Of a DNA stretch of 64,000 nt, positions 1 through 64,000 are shown in pieces. Made by a program: the position numbers and the translations under genes. Position 1 is the stretch's first letter. Every line of letters starts with the position of its first letter. Source of the DNA: Mortierella sp. BCC40632 (lineage: Eukaryota; Mortierellomycota; Mortierellomycetes; Mortierellales; Mortierellaceae); assembly GCA_011634665.1 (NCBI GenBank), contig WAEK01000020.1:508001-572000 (forward strand), written 5' to 3'. Under the pieces are notes generated by a model. That model was not told the origin of the DNA, did no database searches, and saw only the letters and a program-made list of their open reading frames with translations.

Positions 1-2344
1 GAAAGAGAATCTCTCGAAAATTCCAAAGCAGACAATCGTGACGGAAGGGACAATCGCGACATGCGTTCGACAGCAATGCCAGGCAGAGATCAACGCGATT
101 TACGAGATATGCGGGACTCGAGAGATATGCGGGATATGAGAGATGTACGAGAATCAAGGGATATGAGGGAAACGCGCGATTTACGAGATGTGCGCGATCC
201 TCGTGATTCCCGTGATGCTCGCGACAATCGTGACTTGCGAGATACTCGGGATCCCCGCAACGATCGCGATGTCCGAGATGTTCGAGATGTCCGCGATACT
301 CGTGATACGCGTGATTCTCGGGATACTCGAGATACTCGGGATGTACGAGATGTTCGAGATGGACGTGATGTCAGAGACTCGAGAGATATCCGGGATTCTC
401 GTGATCTGCGGGACGTTCGAGATGGACGTGGTAACCGGGATCCCCGAGACGTGCGAGATACACGCGATTTGCGTGAGACGATTGATGTGAGGGATCCACG
501 TGGAGCCCGCGGCGATATGAGGGATCAGCGTGATGTCCGCGATCAACGAGATGTCAGGGATCAACGGGATGTTAGAGACCAACGCGACATGAGGGATCAA
601 CGCGACGTTCGAGACCAGCGCGATATCCGTGACCAGCGCGATACCAGAGATCAACGTGATCCTCGGGACCAGCGTGACACGCGGGATTCACGACAGTTCC
701 CTACACCAAGGGACCCACGCGATCAGCGAGATGATGCAAGAGAGTCCAAGGAGGGCCGTGATTCTGGAGCACGCCAATCCTCGAATAGAGATCAGCCCTT
801 GGACAATAACCGAGGTGTTAATTTCCGTGGCAACAACCATGGAGACCATAGTCCGATGACTGTTTCGAATGACAAGGCCTATGAACGTGAAAAGGATCGC
901 AATCGAGACAAGGACCGGTACCGCGATGATGACAAGCGACCGTACCAAGGTCGTGATAATGAAAGAGGCAAGGATACTCCACCACCAATCGAAGCTGATA
1001 AGAGCTATGATCGATCTGGAGAACGAGACAGGCGGTCTCAAGGACGAGACAAGGCCAGAGATCCTCCACGGGATCAGTTCAGGACCGAAGTTTCTACAGC
1101 CAGAGAACCTGAAAGACACTCGGATCGACGAGGTGGCCATCATAGGGACAGAGAAGAGAACTCTCAAGGCGGTCGGACAAGATCGTCGCCGACAAGACGA
1201 GGCGAAGAAAGAACTAGAGGAGAAGGTCGAGAACGAGATCTTCGAGACCAGATTTTGTCCGCCAGTGCCTCCAACAGAGACAACAATGGTAACCACGGAG
1301 CGCGGTCTGGGACCGTTGAGAAGGGAGATGATCAGTATCAGAGAGATGAGGGTCGAGATACTCGTAATGCTGGCGGCAATGCGGGTCAATCTCGGCCTGA
1401 TTCAATGTCCCGTGATCGGGATGGTCCTCGAGCTGGCTCTTCGCGTCGTCAGGAGTTGAGTCAAGAAGGTGTGTGTACTGAAATAATGTGTTTCTTTCTT
1501 TTTTTTTTTTTGCCTTTTCTTTTCTTTTTCTAATTGTTGTGGTGTGATCTATAGACGAGTCGAGACGTTCTTCCAGAGAGCCCCAGACTCGATCCGAGCG
1601 ACGAACGGATTCGAGTGACCGGAAACGAGGACGAGATAGCCGTAGTACGAGCACTGATCGAGACAAGGATTCGAAACGACGTCGTGACGGATCGACTTCG
1701 GAGAACTTGCGTCTGCAGGTTGTAAGTGGAAAAGGACATCGAGGCACCCAGCAATAATTATTAGAGAGAGAGAAGAGGGAAAGGATAGTTTTTTTTTTAT
1801 TTTTTATTTTTTTGTTTCTGTACCCCTATCCTTTCTTGCTCGCTCGCTCTCTCTCTCTCTCTCTCTCATGAAAGGAAGGTCACACGAGGAGGAGGAGAGA
1901 CTCTTATACAGTACTCTTTTTCGACAATATCGCAATGGAATCATTCATTATTACTTTTTGTAGGAGGCAAGCAGGAGCTCTAGCCGGAGTCGTAAACGTC
2001 AAGTAGAGCCAGATGACAGTAAGTATCTCTTTCTCGAAGCACTCTGCCCTGAGTCTTTACACTAGTATTGTTGGTTGTTGTTGCTGTTGTTGTTGTTTTT
2101 TCCCCCAAAGAGTAAGAATGAAGCAATGACTCTGGTACTTTTTTTTTATATATTTTATAGATCGCGCAAAAGGACGATCAGATGAAAACTGGAATTCATC
2201 CCCGGGTAGTTCAGAGGCCGTAATCGAGTTCAATTCGATTACGATGCCACCTCCTTTGAGTCGGTCTGAATCGATGACAGTGTCTCCACCTATTTCTTCG
2301 CCCACGCACATTCCTTCCTCGCCTACTTCTCCAGCGGTAAGATA

Positions 2345-2398
<54 letters not shown>

Positions 2399-2595
2399 AA
2401 AGGACTTGTCATGCCAATATTTTCTAACTTTTTGCTAACGCTGACTGGATGGCTACCTCTCCACATTTTTTTTTCTTTTTCTTCCTTAAAAAAAAGGTTC
2501 CAAGTTCAAGAACAAGTGTGACGATGCCCATTTCGACTTCTGGTGGATCCAAGAGGATCAAGATCAACCGACCCACATCGAGTAGAAGACATTAA
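1..2595 (+). CDS. 3' part of an Arg-Asp/Arg-Ser-rich protein (5' end outside the window)
   Basis: The reading frame is already open at base 1, so the true start lies upstream. Proposed exons are 1-1468, 1555-1721, 1964-2018, 2161-2336 and 2497-2595. Phases agree at every junction and the gene stops at TAA 2593-2595. The first 240 or so codons are a run of R-D-x units (RDVRD, RDTRD, RDQRD), followed by a charged R/D/E/S stretch. The end is Ser/Pro-rich and basic (KRIKINRPTSSRRH). No catalytic domain is visible. Such alternating-charge RD/RS tails occur in nuclear RNA-processing proteins, for example the C-terminus of THO2-type subunits or U1-70K/SRRM-like factors. That assignment is inference; the missing 5' part is needed to name the gene. 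Intron 4 carries a (CT)25 tract at about 2347-2397. Confidence 0.75.
70..690 (+). repeat. Coding tandem repeat of 9- and 12-nt Arg-Asp units
   Basis: The DNA repeats units of about 9 nt (R-D-x) and, from roughly 520 to 690, 12-nt units encoding R-D-Q-R-D-x. Third positions vary between copies (cgc, cga, cgt, aga), so the repeat is older at DNA level than at protein level. The opposite strand is open over most of it, but only as a shadow of the codon pattern. Confidence 0.85.
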
Positions 2596-2745
2596 GCCCC
2601 CCTCTCCCTCCCTCCCTTTTTTATTATCATTATTATTATTTCCCTGGCGCTTTCATTGTGTATCAATACAACCCCATTGTTTATATTTTTCCGAGAATCT
2701 AGCCGAGATAGGAGCTGTCCAAAAATGAATGATCCCTTTCTCCCT

Positions 2746-2781
<36 letters not shown>

Positions 2782-3032
2782 TATTATTACACTCGTACTC
2801 TTCAGAGATGGCATGAAAAAAAGCATGAGAATACCCAAAATACTGGGATGCGCGTTTCCTTTCCTTTCCTTTCCTTCTTGCTTTCTTTTTTTTTTTTTTT
2901 TTTATCCTCTTTTCCGTTCTTTAGTAATAGTAAATAGTAGCTTGTCATTTCTTTTTTTTCTTTTTTTTCTTTTTCTTTTTCTTTCTTTCTTTCTTTTTTT
3001 TTCTTCCTTTCTTTTTCTTTCTCTTCTCCTTT
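2596..3032. other. Convergent 3' spacer, T-rich
   Basis: This spacer separates the stop of the RD-rich gene (+) from the stop of SNF5 (-). It contains long T runs (about 2751-2779 and 2886-2903) and TTTC-rich tracts, as expected of facing 3' UTRs. I see no gene. Confidence 0.7.
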
Positions 3033-5629
3033 CTATTCGACATCTTTGTTACTAGCATGGACAGGTGTCGTCTCTCGTAGTGTCATCGATCCCGCCACCA
3101 AAGACTTTTCCCGTAGTCCATGATGACCCATATCACGCGAGGGCATCGATGCATGTCCAACAATGGCTGGTGAACCCAAATGATGAATCGAAGGATCCGA
3201 TCCTGTCCCACGTAATTTCCGTGTGATCCGTTGATGAGGATGATGATGTGTCGATGCACCTTGTCCAGATGCTGAAGCCATCGAAGGAGACGGTGTCCCT
3301 GCTGGCCCTGTCGAAGAATGATCATGTGTTTGAGCCGTTCTCCGTGTCGTAGGACCAAGTCGGTTCTGGAGATTAGGATCGTATTGAGGGACGGAGGTCT
3401 GTAATGGATCAAAGATCGAATCAGAGGATTCGAGATGTTGACTATGGTGTAAGAGTGTCCGCTTGGTCTTTGAAGGCTCACGGTCTGGAAGGATAATGCC
3501 TCTACGTCCTCGTGTTTGTCTACGTTTCCGTCTATGAAAAGAGGGGGAGAAATAGGACAACCAAATAAGTGTTGATTCCAAAAAAAAAAAAAAAAAAAAA
3601 TATAAAAAGAGAGCGGACAAAGATGGATAAAATACCTTTTGTCGCGCTCCCGATCACGTTCCAGTTTATCGATCTCAGGTTCCGAAAGTTTCTCCAAGAT
3701 GGGCGTGAATTGCTCGACTGCTTCTTCTTCCCGTAGGATAGTTGTCAACTTGGGGAGGAAACTACTCCTCAAATCTTCATCATGCACAGAACTGCCATCA
3801 TAATTGTATCCGATCAGGTTGAGACACTTGGTATGAGTTTGTACCTGCTCTCGAATAGAATGCGCAATAGCCGTTCTGTCGATCCAAAATGGGGGGGGGG
3901 AGGGAAATAAATAAATATAAGTATTCAATTTAGAAAAAAAAACAGAAAGAAAATGATACGTAAAGGGATGAGGCGTTGTGCTGTGTGAGTCATCCTTCTT
4001 TATACAGAGTCTTGTCCTTCCACTTCAAAAAAGAAAGGAAAGAAAGAAGAAAAAAAATCCCAAGCCTTACCTGAATTCGCCTCCTAGTCCAAGCTCTGCA
4101 GTCAAGACCTCTGCAAAATGTTCTGGGTCATTGTTTGGACATGCGATATCCCATTCGAATTGGTCTACAAGTGAAGTGTTGGCAACAGTTATATCGATCT
4201 AATAATCCCAGTAAAAAAAAAAAAAGGATGGGATTAGCAGAGAACAGGGACTGCAATCATCTCAAAAAAAAAAAAAAAAAGAAAGAAAAAAAAAAAGAAA
4301 CAATATTTGATCCATTGCTACTCAATCTTATTTTTACCTTGATAAGAATCCTGAGTTCCTGACCAGGTCGAGAATCATCTGATGACATGGGGTCGACTGG
4401 TTCCGCTTCCTGTTCTATTGATCCAATCGCCGGTAAATGGTAATCCTGAATTTGTTCCCGAATCGCTTTAGAAATATGTGGAGCAAACTGTTGAACTGGG
4501 AACTGCATGTCCTCACAGAGAACCTCTGCAAAATGTTCCGGTGTCACCAATGTCTCTGTAAAAAAAAAAAAAAAAAAAAAGGGGGTTATTGTTGGCGTTC
4601 AGGGGTGGCGGAGAAAGAAAGTAAAAGAGAAAAAGCAAGAAAAAGAAAAGAAAAAAAAGAAAGGAAATAGAAAAAGAAACAACAAGAAACAACAAGAAAG
4701 AAAGAAAAGAAAAAAAAAAAAAAAAAAGAGAGAGAGATATATGTATAAAAAGACGCGACCTGATAAAGATCTCGATCTCAGAATTTTCATCCATGAGAAT
4801 CAAGCATAAAAAAAGAAAAAGAAAAAGAAAAGAAAAGAAAAGAATAAAGAATAAAGAAATTCATTAAGAGACAACAGATCACATCAAGTTTTTTTTTTTT
4901 CTCCTTTTACCATGCAGGTTCCATGTAAACGTATCTCGAAGCACTAGTCCATCCGCCTCAACCTCCAATCGGATAGGAACGAGAACATCATCCTTCTGGG
5001 CCTGTTCATCTATCATTGACTTTGTGCTGTCGATTTTCAGAATTGAAAAAAGAGAAAGAAAAAAAAATGTACGAGTCGATGCTTTAGTCCTTTGGTCTGA
5101 TATCCTGAAGAAAGAGAATGAAAATAAAAAAAAAAAAAACGCGCAGATCATGCCTAACTAGCATGGACGCCTCTTCTTACAACGCAAACTCCTTGGATCG
5201 CCGTGGTCGTCTCCGATGCGCTGGATAGACAATATGAAAGGCGTTTCCTGTAGTTCCATTGCCCAAGCCTCGATATCCAGGTCCAAAAAGTTCTACCAAC
5301 CCTGCAATATGTTGTTGTTGCTGCTGCTGCTGTTGTTGTTGTTGTTGCTGTGATTGCTGTTGTTGCTGAGGTGGAGGTGGAGGAGGAACGAGTCTCCTTT
5401 GATCCCGTTGTTTCTCATGGACAAGTTCAACCTGGGCCCGTTTTTGTTGTTCAAAGGCAGATACAAAGATAAGGTCCCGTTCGATATAGCTCTCAAGGTT
5501 CTTGCGGTGTGTATCCGAAAGAGAAGGCGTGGGACCGATTTGGACGGTGGATGATGGCGGTTGCTTGGGTAACAGTGTCCCTGGATTAGGCATCTGGCCA
5601 TTCGGGAAAACGACTCCGTCCGACATCAT
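3033..5629 (-). CDS. SNF5: SNF5/SMARCB1-type subunit of a SWI/SNF (or RSC) chromatin remodeller
   Basis: Exons in minus order are 5629-5181, 5104-4911, 4555-4338, 4198-4071, 3875-3636 and 3531-3033. All phases close and give 575 residues. Both SNF5 repeats are present: [12 protein letters not shown]...LRDTFTWNL joined to [17 protein letters not shown], then [20 protein letters not shown] and the second PEHFAEVL. After them come [11 protein letters not shown] and a basic [12 protein letters not shown] segment. The N-terminus has a PPPPPP plus poly-Gln tract (encoded at about 5308-5375) and the [12 protein letters not shown] motif that precedes the domain. The tail is His/Ser-rich and disordered. 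Snf5 is the core subunit bridging the ATPase module and the nucleosome acidic patch. The paralogue Sfh1 (RSC) cannot be excluded. The start is the first of two adjacent ATGs. Confidence 0.93.
4556..4910 (-). other. Long purine-rich intron of SNF5
   Basis: This 355-nt intron is two to three times longer than its neighbours. It is needed because only the direct join of TFTWNLH to ETLVTPEHF restores the family sequence in phase (G|AG codon). On the plus strand it is mostly A/G with several A runs, so the transcript is pyrimidine-rich. Confidence 0.75.
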
Positions 5630-6270
5630 GACTCCTCGGTAGAAAAAGAAAAAAAAAAAAGAAAAAGCGGTTGAAAATTTAGAAGCGAAGGGAGAGTGGG
5701 GGAGGGGGGTATCTTGGGATGACTCGAGTGGATGCTGATGAGGTGGAAGGAGGGAGGAGAGACTCTTTCTCTTTTTGGACTCGAAGGTGGCGGCGCGAGA
5801 GAGAGAAAAAAAAAAAAAAAAAAAAAAAAAAGAGTGCGAGAAGGAGTGACTAGGGAGAGTGAGAGTGAGAGATGGAAAGTTTACAATGGAGCCAACATGA
5901 AATCCCTAGAGGCCCTGCGATACAAGATGATTAGCTAGGCAGAAAATGAGAGATTGATGGTTCCAGCAAAGAAACGATGATCAGCATCAAACTAGAAAAG
6001 TGAGAGTAGGAAAAAAGGGGGAGAAAAAGGAAAGTGAGAAAGAAGGTGTGTGTGTGTGTGAGAGAGAAAGAGCAGAAAAAAAAGAATATTTCGATGCGCG
6101 CGAGAAAGTGATGGCCCAAGATGGAGACGTTGCGGAAATAACGATTTGGCCACGAATCTGGGCTGGTTTTAAGGACTATCACGATCAAAGATAAAAGGGT
6201 TCCCATGGGGCCGGCCACTTTACTTCAAATAAAAAAAAAATCCTCACCTCTCCTCCCTCGACTATCTAAT
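5630..6270. other. Spacer upstream of SNF5
   Basis: This lies between the SNF5 start and the chitinase stop, both on the minus strand. It holds A runs (5809-5831), GA-rich tracts and a short GT tract near 6047-6060. It probably carries the SNF5 promoter and the chitinase 3' UTR. I see no gene. Confidence 0.6.
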
Positions 6271-9082
6271 CTAGTTCGCCTGGCTGATCCTGATAGGCTT
6301 GGTCTGGAACTTGGCAGACAAGGGATCGAGCACATTATTGCCCTCAAAGACGTCCTGGTCACCACCCTCAGGTGCGTGAGTCGTTCCTTCAATCACAAAA
6401 CGGATCACCATGTTCATCTCCGCTTCCTTGCTTGGGTCACTCGAAACAAAGACCTTGAGACCTCGCTGCCGGAACGTGCCTCGAGAGCATCGTCGGACCA
6501 CTTGGCCAGGCTTCACATAGAATGATGTGCGCCAGCGAGGAGAAATGGCATCCTTGTTGGTTCGAATCCGAACCTGCGTTCTGAACACCTTCTTGTTCTC
6601 CTGCTCCGTTTCGAGTGCCAGCGCAGAAAAGTCAGAAAGAGATTCAGGTGCAGTGTCGAGCTCTGTAAAATCGATCAAGTAGGACTCTTCCTCGAATTGA
6701 TCTTGTTCGTTTGTCACGGTTACGCTCTCAGATCCTTCCTTGGGGATGCTCTCGGCTGAGAAGGCTCGCTGAGTACCAGTCTTGTCCGAATCCTTGGTAT
6801 ACTGATCCATAGCCTCATCTTCAAACTCTGCCCAAGCGGGATCCAGGGCGTTACCAATGAGCCCCTGCATGCGGTTAATTGTATCCACCATCTGCAAATG
6901 TACTCCAGCACTCATGGCCTCATCTTGCAGTTCCTTACACGTCTTAACGACCCCCTTGACAAAGTCACAGCCATGTGGAGTGCAATAAGTACCCGACGGA
7001 CAGTCCCGAAGGATCCAGCGCCCTATAGGAAGAAAAGGAGATTCAATGGGCCTTTTAGTTGAATGTTTAATGTGGACAAAGTGATCCATGACATAACAGC
7101 AATCCATTTTTTTTTACCATGATCGCATGTCGCAAATTTGTATCCGTCGCAGATCGTTGTGTCTGGTGGAGGTGCTTGGCATATCGCACCATTTACAGGA
7201 CATGCGCTGCCTCCTTGAGGATCCGAGTTCACTGGCCAAGGAGCCGGAGCTGGTGGTGGAGCAGGTGGTGGTGGAGCAGGTGCAGGGGGAGCAGGCGCGG
7301 GAGGAGCAGGCGGCGCAGGAGCAGGCGCAGGAGCAGGCACAGGTGGTGGTGGTGGAGGTGGTGGTGATGAGGATGGCCCATCTCCACAGGTCTCTGATTT
7401 TGATCGTCTAAGATGCTGTGCAGTGGCAATACTATACTGCACACCAGCATCCTCTCTGTTACCATAGGCTTGCGACATATCCCACATCATGACACCGCCA
7501 AAGGTACTGTACTTGCACCGAAGTAAGTTCGTGATCTCGCGAAGGCGTTGAGGTCCCACATAACCGGCATTGGCAGCAGTTCGGCTAGCGGGGACACCAA
7601 GGTAGATCTTGACGTCCTTGTTGACGGACACGGTCTTGGCCCAGTTGTCCCACTGGTCATAATTAAAGTTGGACGTACCAAATGCCTGTGTACCGCAATA
7701 GTTGTTGTAGAACTGAACAAACACCATATCCAACCACGCTGATTGCAACGTTGGGCCCAGATACGCGTCTAAAAAAAAAAGGAGTTCGAGTCAATAATCG
7801 CGCTCATTCAATGCGCTGATTCTTGCACGCGTAGAAGGTTTCAAATCATTTCCAATACCTGGGAAGGGACACTGCGGCGCTGCAGTGATATAATATCTGC
7901 GACCAGCGTCTGTTGCAAAGAGGGAGCGAAGCTCGGAAACGAAGGCAGTGTATCCTAGTGTCGAGCCACCCTCAATACTAGAAAGATTGAACAGGCAAAC
8001 TTTTGGTAAGGAAGGTGCATTCATTTGGCCAATATGACCTCCAAAGCAAATAGCCAAAGCCGATAAAGACTTTTTTTTTAGTGGGAAGGGAGGGGTCAGC
8101 CACTTACTCCAGATCAACGCCGTCAAGGACAGCATCGTCGAGTGGACGAGTGGCGGAGGATCCTCCGAGGAAGAGGTTCCAGATTGTGTGTGCAAAGTCT
8201 CTTCCTTCGGCGTCATTCGAGAAACCATAGGCTCCTGCGGCACCACCAAGCGAAAGGATGACGGCCTTTCCTTTAGCTTGACAGGTCTTTACACCCACGC
8301 CTGTCGCTGGACAATGAAGAAGCGACGTTCCTGGGCTAAAGTAAAATTTGTTTTGAAAAGAGTCATTAGGCACCAAGAGCGACTACTTTTTTTTTCCTTT
8401 TCCTTTTTCTTAGAGTTGCTCAAAATGCAACAAGATGTGCAGGCTTTCAAGACTTACAAAACCGAAGTTGGTTCGCACTGATTGGCAAAGTCCATCCTTG
8501 GGAGGGATCGCGTTGCACTGTTGAAGACATGCAAGAACGCGAGAACAATGACATTCTCGGCATCTGAATTCTGACAGTAGTCGGCCAGAGGCTTTTGCCT
8601 AGTAGTAGTATTGTTGTTGTTGTTTTCGGTACCGGCGCCTTTGTTAGTGAATGCAGACAATGAAACAGACTCATTTATGTCCTTTCTTTTTTTGAACTGA
8701 AAAAAAAAACTAGGAAGAGGAGAGAAACCATACCAAGAGTTTGCATCGCCACCAACGGCGCCTAGCGAACTTTGAATTATATAGCCAGGGATAAGAAGAA
8801 AGGAAAGGAAAGGAAAGGAAAGGAAAGGTCCCAAGAGCACGATTGTCAGGATTTGTCTCTTTGGTTCCTTTTACGACAACGACCACAGCAACAACAGCAA
8901 CAACAGCAACAACAACAACAAAAAGTGCGTGTAACTCCACGATAGACTGCCTTTTGGCCCCAGTAGTTGACGAGGTTATTGTCTAAATTGATATCAAAGG
9001 CGTTGGCGCCGCCTTTATTGAGGATAGATATGAGAAGCGGAAGTAGAATCAGTCCGCGAGCGACAGAAGGCGTCCGAACCAT
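6271..9082 (-). CDS. Secreted GH18 chitinase with Pro/Ala linker, CBM19-like module and C-terminal extension
   Basis: Exons in minus order are 9082-8941, 8761-8734, 8598-8458, 8335-8108, 7977-7859, 7768-7118 and 7022-6271 (686 aa). The N-terminus is a signal peptide ([15 protein letters not shown]...) followed by VNYWGQ, the first strand of class III GH18 chitinases. The catalytic signature DGVDLDIEGG is intact across a splice junction, and AFLHVF and SLGG motifs are present. The catalytic barrel ends near [17 protein letters not shown] sequence; then come a Ser/Pro/Ala linker (about 7230-7375) and a Cys-rich [25 protein letters not shown] module resembling CBM19. The last 200 or so residues are acidic and then form a beta-rich domain I do not recognise. 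It should act outside the cell on wall chitin. The exon 1/2 junction is uncertain: an NS-containing join would match the family better but lacks a GT donor. Confidence 0.9.
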
Positions 9083-10155
9083 TGTTCAATTTGTAAGGAC
9101 GCAGATACAGTGATGAGTGTGCGTGAGAAAGAGTGAGAGTGAGAAAGAGATGAGGAATGGGGAGAAGAAAGTAAGAGTGCGGGTGTAGGAATTGGGGAAG
9201 AAAGAGGATCGAGAGACAACGAAGAGAAGAAGAGAGAAGAAGGAGAATTGTTCGCGAAAGATTGGGCTGGATGTTAAAGGAGACCGTGAAAAAGAACAGA
9301 AAAAAAAGGGGCTCTTCTTGCGCCTTTCGAAGATGCCCGAGCGACGCGAGAAGGAAGCTTAGAGATACCTTAGGCTTGAGGCCTGGGGAATCGGGAGAGG
9401 GGGCAGGAAGGAGCTTTGAAAAGGGGATGGAGAAAGAAAGGGAGGAGCCGCACTTTTACCTATTTTTTTTTTTTTTTTTTTCGCCTAGGCGCCCTTGGCA
9501 TCATCCATCGTGCGACGATCATCCCCATCAGAGCTGTTCCGTGCCCTTTTGGTGCGGCCTGGCTCCTAGAATTGCTCCGAAGAGGGGTTCGACGCGTGTT
9601 GTGTCGTGGTTTTTACGTATGCTAGTGTGCGCTGTGTTCCTGCTTGAGCATTGGCAAGGCGGCGGCGGAGCAGATAGACGTGTACATCTTGGAGGGTCTA
9701 TGACGGAGCAGTGAGAGAGAAAGCAGAGAGAAAGAGAGAGAAGAAAAAAAAAAAAAAAGAAGAGTAAGGTTATCGGATCCAAAAGGCTCTCGATAAGGCG
9801 AGCAGAGGATCTCAGCCAGGGAAGCAGCAGGTGGCTTTGCAGACAGATCGAGACCTGACACCTCGTAAATTTTGATACATGGACGACAGACAGGTCGCAC
9901 ATCCTGACTCAGTCAAGGAAAGAGAGAGAAGAAAGAGAGAGAGAGAGAGAAGAGAGAGAAAGTGAGAGAGAGAGAAAGAGAGAGAAAGAGAGTGGCCTAG
10001 TTGCAGCGGTAGACTAGACTTCGTTTTTTTTTTTTTTTTGTTGTCCGAGTGAGTAAATAAAAATTCTCTTCCCTACCCCTGCTTGCAAAGATTTTTCCAT
10101 CTTCCACCTCTCTCACTCTCTCTATTCCTTCCTCCCCTTTCTCCCATTCTTCCCC
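9083..10155. other. Divergent promoter region between chitinase and KRS1
   Basis: Both flanking genes start here and read outwards. The region has GA-rich stretches (9120-9250 and 9910-9995) and T/A runs (9463-9480, 9744-9759). Open frames in it are low-complexity and have no recognisable domain. I see regulatory space only. Confidence 0.6.
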
Positions 10156-12188
10156 ATGTCGGCCCCCGCTGATTCCACTGCCTCCGCCTCCACCGAGGAG
10201 GTCAAGCTCTACCTCGATGATGTCACGGGCGAGATGATCTCCAAGACGTACGTCAACAGCCTTCCTCCTTCCCATCCATCTCGAATCCTGACACCACCCT
10301 GTCTGCTCTCCTCTACTCAGAGTGCTCCGCTAGTTTGCTCACCTTCTTGGCTCGCTCCATCCCTTCTCACCCTTTTATAGCGAGCTCAAGAAGAGAATCA
10401 AGAACAGAGAGAAGGAGGCCAAGAAGGCCGAGAAGGCTGCCAATGCCCCTGCCCCTGCTGCTGCTGCCTCTGACAAGCCTAAGAAGCAGCTTACCGAGGC
10501 TGAGGAGGAGGAGAACCTCAACCCCAACGTTAGTGCCAACTTGCAATGGATTCCTATTTGCCTACCTATCCTGGCTCCATTCTCAGTCTGCTAAGAAAGA
10601 AAAGAAAGAGAGACAAAAAAAAACACATGTTTTAACAACGGAACCACTTTTGTTCATTCCACACTTTTAACAGCAATACTTTGAGATCCGTTCCAAGAAG
10701 GTCAACGCCCTCCGTGCCAACAAGGAGACCTACCCTTACCCCCACAAGTTCCATGTCTCGACCTCGTTGCCAACATTCATTGAAAAGTACAACGGCTTGA
10801 AGGCTGGAGAGGTGGTCGAGGAGGTTGTCACAGTCGCTGGACGTCTGCACAACATGCGCACCATGGGAAAGCTGCGTTTCTATGATCTCCATGGCGATGG
10901 TGTCAAGATCCAGATCACAGCCCAGGCACAGGACTCGGAGCGCGACTTTAACGAGGTTCACGACAGCCTCCGCCGTGGTGACATTGTCGGTGTCCGCGGT
11001 GTCGCTGGTCGCACCAAGCCCAAGAAGGGTGGTGACGGAGAGCTTTCCATCTTCCCCCGCGACATCACTCTCCTCTCGCCCTGTCTCCGCATGTTGCCCA
11101 CTACTCACTTTGGTTTCAAGGATCAGGAGTCCCGCTACAGACAACGTTACTTGGACTTGATCATGAACAACAACGTCCGCGACATCTTCAAGACCAGAGC
11201 CAAGATCATCAACTACCTCCGCAAGTTCTTGGATGACCAGGACTTCCTCGAGGTCGAGACCCCAATGATGAACATGATTGCTGGAGGTGCCACCGCCAAG
11301 CCCTTCATCACCCACCACAACGACCTCAACCTCGACCTTCACATGCGTATCGCTCCCGAGCTCTACCTCAAGATGCTTGTCGTCGGTGGTCTTGACCGTG
11401 TCTACGAAATCGGTCGTCAGTTCAGAAACGAGTCCATGGATCTGACCCACAACCCCGAGTTCACCACCGCAGAGTTCTACATGGCCTATGCTGATGTCAA
11501 CGATGTGATGCAGATGACCGAGACCTTGCTCGCCGGAATGGTCAAGGCCATTACTGGAGGTTCCAAGCTCACGTACCACCCCCAGGGTAAGGATGGTCCT
11601 GCTATGGAGATTGACTTTACGCCTCCATTCCGCAGAATCGATATGATTAAGCACTTGGAGGAGAAGCTCAACGTGACCTTCCCCCCTGCCGATACCCTCC
11701 ACACACCCGAGGCCACCAAGTTCTTGAGCGACCTTTGCGAGAAGCACCAGGTCGACTGCAGTGCTCCTCGTACGAGCGCCCGTCTCTTGGACAAGTTGGT
11801 CGGTGATTTCATTGAGGTCGAGTGCATCAGCCCCACGTTCATCATGGGTCACCCCCAGATGATGTCTCCTCTTGCCAAGAGCCATCGTACCGTCCCCGGT
11901 CTCTGCGAGCGTTTCGAGTGCTTCGTCGCTACCAAGGAGATTGTCAATGCCTACACCGAGTTGAACGATCCCTTTGATCAGCGTGCTCGTTTCGAGCAGC
12001 AGGCCAGTGACAAGGCTGCTGGTGATGATGAAGCTCAGATGATTGACGAGAACTTCTGCCAGTCGCTCGAGTTTGGTTTGCCTCCCACTGGTGGATGGGG
12101 TATGGGTATTGACCGTATGACCATGTTCTTGACGGACTCTCACCGTATCCAGGAGGTCTTGGCCTTCCCCGCCATGAGACCCATCTAA
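10156..12188 (+). CDS. KRS1: Cytosolic lysyl-tRNA synthetase (class II)
   Basis: Exons are 10156-10247, 10381-10528 and 10674-12188, giving 584 residues, normal for the eukaryotic enzyme. A Lys/Ala/Glu-rich N-terminal helix (residues about 31-75), typical of tRNA-binding extensions in fungal and animal LysRS, leads into [17 protein letters not shown]. An OB-fold anticodon-binding domain follows ([21 protein letters not shown]). The class II core has motif 1 near RYLDLI, motif 2 [20 protein letters not shown] and motif 3 [14 protein letters not shown]. It charges tRNA-Lys with lysine using ATP. Codon use is strongly biased to C/G-ending codons, as in highly expressed genes. That bias also creates a 503-codon open frame on the opposite strand. 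No mitochondrial presequence is evident. Confidence 0.97.
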
Positions 12189-12467
12189 ACTACTATAGTA
12201 GAGGGAACAACAAGAAGAAAAAAAGTGGTGGCTCCCCAGATGTCCGCACCTTTTTTTTTTTTTTTTTCTTTAAATTTCGCACACATCCTTTCTTTCTTTC
12301 TTTCTTTCATTCTTTCTACACACAATCCTGTTGAGTAAAAAAATAAAATAAAATAAAATAAAAAAAAACTCCCAATCTATTCGTATGATTGACTCGCTTT
12401 TGGTAATATACATTATATCTTTTAACGAATCACATAAAAAAAAAAAGGGGGGGGGGGCAGCTCAGCT

Positions 12468-15400
12468 CTAGCCCGTGGACTGAACTAGCCTAGAATCCAA
12501 GGCGTCTAGTGAGGGTTGACTCGGATGGGTCGAAAAGATAGGCAGCTCATGAGTTGCTCCTTGCAAATGATGAGATGCCTGACTCCGGTCTGGATGCAAA
12601 AGATGGTCCTCCTCTGATAAATGTTGTGGATGATGGTGTGGATGCTGTTGAAGTTGTCGAAGAAGTTGCTCTTGTTCTTGTTGATGTTTAAACATCTCGG
12701 GAAAACATTGATGTCCACACCCTGTAGGACATTCTGCTGATTGACTGAACCACTCTTGTGCGTGTTGGAGATGGAATCCGTGAGAACACTGCGTACACCA
12801 GGTAAATATACCTCGGACCGTCTTGTGGCAGACAGAGCAAGAGCTCATCACCTTACGACAACGATCACACGCCCAAAAGCCTGAAGATGTCGGCGCTCGG
12901 GCAAGGATTGGCTTCATGCAACTAGAACAAGAAGTATGGACCGTCGTCGAATCCTGGTTCATGCCATGGATACCTGGATCCTTACAAGCTTGAGCCACCG
13001 CTGTGGCAATGCTCCATAATTTGAACCGCGACAAGAGTTCGATATACGAGGCGAACCATTGTTGAGAACGTGGAAACTCGGGCAAATCTGTCTCATCGGC
13101 AAGGACCAACAGGATGGTGACGCACATCTGGACATCTCCTTGTTCTGCGTAATACTCGAGGAGATTCCGGATTGTATCCAGATGAGACCAATCACGTCGG
13201 GCAGGTGCGTCCGAGACCTTGATGGCAAACAGACTTGGCACGACAGGCCTCGTAATCGGGATATCAGAGACATCCGAGTCTTCTCCAGAATCAATACTTG
13301 GATCTTTGGCTTCCTTTCCATTGGGAGCAGTCTATGTAAATTTCATGAAATAAATAAAGAAAAAAATCGAGTTAGCAACACGAAAATAGATCAAGGAATT
13401 TGATCCGACCCGACACTAAAACGTTACCGTAGGTTCCGAGGATGTTGCATCGGCTGCAGCTATCGAAAAAATATGATTCAGGACATATATAATTTTGTAT
13501 CCATATTAGTTTCTCTCCTTTAACTTTCTGCTGTCGCGGTTGTTGCCTCGATGACTTCAAGTTGGGGGGGTTACAAACTTTACCTTGTGATACAATCACG
13601 GCAGAATCGTTCATCTCACTATAAAACAACTTGATGGCGGTCCATGTCTGGGAATCTCGGTATTTGTTGGCTTGCCATGCGATATTCGAGTTATGTTCAC
13701 ACGCCTCTCGAACCTGGCCTGGTTCAATGGTGTAATTTTGAGCACAATAGATAAAAGCCTCGTAATTGAACAGATCGCATTCATACACTCCTCCTGATTG
13801 CCTTGTCCGATAAATAGTTGCCTGGTAGGAGGGAGAAAAAAAAAAGGGGAGGGTGTTTTCCTTAGCCTCGTCATTGGGATAGGCCATTCGGGAAAAAGTG
13901 GAAAGAAGAGAGGGAAAAGAAAACATAATGTACCTCTAGGCTTCCGTCTAATGTGACGGGACGGGCATTAGGGCGGACAGGCTTGACAACCAAATCTCTC
14001 TCAAAGGTTTCCAGGCTACCTTTTGGTCCGACAGTAAAGGCGAGTTGTCCATAACAATTCATGGCAGAGTTTCCTCCGACAAGGACATCAGATGCTGACA
14101 TCATGCCCTTCAAGTGCGATGAGGCAAACGTCTTGTCCTTGGAGACAGTCCAAATTACGTCCGAATCCCTCCACAAGATCGCTGTCGTGTCCTTGTCGTG
14201 TTGAGAGAGCATGTGAAGTGGAACATAGGGTCGACGGACATCAAAAATCTGGACGGTCGTCTCGTCCTTGAAGCAGGCCGCAATGTGATACGGTTTGTTG
14301 GGACGCCACTGAACTTTGGTTGTATATTGTATAGTTGGTATAGTGTGAATCTCTCTGCGCTTCTCGTCCTCCATATCCCAGACCTATCAAAGTTGAATTG
14401 TAGTCAGGCCTCAAGATCCCACTAGTCTCTAGAGAATCAATCATAGAGCTAGAAAAAAAAAAGAGGAGACACACACCTTGATTGTTTTGTCGCGTCCTCC
14501 ACTGGCTAAGAATCGGCCACTTGGATGAAAATCAAGAGAGGTTACGAATCCCATGTGCGCCATAAACTTTTTCTCAGAAGTACTAGCATTACGAAGGTCC
14601 CAGCGCTAGCATCCACGAGAGGCATGTCAAGTGAAGGAATTGCAAGAAATCATATATGAGTATCAGCTCGCCTCAGTATATGTCCAGCAGAGCAGAACAT
14701 TTTCTTTCCTTCTTTCTTTCCAATACCTGAAGATTTCCACTTTCGTATCCAGCAACAATGTCTGTCAACGATGTAGGATTGAACTGAACCTCTCGGACAT
14801 TATCCGATTTGGCTTCCATGATAATTCCTGTTCTCCTTGTTCGTAGATCCTAATCCAGACGTGTTTGGGTGAGCATGCGACACTGGTAGTCTACACATCA
14901 AAGATGCACCCCCTCTCCTATTAAAAAAAGGAGCTGGACCCAGACATGCTTACCCATAGTCGCACCGTGCCATCCTGTGAAGCACTTAGTAGTAGATTTG
15001 GTTCCAGTGGAGAAAAGCAAATTCGGTTGACTGCACGAGTATGATCCTTGATGGTTCGTTCTTTTTTTTTTTTTTTTTTTTTTTTTAGAAGGATAAATAG
15101 CAGGAATTGTTCCTGATAGGAGTACTTTATCCTTCTTTCCTTCTTCTAAGAGAAAGAAAACGACAGTAAGCTTACCAGGTTTATGTGTACCGACATCCCA
15201 AATAACAATCGGTCCATTTGTCCCCAGGGTTGCAATTTTGGCATCGCGACCTATTAATTGTAGTTGTGAACCAAGCGATTAATAATAGATAACACACACA
15301 CACAGACACACATACACACACACACAAAATACTCCCCTTCCAATGTTGTACATCAAACTCGTGTGGGAATTTTTTACCTGTGGTGGGACCCCATTTGACA

Positions 15401-16332
15401 TCCGTGCTTCCTGCAAAAGCGTTTCGAGTTCCGATTCCCTTCAAATTGACATACTCTTCCGCGCCTGAGTCAGTTACACTCAGGATCTTTAGCACTGTTG
15501 AAGGAACAGGGAAGGAAGGAGAAGGGAGAAGAACAAAAAAAAAAAAAAAAAACGCATGGAAATACAGTTTAGCCAAGTGTCTTCCTTGAACCGTAGAGCT
15601 ACAAAACACCAGAGAGTCCTTTTCTTTAAGGGAAAAGAAAAGCAAAAAGGAGAGTGAAATTCTGGCGAGGTCAACAGTCGAGGCTTCTAGAAGCTAAATG
15701 TCTTCTCGTCCATCTTTACCATCTCGTCCAACGACAGCAACCATGGAAAAGTCGGGTGAAGCCGAGAGTGCCCAGAGTGTACCGCCAGTATCATATCGAA
15801 AGGTGCTAGGACTCTTTTGAGATCCTCGAAGGTTCCGAAGACTGCCTGTGCCCAGTGCAGGAGACATGAGCACGTTCTGGGAGTAAGGTCCAGTTTCTCC
15901 TGATCCCATCCCTGCCGCTCCCGAGTTCCCTGCAGCAGAAATCAATCCCAAGACAGAAGAGACGGATCCAGTGTAGCCAGAACCTTGTCCTGAACTAGTA
16001 AGAGTAGCGCTCACGGGGGTATTGGTCCCTTGTCCAGAGAACCCAGCCAGGTTGGCGGCAGAGGCGTTCATGGCTGCGACGAGAGTGGAAGGGGTGGTGG
16101 ATGCAGCAGTGGAGGTAAGAATCGAATTAGACCCGGCGACGGCGGATGTAGGTGCCACGGAGGAAGAGCGGGATCCTTTGGGCGATGTGCGCTGATGTCT
16201 ACGTGGGTCTCGATTATCTACGTTGAGGCCTAAGCGAGAGGAGCCTTGTTGGGATGGAGCGACGTTGGGGGTGACGGCCGAGGCTGGGATGGAAGGATCC
16301 TTCCTGAGCTTTAACATTTCCCTGTTCATCAT
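12468..16332 (-). CDS. SEA2: WDR24/Sea2 orthologue, WD40-RING subunit of GATOR2/SEACAT
   Basis: Ten exons in minus order: 16332-15720, 15494-15378, 15250-15176, 15060-14954, 14849-14727, 14605-14477, 14383-13934, 13821-13584, 13459-13428 and 13331-12468. All phases close and give 915 aa. A Ser/Gly/Thr-rich N-terminus precedes a beta-propeller that starts FRYDTGGTLWALSASPDFSM and includes HTRAVNRICFSP, SASQDGTVRLWD, HMGFVTSLDFHPSGRFLASGG and RDKTIKVWDME. A helical region follows, then the family signature RNLLEYYAEQGDVQMCVTIL. The C-terminus is a Cys/His zinc module (CSSCMKP...CDRCRKVMSSCSVCHKTVRGIF...CSHGFHLQH...CPTGCGH), then a Gln/His-rich tail. The complex sits on the vacuole and relays amino-acid status to TORC1. 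The start is the first of two ATGs just inside the shared divergent promoter; upstream N-terminal sequence is not excluded. Exon 9 is only 32 nt. Confidence 0.93.
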
Positions 16333-16666
16333 AGCCAGCAGTCTGTGATCCTTTTCCTGGTCCGTCGCATATGCACGCACTGTCCCGCACGTATTTCTGG
16401 CTCGAGTCTTGAAGGAAAAGGGTATAAGAGAGAGAGGGAGAGAGAATCGGTCCACCGCGTCAGTGGGAGGTGAGGAGGAGGAGAGAAGTGTGACCGCCTT
16501 GTGCTTCAATAAGAGACTCGCTTTATCATCGCCTGGCTGCCGCCAAAGGTTGTTGCATTCGATCGAGCATTTCGAGCTCGGTTCCTCCTCAACGGCATCG
16601 CCACTCTTTCTTTTTACTCTTTCAAAGAACGCGCAACGCTTTGGCTCTTTTACTGGAACAGGCACC
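16333..16666. promoter_or_regulatory. Compact bidirectional promoter between WDR24 and the LisH-WD40 gene
   Basis: The two proposed start codons are head to head, 334 bp apart. No other feature is visible. A minus-strand frame runs through this stretch but adds residues with no family similarity, so I treat it as untranslated. Confidence 0.5.
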
Positions 16667-17427
16667 ATGGCAACCCATCCAGATGGCGTGGAACAACCCA
16701 GCAACCAGGAACTTGTCGACGCCATGCAAGGCATTGATCAGGGAGGAAGCAACCACAGTACAGAGAACGGCTCCCCCCGCAGAGTGTAATATATTCTTGG
16801 CTCTATCCCACTCTTTTCTTTTTCCCCTTCAATTGAAAGTGTTCTCAGCACTTTTCTGGATATCTGGATCATTGACAGTTGGACTTGTACTTTCCTCTTT
16901 TATCCCTGCTTCATGATACACCAGGATGCCAGCCAAGGCAGCAACGCACGTCCATGTGGGAATGAGTGCCGACAGGATCAGGCCAACAGAAGACATTTTC
17001 AACCCTGAGGATCCACACATCCGCGAAGTAAGGACAGTTGCTTGTTCTTTGGACAGCTCTTTGAATCGCGACTGGAATTGCGAAGAGGATACCTTTTTTT
17101 TTTTTTTTTTTTTTTGTCATTAGTAACGCGGAACTATTATCTCTCTCTCTCACGGCATGTAGGATATTATCAGGATGATTATGCAGTACCTTTCAGAGGA
17201 AGGATACCACGCATCACAAATGACTATCCAAGACGAATCCAATGTCAAATGGCACGAACGTGAGGAAAATACCAATGATACCCGCAAACTCAAGAAGGCA
17301 ATACTAGGTTCGTCGAAACACACACTCAAACGTCATTACAATTTGGAAGACGCCCTCTCATGACTTGGAAGGACACGTACCATATTTATGAATGACCCCT
17401 GTTGAATTTGGCAGCTGATGTTTAACC

Positions 17428-17462
<35 letters not shown>

Positions 17463-19755
17463 TGGTGACTGGGCAGAGGTAGACAAGATTTGTTCAAAGC
17501 CTTTCTTCAAGAACCAAAAGAGCTTTTTGTTTGCGGTGTACAAGCAGCAGTACTTGGAGCATATTGAGCATCGCGAGATGCAAAAGGTAAAAGAGATATG
17601 AAAAAAAAAAAAAAAAAAAAAGAATGAGAGAAACAGGAAAGGGACAGTTGTAGAGTTTATCAACTATTCTTTTTTGTGGGTCTACTAACTGCTCGTACTC
17701 TTCCTCCTCCTCCTTCTCCTCCCTTTTCCTTCTTTCACACATACCTTTTCCGATTATAATGATCAATTTTTAGGCATTCACGTTTTTGCAAAAGCGACTA
17801 AAGCCACTAGAGCAACATCAGAGGACTCCTGTAGAATTTAAAGATCTATGCTATCTCTTGACCACAAAATCCATTCATGATGCGCCTTCGTTCAAGAACT
17901 GGGAAGGAATTGCACAGGGACGAGATCGACTTGTGGAGCAATTCCAGAGTATGCTCGAAGTAGAAAACTCTGTTCGCGATGGTATGTCACAGTGAACGAC
18001 GGCTCTTGGAGGAAGAAGAGGAGGAGAACCATTGTTGCTGCCATGGATCTGGTTTCTTATTTAGAGATGGACGGATCAATGATAGTCTTCTCACACTATA
18101 TGGTACCTTTGGATTGTTCAATTCTTTGTTTAGGCTCGGTCTATATTCCACCAAATCGTCTGTTGAGTTTGCTCCGACAGGCAGTCGCTTATCAGATTGA
18201 GGTTTCTCGATACCATCCTCGGATATCACCAACTGTCGACACACTTCTACAGGATTACACACCATTTGTGATTCCCAATGCAACGAAAACCATCATGCAA
18301 GGTCATCGTGGCAATGTCAAGTGTGCAGAATTTGTTGGAAACGAAGGTCGATCCATCGTGTCAGGATCAAGGTATAATCCCTTTCCCCCTCCACCACTCT
18401 TCACTCCATGTGGACACTCTTGAGCTCTTGATCTATATAACTATACATATGACGACTGATCTTCTTTCTTATTACTACGAATATAGTGACAACACGTTAC
18501 GAGTCTGGGATACAGAGACTGGAAACTGCATCCATATTCTGGAGGGACATTCTTCTCGTATCTGGGACGTGTCCTCAAACGAGGCAGGCACCACTATTGC
18601 TAGTGCCAGTGGAGATTCGACCGTCAAGATCTGGGATATTAAAGGGTCCAAGGCTTCGTGTCGAGCCACTCTGGGTGGCCATGCTGGCGATGTGTATACA
18701 GTCAAGTATCATCCAACAAGTGTATGTTGCGCCTTTCTCCCCCCCCCCCACTTCTTTCTTAATCATGTTGGCTCATCCAGTTGTTCATGGTACTCTGATA
18801 GTGTTGTTTAACAGCTCTTCCAATTCATGACATTCAACATAGAACCACATCGTTTCTGGTGGATACGACAAGATTGTTCGACTTCATGACTTGACAACAG
18901 GTCAAGTGGTCAAGACCTTTAGTGGACATCAACTGGCTGTTTCCAAGGTCATTCTCAACCCTGTTGGTAATCTGGTCGTGAGTGGATCCAAGGACAATAC
19001 CATCAAGTTTTGGGATCTTGTCTCGGGAGTGTGTATCAAGACGATTACATCGCATCTGGGTGAAGTCACCTCTGTTGCCATGAACTCGAATGGTACTTTT
19101 CTACTTAGCAGTTCCAAGGACAATTCAAACCGACTGTGGGACGTGCGCATGGTAAGTCATTTTTTTTCTCTATCACTCCTCTCCTCTTTCGCCCATTTTT
19201 GTGGGATAGAGATTGCCCTTTTTGCTTTTCTTTTCTTTTCTTTTTTTTTTCTTTTGCTCCTCCAAGCAAATTTTATTCTGACCATTTCTTTTCTCTCTCT
19301 CTCACGCGCATTCCGTATGGTTTTCAACAACAGACGCGTCCACTGAAAAAGCTCAAGGGACATCAAAACACGTCCAAGAATTTTATCCGAGCCGGATTTG
19401 CACACAACTCGTTGTTGGTGGGAGGATCTGAGGATGGTTTGATTTACATTTGGGATCAAGAATCGGGTGATATTATTCAAAAGCTGTATGGCCATGAGGC
19501 CATGGTCTACAATGCTGTCTGGTCTCCCAAACAGAGCATGTTTGTTAGTTCGAGTGATGACCGAACAGTCAGGACTTGGTACTACGATGGTAAGCGATCC
19601 AAACTTTTTTCTCTTTTTTGTGCTTCTTGTCAATTTGTATACACTTGTTGTTGATGATGATGGTCCTGACATGATTACTGATATCCATTGGAATTGTCTT
19701 TTATTTTAAAAAAAAAAAAAAAAAAAAATTTCCTCCAGAGAAACGCGTTCTGTAG
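16667..19755 (+). CDS. LisH/CTLH-WD40 repeat protein (WDR47/WDR26/SMU1-like architecture)
   Basis: Ten exons: 16667-16785, 16925-17027, 17163-17307, 17462-17586, 17774-17981, 18134-18371, 18487-18721, 18843-19151, 19334-19589 and 19739-19755, giving 584 aa with consistent phases. A LisH motif (DIIRMIMQYLSEEGYHAS) is followed by a CTLH-type helical region (LKKAILDGDWAEVDKIC; AFTFLQKRLKPL) and IPPNRLLSLLRQAVAYQ. Seven WD repeats then begin at MQGHRGNVKCAEFV and end ...DDRTVRTWYYD. The combination suits a dimeric scaffold. Candidates are WDR47-like proteins (the GHQNTSKNFIR segment resembles them), Gid7/WDR26 or SMU1; I cannot choose among them. The start sits in a good context (gcaccATGG). A second in-frame ATG at the beginning of exon 2 (16926) is an alternative start. 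Confidence 0.88.
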
Positions 19756-19844
19756 AAATAAAAAAAAAAAAGCCCTCTTTTGATTTTTGCTTGAAGCTAG
19801 TATTTCGAAGGAATGTATTTTTGTTTTGTTTTGTTTTTATCTTC

Positions 19845-21260
19845 TCATTGCTTCAGTGGCATTGAAACCTCTTGATTTAACGACTGCACACAGACCGGCA
19901 AATCAGTTGGTACCGGTACAGACATCCCTACATTGCTGGGATTCGATCTTTCTTCCTCTCCAGAAAGAGTCGTTTTTGTGCTCTTGTCTGTTGTTGGCTC
20001 AGAAGTTGCTTCCCATTGATCAGCAAACCAACGCGCAGATGCTTGACGCCTTAATGTCCGTTGTCGATACAGAGCATATCCTTCTGGTCCACTATAGATC
20101 GACTCTGGATAAGAATACCGAGAACTGATTGTGCTTTGTCGATCGAGTCCAAAAAGACTTGAACGAGAACTTTGTTCTTGACCAAGGTTTCCTTGGCCAT
20201 GGGTTGAACTCTTGGTCGACATGTTTCGACGCAAGACAACATAGCATGCAAAGACAGTCAATACGGCTACGGTACAAATAGCGCTCAGGACAAGGGTGCC
20301 ATGTCGCTTAAAACTGTTGGTACTGTTGTGATTTTCATCCTTTTCTGGACTGGCATGGTCAGTAGAAGACAAAGGATTCAATTCAATCCCTTCTTCGCTC
20401 ATTCCATATTCATAGGTCTGTTGTTGACTCTCGTTGTCCATTTCAGCCTCGGTTTCCCAATCCATGGCATTGTTGACCCGGACCCAAGCTTTTGATATGG
20501 TTTCCTTGGCTGCTGTCAGGAGTGCAGAGAGACTTTTGTTTTCTACTTCTTGAACCGCACTTGACCATGGCTGATTCTGATCCCATTCTTGTTCTGACCA
20601 AGGTAGACCCACCGGTGGTGAACATTGTTCCGAGTCAAGACAGACTTCACTGTTAATTTCAACCTTGTACACTGTTCCCGAGATTGGAAACAAGACTTGA
20701 GCCATGGTCTGATTATCGAATGACTGAGGAATGAAATGACATCTCAAGGTAAGCGGAATACGAGTGGTCCAAGTCGTAGATCCTTGCCAACTCTGTGAAC
20801 AATTGGAAGAGATGAGCCATGGCATTTGACTTTGGTGGGTAGTTCTTTTGACACTTCTAGTTCGAATATTTCTCTTTTCTTGGTCCTTGTCCTCAACCAA
20901 GAGTCGAAGCACTGTTTCAAAAACAGGAGGAGTGTCATCAGCAGCCAGGGTAACTTGCAAGGCAGTGGTTGAGGCGCCCACACTCTGGGGGTAAAGAAGA
21001 TCAGGCTCTTGCCCTTGCTCGAGTCCAACAGAGAAACAGCATGCTACATCCAGAGAGTGGTAAATGGAGTATGATGGTCAGGACTTTGTTCTTTTTTTTT
21101 TTTTTTTTTTACTATTTCTTTTTTCAGTCATGTCGCAATGGCCACTTGCCTTACCAGACTCTGCATTCTGAAAAACTTTTAGGACCACAAGAAGAACGAC
21201 CAATATCCATGACGGATGTGCATCTTGTGACAGGAAATTGCCCCCTTGTCGTCGCGACAT
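19845..21260 (-). CDS. Putative single-pass (type I) membrane protein, function unknown
   Basis: Two exons, 21260-21113 and 21043-19845, give 448 aa. The N-terminus (MSRRQGGNFLSQDAHPSW then ILVVLLVVLKVF) looks like a signal peptide. The predicted ectodomain of about 215 residues has Cys residues (including ACC/TCC at the splice join and CLDSEQCSPP) and ends in a Ser/Asn/Asp-rich stalk. One clear transmembrane helix follows (LVLSAICTVAVLTVFACYVV), then a basic stop-transfer RR and a Ser/Thr/Tyr-rich cytoplasmic tail with YSYPESIYSGPEGYALY. I do not recognise the family. The layout suggests a cell-surface or secretory-pathway protein. The stop lies only 89 bp from the convergent LisH-WD40 stop. 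The intron donor (A|GTAAAA) is followed by a long A run. Confidence 0.72.
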
Positions 21261-22056
21261 GATGTAGCTCTACGGAAAGTGGCCAACCTGAGTATGGGTT
21301 TATATCAAAGAGAGTGATATGATGGGATCCCTGAGTATATAAGCTGGAACTTTGGAAGGTCTGTGTATGAGACTCTACAAAGAGCAAAGAGTGTAAAGCA
21401 AGCTAGGAGGAGAACGAAAGAAAAAGAAAAGAGAGAGAGAAAGAGAGAGAGAGAAAGAGAGAGAGAGAAAGAAAGAGAGAGAGAACAAGGAGCAATCCTT
21501 CAAATGGTATTCTTGAGTGGTCCTATCTGTCAATAGAGACCCCCGATGATCCTGACGGCAAGCGATAGCCTTCTATCTGTTTTCTTTACATTTTACTCGA
21601 TCCTTGCTAAATCATAGGCCGATTTCTTCTTCTTCAGGTCATTGAAATGGTTGTCAATCAGTCTTCAGGATAATCACTTGTCAGGAGTATATCAGAAATC
21701 ATCTCCTCTCTCCCCTCTCCCCGGCGATACATCTCGATCCACAACAACTATTTATCTCTCTTCTCTCCTTAGTATCTCTCTAACCAGACACAACTGAATA
21801 CAATGCAGTAGAATAAAAAAAAATAACCTAGTCATCATCCATGTAGGAGGTTAGCTTTTTTTTTTTTATTGTTGTTGCTCACTTGGTTGTAAAGAAGAAG
21901 AAGAAAAAGAAAAGAGAGTCCGATTGACGCAACTTGGTCGTTCCTATCCATGTGTCGCTTTGTCGTATTTTCATCCGCAAAATAAAAAAAAAAAAAAAGA
22001 ATCTCGCAAATGATTCAATGAACAGGAGAAGGAGAGGGGAGGGGAGGGTATAGCAA
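21261..22056. other. Spacer between membrane-protein gene and DBP5
   Basis: It contains a GA-rich tract (21430-21485), TC-rich stretches and short A/T runs (21857-21867, 21982-21998). It should hold the promoter of the membrane-protein gene and the DBP5 3' UTR. I see no gene. Confidence 0.6.
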
Positions 22057-24115
22057 TCAAGCCTTTAGCTGCCGCTGTAGAAACTCTTCCACTCGGTTCA
22101 ACCTCTCCTCCTCCAACTCTTCGGGACTGGCGCTCACGACTATCATAGCATCAGTCGGCACTCGACAAATTTCACACCCATACATCTTCTGAACCACCTC
22201 CAAGACCTTGAAGCATTCATGACTGTGAATAAAGTTGACTGTCACTCCCAAACGACCAAACCGACCCGTACGCCCGATCCTGTGAATGTAAGCGACAGGA
22301 TCTGGACTTCCTGTTTCAGTCATTGGCAAGTCGTAGTTAACGACCAAGTTCACATTGGCAATGTCGATGCCTCGCGCGAGTACATTGGTTGATATTAGGA
22401 CCTTGGTCTTTCCTCCTCGAAATAGATCAATTTGTAAATCTCGTTCCTTTGGCCCGAGACCACCGTGGAGAAAGGAGATGGAGTGATGTTTTTCGCCGAG
22501 ATTTGAGCAAATCTTTTCTGCAATATCGCGTCTCTACATCGAGAGTTTTTCGTTGTAAAATGGAATGAAAAATAAGGGTACTGCCCTGATAGCAAAACTA
22601 GATTTTTTTTAAGAACGCATCCGAGGTAAGAACCCTACTCTTTTTCCACTCACCTTGACAAAGATGATACTCTGGCTGACAGTCATAAAGCCATAGAGAG
22701 CAGAGAGGTACTTGATCCGTTCCTCTTCGTTGTCGCAGTCAATATAAAATTGCTTAATGGTTTTGAGGGCAACATCGCTGATGCGCAGACTGATCTTGTT
22801 GCATGGACCATTCACAAACAGTTCCGCAAACTGAACTGTCTTCGCATCCCATGTGGCTGAGAATAGGACTACTTGCACATCGCTTGGCATCAAGCTACTC
22901 ACTCATATCCAAGAACTAAAGCATCAGTCTCGAGAAACACGATAAAGAGTGAAATGACATGAGGTTTCCTCTAGTCAGGATTCTGGTCAAGGTTCGAGTC
23001 GCTTCAGACTCCATGCTTACCGTCGTATCTGACGGCTGATCTGAATAAAGCTGGAGTGAACCTCAAGCATATGATCCGCTTCATCTAGGATAATCATCTT
23101 GATGGACGCCATCTTGGCCAGGTTGCGTTTCACGAGAAAATCGAGAGTTCCGGGAGTTCCGACAATGATCTGAGCAAGAGGGATGGAGCGAACCCCCCCT
23201 TCTGATGGAATGGCCTCAGAGACTGTTAGTCTTGGCAAGAACCGCCCAAACTCTCGGATCTCAGTCGAGATCTGTCTTGCCAATTCTCTGGTAGGCAAGA
23301 GTACGATCGCCTTTTTTTTTTTTATATAGTTGAAAGTGAATGCCAAAGAGAATTAGTTCCGCATCACTTCCTATCGCTTTTCGTGCCACCCTCTTTCCGA
23401 CTCTTACTCCTTTACTTCCAAAAGTAATAGTATTTATTATTAAGAGTTTCTCACCTGAGTCTTTGTATTGGACATGTCTAGTCGAGTGAGCATGGCGAGG
23501 ACAAAGGAGGCCGTTTTGCCTGTCCCTGATTGTGACTGAGCGATCAGATGCTGTGGGGGATTGCGCAATAAAAGAGGCACTGCAATCTGTTGGATCTGAG
23601 AGGGTCTTGTGAATTTTTTCATATACACTCCACGAAGGATCTCTTCATTGCTATTTCGTTGTTTGTGCAAAGGGAGCCAGCAAAGATTTAACCCCAATGC
23701 TCCGCCTCATATCATTCATGTACACAGCAAAAAGAAAACAAAGAAATAAAGAAATAAAGAAATAAAAATATAAAAATATAAAAAATAAAAATAAAAGTAG
23801 TCAGTGTTGACGAAGCGGTGAAAGGGGCAACTTACAAGTTCATGTCCTCAAAAGTGAGGATAGCCTTTGTGGGTGAATTCGGGTCTTGATACTCGACCTG
23901 GACCTGGTAGACGGACTGAGTGATATCCTCTTGTCCTGCGGGTTGAGTCTCTACTAACGAGCATAGTTAGCTCACTCTGCTTCATATATGCCTTTAGGCA
24001 TAGACTCGAGCAGACAGGCTTGAAGTCAAGTTGTGTAATTATGGCTAAAAGAAGAAAGGAAAGAGATGATACCTTGATATGACTCGGATAGTTTTCTTTG
24101 GGCCCCGCCTTCCAT
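22057..24115 (-). CDS. DBP5: DEAD-box ATP-dependent RNA helicase Dbp5 (DDX19)
   Basis: Exons in minus order are 24115-24073, 23953-23836, 23650-23455, 23310-23021, 22894-22654 and 22533-22057 (454 aa; yeast Dbp5 is 482). Motifs in order: FEDMNFNEEILRGVY and KFTRPSQIQ (Q motif), AQSQSGTGKT (Walker A), PTRELA, VGTPG, DEAD at the Walker B position, FSATWD (motif III), IIFVK, TNVLARGID (motif V) and HRIGRTGRFG (motif VI). The N-terminal helix region VQVEYQDPNSPTKAILTFEDMN is Dbp5-specific. Dbp5 remodels mRNPs at the cytoplasmic face of the nuclear pore with Gle1-IP6 and also helps translation termination. The first exon is short (14 codons), so the N-terminus is the least certain part. The intron before PTRELA ends in an A run rather than a pyrimidine tract. 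Confidence 0.93.
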
Positions 24116-24518
24116 GGTGAACGAAAAGCGTCTGCGTTGGGTGACCTGTCCTTCCCAAGAGAACGAGTCTAGATTGGTGATGCTACAATTACAGGGAGTA
24201 TTCCTTTTGCTTGGTCTTAACCAAGATTTTTTCGGGCACCAATGCAGGCGCTTTTTGAGGGGTGGCGAGAGCGAAGGGTGGCAAGAGTGGCGGCAAGAGT
24301 AAAAGAGAGCAAGAAACGAAGAAAAGGCGTCCAATCAAGGAAAAGTCTAAAAAAGCCTATTCTTCTTGTCACTTCTGATATCTCGAGCACGGGATTTCGT
24401 TTCTCTCACAAACTCACACACACACATTTTTTCGACCTTTTTTCTTTTCACTGTCTCGTTCTTCTCCTCTCCTGTATACCTTTGTTCTTACCTGGTTGAG
24501 AACTGAGGCATCAAGCAG
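24116..24518. other. Putative promoter region upstream of DBP5
   Basis: No convincing gene is visible. A minus frame extends DBP5 upstream in phase (including a SFSWEGQVTQRRR segment), so an alternative longer N-terminus is possible. Confidence 0.4.
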
Positions 24519-24945
24519 ATGCGCCACCAAAGCTATCTAACCTGGAAGGTGCTCCTCCCCACAACGACCATGCAGCCTACCTCTGTCCTTATTATTCTCC
24601 TCCTCCAGTCGCTGCAGCTGTTCTCGAATACAAAAGGATATCTCGTGAGTAATGGAGAATCAAGCAAAACAGAGAAAGGTTGTTCGAACAAAGTCGATCA
24701 GGTATTCAATAAAACAAAGAAAAGGCGCAATCGGAACTAGTTTGTTAGGATGAGATTCCGCTCCTTGGGTGATGGTGAGGCCTCGACTCAAAAGACAGCA
24801 ATGCACATAGTTTAATCTGATTATTTCTCTATTACCATGCCTTCTCCACCTTTCATTTCAGCACTCTATAGTTTACCAGGATCTCTCTGACATTCCTCAA
24901 TGCGTAGCGATGCTCCATGGTTACCAATGCTGCCCTTTGGTTTGA
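24519..24945 (+). CDS. Candidate small secreted Cys-containing peptide
   Basis: Two exons, 24519-24644 and 24862-24945, are joined in phase 0 by a consensus GTGAGT donor and a TTTCATTTCAG acceptor. They encode 69 residues (52 if translation starts at the ATG at 24570). The stretch QPTSVLIILLLQSLQLFSNTKG looks like a signal peptide. The short remainder contains IPQCVAMLHGYQCCPLV with three cysteines and ends at TGA. I find no family match from memory. Size, signal peptide and Cys content fit effector-like or pheromone-like small secreted proteins, but this rests on splice logic alone. A competing minus-strand exon overlaps part of exon 2. Confidence 0.33.
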
Positions 24946-25083
24946 TTTTCCAAGCGCCTGCAACTTATCTCTGGGGGTGAAGTATTCAAAGTAACCCGTT
25001 GGCTGGACAGAACTCTACATTTCCAGAGATCACTAAGGCTAAGGAAGTGAGAAAAGAACATTTATACAAAAAAAAAAAAAAAT

Positions 25084-25762
25084 CCTCCGCTACCTCGAGT
25101 CCCTGCTGCATCCAGCAGGAATCAAGGTAACGGAGGAAGAAAAAAAATGGGAGGGGGGGGGCTTCTTCTCTACCTCGAGTCCCTGCTGCGTGTAGCAGGA
25201 GTCAAGATAGAAAAAAAAAGTTCCTCCGCTACCTCGAGTCCCTGCCGCATCCAGCAGGAGTCAAGGTAACGGAGGAAAAAGGGCTTCTTCTCTACCTCGA
25301 GTCCCTGCTGCGTCCAGCAGGAGTCAAGGTAACAGAAGAAAAAAAAAAAAAAAAGAACACCCGAGTAACCCTTCTCCGCCCAGACTCTCAAACGCGCCCG
25401 GAAGAGGTCCAGATGGCAGAAGTAAAAGAACAAAAAAAAAATTCCTCCGTTACCTCGAGTCCCTGCGGCGTCCAGCAGGAGTCAAGGTAACGGAGGAAGA
25501 AAAGAAAGAAAAAAAAAAAAAAAAAGAAAAAGAAAAGAAGAAAGAAAAGGATTTTCTTTTACCTCGAGTCCCTGCTGCGTCCAGCAGGAGTCAAGGTAAC
25601 AGAAAAAAAAGAAAGAAAGGACACCCTGAGCAACCTTTCTCCGCCCAGACTCCTCAAACGCGCCCGGAAGAGGTCCAGATGGCAGAAGTAAAAAGAAAAA
25701 AAAAATCCCTCCGTTACCCTCGAGTCCCTGCCGCATCCAGCAGGAGTCAAGGTAACGGAGGG
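25084..25762. repeat. Seven copies of a nested palindromic (hairpin) repeat
   Basis: Copies lie at about 25084-25136, 25164-25210, 25223-25275, 25284-25340, 25443-25497, 25553-25605 and 25707-25762. Each has an outer arm (CCTCCGTTACC / GGTAACGGAGG in the best copy) and an inner stem CCTGCTG / CAGCAGG closing a 4-6 nt loop. Copies are separated by A-rich linkers. A second conserved segment of about 65-70 nt (starting ACACCC, containing TTCTCCGCCCAGACTC) occurs twice, at about 25360-25425 and 25620-25690, so the block contains a higher-order duplication. No transposase or long terminal inverted repeat is visible. A degenerate eighth copy lies near 25776-25816. Confidence 0.85.
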
Positions 25763-26080
25763 AAAAAAAAAAAAAAAACCTCAAGTTCCAAGCAAGAATC
25801 CAGCAAGGAGTCAAGCTGAAATCTGAATCAAAATCCGGAAAGGTCCAGAAAAAAGAAAAGAAGCAAAAAGAAATTAAAAAAAAAAAAAATCTCTGATTCT
25901 GGTCAGGGCAACAACAGGGGTCAAAGGGAGCAAAAGCCTTGAGGGTCTTGTAAAAAGTCCAGCTGCTGAGCAATGCATAGTACAAAAGACAAATTCAATG
26001 GTGAATGGATCATTCTCAGCTGAACTTGGTCTTCATGTTAACTTTTTTTTTTGGGAAGATTTGGAGGAAGGGAAGCTTAC

Positions 26081-28361
26081 CGAACGAATCCCTCGCTCAC
26101 AATCAACCTAAAAAAAGAAAGTCTTGCGGCCTTGAGGAGTCTTGGCTAGTGTACAGCGCATAGCACAAAAGGAAGATGCTATGGTGAGCAGACAATTCTC
26201 AAAGGAACTTTGAGCCTTTGCTTTCTTTGTGGATGAGAAAGGAGAAGAGAATCTTACCAGAGTTTCTTGCTCATAGTCAACCTAAATGAAAGAAGGAAAT
26301 CTTGCGGTCTTGAGGAGTCTTGGCTAGTGCACAGCACATAGAAACAGTGTGGTGAGCGGACTACTCTCAAAGGAACTTTGAGCCTTTGCTTTCTTTGTGG
26401 ATGAGAAAGGAGAAGAGAATCTTACCAGAGTTTCTTGCTCATAGTCAACCTAAATGAAAGAAGGAAATCTTGCGGTCTTGAGGAGTCTTGGCTAGTGCAC
26501 AGCACATAGAAACAGTGTGGTGAGCGGACTACTCTCAAAGGAACTTTGAGCCTTTGCTTTCTTTTGTGGATGAGAAAGGAGAAGAGAATCTTACCAGAGT
26601 TTCTTGCTCATAGTCAACCTAAATGAAAGAAAAGGAAATCTTGCGGTCTTGAGGAGTCTTGGCTAGTGCACAGCACATAGAAACAGTGTGGTGAGCGGAC
26701 TACTCTCAAAGGAACTTTGAGCCTTTGCTTTCTTTGTGGATGAGAAAGGAGAAGAGAATCTTACCAGAGTTTCTTGCTCATAGTCAACCTAAATGAAAGA
26801 AGGAAATCTTGCGGTCTTGAGGAGTCTTGGCTAGTGCACAGCACATAGAAACAGTGTGGTGAGCGGACTACTCTCAAAGGAACTTTGAGCCTTTGCTTTC
26901 TTTGTGGATGAGAAAGGAGAAGAGAATCTTACCAGAGTTTCTTGCTCATAGTCAACCTAAATGAAAGAAGGAAATCTTGCGGTCTTGAGGAGTCTTGGCT
27001 AGTGCACAGCACATAGAAACAGTGTGGTGAGCGGACTACTCTCAAAGGAACTTTGAGCCTTTGCTTTCTTTGTGGATGAGAAAGGAGAAGAGAATCTTAC
27101 CAGAGTTTCTTGCTCATAGTCAACCTAAATGAAAGAAGGAAATCTTGCGGTCTTGAGGAGTCTTGGCTAGTGCACAGCACATAGCACAAATGGTAGATGC
27201 TATAGTGAGCGGGCTACTCTCAGAGGAACTTTGGATCTTTTGCTTTCTTTGTGGATGAGGAAGGAGAAGAGAACCTTACCAGAATCTCTTGCTCGTAGTC
27301 AACCTAAATGAAAGAAGGAAATCCTGAGGCCTTGAGGAGTCTTGGCTAATGTATATAACATAGCACAAAAGATAGATGCTATGGTGAGCGGACTTCTCTC
27401 AAAAGAACTTTGGACCTTTTGCTTTCTTCGTGGATGAAGTAGAAGAGTGTCCTACCAGCTGAGTCTCTTGCTCGTAGTCAACCTAGAAGAGAAAAGGAAG
27501 TCTTGCGGTCTTGAGGAGTCTTGGCTAGTGCACAGCACATAACACAAAAGGTAGATACTATAGTGAGTGGGCTACTCTCAGAGGAACTTTGGACCTTTTG
27601 CTTTCTTCGTGGATGAAGTAGAAGAGTGTCTTACCAGCTGAGTCTCTTGCTCGTAGTCAACCTAGAAGAGAAAAGGAAGTCTTGCGGTCTTGAGGAGTCT
27701 TGGCTAGTGCACAGCACATAACACAAAAAGGTAGATACTATAGTGAGTGGGCTACTCTCAGAGGAACTTTGGACCTTTTTGCTTTCTTCGTGGATGAAGT
27801 AGAAGAGTGTCTTACCAGCTGAGTCTCTTGCTCGTAGTCAACCTAGAAGAGAAAAGGAAGTCTTGCGGTCTTGAGGAGTCTTGGCTAGTGCACAGCACAT
27901 AACACAAAAGGTAGATACTATAGTGAGTGGGCTACTCTCAGAGGAACTTTGGACCTTTTGCTTTCTTCGTGGATGAAGTAGAAGAGTGTCTTACCAGCTG
28001 AGTCTCTTGCTCGTAGTCAACCTAAATGAAAGAAGGAAGTCCTGAGGCCTTGAAGAGTCTTGGCTGCTGTGCAAAAAAAAAAAAAAAAAAGGCAAATGTA
28101 ACGGTGAATGAACCATTCTTGGAAGGACCTTGCGCGTAGCTTACATTAAAACGAGTCTTTCGCGGACAGACAACCTAAAAGAAATAAAGTCAAACAACCT
28201 AGAAGTCTTGAAGTCTTGCGGAGTCCTGGCTGCGCGTAAAAAAAAAAAAAAAAGTCAGAAGTGAACTGATGAGCAAACTATTCTCAAAAGGACCCCAGGC
28301 TTTATTTTTTTTTCTTTTCAACTCACCACCACGACAGAGGTGTCGCTCGCTCGCAATCAAC
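26081..28361 (-). repeat. Tandem array of 168-181 bp units, each carrying a micro-exon-like block
   Basis: Repeat junctions (CTTGCGGTCTTGAGG box) fall at 26123, 26301, 26469, 26640, 26808, 26976, 27144, 27324, 27502, 27681, 27862 and 28041. Units from 26301 to 27144 are almost identical and 168-171 bp long; those from 27324 to 28041 are 178-181 bp and form a second subfamily. On the minus strand each unit holds a block flanked by a TTTAG or CCTAG acceptor and a GTAAG donor. Block positions are 26081-26107, 26258-26281, 26426-26449, 26595-26618, 26765-26788, 26933-26956, 27101-27124, 27280-27303, 27456-27482, 27635-27661, 27816-27842, 27995-28021, 28145-28174 and 28327-28361. Sizes are 27, 24 (seven copies), 27 (four copies), 30 and 35 nt. 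The common blocks read VDYEQETL or VDYEQETQL. Gene start and end are not established. Confidence 0.9.
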
Positions 28362-28370
28362 CTAGTTGAG

Positions 28371-29339
28371 TGAAGGGGGGAAGAGTGAAGAGAAGAGAAC
28401 TGTTTTGGGGGCAAAAAAAAAAAAGACTAAGTATTTCATGTGAACGTGTGGTTTTGCCTTTTGCCACCGCCAAAGAAAATAATTGGCAGCCAAAATGGAG
28501 GGGGAGAGTAATGAGGTAAAGAGAAGACTCTCTAGGTTGGGGGGGGAGGGAGGAGAAGGGAGGAGGAGGAGAGGAGAAGAGGAGGACGGTTGGATAGAGA
28601 AGACTAGATTCGTTATGGCTCTCGGTGCAGTCAATGGGGAAAAACGATGGAGGAACTCGTTGCAAAAAAAAGGTTTGCCCGCTCTCTGGGCTTCCTTCTC
28701 CTTCTCACATTTTTTTTTTTTTTTTGACGCGACGCGACGGTTTGTCTCTTTTTTTTCTATTTTCCTACGCATCACGACAATCTAGACAAAAGAAAAAAAA
28801 GGCGTTTGTGCAAAGTGTGCATGTGCGCGAGAAAGCGACAGTGGCGTCTACTACATAAACATCTCTTTTGGTAACCCCCAAGTCTTTTTTTCAAGATTTT
28901 CCCACATCATCACACACACACACACACACACACCAAAGTTCTCAAGGGTTGTCCCCTGTTTCGTTCATCTCAGATGATTTTTTTTTTTTTAATTTTTTTT
29001 TTTTTTAAAAAAATAAAAGTATATGAAAAAAAAGAGGAGAGATAGGTGGAAGGAATATACAGCAACAGGGGAGATGAGGATGAGGATGAAAAGGATGAAG
29101 AAGGATGAGTGGGACAGACAAAAAAAAAACTCGAAAAAAAAAACATAAGGAGATACACAGACAAAAACTACCATAAAGACAAAAAAAAAAAAATAAAAAA
29201 AGAGAGATCGTGTAAAATGGGAAGAATTCGTCATGAAGGATAAAGGAATAAAAAAAAAAAAATAAAAAAAAGCGGAAGCATTGACGTCGAGTCGCAACTT
29301 TCAACTAAAAAAAAATAAAATGATCTATGAATCCAAGTT

Positions 29340-29370
<31 letters not shown>

Positions 29371-29385
29371 CACTTTTCCCAAATC
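28371..29385. other. Spacer upstream of the repeat array, downstream of the Zn2Cys6 gene
   Basis: It holds GA-rich, CA-repeat (28912-28933) and A/T homopolymer tracts. A minus-strand ATG at 28769 begins a Lys/Arg-rich frame that could be the first exon of the micro-exon gene, but no good donor follows. I see no confident gene. Confidence 0.5.
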
Positions 29386-31392
29386 TTACATCCAGAGAGA
29401 TCCACTGAACTGACCCTCACTGACAACAGTTCCTTCCTGGACTGGATGCTGAAGCTGAGCTGGGTTCATGGTTCCATTGTGAACAGCTCCCTCTCCTCCA
29501 AAGTCCACCCAAAATCGTGTAGGGTCATATTCAAATCCTTCCGCGGCCGTGGTCGTAGTGGCCGCGGTCGTCATGCCATTGCCATGGTTCATGGCTTCCT
29601 GGGCCATCATCTTGTGCTGAGCCTCCATCGACATCGAGGTCATGGTCATGGGCATATTGGCATGCAAGTGTTGTTGCTGTTGTGCGCTTTGCTGGTTCTG
29701 TTGTTGTTGTTGTTGAAGCATCTGCATGGCATATCGATGGCTAGGAATAACAGGTGCGGCAGTCATGTTCAAGGCAGATTGTTGCTGAAGAAGCGAGATA
29801 TTGGCATCCTGATCCTTCATTTCCATCTCAAGCTGCTGGCGCTGTTGCTGGCGCTGAAGCTGTTGTCTCAAGAGAGCCTGCTGCTGCTGTTGTTGTTGCT
29901 CCAACAAACCATCTCCCTTGCCCGTGTCTACAACCTTGTTCAAGATACTTGGTCCGAACGTCTGCATTTGTTGGTAGAGGCGGTGCTGCTGCTGGATCTT
30001 GAGCTGTTGCTGCTTCTGTTGCTCCTTGAGGTCGACAATGATCTGTTGCTGCTGCGTAGCCTGTGGACCAAAGCCATAAGGAGTCTGAGGGGTCATTGCG
30101 CGACCAGACATCACATCCGTAGGAGTGGCGGGCATCATTGACAGGGTTGTGGGCGTGATGGCTGTAGGTGGAATGCCCATGGTGCTGGGCTGGAAAGCGC
30201 CGTTGGAGACGATAGTCTGCGCAGCGGCGGCAGTAGCCATGATGCTCATGTCTGTCTGAGAGACAATCGTCTCAAGCTGGCGCTTCTTGCGCGTAGGTTG
30301 ACCATCTGTCTGTTCTTGCTGCAAGAATTGATCCTGACCCTCGCTTATCTCGCGGCCGGCCTCTTCTTCTGCGGCAGCCTTGATGGTTGTGCTCAAGAAC
30401 TGCTCAAGAATCTAGAGGATGAAGGTAAAAGAGAAGGAAGAGGAGGAAAAAAAAAAAAAAAAAAAGTTCTCGTCAGTCATGTTTCTCAAGGTACCTTGGC
30501 CCATGCACCTGATCATGGTCTCTTTCTCTTGGTTGGATTGAGAAAGAGAGAAAGCATGACCAGTGAACGGTTATTGGATCAAAACAAGACATCAAGGGTT
30601 CAGTAGAGCACGTTGTGCGAGGTCCCAGTCACTGATTCGCTAGTCCATCTTGTGTGTGTTTGCGTCGTGCGTGTTTTCTTTACCTTAATGCCTTCGGCAA
30701 CCCCGCCAGAATACGAAGAAAGATCGAGGAACGTCTCCAGGACACGAACCGTGCGACGGTAATAATCCATGGCCACCTGCGAGCCTCGCTTGTCATAGAC
30801 GGCATTCATCGCATGGATCACTCCTGCCTGCAGAAGTGCATAGAGAGCGAACCGGTTGACGACATACGAGCAGTGCTCCAGGTCCATGCCCTGAGCAATA
30901 TCCGTGATTGCTCGACCGGATCCCGTACAGATCGTGTTGGATTGAGCGGCGGCGGGCGATCCGGCGGCGCCAACAATATAAGGACGATGCAAAAGGATCA
31001 AAGTCGTATTATATACAATATAAAGATAGGCTGGGTACATTTCACCAGCCTCCTTGACCATCATGGCCGCCTGGGCCATCTCAGTGGGCATCGAGCCCAG
31101 GGGTGAGCGACGTGGAGATGCAGGGGAGCCACGACGAGCACCATGAGGATTCTGCCAGCGCATTTCTGGAGTCAGGTTGCTGAGCCAAGAAGTAAGCGAG
31201 CCCTCAATGTACGAGACCATCGAATCATGTCCGCCAAATTGTGGAGGCAGCGATTGGGTCGAGTACGAGTGTTGGAGCACACTACCAAGAATCTAGAGCG
31301 GCGAAAAAAGGAAAGCAAAGGCCGTTTGGCCCCGATGGAAGGAGATTAGTTGGAGGAGCACGCGCGCACAAAGAGCGAGAGAGTGAGAGAGA

Positions 31393-31449
<57 letters not shown>

Positions 31450-33740
31450 CAAGTACATCTGCCTACAAAGACAGTTGTCAGGGCGAGTGAATGAAGAGAG
31501 GATATTTACCTTGACAAGTCGGACCATGGAAACAAAACCTCGGAGGTCCTGGTCTGCCGAGGTCTGGTCCTCTGGCAGTTCGACATCGGTCTCTTTGCTG
31601 TGCATCAATAAGCCCAGACCGAGCCAGGCCGAGAATTGATGGTCCTAAGAATGAGGTCACGTTACAGCGGAGAGAGAGAAGAAGAGAGAAGAGAGAAAAG
31701 GGGGCGAGGTTAGAGTTGTGTGAGCCAGACAGGCCAATGACGCCGAGTCTGCGGTGATAGTGATGAAAGAGCAATAACGCCAATAAGCAATAATAAAAAA
31801 AAAAAAGGACCCCCCCGCCCGTTCAGATGGTAGATGGCCATTGCCACGAGGCAACCACCGCCACCCCAACCATGCTTCGAATTAATAAAAAAAAAAAATA
31901 AAATAGAAAAAAAAAATATGTCTACAGCAACAACAACACCCTCTCTCTCCCCTAACCCCCAATCCTCTCATCCCATCTGTCCAACGGAAGAACAAAAGCG
32001 CGTAAACACCGAGGCTGTCCAAAAAAGGGCAACGACCAGGGCTCTCTCACCCATGAACCAAGGTCCATCTCCCTCCTTCCCTCATCCCTTCCCCTGAGCA
32101 CCCATGCACGATAACAGACGGCAAACCTAACAAGAGCACACAACAGCTACCGCGGGAAGTGGGAAATGAACCAACTGAAGACCCAAGGGAATGAAAACAC
32201 AACCTAGATCAAACATATTTTTTGAACTCTTTTCTCTCTCTCTCTCTTTTCGTCCTAGCCCTGCCCTTACCAGGATAAACATGGACCACCACAGGCAGCG
32301 GAGACCGTCCACAGCCACACCGGGGATAGACTCGGGATCACGGTGGAGTCCGAGTTCGTGGGCCATTCGAATGGCAAGTGAGAGATAACCGCTGCTACGA
32401 GTCGCTTTCCATTGACCCTGGTGGTGGAATTGTGACATCAGACAGAGGGCCTGGACAGTACTGACGCGCGGAACGTCCAAAAAGTCGTCCATGAGCAATC
32501 GTGCTGCATCAAAGAAGCCCTGGCTCAACGCTGAAGCGCGTTGTCGCATCTCGGGCGTCGTCTTGGACACTGCTGGGATCTTGGCCGCAATCGCAAGGAG
32601 CGCATTGAGAAGTAGGGGCGAAAGAGGTGCCACGGGGTCCTGAGGATGCTCCTTGTGAGCCTCTGCATCCTGTGGCTGGATCGGCCGGTTCTTGGCCGGG
32701 ATAGAGGCCGCAGATGAGGGGCAGAGCGGACAAATCTCTTGCTGCCACTGCTTCATAAACGTACCCTTGTGGACAATGGGAAGAAAGGTGTTGAACTCTT
32801 CAAAGTACGACTCGAGCAACTGGAGAGTCTGCTCTGTCGAGAGTGAGAGTGGGAAGGAGCGTGCAAGCATGGGCAGAGGCGGTTCCAGACTCTGGGCAGA
32901 GAACTGGAGGTGGTTACGACCATACTGTCGTGATTGCTCGGGTGTGAGCCAGGGGAAAGGGACGGTGGTCCGGACAGAGGTCGAGCCCAGTTTGTCGAAC
33001 ATCATAGTCAAGGCTGCAATGTCTGCAGAGCCCGATGGGTCCTGTTGAGCGGCAAGGTGAGGTGGGAGATTGTCGTGCGAGAAGGGGAAGAGCGAGGTCA
33101 ACGAACGGTTGCGAGAGACGAGTGGACGCATGGGAGACATGGCCACAGAACCGGCGCGCATGCTACGGGGGTTGGACGAAGGGGTGCTGGAGCGCGCAGC
33201 AGGGCGAAGTGCAGGTGTGCCTGGAGGTTGTTGCTTCACCTCGACAAGAGAAGAGTGGACACTGGCGCCATCGTCCAGGTCATCCAAATCATCTTCGTCT
33301 CGGCCATCCTCCAGGTCAGAGCCGGGGTCGTTGAAGCTGCTAGCGCCGTTGGTGGATTTTGTAGGATAGTGTGCTGGAGCCGAGGAAGTAGACTCTGTTT
33401 TAACGGTAGCGGAGGAGGAGGAGGAGGAAGGGATGACGGCCTTTTTCTTTTTGACGATACCGGCGAGCATGTTTTCGATTTTGCCGAGTCGGTCTTCAAT
33501 GACTTCGACATAGCCCTTGGGTGGGCCACGCTTTGTGTTGCTGGTGGTGTAGACGCATTGAGTCTTTGCGGCCTTGCAGCCGCCGCAGCCCTCGGGCACG
33601 CCGTCGCACTTTACTCGTCGCCGACGACAGTTGTCGCAGGCTTTTGTGATCTTTGAGCGCTTCTGGGTAGCGCTGGATGAGCCCGAGGCGCCGTTCCCAT
33701 TGCTGCTGTTGAAATCCAGCAGCATAGGAGAGTTGAACAT
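29386..33740 (-). CDS. Fungal Zn2Cys6 transcription factor with poly-Gln C-terminus
   Basis: Exons in minus order are 33740-32271, 31644-31510, 31292-30684 and 30411-29386 (1079 aa). The binuclear zinc cluster CDNCRRRRVKCDGVPEGCGG plus CKAAKTQC has all six cysteines at residues about 34-61. It is followed by KRGPPKGYVEVIEDRLGKIENML, the linker and dimerisation coil seen in many Gal4-family proteins. The middle region (LLESYFEEFNTFLPIVHKGTF ... AIRMAHELGLHRDPESI ... LRCLWWSMFILD) is the fungal-specific regulatory domain. The C-terminal exon is rich in Gln, Met and Thr, with several Q runs suggestive of an activation domain. It should be nuclear and bind CGG-type elements; target genes cannot be read from this window. 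Introns carry a GA microsatellite. The ATG at 33738-33740 follows directly on a (GA)n leader. Confidence 0.92.
31381..31449. repeat. (GA)n microsatellite in an intron of the Zn2Cys6 gene
   Basis: An almost pure GA repeat with a few interruptions lies inside the intron between exons 2 and 3. Confidence 0.9.
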
Positions 33741-33801
33741 TGTGAATGTGTGTATATGTGTGTGTGCGCTTTTGTGTATGTGTATGTGTGCGTGTGCTCA
33801 A

Positions 33802-33847
<46 letters not shown>

Positions 33848-34424
33848 AAAAAGAGAGATGGGGGGGGGGGAATGGGGACAGCGATGTGGGGGGAAAGAGC
33901 TGGACTGGGCAAGAGAGGGGAGGGGAGCCGCCGCAGAGTCGGGGAAGCGTCAGGTGGGCGGGGAGCAGAGAGAAAGAGAAAAAGAAAGAGTGAGTGAGAA
34001 AGAGTGAAAGAGACGGGGCGGAGACTGGGGCTCGGCAGGTGGTCTCTAGCGAGGGATAGCAAAGGAAAGGAAAACGCCAGGCCTTGGTGCTTGGGTTCCG
34101 GGACCGGAGAGGAGGAGGGGGAGGATGGGGTCTTTTCGGGCGACGCCAAGCAATGGAGAGATGGCGGGGGCAACAAGACAATTTTTGAAAGGGGAGGAGG
34201 TGGCCGCTCTCGGGGAGTTTTTGATTAAACCAACGATGGGGATGCAAGATGATGCCGATGGCGAGATGGTCACCGAGCCGGATTTGAGCCGAGTTTGTTC
34301 TCGTCAAAATGAGAAAGTTGGGAAGGGTTTATGATATATAAATCTCTTTTTTATGTTATGTTATATATATATATATAGGCCGATATATATATATAAATGA
34401 AGGACAAAAAATATATAGAGGAAA

Positions 34425-34463
<39 letters not shown>
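34425..34463. repeat. (TA)n microsatellite
   Basis: An almost uninterrupted TA dinucleotide tract. Confidence 0.9.
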
Positions 34464-34465
<2 letters not shown>

Positions 34466-35005
34466 CACTTCTGTGAGCCGAAAAAAAACGCCAAAGATTT
34501 CCTTTTGAGAGTGTTTGAGAGATGAGAGAAATTTATCGATAAAGAGGAGAGAGAGAGGGAGCCCAGAGAAAGGATCCACAGAGCGTGCGGTGTGTGCGTG
34601 TATGTATGGATAGGATCGATGCCAGGTGGTCGAGAAGAGGAAGAGATGAATAAAAGATGAATGAAAAGAGGATTGGGTTGATGGATAGGATGGGATGGGA
34701 TGGGATTGGGATGCCAAAAAAGAAAAGAAAGAAAAAAGAAAAAGAAAAAGAAAAAAGGGCGGCTGGATGCCAATGGCAAGAGAAAAAGAAAAAAAAAAAA
34801 AAAGCGGCGAGGTTGCCTGGTGAGAAAGAGCGGGCGAGGTGGACAGGACAGGACAGGACAGGACAGTCGACGAGGATGTCCTCGAGGACCAACCCACCTC
34901 TCTCTTCCTTTCTCTCTCTCTCTCACAGCGTGGGCACAAAGGCCGACAGGACAGGGCCACACGAATGGTGTGATTGGCGCCCTCTCTTTTTCTTCTCTTT
35001 CTCTT

Positions 35006-35056
<51 letters not shown>

Positions 35057-36056
35057 TACTCTCTCTTGCTTTTTTTGCCTTTTCTCTCTCTCGCTCTTTC
35101 TCTCTCTGCACTCTATCATTTTTTTTTTTTTTTTTGCTCGGACACACTTATAGTCTCTCTCTCTCTCTTGTTAGCTTTTTGCTCTGTTTGCTCGCTCTGT
35201 TAGCCAATTGCCCCGTCAACGCATCTAACCCTCTGAGCCAAATGCTGTTGACGCCCACGCCGAGCCGCGGAGCAGACAGAGCGACGGTCAAGTGGACAGC
35301 TGGACAGGTTTGCAGCACGCACCCGTTCCGCCTGGACTGAATTGGAGTTGGGGTGTACGAGTAGAGTACGAGGGAGTACGAAAGAGTACGAAAGAGTAAA
35401 GAGAGAGTAAAGAGAAAAGAGAAGAGCAGGGGACCCATCCATGACTGTATTGGCTGAACCAGTTGGTTAATGATTATTCTTATTCAACCGCAGCACACAA
35501 TCAGCGCCCTCTTCCTCCTCCTCCTCTTTCTTCCTCTTCATCTCTTTGAGTTGCCCTTCACAGACAGACAGAGAAAGAGAGAGAGAGAGAGTGTGTGTGT
35601 GTGTGTGAGAGGCGCTCTCATCCAAGCAGACGCATGCCCGCCCCTGGTTGGCCGGATTTCACTGTCTGCTGGGTACACTCTTTGTTGCTCATTCTCTCAT
35701 CTCTTATATCCCTACTCTTTACTCTTTTAACTCACTCATCTCCTGTCCTGCTGCCATCCATTTGAGCAATGATGAGTACCATCAAATACTCGAATCGCAT
35801 CTACTGTTACCCCACCCCACCTAGTCTTTACCTAAAAACTACCACCAGTCGCCATCATCGTCTCTGACTCTCGCAGGCCCGTTCCCAGCATGGCCCAGGG
35901 AAAGGGCCACCCTGCGTGCACCCGAGAGAGCGAGGGCAAGACATGGGTCCGTATGAGAGAGGACATGTCTTCATTGTGCATCAGTTGGACACTCGTCCTA
36001 TCGTGTGTGTGCTGTCGGAGGGATAGAGTCCAATGCACCATGCACAAGCGCTCTTA

Positions 36057-36057
<1 letters not shown>

Positions 36058-36110
<53 letters not shown>
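36058..36110. repeat. (TC)n microsatellite
   Basis: A pure TC repeat of about 26 units. Confidence 0.92.
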
Positions 36111-36111
<1 letters not shown>

Positions 36112-37063
36112 GATTGTGTGTGCGTGTGTGTGAGAATGGGAAAGGGAGCGGGACAAGCGGTGTTCTCTTTTTGGTCAAAGGCCTAGCATGTTGCCCACTC
36201 TCAGTCTATTTATATCAGCTCTTGTTGAAAAATGAATGGTCTCTATCCTTTCTACCTCTCCCTCGCTACCTCTCTCTCTTTCTACCCCCCTCCCTCCCCA
36301 CGAACCGACTCTTTCTCTGTTGGACTGCAGACAAAATGGGCTATCTGACCTGAGGCCGACTGAAAGTCTATTATTTAGTCATCCAGAATCTAGAAAAGAC
36401 GCCAGAGCAGCCAAAAAAGAAGAGAGGAGGAGAACCACAGGGTAACCGAGCCAGAAGACACAGCATTTGACAATGGGGTTACAAGCACTAAGCTTTCCTA
36501 ACCTTCACACAGAACACACTGCTCACTTCTGTGCACTCTTGCAAAAATGCTAGAAAAATGCTTTTTTTTTCCTTTTGACTTGTGTTTGTTTGTGATGTGG
36601 GTTGCTGGGATGGGACAAAGAGGTGAGAGAAGAAGGACAGATATCCCAATTGTCGATTTCTCTGCATCTCTTTTTGGGCTACTCTGTTTCTTCTTTCAGT
36701 TCATTGTCGGGCCTAGGAGGTGTGGCGAGGCTAATATGTGTCTGCACCTGCGCGGGGCACAGGAGAATGGGCGTGTGGACAGAAAACAACATAAAAATCA
36801 CTCATGGTGGGGTGGGCTGTCGAGCTCTCTGTGCCAATTTGGTCGATCGCCAATGGCACCCGAGCGACCAAATGCGTCCTTTTTGTGCGTCTTTTTTGTA
36901 TCTGTGTGCGCGTGTGTGTATGTGTGTGTAAAAGTAAGTGGTGTGAATGTGCGCCTCGACCGTCTCTATTTCGTCTCGGCGAAAATAATAATTACCGCAA
37001 TCGATCAGTGCATCATCAGCAATATCCTCTCTCTCTATCCTCCATCTCTAGTTCATTCTCTTT

Positions 37064-37102
<39 letters not shown>

Positions 37103-39024
37103 CTCTTTCTCTCTTTTTCTCTCTCACTCTCCCGCTCTCTCTTCTTTCAGATCAAAGAGATCATCGAGCCTCGCCGACCTTCGGAAGGCTGTGAGAATGA
37201 GATTTCTTTACTCAGCCGCCCTTTGGCCTCTCTCGTGTGCCTGTGCCTCTCTCCCCTTTAAACAACAACAACAACAAAAAAAAAAAAGTGTCGTCGTACC
37301 GCCTCCCCTTCCCCCCCAATCCGTCCAATTGCTCCCATCACCTTCCCAAAATGGAGGCGCCTTGAACCTTCCTTCTTTCTCTCTCTCTCCCTCTCTCTCT
37401 CTCTCACTGAACAATCCTGTGCAGAATCCCCCTACCCATCACACGGTTCTTTATCTTTTAGCGGGGTTGGGGTAGAGTGACTCTACCTATCCCGCCTTTC
37501 TCTCTCTCTCTTTTCTTTTCTCTCTTTAACGTGTCTCTTCTGTTTCTGGCTTTTTCTTTCTCTCTCTCTTTTTTTTCTTCATTTAGGAGATCAAGACATT
37601 TTGGCCTGTCCTGACCAGAGGCAACGCTCCTCTGGAGAGGTTAACGGGATGGGAACCTTCTTTTCTGTCTTTTGTCATGCACGATGTCTATCCAGTAACC
37701 ACCAAACTCACGACAAAAAAAAGCTTTTTTTTTTTTTTTTTTTGTCGGGTCCCAAGAAGAGGAGAAAGAGAACGTCGGCTTCAACTTTCCCACCCTTCTT
37801 CTCACCTCCTCCTCCGTCTCATTCACTTACTCTCACACCTCTTTCTCTCCGCCTCACTTTCTCTGTCCGGTTGGATTTGGTCATCACTTGTGAGATAAAA
37901 TCCAGCGGTCTTTTTTTCTCTTTTTTTTTTTACTACGTAGAACAAGACTACAAGAAGGCCCGACAGAGTGTATTTGCTACATACTTTTATTTTTTTTTTC
38001 TATTTAGAAAAAAGGAGAGAATCAAGGGCGTATCAAGGACTCCTTTTTTGGTCTCACCTTGCTCGCTCGACCAGTCGCTTTTCGCCGATTGGTAGATATG
38101 TCGTCCAAGACGAGCGAACGGGGACCCGTCCAAGGGCCCACGTGAAGGGGTTGAGGAGGATCAAGAGAGAAGGAGGGAGGAAGGAAGGCAGAGAGAGAGA
38201 GAGAGAGAGAGAAATAAAAAAGGTCTTTGGTCCAGGTGGATGTGAGCAGCTATTCTTTATGTAATTCGATGAAAAGTGATGACATGGCATGGACCGGGTT
38301 CTCCCTTTTTTTTTTTCTTTCTCTCTCCGCTTTGAAGAGAGAGTTTGGTTGATCAGTGCACGCATGCCTCAATTCTCTCGCTCGTCTGCGCAGAAGATAG
38401 ACTGACTTTTGTTTCCCATCAACAAAGAGAGAGAGCAAGAAAAGAGAGAGAGAGAAGCAAGAAAAGAAGAGAGAGAGAGAAGGTCGCCTGGTCTATCTCG
38501 GCTCTTACATAACCAAAAAAAAAAAACTCTTCTTCTTTGGCCTAGATCAATCATGACATCTTTGTTTTTGTTTTTTTTATATTTTTTTTTTTCTGGCCCT
38601 GCTCTTTTCTTGGATCATTATCCTTCATGATCCGTGTGGAGTATATCGAGCAAGGGCTAGAAACCTATCGATAGACTGTTCGTCATCTCACTCCAAGGAC
38701 TCGGTGCAAAAAAAAAAAAAAAAAAAAAACAAAAACAAATATTAAAAAAAATTCAATGGCCTCCTCTCCTCCAGCCTCAAGACCCTTGCAGGGACCAGGC
38801 TAGCTGACTTGTTTGTCATCTTTTTGATCAGATGACAGAGTGACGAAAAAGAGAGAGAGAGAGAGAGATATCGATCCGACCTTGCAAGCCTTGGGATCCA
38901 TCCTTCTGATCCTTTCCAGTACCAAAAGCGCTAAAACAACAGATTTGGAACATTGATCCAACACACGCATCTGGACTGATTCGGTCCACCCAACAAAGAA
39001 ATGCGCGCCTCCTCCTCCTCCCCC

Positions 39025-39066
<42 letters not shown>

Positions 39067-39276
39067 ACTCACACACTCACACCCCACCTCCTTCTCTGCA
39101 TCCTCTCCCTCCCCTCCCCTCCCTACTCTTCCCCAATGCCTGTGTTCTGCCCATGCATAATGAATATGAAGTATGCACGACGACAAGGGAGGAGTGTCTT
39201 GTGTGTGTCAAATTACATTACTCTCCCCCTCCTTGCAATAACTATGGTAATCTGTGTACTAGGCAATGCTACTTTT

Positions 39277-39318
<42 letters not shown>

Positions 39319-39339
39319 GAGGCTTTTGGAGTCGTCGGA

Positions 39340-39536
39340 TTAGACACTCTCACTTGGTGGCAAGGGCCAATGCCGCGTGGGAACGTATCCTTGAGTTAAC
39401 AAGATCTCCCATTCGTAGAGCGTCGCATCCGAAACTAGATCCTGCACCGTCAACCCATGGTCACGACGGTCAATCCCTTCTCGATACCGACCGCCGTTTC
39501 GGCTCGAGTGTTGCTTTTGGTAGAGTCGACGACGAC

Positions 39537-39570
<34 letters not shown>

Positions 39571-42487
39571 CTGCGAAGGGTATGGTTGGTCAGCAAATGC
39601 CCAGGCCGCCGTCTTTGTAGTCGTCGTCGTCGTTGCCGATGCATAATCCGAGTTCATCCCAATCCCGGGTCGAGTCCTCTTGTGAAAACTGGTGACACTC
39701 TGACCAGAGAGGTCAATCACATTCACAGCGGTACGTACTCTCTTGACTCTTTTCGCCTTCGTTGTCTTGGACCCTTCCTCTTGCTCCTCGGTTCCTACTC
39801 GAATCTGGTTCGAGGAGATTTGGCCCGGGAACAAGGGTTTTCCTTCCTCGCCCATAACCAATTCTGGGGACCCTGCGGTCAATGTCGGCAGGATAGAAAC
39901 GGCTGTCGAGTCGTTGGGTCGTTGCAATGTGGGTGACCAATGTGAGGGTCGAGTTTTGTCCGGTAGACCTTCACTGATCGCAAGACTCTCTACCACAACC
40001 TCATTCTTGGAGGGCTCATACTCGAATCCATTGGACGAAAGTGCAGGTGAAGAACTAGCGCTCGACAAGGCTGGAGAATTTGTTCGGGATGGCGTCGCAG
40101 AGCCAATGGGTATAATGATGTCTCCTTCCTTACTGAGCATGGTGGTGGTGGTGGTGGGTGTAATCGGGGCAGGTTCGTTGTTGGGTCGATACGAGTTGAC
40201 CATTTCACGAATATAGAGACAAGTTCGGTCGAGTGCTGCTTTTGAACTGGTATGGAATCGAAACAATGGGAAAATATGAGGCATGTCTTCATGAATGTCG
40301 ATCCGACATGGTTGACGTTGTTCCTCCAATCGAGCCGCCATCAATACGCATTCATTTGCAAATCTCTCTGCAGAACCACATGTCTAGAAATGGAACCAGA
40401 ACCAATGTGAATAACCTGGAGACTCTATCCAAAGAGCAAGCTCCTTTCTTTTTTTCCTTTTTTCCTTTTTCTTTTTGTCCTGTTCAAAGGCCATTCCTGT
40501 AGAAAACCTAGCAGAGGTGACTTACGATAAAGAGGGTAGGGATTCCGCTAAAGTCCTTCTCAAAGAGAGGACTCACATACTTCATCCTCAACTGAGAATC
40601 CGGACAGTAGGCCTGTGCACGCTGGCGAACTCGCATTCCAGTCTCTGGGTCCATAAATTCACCCTCATGTTCAAACATCTTGTCCACCACCTCGGAATGT
40701 TGGTGGACAAAATTTTCATAGGGAATACAATCCGTCAACGCATTCTCCTTGAAGGATGGCAAGGACTGAGACAGGTCCAACCAAGGAGACCAAGTGACAA
40801 TGGTTCTAGGTTGTGGAAGTGACAAATTGTCGCCATAATCCCGAAGCAAGAGACTAAGACTGATAGCAAGTCCTCCTCCTGCAGAGTCGCCCATAAAGAC
40901 AATTTGATGCGGTTGAAATGTATCCTGGGTTGTTGAGGTTGGATCCTGTGAGGGTGAGGTGGTCCTGGATGGGGAACTGGTCGAGCCCATGGAAAAAGTC
41001 TCGGACACGGATTGATCCATCAGCCACATATAACTCGATAGAGCGTCTACCAATGCGGCTGGAAAAGGATATTGTGGTGCCAATCGATAATTTATCTAGA
41101 GGGACAAGAAGAGAGAGAGAGGGAGGGAGGGAGAGGAAAATGCCCTGAATTAGAAAAGAGGTACTGGCTTCAACCAACCAAGAGTAACAGACGAAAACAA
41201 GAACAGCCCTGCCATTGTTTTTTTGTGGATAGTACTCCCCACCTCCTTCTCCTCCTCCCCCTCCCCCAAAAAATAATAATGACCAATTACCGTCAAGATA
41301 CGGATATTCTTTCCAAGTCGCTTGACAAGAGGGCCGATGAGCACTCGGTGCTCTTCTTTAGATCCCGTGTAATATCCACCTCCATGAAGGTAGAGCACTG
41401 CTGCCTTCTGACCAGACGAGCTCTTGTCGTCGTCTTCATCCTCTCCGATGTATTCGAGCCATTCCGCATCTAGACCCTCCTCAAATGGGTCGTGTTTCTG
41501 TTCCTGATACAAGGGTTGATGCTCCTCCCATTCTCCGTCCGAGCTTGAAGACAAAGAAGAGTCCGAATCCAGGTTCTGGTCATTCAACTCCTGGTTCAGA
41601 TCCTTTGTCCTGTGAACGTTGACTTGCAATCCCAATCCCGTCTGTCGTGCATCTGTTGTTGTCCTGTTGGAACCTGTTTTCCTGTCCATTCTCAATAGCT
41701 GTCGTTCCTCCTCTGAGAGACACTCGTAGAGGATGGCCTCTGCACGAGAACGGTAGGGGAAAGCAGGGATCTTGACCTTGTTGACTCGGACTCCACCAGG
41801 GGCGGTCATGAAGGGGATTGATCTCGACCGACTCTGACAAGCCTCGATCGTCAAGTGTTCAGCAAAGAACAGGTACGTCTTGAGAAATGACATGGCCAAC
41901 GCCAATCGCACTGTCCAGGTCCTGATAAATAAAAAAAAAAAAAAAAAAAAAAAAGTCAGACGAGGATTGTTTAACCCTGTTTAGAATGAATGGAAGGCTA
42001 GAGTCGGAGAACCATCCTCATAGCAATACCAATCACCATCATCGCCATTATTATTATTATCATTATTTGGAGTGTTCAATCACTGATCGTACTTGCGCAT
42101 GCCAGGTCCCCGACCTCGATCACCCGCCTCACTGGTTCGGAAACCAAAGAGCCACGCCAAGAACCTCGGGAACCAGGCCAGGACCACAGGGATCAGGAAC
42201 GGCACCTGGGCGATAAAAAACAGGGTCGAGTCCATATCCAGGGGCTCTGGTTCATTGGGGAAGAGCCAGGCAGAGGCCTTGTTATAACACACGGTCACGA
42301 CACTCCAAGGAACATGTCGCCACGATGAAGATGAGGAAGTGGATGAAGCTACTGGGAGTGCTGTTGGTGAGATGACCTTTTTCGAGATCTTGGAGCGATG
42401 GTGAGAGGACGAGGTTGACTTGAGTCGCTTTGACTCTTCTGTGGACAACAAGGGTGCTCGATCTGAACCTCGAGCTGTCGGTTGCAT
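39340..42487 (-). CDS. Alpha/beta hydrolase (HSL/GDXG type) with N-terminal hydrophobic anchor
   Basis: Exons in minus order are 42487-42093, 41921-41291, 41095-40526 and 40383-39340 (879 aa). The N-terminus holds a Ser/Lys-rich stretch and then hydrophobic segments (STLFFIAQVPFLIPVVLAWF), which suggest anchoring to ER or lipid-droplet membrane. HSL-family signatures follow: YLHGGGYYTGS oxyanion motif (residue about 310), INYRLAPQYPFPAAL and the nucleophile elbow GDSAGGG (about 411-417). The His motif HEDMPHIF lies near 565-570. Where most family members have G-D-A-E-R-L-R-D, this protein has CGSAERFANE, so the usual catalytic Asp position appears to be Asn. An acidic Ser-rich insert (DSDSSLSSSSDGEWEE) precedes the oxyanion loop. 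The long C-terminus is disordered and contains a Gln-Arg run. An esterase, lipase or sterol-deacetylase role is plausible. Confidence 0.88.
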
Positions 42488-43769
42488 CCTGTCTTTTGTT
42501 TACTGTGGGGTATACTCTCGGCCGTTGGGGTAGGAGGTGGGGTGGTGGAAATGACGAGCAAATGGCCGTGCCCTGAAGAAAGTGGGGGCGAACAAAGAGA
42601 CTGGACCCAATCCAGGTGGCTAAGAGGAGGCCAAAGTGAGGTTGGGGTGGTGGTGATGGTGATGGTGGTGGAGGTGGTGGAGAGGCAGGCGAGAGAGAGG
42701 AACGGAGAAAGGAATGGGGAAGGAGGAAGGAGGAGAAAAGGTGAAAGAGAGAAAGAAAAGGGAAAAGAGGGAAATGGAGGACAGGGCAGAGTGAACGGTT
42801 AAAGCGACCTTCAGATGTGGAGAGAGAGGGAGAGAGAGAGAGAGAGAGAGAAAGTGAAAGAGGAAAAAAGTTGAGAGCCGAGCCTAGCTGCAGGCGTATT
42901 TTTAAAACACAACAAGGTTCTCGTTCTTGCCCGTTGGCATGCCTGTGTGTCTGTCCTGTCTTGTCCTGTCCTGTGTGAGGTGAGGAGTCTCCCTGGGTCG
43001 GGTGTCCTGTCAGTCCGATTTGGCCTCCCCTGTCCTCTCCTCCTTGCACAACACACCCCAAAAGGGCTACTTCTTGACTGTCTGCTTCGCCCTTTCTCTC
43101 TATTTTTTTTTATCTCTCTCTCTCTATCGTTCACTGTGGTTCCGTCTGGTGTAGACCTATGTCTCTCGCCTCCCCCCCCCTCCTTCCTTCGCGCCGATCC
43201 TTCCACGCTCCTTTTTCACGCCATTCAGCGACAAGGAGGCACTATGGACCTCGGAACGGGCAGAACAAAAAAAAAAAGTGGCCTGATTCTTTTTCCAATT
43301 GCGAATCCAATAAAGCCCAGAAACAGAACAAGATCTGAACTGCCTTTTTCAATGCTCTCTTTCTCTTCATTTCCGGGTCCATGTTCTACACGGTGCGGCT
43401 GCTGCTAGTCTACCCCACGATGAATTGCATCCCATTCCATATTTCATGTGAAAAAGAGAGCACCCGGTCGTAGTTCCTCCTACTCCTCCGCCAGGGAGAC
43501 ATTCGCACGCACACACACACACAGGACACGCAGACACACAGGACACGACATCACAAGTCCGACAATGTCTGAAGTGAAAAGGAAGCGTAGGAAGAATACA
43601 GCCACCGTTCCCGCTTTTGGGCTGTTTTCTGGCCGCCTTCTTCTTCATCATCATCATCGTTATCATCATCATTACACACACACCAAGCACCACCCAGCCC
43701 CCGGACTTGAATTCCTATTGCGCTCGCTGTAGAACAACACCCCCTGACTGCCCCTTGCGCAAAACTCAT

Positions 43770-43804
<35 letters not shown>

Positions 43805-44169
43805 TTTCTCTCTATTTCGTAAGCGATAAAAAGTCTAGTGTAGTGGTGGCATGAACAGATGTCTTTCAGCCCACGTAGGACGGGTTGATCTAAAGGAAGA
43901 GACCGAACCAAGCAAGATAAATGCTTCGGTGTCTTTTCCTTTCACTGAAATCTACACATGATTATTATGATTTTTTTTTTTTTTTTTTTTTCCTAGGGCT
44001 TTTTGCTATTCCACCAGTGAATGTCACTGGCCTGTTTGTTTCTTGGTCCAGGTTCGTAATCTTGATCGCGACAAGCTCGTTTCTCTTCTTTCTTTTTTAT
44101 TTCGCCAGAAACATACTCAGTTGGCGGTCATTTTATTTTTTTTTTTTACACAAAAAAAAAAAACAGAAA

Positions 44170-44206
<37 letters not shown>

Positions 44207-44215
44207 GTAGTCAAA
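42488..44215. other. Spacer upstream of the hydrolase gene
   Basis: GA/CT tracts (42829-42852, 43773-43792), an ACACAC tract near 43506-43530 and a long T run (44173-44201) dominate. A plus frame at 43565 (MSEVKRKRRKNTATVPAFG) is short and then runs into His-coding CAT repeats. I do not support a gene here. Confidence 0.55.
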
Positions 44216-47200
44216 CTACAAGTGGCTACTTTCTCGGACAATGTTAAGGAACCATTTAAAGATAGCCACCACATAAACGGCCAGCATCCATCCAATCTCC
44301 ACATGAATACTCTTCTTCCACCATTGCCCCCATCGAGGGGCCACTTCCTCCTTTCTTGAATCATCCTTCAGAAATTTGGTCGCATTGATCCATGCTGTCT
44401 GGAAATAAAGCAAATTCGTCGTGGCCTTGGCCACACCTTTCTTCTTTGAAGACAAACCCAAAGTAACCCTGGTTTGGCCCGTCATCTTGGTTCGTCTTTG
44501 AAGCTTGCGTTGTCGTCGTCGTTCATGAAGTTCTCCAATATGTTCAAGCACCTGACCTGGACGAGGTTTCTTCAATGCCTGTTCCAGTGTCTGTGTCTGA
44601 TCCATGGCCACCATCATTCGTTCCGCCACCTCGAACGCACTCGCAACACACCCTTCCAACAATGGGATGCCCGGGTACGCATAACTACCCACGAACCAGA
44701 CTCGGTCCGCTGCCGTGACCGATCCAACTACTTCATCTTCATCTTCCTTGACTGCCTTGGTGGCCACTCCCGTATGTCCTCTCCTTAATGACCGTCGATG
44801 AGCCCTTTCTTGTTCTGCCTCTGACGCAGAGGATGACGAAAGCGAGGACAAGGCCGAGGATGAAGAATGGTCAGACGAACCGGAGGAAAGATCGTTCCGC
44901 AATCGCTTCCATACCTTGGACCATCTCTCTGTCTGAGCCTCCATCTGTTCGCTCAGTTCATCGACAGCCTTGACAGAAGCCTTGTTCACCACAACTCGTT
45001 CAAACCAGGCCGATGTAATGACGGATTCCTTTCGAGGCTCATAGATTGGGTTCAATGTCTGAAAGATGGTCGTTCCTCTTGCTTTGGTCGTGGGGTCGCC
45101 CTGACTCATAATATGCGTTGACATGGCCCACGTGTCCCGTCTAGCAGATGCTGTTAACAAAGCTGAAGGAGAAGAAGGAGATGCGGCTCCACCTGGGGAA
45201 GCGGTCGCTATTTGTTGTTGTTGTTGCTGCTGCTGCGAATGCTTCCGTACTGTTCGGACGGAAGACGAGGGTTCCACCTCGACCTTGCGTTTCGCAAACG
45301 GCGAAAAGAAGGGTCTTGGCTTAGCACTCGTGGAGACCTTGCCATAACCTCCTTCTCCATTGCTTCCACTACCACCTCCATTACCACTCAAGCTCCCGCG
45401 TCTCGATCGAGTTCTTGTACGAAGGGTTGTCACACTACCCATTTCTGGACTCGAGTTGGCTCCTGGATGACTGCATCCTGTCATGAGCATCTGAAGTGTC
45501 GTGTTTCGTAATGAGGCCACGGAAGGTCGACGTTGTCTTCTTGCCTCGGCCGCCATCTCCTCTTCCAATTCCTTGGACATTCTTGCCAAGGGTGAAGCCA
45601 AAACATCTGCTCGACTTGATTTCGCAATGTTGAGCATTCGCCATTGACGTCGATTCGGAGGCATAAACGATTCATCCTTGTGACAAACGATTCGAGTTCG
45701 TGCATAAGGAAACTTGGTCAAGGTTCGGATCTTGGTTGCAAATGGGTTCGCCCAGGAAATAGTCTTGAGTTCTGGAGTCGCTGCCGATTCTTCACCTTTT
45801 TGACTTGTGACAGCGGTGGTGGTGGTTGTTGCCTTGGCTTCAGGAGATGGTTGAGAAGAAGAAGTCAGGTCGGATTCGTAGAAACGAGAATGTTCTTCTA
45901 GAATCCCGTAATTGGCCTCGGACTTTGTATCGGATGAGGGTCTTTGAACATAGGGCTTGGGTAAAGGTCGATTCGGTTTGATGCCTGCCAATGTAGCTGC
46001 TGCAAGATTGGCTTGAGTTGCAAACACAACATGATCAAACACCCATCTTTTCCCATTCGAGTCGACGAGTACAATCTTTCTATTCTCGTCCTCGTCGTCG
46101 TCCTCCTCGTAGTCTTGGTCCTCATCATGGTCATGGCTGACATCAATCCGGAGAGGACCACTCTCGCTGCCTTCTTCTTCTTCTTCTTCTTCTGAAGAGA
46201 GACCACTCTTCTCCTTCTTGCGTCCTTCTTGAACAAGTACTTGTTCGATCGACGTACTGAAATGAATGTTTCCAATTCCAGAAGCCAATCGATCTGTCAC
46301 ATCTTCCACCTTGTCCGACAAGAATTGCATTCGTCCAAAGGGCATACATCTTGCCACATATTCAAGCACGACACAGGCCGGGTATTCCATCATTCGTTCA
46401 AAACTACAGGTACAGATACTGGCAAACAATGGTACAAAAATTGCCGAGAATTCTTCACTAAAGGATTCTCCCTCCAGGAACTCTCGGACAGTGACCAGTC
46501 GACCGTTCCCCCATTCGATCGGATGTTTGCCCACATCCATCATCCGTCCTTTGGAAAGAAACTCTTTGGAAATAAAGAGCAACTTCATGTAGTCGCGTGC
46601 AATGCGAAAGTATCCTAACACGCGACGGCCAAATGGGTATGGATTCAGGAGTGAGAAAGGGGGTAAATCTGGGAGGGTGACTGTGTGGGATTGACCGACT
46701 GTGAAGGATCGAGAGGAGAGGTAAGGTTCTTGAGCCTGACAAGGTGTAGGCAAGACTGGTGAGGAAGGAGTCGAGGAGTGTGGATCACGCGAGGAGGAGG
46801 AGGAAGGGGAGGAGGAGGAGGAAGGAGGTGTTCCTGAGAAGCGAACATCATAACAGGCCAGCGTGTTGTCTGCATCATGGAACTGGACTCCAATCGAACG
46901 ATAAAGCCGTACAAGGCTGGGGTAGTATTCTGTGTTTGGAAGGATAGTATAATGAAGTTGGGGGAAAAAAAAAATTGTTGTGTGAGTAGATTTTTTTCTT
47001 TTTGGTCTGTTTGTTAGCACGTCTGGGATCGTCGTGCACCTGCACAGCGGATAAACCTTGTGTGTGTGTGTGTGTATTATGCGAGCATAAAAAAAAAGCG
47101 TGTCGAATGCGCGAGCGAAAAAAAAAAAAAAGGGATGAGTTTGGTGTGGTTAATTGTTTACCTGGAAAGAAGCTTTGCATGGGATTGTCCATTTTGCCTT

Positions 47201-48024
47201 TAAGGTGTTCATGGTCCGGGTCCTTGGGAGCATGTCCTGCTGGCGAGCCTTGTTCCTGACCAGGAAAGATGGCCGACAGCGACGCCGAGTCCATGCCTAT
47301 CCAACCCCCCCGAATGTAAACATTGAAAAAAAAAAAAAAAATCGTTTTTTTGTGTGTGTGAATGGGCGTGAAATACGTCGATCAGTTCCTTATCTCACTA
47401 CCGCTCAACAACTTTTTCTTTTCTTTTCTTTCTTGCATCTTATCGTTGGTCCTCATTGGGCTACTTACCAAGCTTGGACGCCTTTTCAAACAGGTGAACG
47501 TCTACCTTTGCACCCCCTTCTTTCTCGTCCTCATCACTGTTCCCAAGCAACGACAACACGTGGGCAATCGTTAGCCCGGCCAAGCCCGAGCCAACCACAG
47601 CAACACGCATCTTTTTGGGGCGATCTGACGTTCTTTGGGTCCTCTTGGACGAGGGTAGGAAGGGTGTGTCCTGTCCTACCGTCCGACTGCTTGATCCAAC
47701 TGGAGTGACCAGAGATAGGCGTGGTGAAGGTGATTGCTGTGGTCGCTGTGGCTGCAATGGTTGGGGCGATCGATCGATTGCCTCATCCCCAACCCTTGCC
47801 GTTGTGGTTGTCGTCGTCGTCGTTGTCTCCTTCCGAACTGCTGTTGACAAAGATTCAGTGGATCCGAGAAGACCTCCTTGGCTGGGTTTTAAGGTCTCGG
47901 AGGCGATTTTCGGACTTGTCGGGCTGGATGGCGATGATGTTGTCGCTGGTTCGTTTTCTTCTTTTAGTTGTTGTTGATCATGCTGAAGTTGTTGTTGGAC
48001 ATTGTCAGGGTCGGTACTAGCCAT
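44216..48024 (-). CDS. FAD/NAD(P)-binding amine-oxidase-like protein with C-terminal membrane helix
   Basis: Exons in minus order are 48024-47469, 47296-47162 and 46929-44216 (1134 aa), all in phase. After about 138 disordered residues the Rossmann dinucleotide motif appears as VAVVGSGLAGLTIAHVLSLL with the acidic end VDVHLFEKASKLG. Next come MDNPMQSFFPEYYPSLVRLY and HDADNTLACYDVRF, a pattern of fungal amine-oxidase-domain (PF01593-type) flavoproteins. The C-terminal FAD-contact region includes VWFVGSYAYPGIPLLEGCVASAF. The chain is far longer than the usual 450-600 residues because of acidic, Ser-rich and poly-Gln inserts. It ends in one hydrophobic helix (GWMLAVYVVAIFKWFLNIV) that would tether it to a membrane. 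The substrate is unknown; flavin-dependent desaturase or oxidase roles fit the fold. Confidence 0.87.
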
Positions 48025-49660
48025 GATCTACTACTCTTTTTTTCTGTTTGTTTGTTTTGCACTGCCTGCCTTGTGCTTTTTCGCTTTCCAAAAGAGAATT
48101 TAAAAAAAAGCTGACCAAGAGAATGGAGAGCGATGTTTCTTCTTCTCGGAGATTTTATGCCTGTACAGGTCAAAGGGTCTTTTGGGATAACTCAAGTTGA
48201 GCACTGTTGAGGAGGGATAGTAATAAACGAGAGAGGGCGAAGCGGGGAGATGTGTGCGTGTGTGTGTGTATGTGTGTGTGTATGTGTGTGTGTGTGTGTG
48301 TATGTGGGACAGGTGCGGGCAAATAAAGACGAAAAAGAAAGGAAGAAAGAGAGTGAGAGTGAGAGAGAGAGAGAGAGAGAGGGAGAAAGAGAGAGAAAGA
48401 AAAGAGAGGAGAGAAGGAAGGAACAGTAAAGAGAGATGAGGCGGAGCAAAATATAATAAAAAAGGATGAAGAGATGTGGCGAGATGGGATGAATGCAAAA
48501 GAGAGAGAGAGAGAGAGAAGGATGATGAATCAGGATGAGTAAAAGAGTGAATGGTTGGAATGTATCCGTGTGGTGCCTGGGGAAGAAGAGGTGTATTTAT
48601 ATCAAAGCATCCTTCCCATGCTCACAGGCAGGCCAAAGGCGGCTGACGATCTCGCGTCCAGGTTGGCTACGTTTCCTCCCGTCTCCCTTCACACTCTCTG
48701 CCCAGTTGTGGGCGAATCCTCCATGCAAAATGTTCGAATCCCTCAGAGCTCAATGCCAACGCCAACGCCCACCCTATACCCCTCTCCCCCTACCTTTTTT
48801 CTTTTCTTCCTTCTCTTCTCCCTGCTAGTAGCTCATCCTTTTTGCCTCTCTTCATGCCCTTTTCTTTCTTTGTTTCCTCAGCAAGAAGGAACACACACGC
48901 ATACACACACACATGCAAATGAAACCCTTCGAAGTTCAGAGTCACCGTGCTCTCTACTCCATACCCACAACAACCCCATTCTTCCGCCTCCTGTTCTCTC
49001 ACTCTCTCACACTCACTCTATTCTTTGCCCACTTCTCTCTCTCTCTCTCTCTCTCTCTTCTATCCTTGATACCTTTTTCTCATGCATACATTTCGTCCAC
49101 TCAGCTGAATGGACAAGCCGAGCTTCTGCATTGAGCAGGAGCAGGAGTACGAGCAGAGCCCGCCTTTTTTTTTTTTTTTTTTTTTTGCACAGGCGCGTGT
49201 GTTTCCCTTTTTTTTTTTTTTTACATATGGTAATGTCCTTCTCTCTCCTCCAATTCCTTGCTCAAATGTACATTCAACAGCAACGTGCTTTCCCTGGTCA
49301 TTCGAGCCATAGAAACGGATCCCTCGTGCTTTGCTCTCCATTCTACTTCTTTGAAATTTTGGTGCCACACAGATTCCTGGTCTATCCCTTTCTTCATTCT
49401 CTTCTTCCTCTCTAGCGGAAGGGGAGATTCGGTTTGTTTGTTGATTCACGTAAGAATACATGTGTATGTTGTATGTTGTTGTTTTTTTTTTTTGTTCATT
49501 TCATTTCTATTATGGATGCATTTTTTGCGTAGCTTTCCTAGCGATTCTGTCCCTTGGGTTCAGTTCTGTTCGCTCTGAATTTTGTTTCTCTTTCTTTCTT
49601 TCTTTCTTTTTTTTTTTTTTTTTTTTTTCTTTCGTCGTTGTTTATGACATTGTCAGAGGT
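48025..49660. other. Spacer between amine-oxidase-like gene and transporter gene
   Basis: It holds GT (48258-48303), GA (48359-48380), CT (49038-49058) and T-run (49165-49187, 49605-49628) tracts. A plus-strand frame here is made of these repeats. No gene is supported. Confidence 0.6.
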
Positions 49661-51127
49661 TTAGGTGCTGACTATCCTGACGTTGAGCAACTCTTCCTTC
49701 TCTGAGGGTGTCGCATTTGATGTGGGCGAAGGAGGAGGGAATGCTGGGGTCATGGGTCTTGCTCGTTGATTCTTTTCATGAAGGTCCACCCAGCTAGTGT
49801 TTTCAATAAATATATATATATATATATACAATATATAAAAAGAGAGAAAGAGGGACGGAGGAAGGGATAGACCGATAAAGTTAATTAGTTCAGAGAGGGG
49901 GAAAAAAAAAAAAAAAAGCTAATTTGATCAAATGTCAACGGTTCTCTCTCTCCTGTCAAATGACCAAACAGAGACAAAGAGTGATAATAGTCGGCTCTCT
50001 CTCCATCACTTTCTCTCCTCTCTTACCTGTAGCATGCGCCTCCGATCAAGGTCATGACAATACCGAGGCCATTGAGGAACCCGATCGTCGTGTTGAACAC
50101 TGTGACCGCAACAACAATCGACAACACCTGTTTCACATTGGCTATTGATGTCCCAAAAAAAGAAAGAGAGAATAATATTTTTTGCTAGTCAGCAGAATGA
50201 AATCTGATTCCGATTTCTTTGTCTTGTGAAAAAGAAAAAAAGAAAAAAATCCTTCTTACCTGCAACAGTCATCGTCAATGCACTCGTCTTCTTGTTTGCT
50301 GTAAAGGACACATAGTTGAGGAAAAAGGCAATGATACCGTTCACCAACAATGCTCCAACAAGCTGGTAGCTGATCTCCGCCCTGCAGAATGCGACCACCT
50401 CATCCAACTCTCCTTTCATCCACGAAAAAATCACCGTCTGCACAAACGCCAGAGGACTCATCCTCAACAAGAGGTCCAGAGGATGCAATTGCAATCGTCC
50501 AATCTGAATCCGGTTCGTCACCACGGTCTTGGTGGCTGCCAATACTGTTCCCAAGACAGTCAAGAAGAAGCCCATGGCTGTGTAGGAATAATCGCCGACC
50601 GTCGCCATGTAGACTCCCAACAACAGTGGTAGGAGAGAAAGGTAAGTCAGGAGGCTGTACTTTTTGCTCAAGAAGAGGATCGAGATGGCGATCGTAAACA
50701 CTGGGGTCATGGCCCGCACGACTTGGTGGAAAGCGACAGAGACCTCATTCCTGGATGATTGTATAGCCGAACAAGGCAGAAGAATAAATAAATAAATATA
50801 AAAAAAAAAAAATAGGTCATGGTCACCAGTTAGTGAGGGTTGTCACGTTTTTTTTTTCTGCCATAGTGTTCTTTTTTGTCTGGACAAAGGGAGAGAGGGG
50901 ACCACTGCGGCGCAGACACTGTTGTTGTAGCTGCAGCTGTTATTGTCCTGTGTAATCCTAGAGTCTGTTCTTTGTGTAAACTATCGTTGGTCCGTTTCTT
51001 CTTCCTTCATCAGCCCCTTCACCCTTTGGCCTGTCCCTGATTTGATTTCTGGACTCAGCCCTGTCGTTCTGGTCCTCTCTTACAAAGCCCAAGCCCGGCA
51101 CAGGTTGCTCTGAAAGGCCCAAGAAGA

Positions 51128-51166
<39 letters not shown>

Positions 51167-51716
51167 CTTTTCTTCTTCTTTGCTCAAAATAGGAAAGCGG
51201 AAGATGGTCTTTGCCCTTCTGCCTTCGTGCTGTGCAATCAGGTCAGGTCAAACACCCATGTCAGGGACCATCTTTTTCCCCCTAACCTAACCTCCTTACC
51301 CCTCTCCACCTCCTCTTCCCACTTTCCTGCTCCCATAGAGTGGAAATAAGGCTCGTGTTCCTTTTCTTATGTCCAGTGGATCCTTTGGGGTGTGTGTGAT
51401 TCCAGTTCTCTTTGTCAGCCAAAGAGATGTTAAACGCCGAGACAAGAGAGAAAGAGTACGTGGGTATGTGTAAAAGAATGGAACGAACACCCCAACAGGT
51501 CTCTCAGCATCTTGTTTTCTTCCTCTTGCGCCAAAGGGATTCATCTCTCTGCGCGTGTGTGTCCTCTCCTTTTCGGGTCAATCTCTATGCTCTTTGGTTG
51601 GTAGAGTTGACTAGAGATCTTTCCTTTGATGGAGTATCGTCTGTACACAGGTCCTGGTAAAGAATACAATGGGAATGAAAGGGTACAAGGAAAGAATGAA
51701 ATGAAGAGAAAAAAAA

Positions 51717-51773
<57 letters not shown>

Positions 51774-52106
51774 GACTTACAAGGAGACGTTGCTGATGGC
51801 AATGTTGAGCGTGTACAGGAATGAGAACATAAGCATCACCATGTTCTCTCGCTCTCCGAGTTGAACAGGTGTAAAGTACCCCATCCTGCCCATGATCCAT
51901 GCACCAAGTCCTGAACAAAGCGTATGAATTCCTGTCAATGTCCATGGATAACTAAAGTGAAAGGTGCTCAGGATCGCCTTGTTATAGATCGTGAGCGAGA
52001 GGTTGAGGAAAAAGTACATGGCCAGCCATGTGTAGGACGTGTCGATCTTGGCTTTGGGTGCAGAGTTGGCCAACTGTAGCGGCACGGGTCGTTCCTTTCC
52101 CAACAT
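49661..52106 (-). CDS. Triose-phosphate/nucleotide-sugar transporter family (TPT, SLC35-like)
   Basis: Exons in minus order are 52106-51781, 50750-50260, 50141-50027 and 49793-49661 (354 aa, the normal length for the family). The sequence YTWLAMYFFLNLSLTIYNKAIL, FSYPWTLTGIHTL and SNVSLNEVSVAFHQVVRAMTPVFT is diagnostic for the TPT domain. YSLLTYLSLLPLLLGVYMAT, NRIQIGRLQLHPLDLLLRMSPLA and NYVSFTANKKTSALTMTVAGNVKQVLSI follow. About ten hydrophobic helices are expected, with both ends cytosolic, in Golgi or ER membrane. Family members exchange phosphorylated sugars or nucleotide sugars; the substrate is not readable here. The hydrophilic tail ends EEELLNVRIVST-like and contains a Pro/Ser stretch. 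Intron 1 is 1030 nt long, but the join across it is exactly the family sequence. Confidence 0.92.
50751..51780 (-). other. 1030-nt intron containing complementary A and T homopolymers
   Basis: The intron contains a 37-nt T run (51130-51166) and, close to its donor, an A tract of about 62 nt with one G interruption (51709-51770). In the transcript these are oligo(A) and oligo(U), so they could base-pair and loop out about 540 nt. No exon is missing, since the flanking codons join into the conserved transporter sequence. Confidence 0.8.
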
Positions 52107-52708
52107 TGGCGCTATTTTGGACTCTAGCTTTCTGAAGAAACTTGTTTGTTTGTTTGTCTATTTCCTTGCTTGGCTCAGCGTCCGAAAGGAGAAAGTGAAA
52201 GAGGGAGAGGGGGGAGAGGAAGAGGAGGAGGAGGAAGAAGAAGAAGAAGAAGAGGGCAGAGTTGGGAGGGCAATGCAGTAGAAAAAAAAAAAAAAAAAAA
52301 AAAAAAAGTCGAATGGACTCTGGGAGACTTGATGGGATGGTGAGAATGCACCTCGAGAGAATAGAGGCAACTAATCCGAGTCCTGATCCTGTCTTGGGCA
52401 AGCAAAAGGATCCTGAATAGAGATGAGACAAGCAGGCAAGCAGTCTTCGTGGGTCTTTTTTTTTTTTAAATAAGAGAAAAGACGTTTTTGGGAAGGGCAG
52501 AGAGAGAGAAGAGAGAATGATCCGAGCGGGGTCCTGATGGAGAGAAGAGGAGATGAAATGGGAGTGATGGGCTGAGTAATTAAAAAAAGAGAAGAGAAAA
52601 GAAGAAGAAGAGGAAGAAGAAGAGAGAGAGAGAGAGAAGAGGTAAAAAAAAAAGGTCAGCTTCTCCCCCAGGGGTTCGTTCGCTTTGTACTAAAGTCTGT
52701 CTGTCTGT

Positions 52709-52761
<53 letters not shown>

Positions 52762-53501
52762 AGAAGACAGGGACACTGCACTGGAAATGATGGATGTAAA
52801 TGGGGAGGAGGACAGAGCGGCCGAGAGCCTGGGCCAAGATGAAAAAAAAAAAGGCGATGCATCGATCGTGTTCACTCTCTCGCTCTCTCCCCGAGGGCAC
52901 CCACACATCTCTTTCTCTCTCTCTCTCTCTCTTCCACACAACAACACACACGCACACAAATATTAGCAACACACAGGGCCCCTTGATCTAAAAAAGCCAA
53001 TCCCCGGCTAGTCTCCCTTTCTTCCTCTCTCCCTTCCTTCTCATTCACAGAGTCTGGCATCCGAAAAAAAAATTAAATTGGGTCCAGCAGCGAGTTACTG
53101 TTGCTGTTTTTCAATGACCCCGAGTGGCCTAATCGCCTATCCTTCAACACCAGCTATCACCGTCTGTGTCAGAGGGAGAGGGGGGAGTTGAAGGAAGGGG
53201 CACAAACACACTGGCCACAACCTTGTCATATTATGAGAAGAATAGATAGATAGAAAGAAAAAAATGACGGCGTGGATGAAGTGGAGAAATGGTATAAATA
53301 GCCAACAGCAAGACAAGTTAAAAAAAAAAAAAAACTTTTTTTTTTTTTTTTTTTTCCTCTGTCGGACCCGTTCTGGGCTTGTGAACGCCTTGGATGGCAT
53401 CATCCATGAACCTTGCACTGGTCGGGTCTCTCGAATTCTTCCGTCTCGGACAAAGCTCCTTGCTGTGTAGCAGAGGAGCGGTACTGTCGTTATTACGAGA
53501 T

Positions 53502-53548
<47 letters not shown>

Positions 53549-53971
53549 CCCGAGAGGAAGGAGCAAAGAAAAAAAAATATAAACAAGAAGAGTGGGACCA
53601 AAAAGGGATGAGAAAAAGCACAGAGCACCTGAACACCAGATGGCTGGATCACCGTGGTGGTGGTGGTGGGGCAAAGGCGAATCGCTCCTTTTGGGGTAAA
53701 AATAGCCCTGTACCCATCCGCCCGTCATTCACACCCATCGATCTTGGAGTTAGTCTCCGCCATGGTTCTCTCTTTCTTCCTTGTACGACACACTCTTTTT
53801 TTTTTTTAAATCACTTCTCTCCTAGTCACGACCTCTCGTTTTTTGATGCCGAATGCCAGATGTGTTGTTCATTCGGAAAAATAAAAAGTCGATCGAGATC
53901 AGGAGGTTCTCCTTGACCTCCAAGTCATAAATACATTGGGACAAGTAACGGACCTGTTGCTCGATAATGGA

Positions 53972-54065
<94 letters not shown>

Positions 54066-55930
54066 AGAGAAAGAGAATGGAAGAATAGAGAGGATAGAAA
54101 TTGTAGTGCGGTTGTGGGGATGGGGTCTTTCATGGGCCCTGCCATGAGCAATTGGATGGCGTATGTGTATGTGAGAGAGAAGGAAAGGAAGAAGGAAAGA
54201 AGAAGAAGAAAAAGAGGGTTGGGGCGTTGGAGACAGCGCAGGCTTGGAATGAGGAAAGGGGAGGATAGCGATGGCTATGTCAGCGTAGAGAAAGAAGGAT
54301 GGTGGTGGTGGTGGTGGTGAAAGGGAAGGGAAGGGGAGGGGGGGGAGTAGAACAGGTGGTAAGAGGTGCAATTTCAGTTCAGATAACGAGTGCCGCCACC
54401 ACCACAATGGTCTTTGTGGGACGGGGTGAGGGGGTCGAGAGAAAAAGAGAGGGGAAAGAGAAAGAGTCGCGAGTCGCTCATTCAGAACACGACTAGCAAG
54501 ACAACATGACCAAACATTCTCTGGCTGGGATGGGAATCCAATGTCGCAATGGAGGACTCAGTCATTCTCTGTTCAATCAACAACAATGTCCTGCATATTT
54601 CTTTTTTTCTCTCTTCTTTTTTTTTTTTTTTTTTTTTTTCCTCTTACCTTTGAGAAGAGGAGAGAGGATACAACACGTAGAGTCCTCTCTATCTATCTAT
54701 CTATCCTGCCGGTTCTACGTATGAGACGAACAAGCTCAAACGTGTTCAACGACGGGCGGGATATCCGAGGATCACTGACAATGAATAGTATTTCTGGATC
54801 TATGAAAAAAAAAAAAAAAAAAAAGAGTCCGTCGGGGCGAGTGTATAAAATGAAAAAGGTCTAGAGAGGAGAACAAAAAAAAAAAAAAAAAAGGAAAAAA
54901 ACACGCCAACGGAAATAGGTAGGCCAGTCATTGTCAGGAGGTGACTCTCTACATTTAGGATGGCATGACCATTCTGAATGAAATCACTTTTTTGTAGAAT
55001 GCACCAGAGAGAAAGAGAGAGAAAGAGAAGAGGGGCTAAAAAAGGAGAAGAGACCAAAACTCGATTTACCATGCGTTATGACAAGAAGGAAGGGGGATCG
55101 TAACAAATTAGTGACAGGGGGGTTGGAGGAGTGGGGTCATTAACATAACCAGGTCATCAGCGTAGAAGAGGAGGAGGTGGAGGTGGAGGTGAAAGAGGAG
55201 GAGGAGGAGGAAGGCAAAGGAGCGAAAGAAAAGGAAAAGGCGGTGGTAGAGAGAAGGAAAGGAATGAAGGTGAGCATTTAGGCAAGAGGGTGCTCTCTTC
55301 TTGAATGGCTCACTGCATCCATCTCTTCGCCGCTCTACCGTCATTGCCACACACCCATGCAAGCTGCAGGATGCATGGCACACAGAGCACGGCTTGGATC
55401 TCACAAAAAAAAACAAAAAAAAAAAAACTTGAACCCGTTGCCAGGAAAAGGCGACCAGTTAGACAGGCCGGATAAATCACTTTCTCTGAGGGGCTCTGAG
55501 GGAGGGTCTGTTCTCGTCTGTCCACCCGCCCACCTGCCCAAAAAGAGACTCGAATGACGGAAGGCTGTGCGGAGCTACTCCTTTGGCCGTCAAGAGTCGA
55601 AGGTCCGAGGAGAGTTGTGCTGCGGCAGAGTCGTTGCCCAATTTAAGACCATGAGGCCACACGATCAGGATACAGCTGCATGTATCATGTCTGTCCATCG
55701 GTCCCTAAAAAAAAAAAAAAAAAAAAAAAAAAACGGTGGAGCAATTACAAGAAAGGTTGTGTCAGCCGTGTCAACATTGTTCACGTTGACTGCTGCTGGT
55801 TCGTTCCCATAAAATAGCGCGTTCTCGGCGTTTTTTCTTTCTTTTCTTTTCTCTCTTTCTCTCTTCTTCTTCCACCTTATTGCTCCGCCGACCACTTTAT
55901 TCTCACTCCCACCCTCGCTCACTCTCCAAG
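52107..55930. other. 3.8 kb low-complexity spacer
   Basis: It contains (GA)n tracts at 52709-52760, 53503-53540 and 53975-54058, T runs (53337-53355, 54616-54639) and A runs (54805-54823, 55707-55732). Open frames are repeat translations such as ESLSLSL or EREREK. The zone just before 55931 is presumably the promoter of the EF-hand gene. I see no convincing coding exon. Confidence 0.6.
53975..54058. repeat. (GA)42 microsatellite, the longest in the window
   Basis: An uninterrupted GA repeat of about 84 bp, followed by degenerate GAAAGAGA units. Confidence 0.93.
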
Positions 55931-56663
55931 ATGGCCACCCAAGGCAACCCTTACCACTTTAACACCGGCACCATCGGTGGCTCCTCATACAACTATCATC
56001 AGCAGCAACAGTATCAGTCTTTTCAACAGGCCTACCAGCATCCGCAGCACCAGGCATATGATCATCGACCTTTGCCACCACCACCCCAGCAAAATGCTTC
56101 AAGGTCTGTCTCGCAAGCGCAACCTGTCACTTCTGCTGCAGCTTCCTCTCCTCCTCCATACAATCACTACACACAGTATCAACCAGGTTCTCCATCCGAG
56201 CAGCGGTTCCAGCAACAGCAGTACCAGCAATATCAAAACACGCTTCATATTCAGCAGCAACAGCGGCAACAACAGCAACAACAACAACAACAGGCCCACG
56301 CCCGTAGTGGAAGTATGACCGTTGGGCAGACGAATGTTTTGATGAGTTCTCTCAAGGACTGGTTTGACGCTGTCGACACAGATCGCTCAGGTCGACTCTC
56401 GTGTGAAGAACTCCAGCGAGCTCTTATGAATGGTAAGTGATGTCGCTGCTTCTCTCTTTCTTTTATTTATTCCTTGTCTTGATACCGTGCTTGAGACTAA
56501 CACAGCAGGATGTGGGATGAATGGATCAAAAAAACCATTTAGGTGACTGGACGCCGTTTAATGGTATGTTCAGTTCTTGGGCACGATAAGAAGAAGACAC
56601 ATTTGATCATCAGGACAACGGAATTTCTGTGGTAGTCAACCCAGCAGGAGGAGATGGATAACA

Positions 56664-56701
<38 letters not shown>

Positions 56702-57533
56702 AGTCGAAACCCCCCCTAGAACAGCGTCATGGAACCTAAGCAGTCGGGACAGAGACCAACATGGATGACCAGGAACAACGGAACAGATAATGTTTTTTTT
56801 TTTTTTTTTTTTTGGCAAAAAGAGTAATCAGAACAAGACTGGTCAGAGCTTTATTATTTTTTTCCATGTAAAATGACCAACACATCACAAGGACCACCAG
56901 AAAGGACTGCAGCCTCCTTAAGACATACGCACACAACACTCGACCTGCAGCCTACTTTTTTTGTACATTTCTCGCTCTTTCGCTCGCTCTCTATATTCTC
57001 TTTGAACCAGCGTCGGCCTTCAACCCTTCTCTTTCCCCCCTTCTTTTCTCCCTATTTTTGTCGTGCTTGGCTCTAATATTGCTGACGCATACATACTGAT
57101 CTTCTTTTTTTTCTTCTTTTTTTTTCTTTTCTTTTCTTTGGGGGGTGATAACAGTCGAGACGGTTCGATTGATCGTGGGCATGTTCGACGTAGACTCGGA
57201 TGGCGAGATCGAGTTTAGCGAGTTTATTGGGCTTTGGTCCTATATCGAGAAATGGAAAGCCTGTTTCCAAACCTTTGATCTCGACAACAGCGGAACCATT
57301 GACCGACATGAATTGGCTCAAGCACTGAGAGGCTTTGGTTATAACCTGAGTGATGGCATCATCGAGTTGTTGGTTGTCAAGTACAGTGCTCGAGGAAATA
57401 GTCAGATCAGTTTTGACAACTTTGTCCAAGCCTGTGTCTTTGTCCAGAGTTTGACAGATGCCTTTAGACGATTTGATGTCTCGGGCACGGGTGTTGCCCA
57501 GATGACCTACGAGCAGGTAACACGAAGAAGAGG

Positions 57534-57566
<33 letters not shown>

Positions 57567-57662
57567 TTAATATACTTCCCCCTTTCCCCTTCTACATTAC
57601 TAACAGCTCTTTCCGCTTTGCTCTCTCCACAGTTCCTTGCCTTAGTCATCAACAACAAGTAA
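55931..57662 (+). CDS. Penta-EF-hand (ALG-2/peflin-type) calcium-binding protein
   Basis: Exons are 55931-56432, 56543-56563, 57155-57516 and 57633-57662 (304 aa). The first 130 or so residues are Gln/Pro/Tyr/Ser-rich and disordered, with a Q9-like run, as in peflin-type N-termini. EF-hand loops follow: FDAVDTDRSGRLSCEELQ, MFDVDSDGEIEFSEF and FDLDNSGTIDRHELAQALRG. A degenerate fourth loop (KYSARGNSQISFDNF) and a fifth half-domain (FRRFDVSGTGVAQMTYEQ) complete the five-hand pattern. The GDWTPFN peptide joining hands 1 and 2 comes from a 21-nt exon. PEF proteins dimerise through hand 5 and bind ESCRT-related or Pro-rich partners in a calcium-dependent way, in cytosol and at membranes. The last exon adds only nine residues (FLALVINNK), typical of the family end. 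Confidence 0.93.
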
Positions 57663-57686
57663 CTGCTCTACTCTACCAAGCTCGAG

Positions 57687-57717
<31 letters not shown>

Positions 57718-57997
57718 AATCAACCTACTCTTGTCTATACTCTGCCGCATTGTGCCGAAACCATCTCCCGCATTCACACACATACGACGTGCTTTCTTTT
57801 TCTCTCCTTCTCTCTTGACCTCCTCCTTTTCTATATCTTCAGCCATGTCAACTCTTGTATAGTAGACCTTTTTCTGTAAAACATTTAATGAACAATCCTT
57901 TTTTTTTTGTTGTTGTTGTTGTTGTTTTTTCTGGTTTTTTTTATTATAAAGAAAGAAAAAAAAATACGATTACGGTTCCTATTATCCCATGGTCAAT
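57663..57997. other. Convergent 3' spacer between EF-hand and SDR genes
   Basis: It contains an A run (57687-57715) and GTTGTT repeats (57909-57926). No gene is visible; it presumably holds two facing 3' UTRs. Confidence 0.7.
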
Positions 57998-59811
57998 TTA
58001 CTGGTACGTAGCATGGGGAGAGAGGGACTTGGTCTCGCCCTCAGGAGTAACATAAGCGGAGCAAAGACCACCATCGACCACAAAGTCCGTGCCGGTCATG
58101 TAAGAAGAATCATCCGAAGCCAAGAACAAGGCAGCCTTGGCCTGCTCAATCGCCTCACCGAATCGACCCATGGGAACATGCACCAAACGACGGTTCTTCT
58201 TCTCTTCCGTGTTCAAGAATTCCATGAGCAAAGGTGTGCGCAAAGGTCCAGGGCAGAGCGAGTTGAATCGAATGTTCTCCTTGGCATGAACGACAGCAAG
58301 CTCACGGGTCATGGCCAGGACAGCTCCCTTGGAAGCGGTGTAGGCCAACTGAGGGGTGGCAGCACCACGGAGGGCAACGAACGAGGCCGTGTTGATGATC
58401 GAACCGCCACCACACTTGCGCATCTCCTCGATAGCATACTTGCTGCCCCACCAAACTCCCTTGACGTTGATCTTCATGGTCAAGTCCCTATTTGTTTTGT
58501 TCATGAATTCATTCGAGAAGTGTTAGGACATAGCTACTATTGGATCGATTCACAGATATTAAAAAGAGAGAGAGACCAAGAGATTATCCCAGAGGAGAAG
58601 GGAGGAGAGGACAAGAAGGAGAATACTTACCAGATATCCTCAGTGGTGGTCAGAGCATTGTCATCAGCAGGGTGCATAATACCGGCATTGTTGAAGAGAA
58701 TGTTGAGCTTGCCTAAAAAGTTTCCATAAGAGGAGAGAAGAGAGTGAAGCAATGTGTCGTCAGCAAATGTGAAAAGATGTCCCTGTCTGTCTTTTTGGTG
58801 ACACGTTCCCAATTTGTATCTTCCTCTCTCTCTCTCTCCCCTTCTCCCCCTTCCTCCTTCTCCTCTTTTTCCCATTGCGAGGATCGGGTAATTTTTTGGG
58901 CAGCATTTTTTCTTGTTTTCTTGTGAGATGCTCAAGGTTCAAAAAGGTATTGGCGTGCAGGGAGAGGGGGAGGAGGAGGAGGAAGGATACTGGGCGCAAC
59001 TTTCACACACTTTAGCTTTCTACCACACACACACGTCCTATGATCACTCCCCACTCGGAGTCAAGTCGTTGCAACCCACTTTTTTTGTTGATGAAAAAAA
59101 AAATATATCCCATTGTGTCAAAAAAAAAAAAAAAAAAAAAAAAGGTCTGCCTCATTGGTTCGCCGTTCACACTCTTTTTGAGAGTGCAAAGCATGTACTT
59201 CATGTACTCTTCTTCTCCTTTTTTTTTTTTTTTTTTTTTTGTAAGTATTTCTTTGTGTCCGCTTTCTCTTCATTCCATGATCACTTCTTTTTTCTTCTTT
59301 TCCATGTCATTTTTCCTCATGCTTCGGATATGGTGGGTGGGGGTCCTGGAGCTGGAGCTGGCCAAAAGACAAATCAAGGAAAAAAAAAAAAAAAAAAAAA
59401 GGAACGTACCAAATGTTGTGACAGCAAGTTGGATCATCTTCTTGACATCCTCCTCCTTGGAGACATCAGCCTTCACGGCAACGGCACGACCCTGGCCAAA
59501 GAGCGAGGCAATCTTCTCGGCGGTGGCATTGGCAGCCTTCTCGTTGATGTCGGCACAGACAACCTGGGCACCCTCAGAGGCAAAGAGGACCGAAGACTCC
59601 AATCCGATACCACTGTTGGAAGAGAGATGAACAAGGATTCGAGGATCAAGAAAGGTTTTTTTTTGTTAGGACATTATTTTGTCTTGAAACACGTGGAAGA
59701 TGGGGAGAGAGGGAGGTAGACCAAGAGGAGAAAGGAAGAGAAGACACACCTGCCGGCACCAGTGATGACGGCGACCTTGTTGGCAAGACGAGTTCCGTAG
59801 GGGGAAGACAT
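57998..59811 (-). CDS. Short-chain dehydrogenase/reductase (classical SDR)
   Basis: Exons in minus order are 59811-59750, 59612-59410, 58712-58631 and 58487-57998 (278 aa, usual for classical SDRs). The cofactor motif TGAGSGIG is completed across the first intron. It is followed by VVCADINEKAANATAEKI with an Asp after beta-2, which favours NAD(H) over NADP(H). NNAG is in FNNAGIMHPADD. The catalytic Ser lies in SIINTASFVAL, and the Tyr-Lys pair in LAYTASKGAVLAMTRELA. CPGPLRTPLL and TGTDFVVDGGL complete the fold. No targeting signal or membrane segment is visible, so it is probably cytosolic. The substrate is not readable; many fungal relatives act on sugars, alcohols or 3-oxoacyl groups. The two middle introns contain long A or T runs. 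Confidence 0.93.
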
Positions 59812-61010
59812 GGTTGAGATGGATGTAGTTGAGTCTGTGGGTGTGTGGGTGTGTGGGAAAGTTGCGAGCGAGAGTGTGAGAGAGGCGTGGGAGTTGGACA
59901 AGAAGAAGAAGGAGACAAAGAAGAAAAGGGGAGAGAGAGACTTGCCACACGCGCTTTATACGATCCAGCAGGCAAGGCTGGGGGGAGAATGCGTCACAGA
60001 CACGCGCCTTTGGTGGCGGTTCCTTCTTTCTTTCTTTCTCACACACACACACATTTGTGCAGACAAATACACAACACACAACATGCTCTCTCTCTTTCTC
60101 TGGTGCCTGGGTCCAAAGCGCCTCTTTGCCTGGGTGTCGGCGTATCGCCCATGAAGTTCTCGAGAGTTTTCTTCTTCAGCCTTCCGGCCGCTTGGCGGCA
60201 CATCACACACACACACACACAAGATTACACACATGCTTCTGCACGGCGCCCCGTCGTGCCTGTTGTCTGTGTTCGCATGACCACTCTTCTCCTCCCCCGG
60301 ACTGGGACGAGACGACACCGGGCGGAGATATGCTCTGCTTTCTTCCTCCAACGACCAACAACCGTTGGAGGAAACGCAGGTAGGGGCGGGAGCAATCTCT
60401 TTTCTTCTGTTCTCTCTCTCTCTCTCTCTTCTCTCTCCTTCTCTCCTCCGGCCCCCGGCAGTTTTATTGATAATACGCGTTTTTTTTTTCTTCCTTTCTC
60501 TCCACCTTAATATTTTTCCCTATCCTCCTCAGCCCTTACTTTGCTCTATTTGTCCCTGGTCTCGCTCTTTCATTTGTCGCACCAAAAAGAACACACATGC
60601 ATCGATGCATAGTGGTCCATGTTCCTCCTAACAAAGCACACAAGGGAAGAAAGAGAGAGGGAGTAGTATTTTTTTTCTCCATCTAGTCTTCACAACAGGA
60701 CCCTGTCCTTTGGGCATGTTTGTACTATAAAGAGATTAGCTCCAACGGACTTTTTTTTTTTTTTTGCGCGCGCCTCGACACAAGAAAGCATGGTCTAGCA
60801 AGAGGAGGTTTTGGGAGATGAGGCCTTGGTTGGTTTCATGAGGACAGTGACATTGAATGAGAATCAATGAACATGGCAAGGGGATGCATGCAATGCAATA
60901 TTAAAACAGCAACAGGAGTCGATTCCTTTTCAACGGCTGGTTTCTTCTCAACCCTTCTCTTCGGAGAGAGGGAGGGAGAGAAAGAGAGGAAAAGAGAGAA
61001 AAGGAGAGAG

Positions 61011-61056
<46 letters not shown>

Positions 61057-61866
61057 GAGCTTCGATCGGGAGTTGGCGATTGTCAAGAGGAGGAGTAGAT
61101 TCTACGGAGGAAAGGAAGGAAAGGAAAGTCAGGAGAACATGGGATCACAATGGGCGTCAGCCCAGGAGAGTGGCGCGGACCTTTTTCCTTTCTACGTTCT
61201 CTCCTTATTTGGCCAAAAGAGAGGTCAATTTCAACAAAGACCAAGGTAAACTTCGTGCAAATCGGTAGTCAATTCCTAGACTTGGCTCTCTTGACTCGAG
61301 TAGACCCTGAAGAGAAGAGAAAGGCGAGAGGGTGTGTGATTGTGTTTAGATGTGCAGATCAGAAAAAAAAAAAAAGACAAGGGGAAAGAGGAAGGGGAGC
61401 ACAGCTGTTCTAATTGACTATCAAAAAAAAAAAAAAAAAAAGCGCAAATGTCACCCAATCCGAAAAGCACGATAATGCGGAAATGATCGGATCGATAGTT
61501 GAAAATGATCTCTCATTATCTTGAACTTGCTGCTGCGCTTTGTTGAAACTTGGGCTTTTACCGTTGTGCCCTTTTCACTTTTCATTTCGGGGTCAATGTC
61601 GTTCTTTTTTCTTTTTTTCTTTTTTTTTTCTCAGCACTCCTTCCTTTCTTTCTTCCCTCTCCAGCACTGCTTGCTCCTCTGTATTATTGTCGTGCAGGAC
61701 TCGGCATCCCAGTTGGCTCACCTAAACTCAAGTTCTTGATCTGATACCCCCTCCTCCTCCATCCCCATTTCTCATTCCGCGGGCTTTGCCAAGAGCCAAC
61801 TCACACACACACATTCACAGGACCAGAGACAGACAGTCAGTCAGTCAGAGAGACTCCATTCACTCA
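59812..61866. other. Divergent spacer between SDR and GTPase genes
   Basis: It contains CA tracts (60041-60053, 60204-60221), CT tracts (60411-60430), GA tracts (61015-61051) and A runs (61422-61441). No gene is recognised; both flanking genes start from it. Confidence 0.6.
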
Positions 61867-62028
61867 ATGTACAGCTTGGAAAGTCAGCAGCAACAGTACC
61901 AGTTGCAATTACAACAGCAGGTCCTTGAACAACAACGACAGCAACAAAATCAACAGCATGCTGAGCCCTTGGCGGCAGCACGAGAGTTCACTGTCGCAGC
62001 TCTCGGCAAGAGTGGCGAGGGTACCTAT

Positions 62029-62065
<37 letters not shown>

Positions 62066-63519
62066 CATGTTCGTTTTGGTGAGCTCTTCTTCTTGGTGGC
62101 GACTTGTTCTAACTCCTCCTTTTGGACTCTTCTATCTCCCTTCTCTCTATGCAACTCTCCTTTCACTGCTCCATAGGAAAGAGTACTCTGCTGAATGCCA
62201 TCTTGGGTCAGGAAATGTTTACAACAAAGACCTCTGTCAACGTAAGTTTGCTGGTTGTGGCTCTCCTCACTCACCCCCCTCGCACCTCCCCCTCCCGACG
62301 CCCTACTTCAGGAACAGGGCTACCTCCCCACCCCTTAGTGCCTTGTCTCGCTTGGTTGGGCTGTGGAGTGGAAGGACAGAGGTTATTTGTGGATTTGTGG
62401 TCGCTGTCGACTAACGGCCCGTCCCGTTTCGACCTTTTGTGTGGTGCATCCCTCTGCGAGCGTGGACACAACTGGACCGACCCTGCTCACCTGCTGAAGG
62501 CTGTTTACTGACACTTTTATTTTATTTTATATATTTTATATTGTCGACAATTATTCATTGTGGTCAATGGGCTTGATCATGCACTGTTTATATGTGTACG
62601 GACTACTCCTTTACCAATGATGACAACAACAGGAAGTAACGCAAAGAGTCTCTCAAGCAACAAATCACTTTCTCAACATCCCGTCAAACCCGGTGATGCA
62701 CTGTATCGATACGCCGTCGTTCAATGGACAGATTCACAACTCGGCGCGTGTCAACGAGATTGGAGCACTCCTGACAAAGATTGCTGGTGGAGTCGATGCC
62801 TTTTTGTTTGTCGTCAAATGCACACGCTATCGGTAAGAAATGGGTCCCAGTTGAAGAAAAAAGGAAAAGGAAAGGAAAAGGAAAGGAAAGGAGAGGAAAG
62901 GGAAAAAAAATGGTGTCATGAGAGTCTGGACACACTATGGCCATCATAACGCTGTTGATCCTAATCCATCTATGCTCTCTTTACGACCAATTGCATGGGT
63001 GATAGATACGATAATACATTCCACCAGACACTTTTGACGTATCAGACACTACTGACACCAGCCTTTTGGCCAAAGATGATCCTTGTCTTTACGCACGCCA
63101 CCCCAGAGCTTCTGCCAGATCCCCAGTCACGGCTACCGCTGCTCGCGTGGGCACGCGAGATCCAGGATGATTTCAAGCTGGAGGCTCCACCCAAGGTGGT
63201 CTTTGCCATGGACTTTGTCCGATTCCCTTATCCCGCAGGAGGAGCACAGGATTTCTGGGAGCGATTGATGGAACTGGATGCCAACACGGAGCCATACTGT
63301 CATCGTCCGTTCCTGGAGAGTTTTGGGAATGGAATAGCGGTGGATGGGTATGTGCAGAGGATCAGGGGTCATTTGGCTGTTTTTGAACCCAACTTTTTTG
63401 AAGAGCAAGCCGAGGGTGAGTATCGGGAAAAGGAACAAAAGAAGCGGAAGCAGAGTCTGTTGGGGATCTTTCGTAGACGAAGTAGTAACCAGGTGCCAAA
63501 GCCTGGTGCTGGGCCATAG
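61867..63519 (+). CDS. AIG1/GIMAP-like P-loop GTPase with Gln-rich N-terminus
   Basis: Exons are 61867-62020, 62177-62241, 62633-62832 and 63006-63519 (310 aa). The first 35 residues are Gln-rich. The P-loop GKSGEGKSTLLNAILG is created across the first intron and matches the TRAFAC-class G1 motif. A switch I-like TTKTSVN, a G3 motif CIDTPSFNG and a G4-position VFTHATPE follow. Strands DAFLFVVKCTRY and KMILVFTHA frame the G domain. The C-terminal 100 residues are charged with a basic end (KEQKKRKQSLLGIFRRRSS). AIG1 GTPases in plants and animals bind membranes and oligomerise; in fungi they are poorly studied. The start at 61867 is the Met before the Gln run; an in-frame ATG at 61786 is an alternative. 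Confidence 0.88.
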
Positions 63520-63868
63520 AGTAAAATGAAGAGAAAGGAGGAGAGCCTGCAAAATGAACAAGACGAAAAGAATTGTCAGGGTGAATGCATTGTGCGTGTT
63601 TTCTTCTTTTTATTTAAAATCTCTGTCTTCATCTAGCTGCATCCATCTTCCAGCTGCATCCATTTTCCCTTTTGAATGATGCGTCCCAAAGAAGTCAAGA
63701 GTCTAGTGACTAGACCTTTTCTTTCTTTTTAGGCTCTCTCGGCGCGCAGACGTGAGACTAGGGGGCTGAAGGGTCTTTTTCTCTCTCTCTCTCTCTCTGC
63801 CTCTCTCCTGTCCTCTCTCTTCCTCTCTCTCTTCCTTTCATTCTATTCCTTCATTGTCCGCCTTCTCC
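63520..63868. other. Spacer and probable promoter of the next gene
   Basis: A CT-rich stretch (63778-63838) directly precedes the next start codon, as in several other genes of this window. I see no gene. Confidence 0.6.
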
Positions 63869-64000
63869 ATGTCCTCTTCGCCCACTCGAGAAGAATTGAC
63901 TCTTTGGGACAGTCATCAGGAGACAGGAGGACATGTGCCACGGCATCCTCAAGGACCTTCTCCAGAACAAAACACCACGTCCATGTCACCCCATGTCAAC
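63869..64000 (+). CDS. 5' end of a further gene, cut by the window edge
   Basis: The ATG at 63869 follows a CT-rich leader and opens a frame that stays open for 44 codons to the end of the window (MSSSPTREELTLWDSHQETG...). The segment is hydrophilic and rich in Pro, Ser and His, with no recognisable domain. The leader and the uninterrupted frame make a true start plausible. Confidence 0.5.
   Translation, partial: MSSSPTREELTLWDSHQETGGHVPRHPQGPSPEQNTTSMSPHVN

Follow-up and report, generated by a model that had tools for sequence, protein, structure and literature searches.

Tandem candidate exon–intron cassettes with paired acceptor sites on the minus strand of a Mortierella contig

Introduction

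In the Schistosoma mansoni 10-3 antigen gene (MEG-4), tandemly repeated exons encode 81-base repeats, and schistosome micro-exon genes at large mostly carry signal peptides, give rise to exon-skipped isoforms that have been sequenced, and form gene families (both as described in PMC4015677). The locus considered here, an array of 14 candidate exon–intron cassettes in the fungus Mortierella sp. BCC40632, would share with MEG-4 the tandem copies of one short exon and its intron within one gene, and with the micro-exon genes the short exons, mostly of a length divisible by three. There are also differences: MEG-4 is expressed and coding, whereas the cassette array belongs to another lineage, is known from DNA alone and has yielded neither start exon nor homologue, nor were the signal peptide and the gene family of the micro-exon genes found for it. 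For a fungus, a regulated micro-exon in the Trichoderma virens transcription factor Xlr2 has been demonstrated with RNA data (PMC11121469). The proposal of a very short fungal exon is common to both cases; in contrast to the array, Xlr2 involves a regulated transcription-factor exon supported by RNA data, and the available portion of that report describes no array. Among the literature matches listed, none concerned a fungal tandem exon array, which may still exist in print.

Two further kinds of gene resemble the array in outline. Dscam-type arrays consist of mutually exclusive exons governed by docking–selector base pairing, and SNORD116-type snoRNA host genes contain repeated non-coding exons with a snoRNA in each intron. 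The former are likewise tandem arrays of related exons, from which the present one differs in its near-identical inner exons; the latter likewise repeat a small exon together with its intron in tandem. Docking–selector pairing was not supported, as nothing stood out in a crude scan of six of the 14 introns, where the best intron–downstream duplexes reached about −29 to −33.5 kcal/mol against −24.5 to −29.2 kcal/mol for the means of five crude shuffles. A snoRNA host gene was rejected: the ten Rfam matches within 24000–29500 all fell below the cut-off, none was repeated in the array, and no C/D box pair occurred at 25901–28450, the H/ACA type being covered by the Rfam comparison.

Results

The window, that is, the whole stretch of DNA analysed, comprises 64,000 nt of the forward strand of contig WAEK01000020.1 (positions 508,001–572,000; assembly GCA_011634665.1), and whole-genome searches covered 49.9 Mb in 62 contigs. 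The array sits in intergenic DNA that abounds in simple repeats, between a Zn2Cys6 transcription factor gene to its right and a helicase gene to its left. The Zn2Cys6 gene lies on the minus strand, has its Pfam domains within 32127–33797 and extends, by our reading, from about 33740 to 29386; among the matches listed, the closest to its protein comes from Mortierella sp. AD094, at 69% identity, followed by Linnemannia elongata at 67% and, lower down, other Mortierellaceae, in keeping with a member of this family. The helicase gene (minus strand, about 24115 to 22057) carries a Pfam Helicase_C domain and is read by us as a diverged, Dbp5-like helicase with a six-exon chain that is open when joined. 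Farther left, a WD40-repeat gene at 17000–19590 (plus strand) has seven introns within the stretch read and is likewise open when joined. A C/T-rich stretch at 28400–28600, upstream of the array on the minus strand, may by eye represent a promoter region.

A first-pass annotation had described 14 minus-strand blocks, each starting with GTTG directly after TAG and ending before a splice donor. All 14 were recovered at their places, from 28361 down to 26081, with lengths of 35, 30, 27 (four times), 24 (seven times) and again 27 nt, and all begin with GTTG after TAG. The donors agreed for 12 GTAAG and one GTGAG (U1), and one GTAGG had been overlooked (U6, block 27456–27482). Thirteen of the 14 block lengths are multiples of three and thus symmetric. 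One exon–intron cassette would have been amplified in tandem on this strand, at an inner spacing of 168–181 nt; units U8–U12 are near-identical, which indicates that the copy number changed recently. Each unit contains a branch-point-like YTCAY and two candidate acceptors, a YAG and then TAG/GTTG, together with a single donor (GTRAG in 13 units, GTAGG in one). The donor would close the exon and the two acceptors would yield a long form of 65–85 nt, mostly 66 or 69 nt, or a short form of 24–35 nt.

Candidate long-form exons lie on the minus strand at 28327–28399 (U1, 73 nt from CAG, block 28327–28361, donor GTGAGT), 28145–28229 (U2, 85 nt, block 28145–28174, a T16 tract before CAG, donor GTAAGC) and 27995–28063 (U3, 69 nt, block 27995–28021, a T18 tract before CAG). 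They are followed by three further exons of 69 nt at 27816–27884 (U4), 27635–27703 (U5) and 27456–27524 (U6, donor GTAGGA), by four of 66 nt at 27280–27345 (U7), 27101–27166 (U8), 26933–26998 (U9) and 26765–26830 (U10), by U11 (26595–26662, 68 nt), by two of 66 nt at 26426–26491 (U12) and 26258–26323 (U13), and by U14 (26081–26145, 65 nt, block 26081–26107, donor GTAAGC). Ten of these 14 lengths are multiples of three. A decayed half unit, U15 (25880–26015, minus strand), retains TTCAC, a CTTTT tract and CAGCAG and has neither TAG/GTTG nor GTRAG. U2 contains two TAG/GTTG sites 24 nt apart (28145–28198, minus strand), and U11 together with its following intron differs from its near-identical neighbours in run lengths, by two extra T and one extra A, either naturally or through an assembly error.

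The candidate exon thus recurs with donor and acceptors in register in 14 direct tandem units, as a tandem exon duplication would. A DNA search of the organism's own genome matched this locus alone, so that no other copy of the array and no gene family of the schistosome type was found there. A 19-nt pattern searched genome-wide with up to three mismatches had 13 exact sites within the array, and its counts outside resembled those of a control (49 and 62 versus 70 and 50). A dispersed repeat was rejected, neither the array nor the hairpins described below having another clear genomic copy; weak matches elsewhere fell mostly in T/C- or A-rich parts, and one of them (C6, 72% identity) overlaps one hairpin.

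The lack of another genomic copy, the decayed edges of the tandem array, its simple-repeat-rich intergenic setting and the failure to find a start exon would also suit an untranscribed minisatellite that grew from a stretch with splice-like sites, present by chance or as the relic of an exon. Such sites do occur elsewhere: in the rest of the window, a comparable block (pyrimidine-rich TAG, 20–35 nt, GTRAG, either strand) was found in 13 of 1,531 overlapping 230-nt stretches, and in 58 of the 1,531 under looser rules. We nevertheless regard a minisatellite as rather unlikely, on account of two features of the diverged units: the signal columns are kept above the rest, and a donor-like site on the opposite strand is lost.

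The first-pass annotation had seen selection in the outer units, which were said to have lost most similarity outside the block and the splice sites. The part concerning the block did not hold up. Compared with the inner unit U8, U1, U2 and U14 have a mean identity of 0.60 over the block, 0.66 over the part upstream and 0.61 over the intron, the corresponding values relative to U5 are 0.67, 0.66 and 0.57, and U14 retains 31 of 34 aligned bases in one upstream flank segment. Whole-block conservation was accordingly rejected as a sign of selection, since it is roughly the same as that of the remaining unit. Type A and type B units show differences at 2 of 24 sites in the block and at 19 of 141 in the intron, proportions that are not clearly distinct. 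Retention of the splice sites, on the other hand, was borne out: CTCAC, YAG/CC, TAG/GT and GTAAG are jointly kept in U1, U2 and U14 at 0.90 (versus U5) and 0.88 (versus U9), compared with 0.61 and 0.62 elsewhere. For these four signals, which were picked after looking and are informed by three outer units only, random placement of four 5-mers equalled the observed conservation in 26 (U5) and 40 (U9) of 20,000 draws, and circular shifts did so in 0 of 179 (U5) and 2 of 167 (U9). TAGGTTG is the longest run common to all three outer units, the next-longest being CTTTT and TCAC in comparison with U5 and merely 3-mers in comparison with U8. Letter by letter, TAG/GT is kept in 15 of 15 outer-unit cells; the YAG trinucleotide is kept in five of nine, U2 and the U1 flank reading CAG or being unalignable. 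On the plus strand, a single GTGAG is present in introns 3–13, whereas introns 1, 2 and 14 have GTGAA or ATGAG in its place, which supports the minus strand as that of the exon-like cassettes. By these sequence comparisons, the splice signals look constrained.

Which acceptor is used was judged against 15 reference introns from three neighbouring genes with open joined exons, including the seven of the WD40-repeat gene. They measure 115–626 nt; 13 end in TAG, seven begin with GTRAG, and 12 have a YTNAY site 12–60 nt before the acceptor. The first-pass annotation had joined the blocks at TAG/GTTG into micro-exons of 24–35 nt, and several observations favour that size: all 13 introns so defined (123–155 nt) fall within the reference range, 14–16 of the 19 nt before the acceptor are pyrimidines, TAG/GT is intact in every outer cell, nearly all block lengths are symmetric, and a 2-nt insertion in U11, located before TAG/GTTG, would be harmless. 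Against it, a YTNAY site 12–60 nt before this TAG is present in two units and missing from 12, a deficit shared by three of the 15 reference introns. The other candidate acceptor, the YAG farther upstream, lies 42 nt from TAG/GTTG in ten of the 14 units, where both forms would consequently be in frame, and 38 (U1), 55 (U2), 44 (U11) and 38 nt (U14) from it in the others. A YTNAY site is found 26–42 nt before it in all 14 units, the inner copies of which are not independent, and T runs of 12, 16 and 18 nt precede it in U1, U2 and U3 (at most 5 nt in the others), with 11–16 pyrimidines in the preceding 19 nt. Its 13 introns (81–113 nt), however, are shorter than every reference intron, and for this reason the long exon is not ranked likelier. 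Intron length, tract strength and strict conservation thus point to an exon of about 25 nt, branch-point distance and the codon-position bias described below to one of about 67 nt, and both acceptors may be used. Micro-exons joined at TAG/GTTG as the sole form, with or without a protein, appear unlikely.

The coding potential of the short form bears on the same reading. Two of the three block frames are open in every unit, as had been claimed, with the exception that the frame reading VDYEQETL meets a TGA in U1; it also lacks an ATG. The other open frame runs uninterrupted through all 14 joined blocks, in favour of micro-exons, while the U1 frame homologous to that of the other units fails to chain to U2. 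Codon scores of the blocks lie between −1.3 and 3.4 bits for the VDYEQETL frame and between −0.5 and 1.8 bits for the other; as a pointer to a coding chain they were set aside, no chain being singled out. With E up to 10 as the limit, shortened models of both frames had no homologue in sets of 48 and 477 candidates. Together with the TGA in U1, the missing ATG and the lack of a start exon for the long U1, this leaves the suggestion of a variable protein of the schistosome type unsupported.

In the long form, a frame reading QDSSRPQDF…, with 22–23 residues per 66/69-nt exon, stays open in all units from U1 to U10 and can be chained over U1, U2 and U3, as it would if the upstream YAG served a gene for a repeat protein. 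Among U3–U13, the exon's first 42 nt hold nine variable sites, seven of which fall at one codon position (p 0.008, one frame), and the most periodic 42-nt windows begin 3–5 nt earlier (8 of 10, p 0.003); owing to a 3-nt insertion, this alignment is unreliable past the block. By our reading the first five variable sites are synonymous, and three of them are common to U3 and U7. Such a gene is nonetheless very unlikely: the frame is broken by the insertion in U11 and by the length of U14, where it also meets a stop, all three variable sites of the exon's final 24 nt alter residues, no Pfam match and no other copy in the own genome were found, the introns are too short for this genome, and among ATG exons with a listed donor at 29380–28400 none of the four candidates can be spliced to the long U1 in phase 0. 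The product may be a non-coding RNA, towards which we lean. Downstream of the array, a 38-codon open stretch at 24856–24969 (minus strand) is a possible exon with neither a Pfam match nor another genomic copy, and a second open stretch, QLQRLEEENNKDR, lies near 24.6 kb; as exons both are unproven, and longer models that include them have no homologue.

On the 3′ side of the cassettes, seven tandem 25-bp hairpins occupy 25069–25775 (minus strand). No hairpin was found elsewhere in the genome at up to three mismatches. When the seven copies are aligned, pairing holds in 95.4% of the 175 cells, and seven of the 25 pairs show two-sided changes. None of 500 shuffles, which do not keep the relatedness of the copies, matched either value, 87 of 500 had as many additional pair types, and alignments that were slid gave 33–58% paired cells and one to three two-sided pairs. 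The non-Watson–Crick cells include 26 that would be G–U on the minus strand, 14 of which represent two positions common to all copies, three that would be G–U on the plus strand, and five that are neither. For every copy, the minus-strand RNA gives the more stable fold (−30.0 to −45.1 kcal/mol, compared with −26.1 to −37.3 kcal/mol for the plus strand). These biases agree with transcription of the minus strand and could also be produced by strand-biased mutation. Between the hairpins, another stretch is present in two copies that are 94% alike (25387–25439 and 25653–25705), part of which matches, by eye, the cassettes' AGACTCCTCAA in inverted orientation.

Discussion

The anatomy, copy number and signal conservation of the cassettes are features of the DNA itself; that the cassettes are transcribed and spliced is what we infer from them. 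A lineage-specific spliced transcript of the minus strand, containing a tandemly amplified exon–intron cassette, has in our judgement about an even chance of being the correct explanation. Such a transcript might also include the hairpins. With its TTCAC, tract and CAGCAG and no donor, U15 fits a terminal exon, the start of which it possibly represents. An extended version, in which one RNA gene consists of two modules, the 14 two-acceptor cassettes and then a terminal exon with the seven hairpins, would produce a ladder of RNAs and hairpins that may be cut to small RNAs; it is very unlikely as a whole. Were it true, copy number and acceptor choice would determine the RNA ladder, and the hairpins could yield near-identical small RNAs.

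The locus also calls for caution in annotation, as a short block flanked by TAG and GTAAG does not by these flanks reveal the size of an exon. If spliced, the array would constitute an example, in a fungus, of tandem exon amplification on a massive scale. It would also be a natural test of the choices made by a fungal spliceosome, which would be presented with 14 nearly identical exons bearing paired acceptors, with branch-point distance and intron length favouring different sites.
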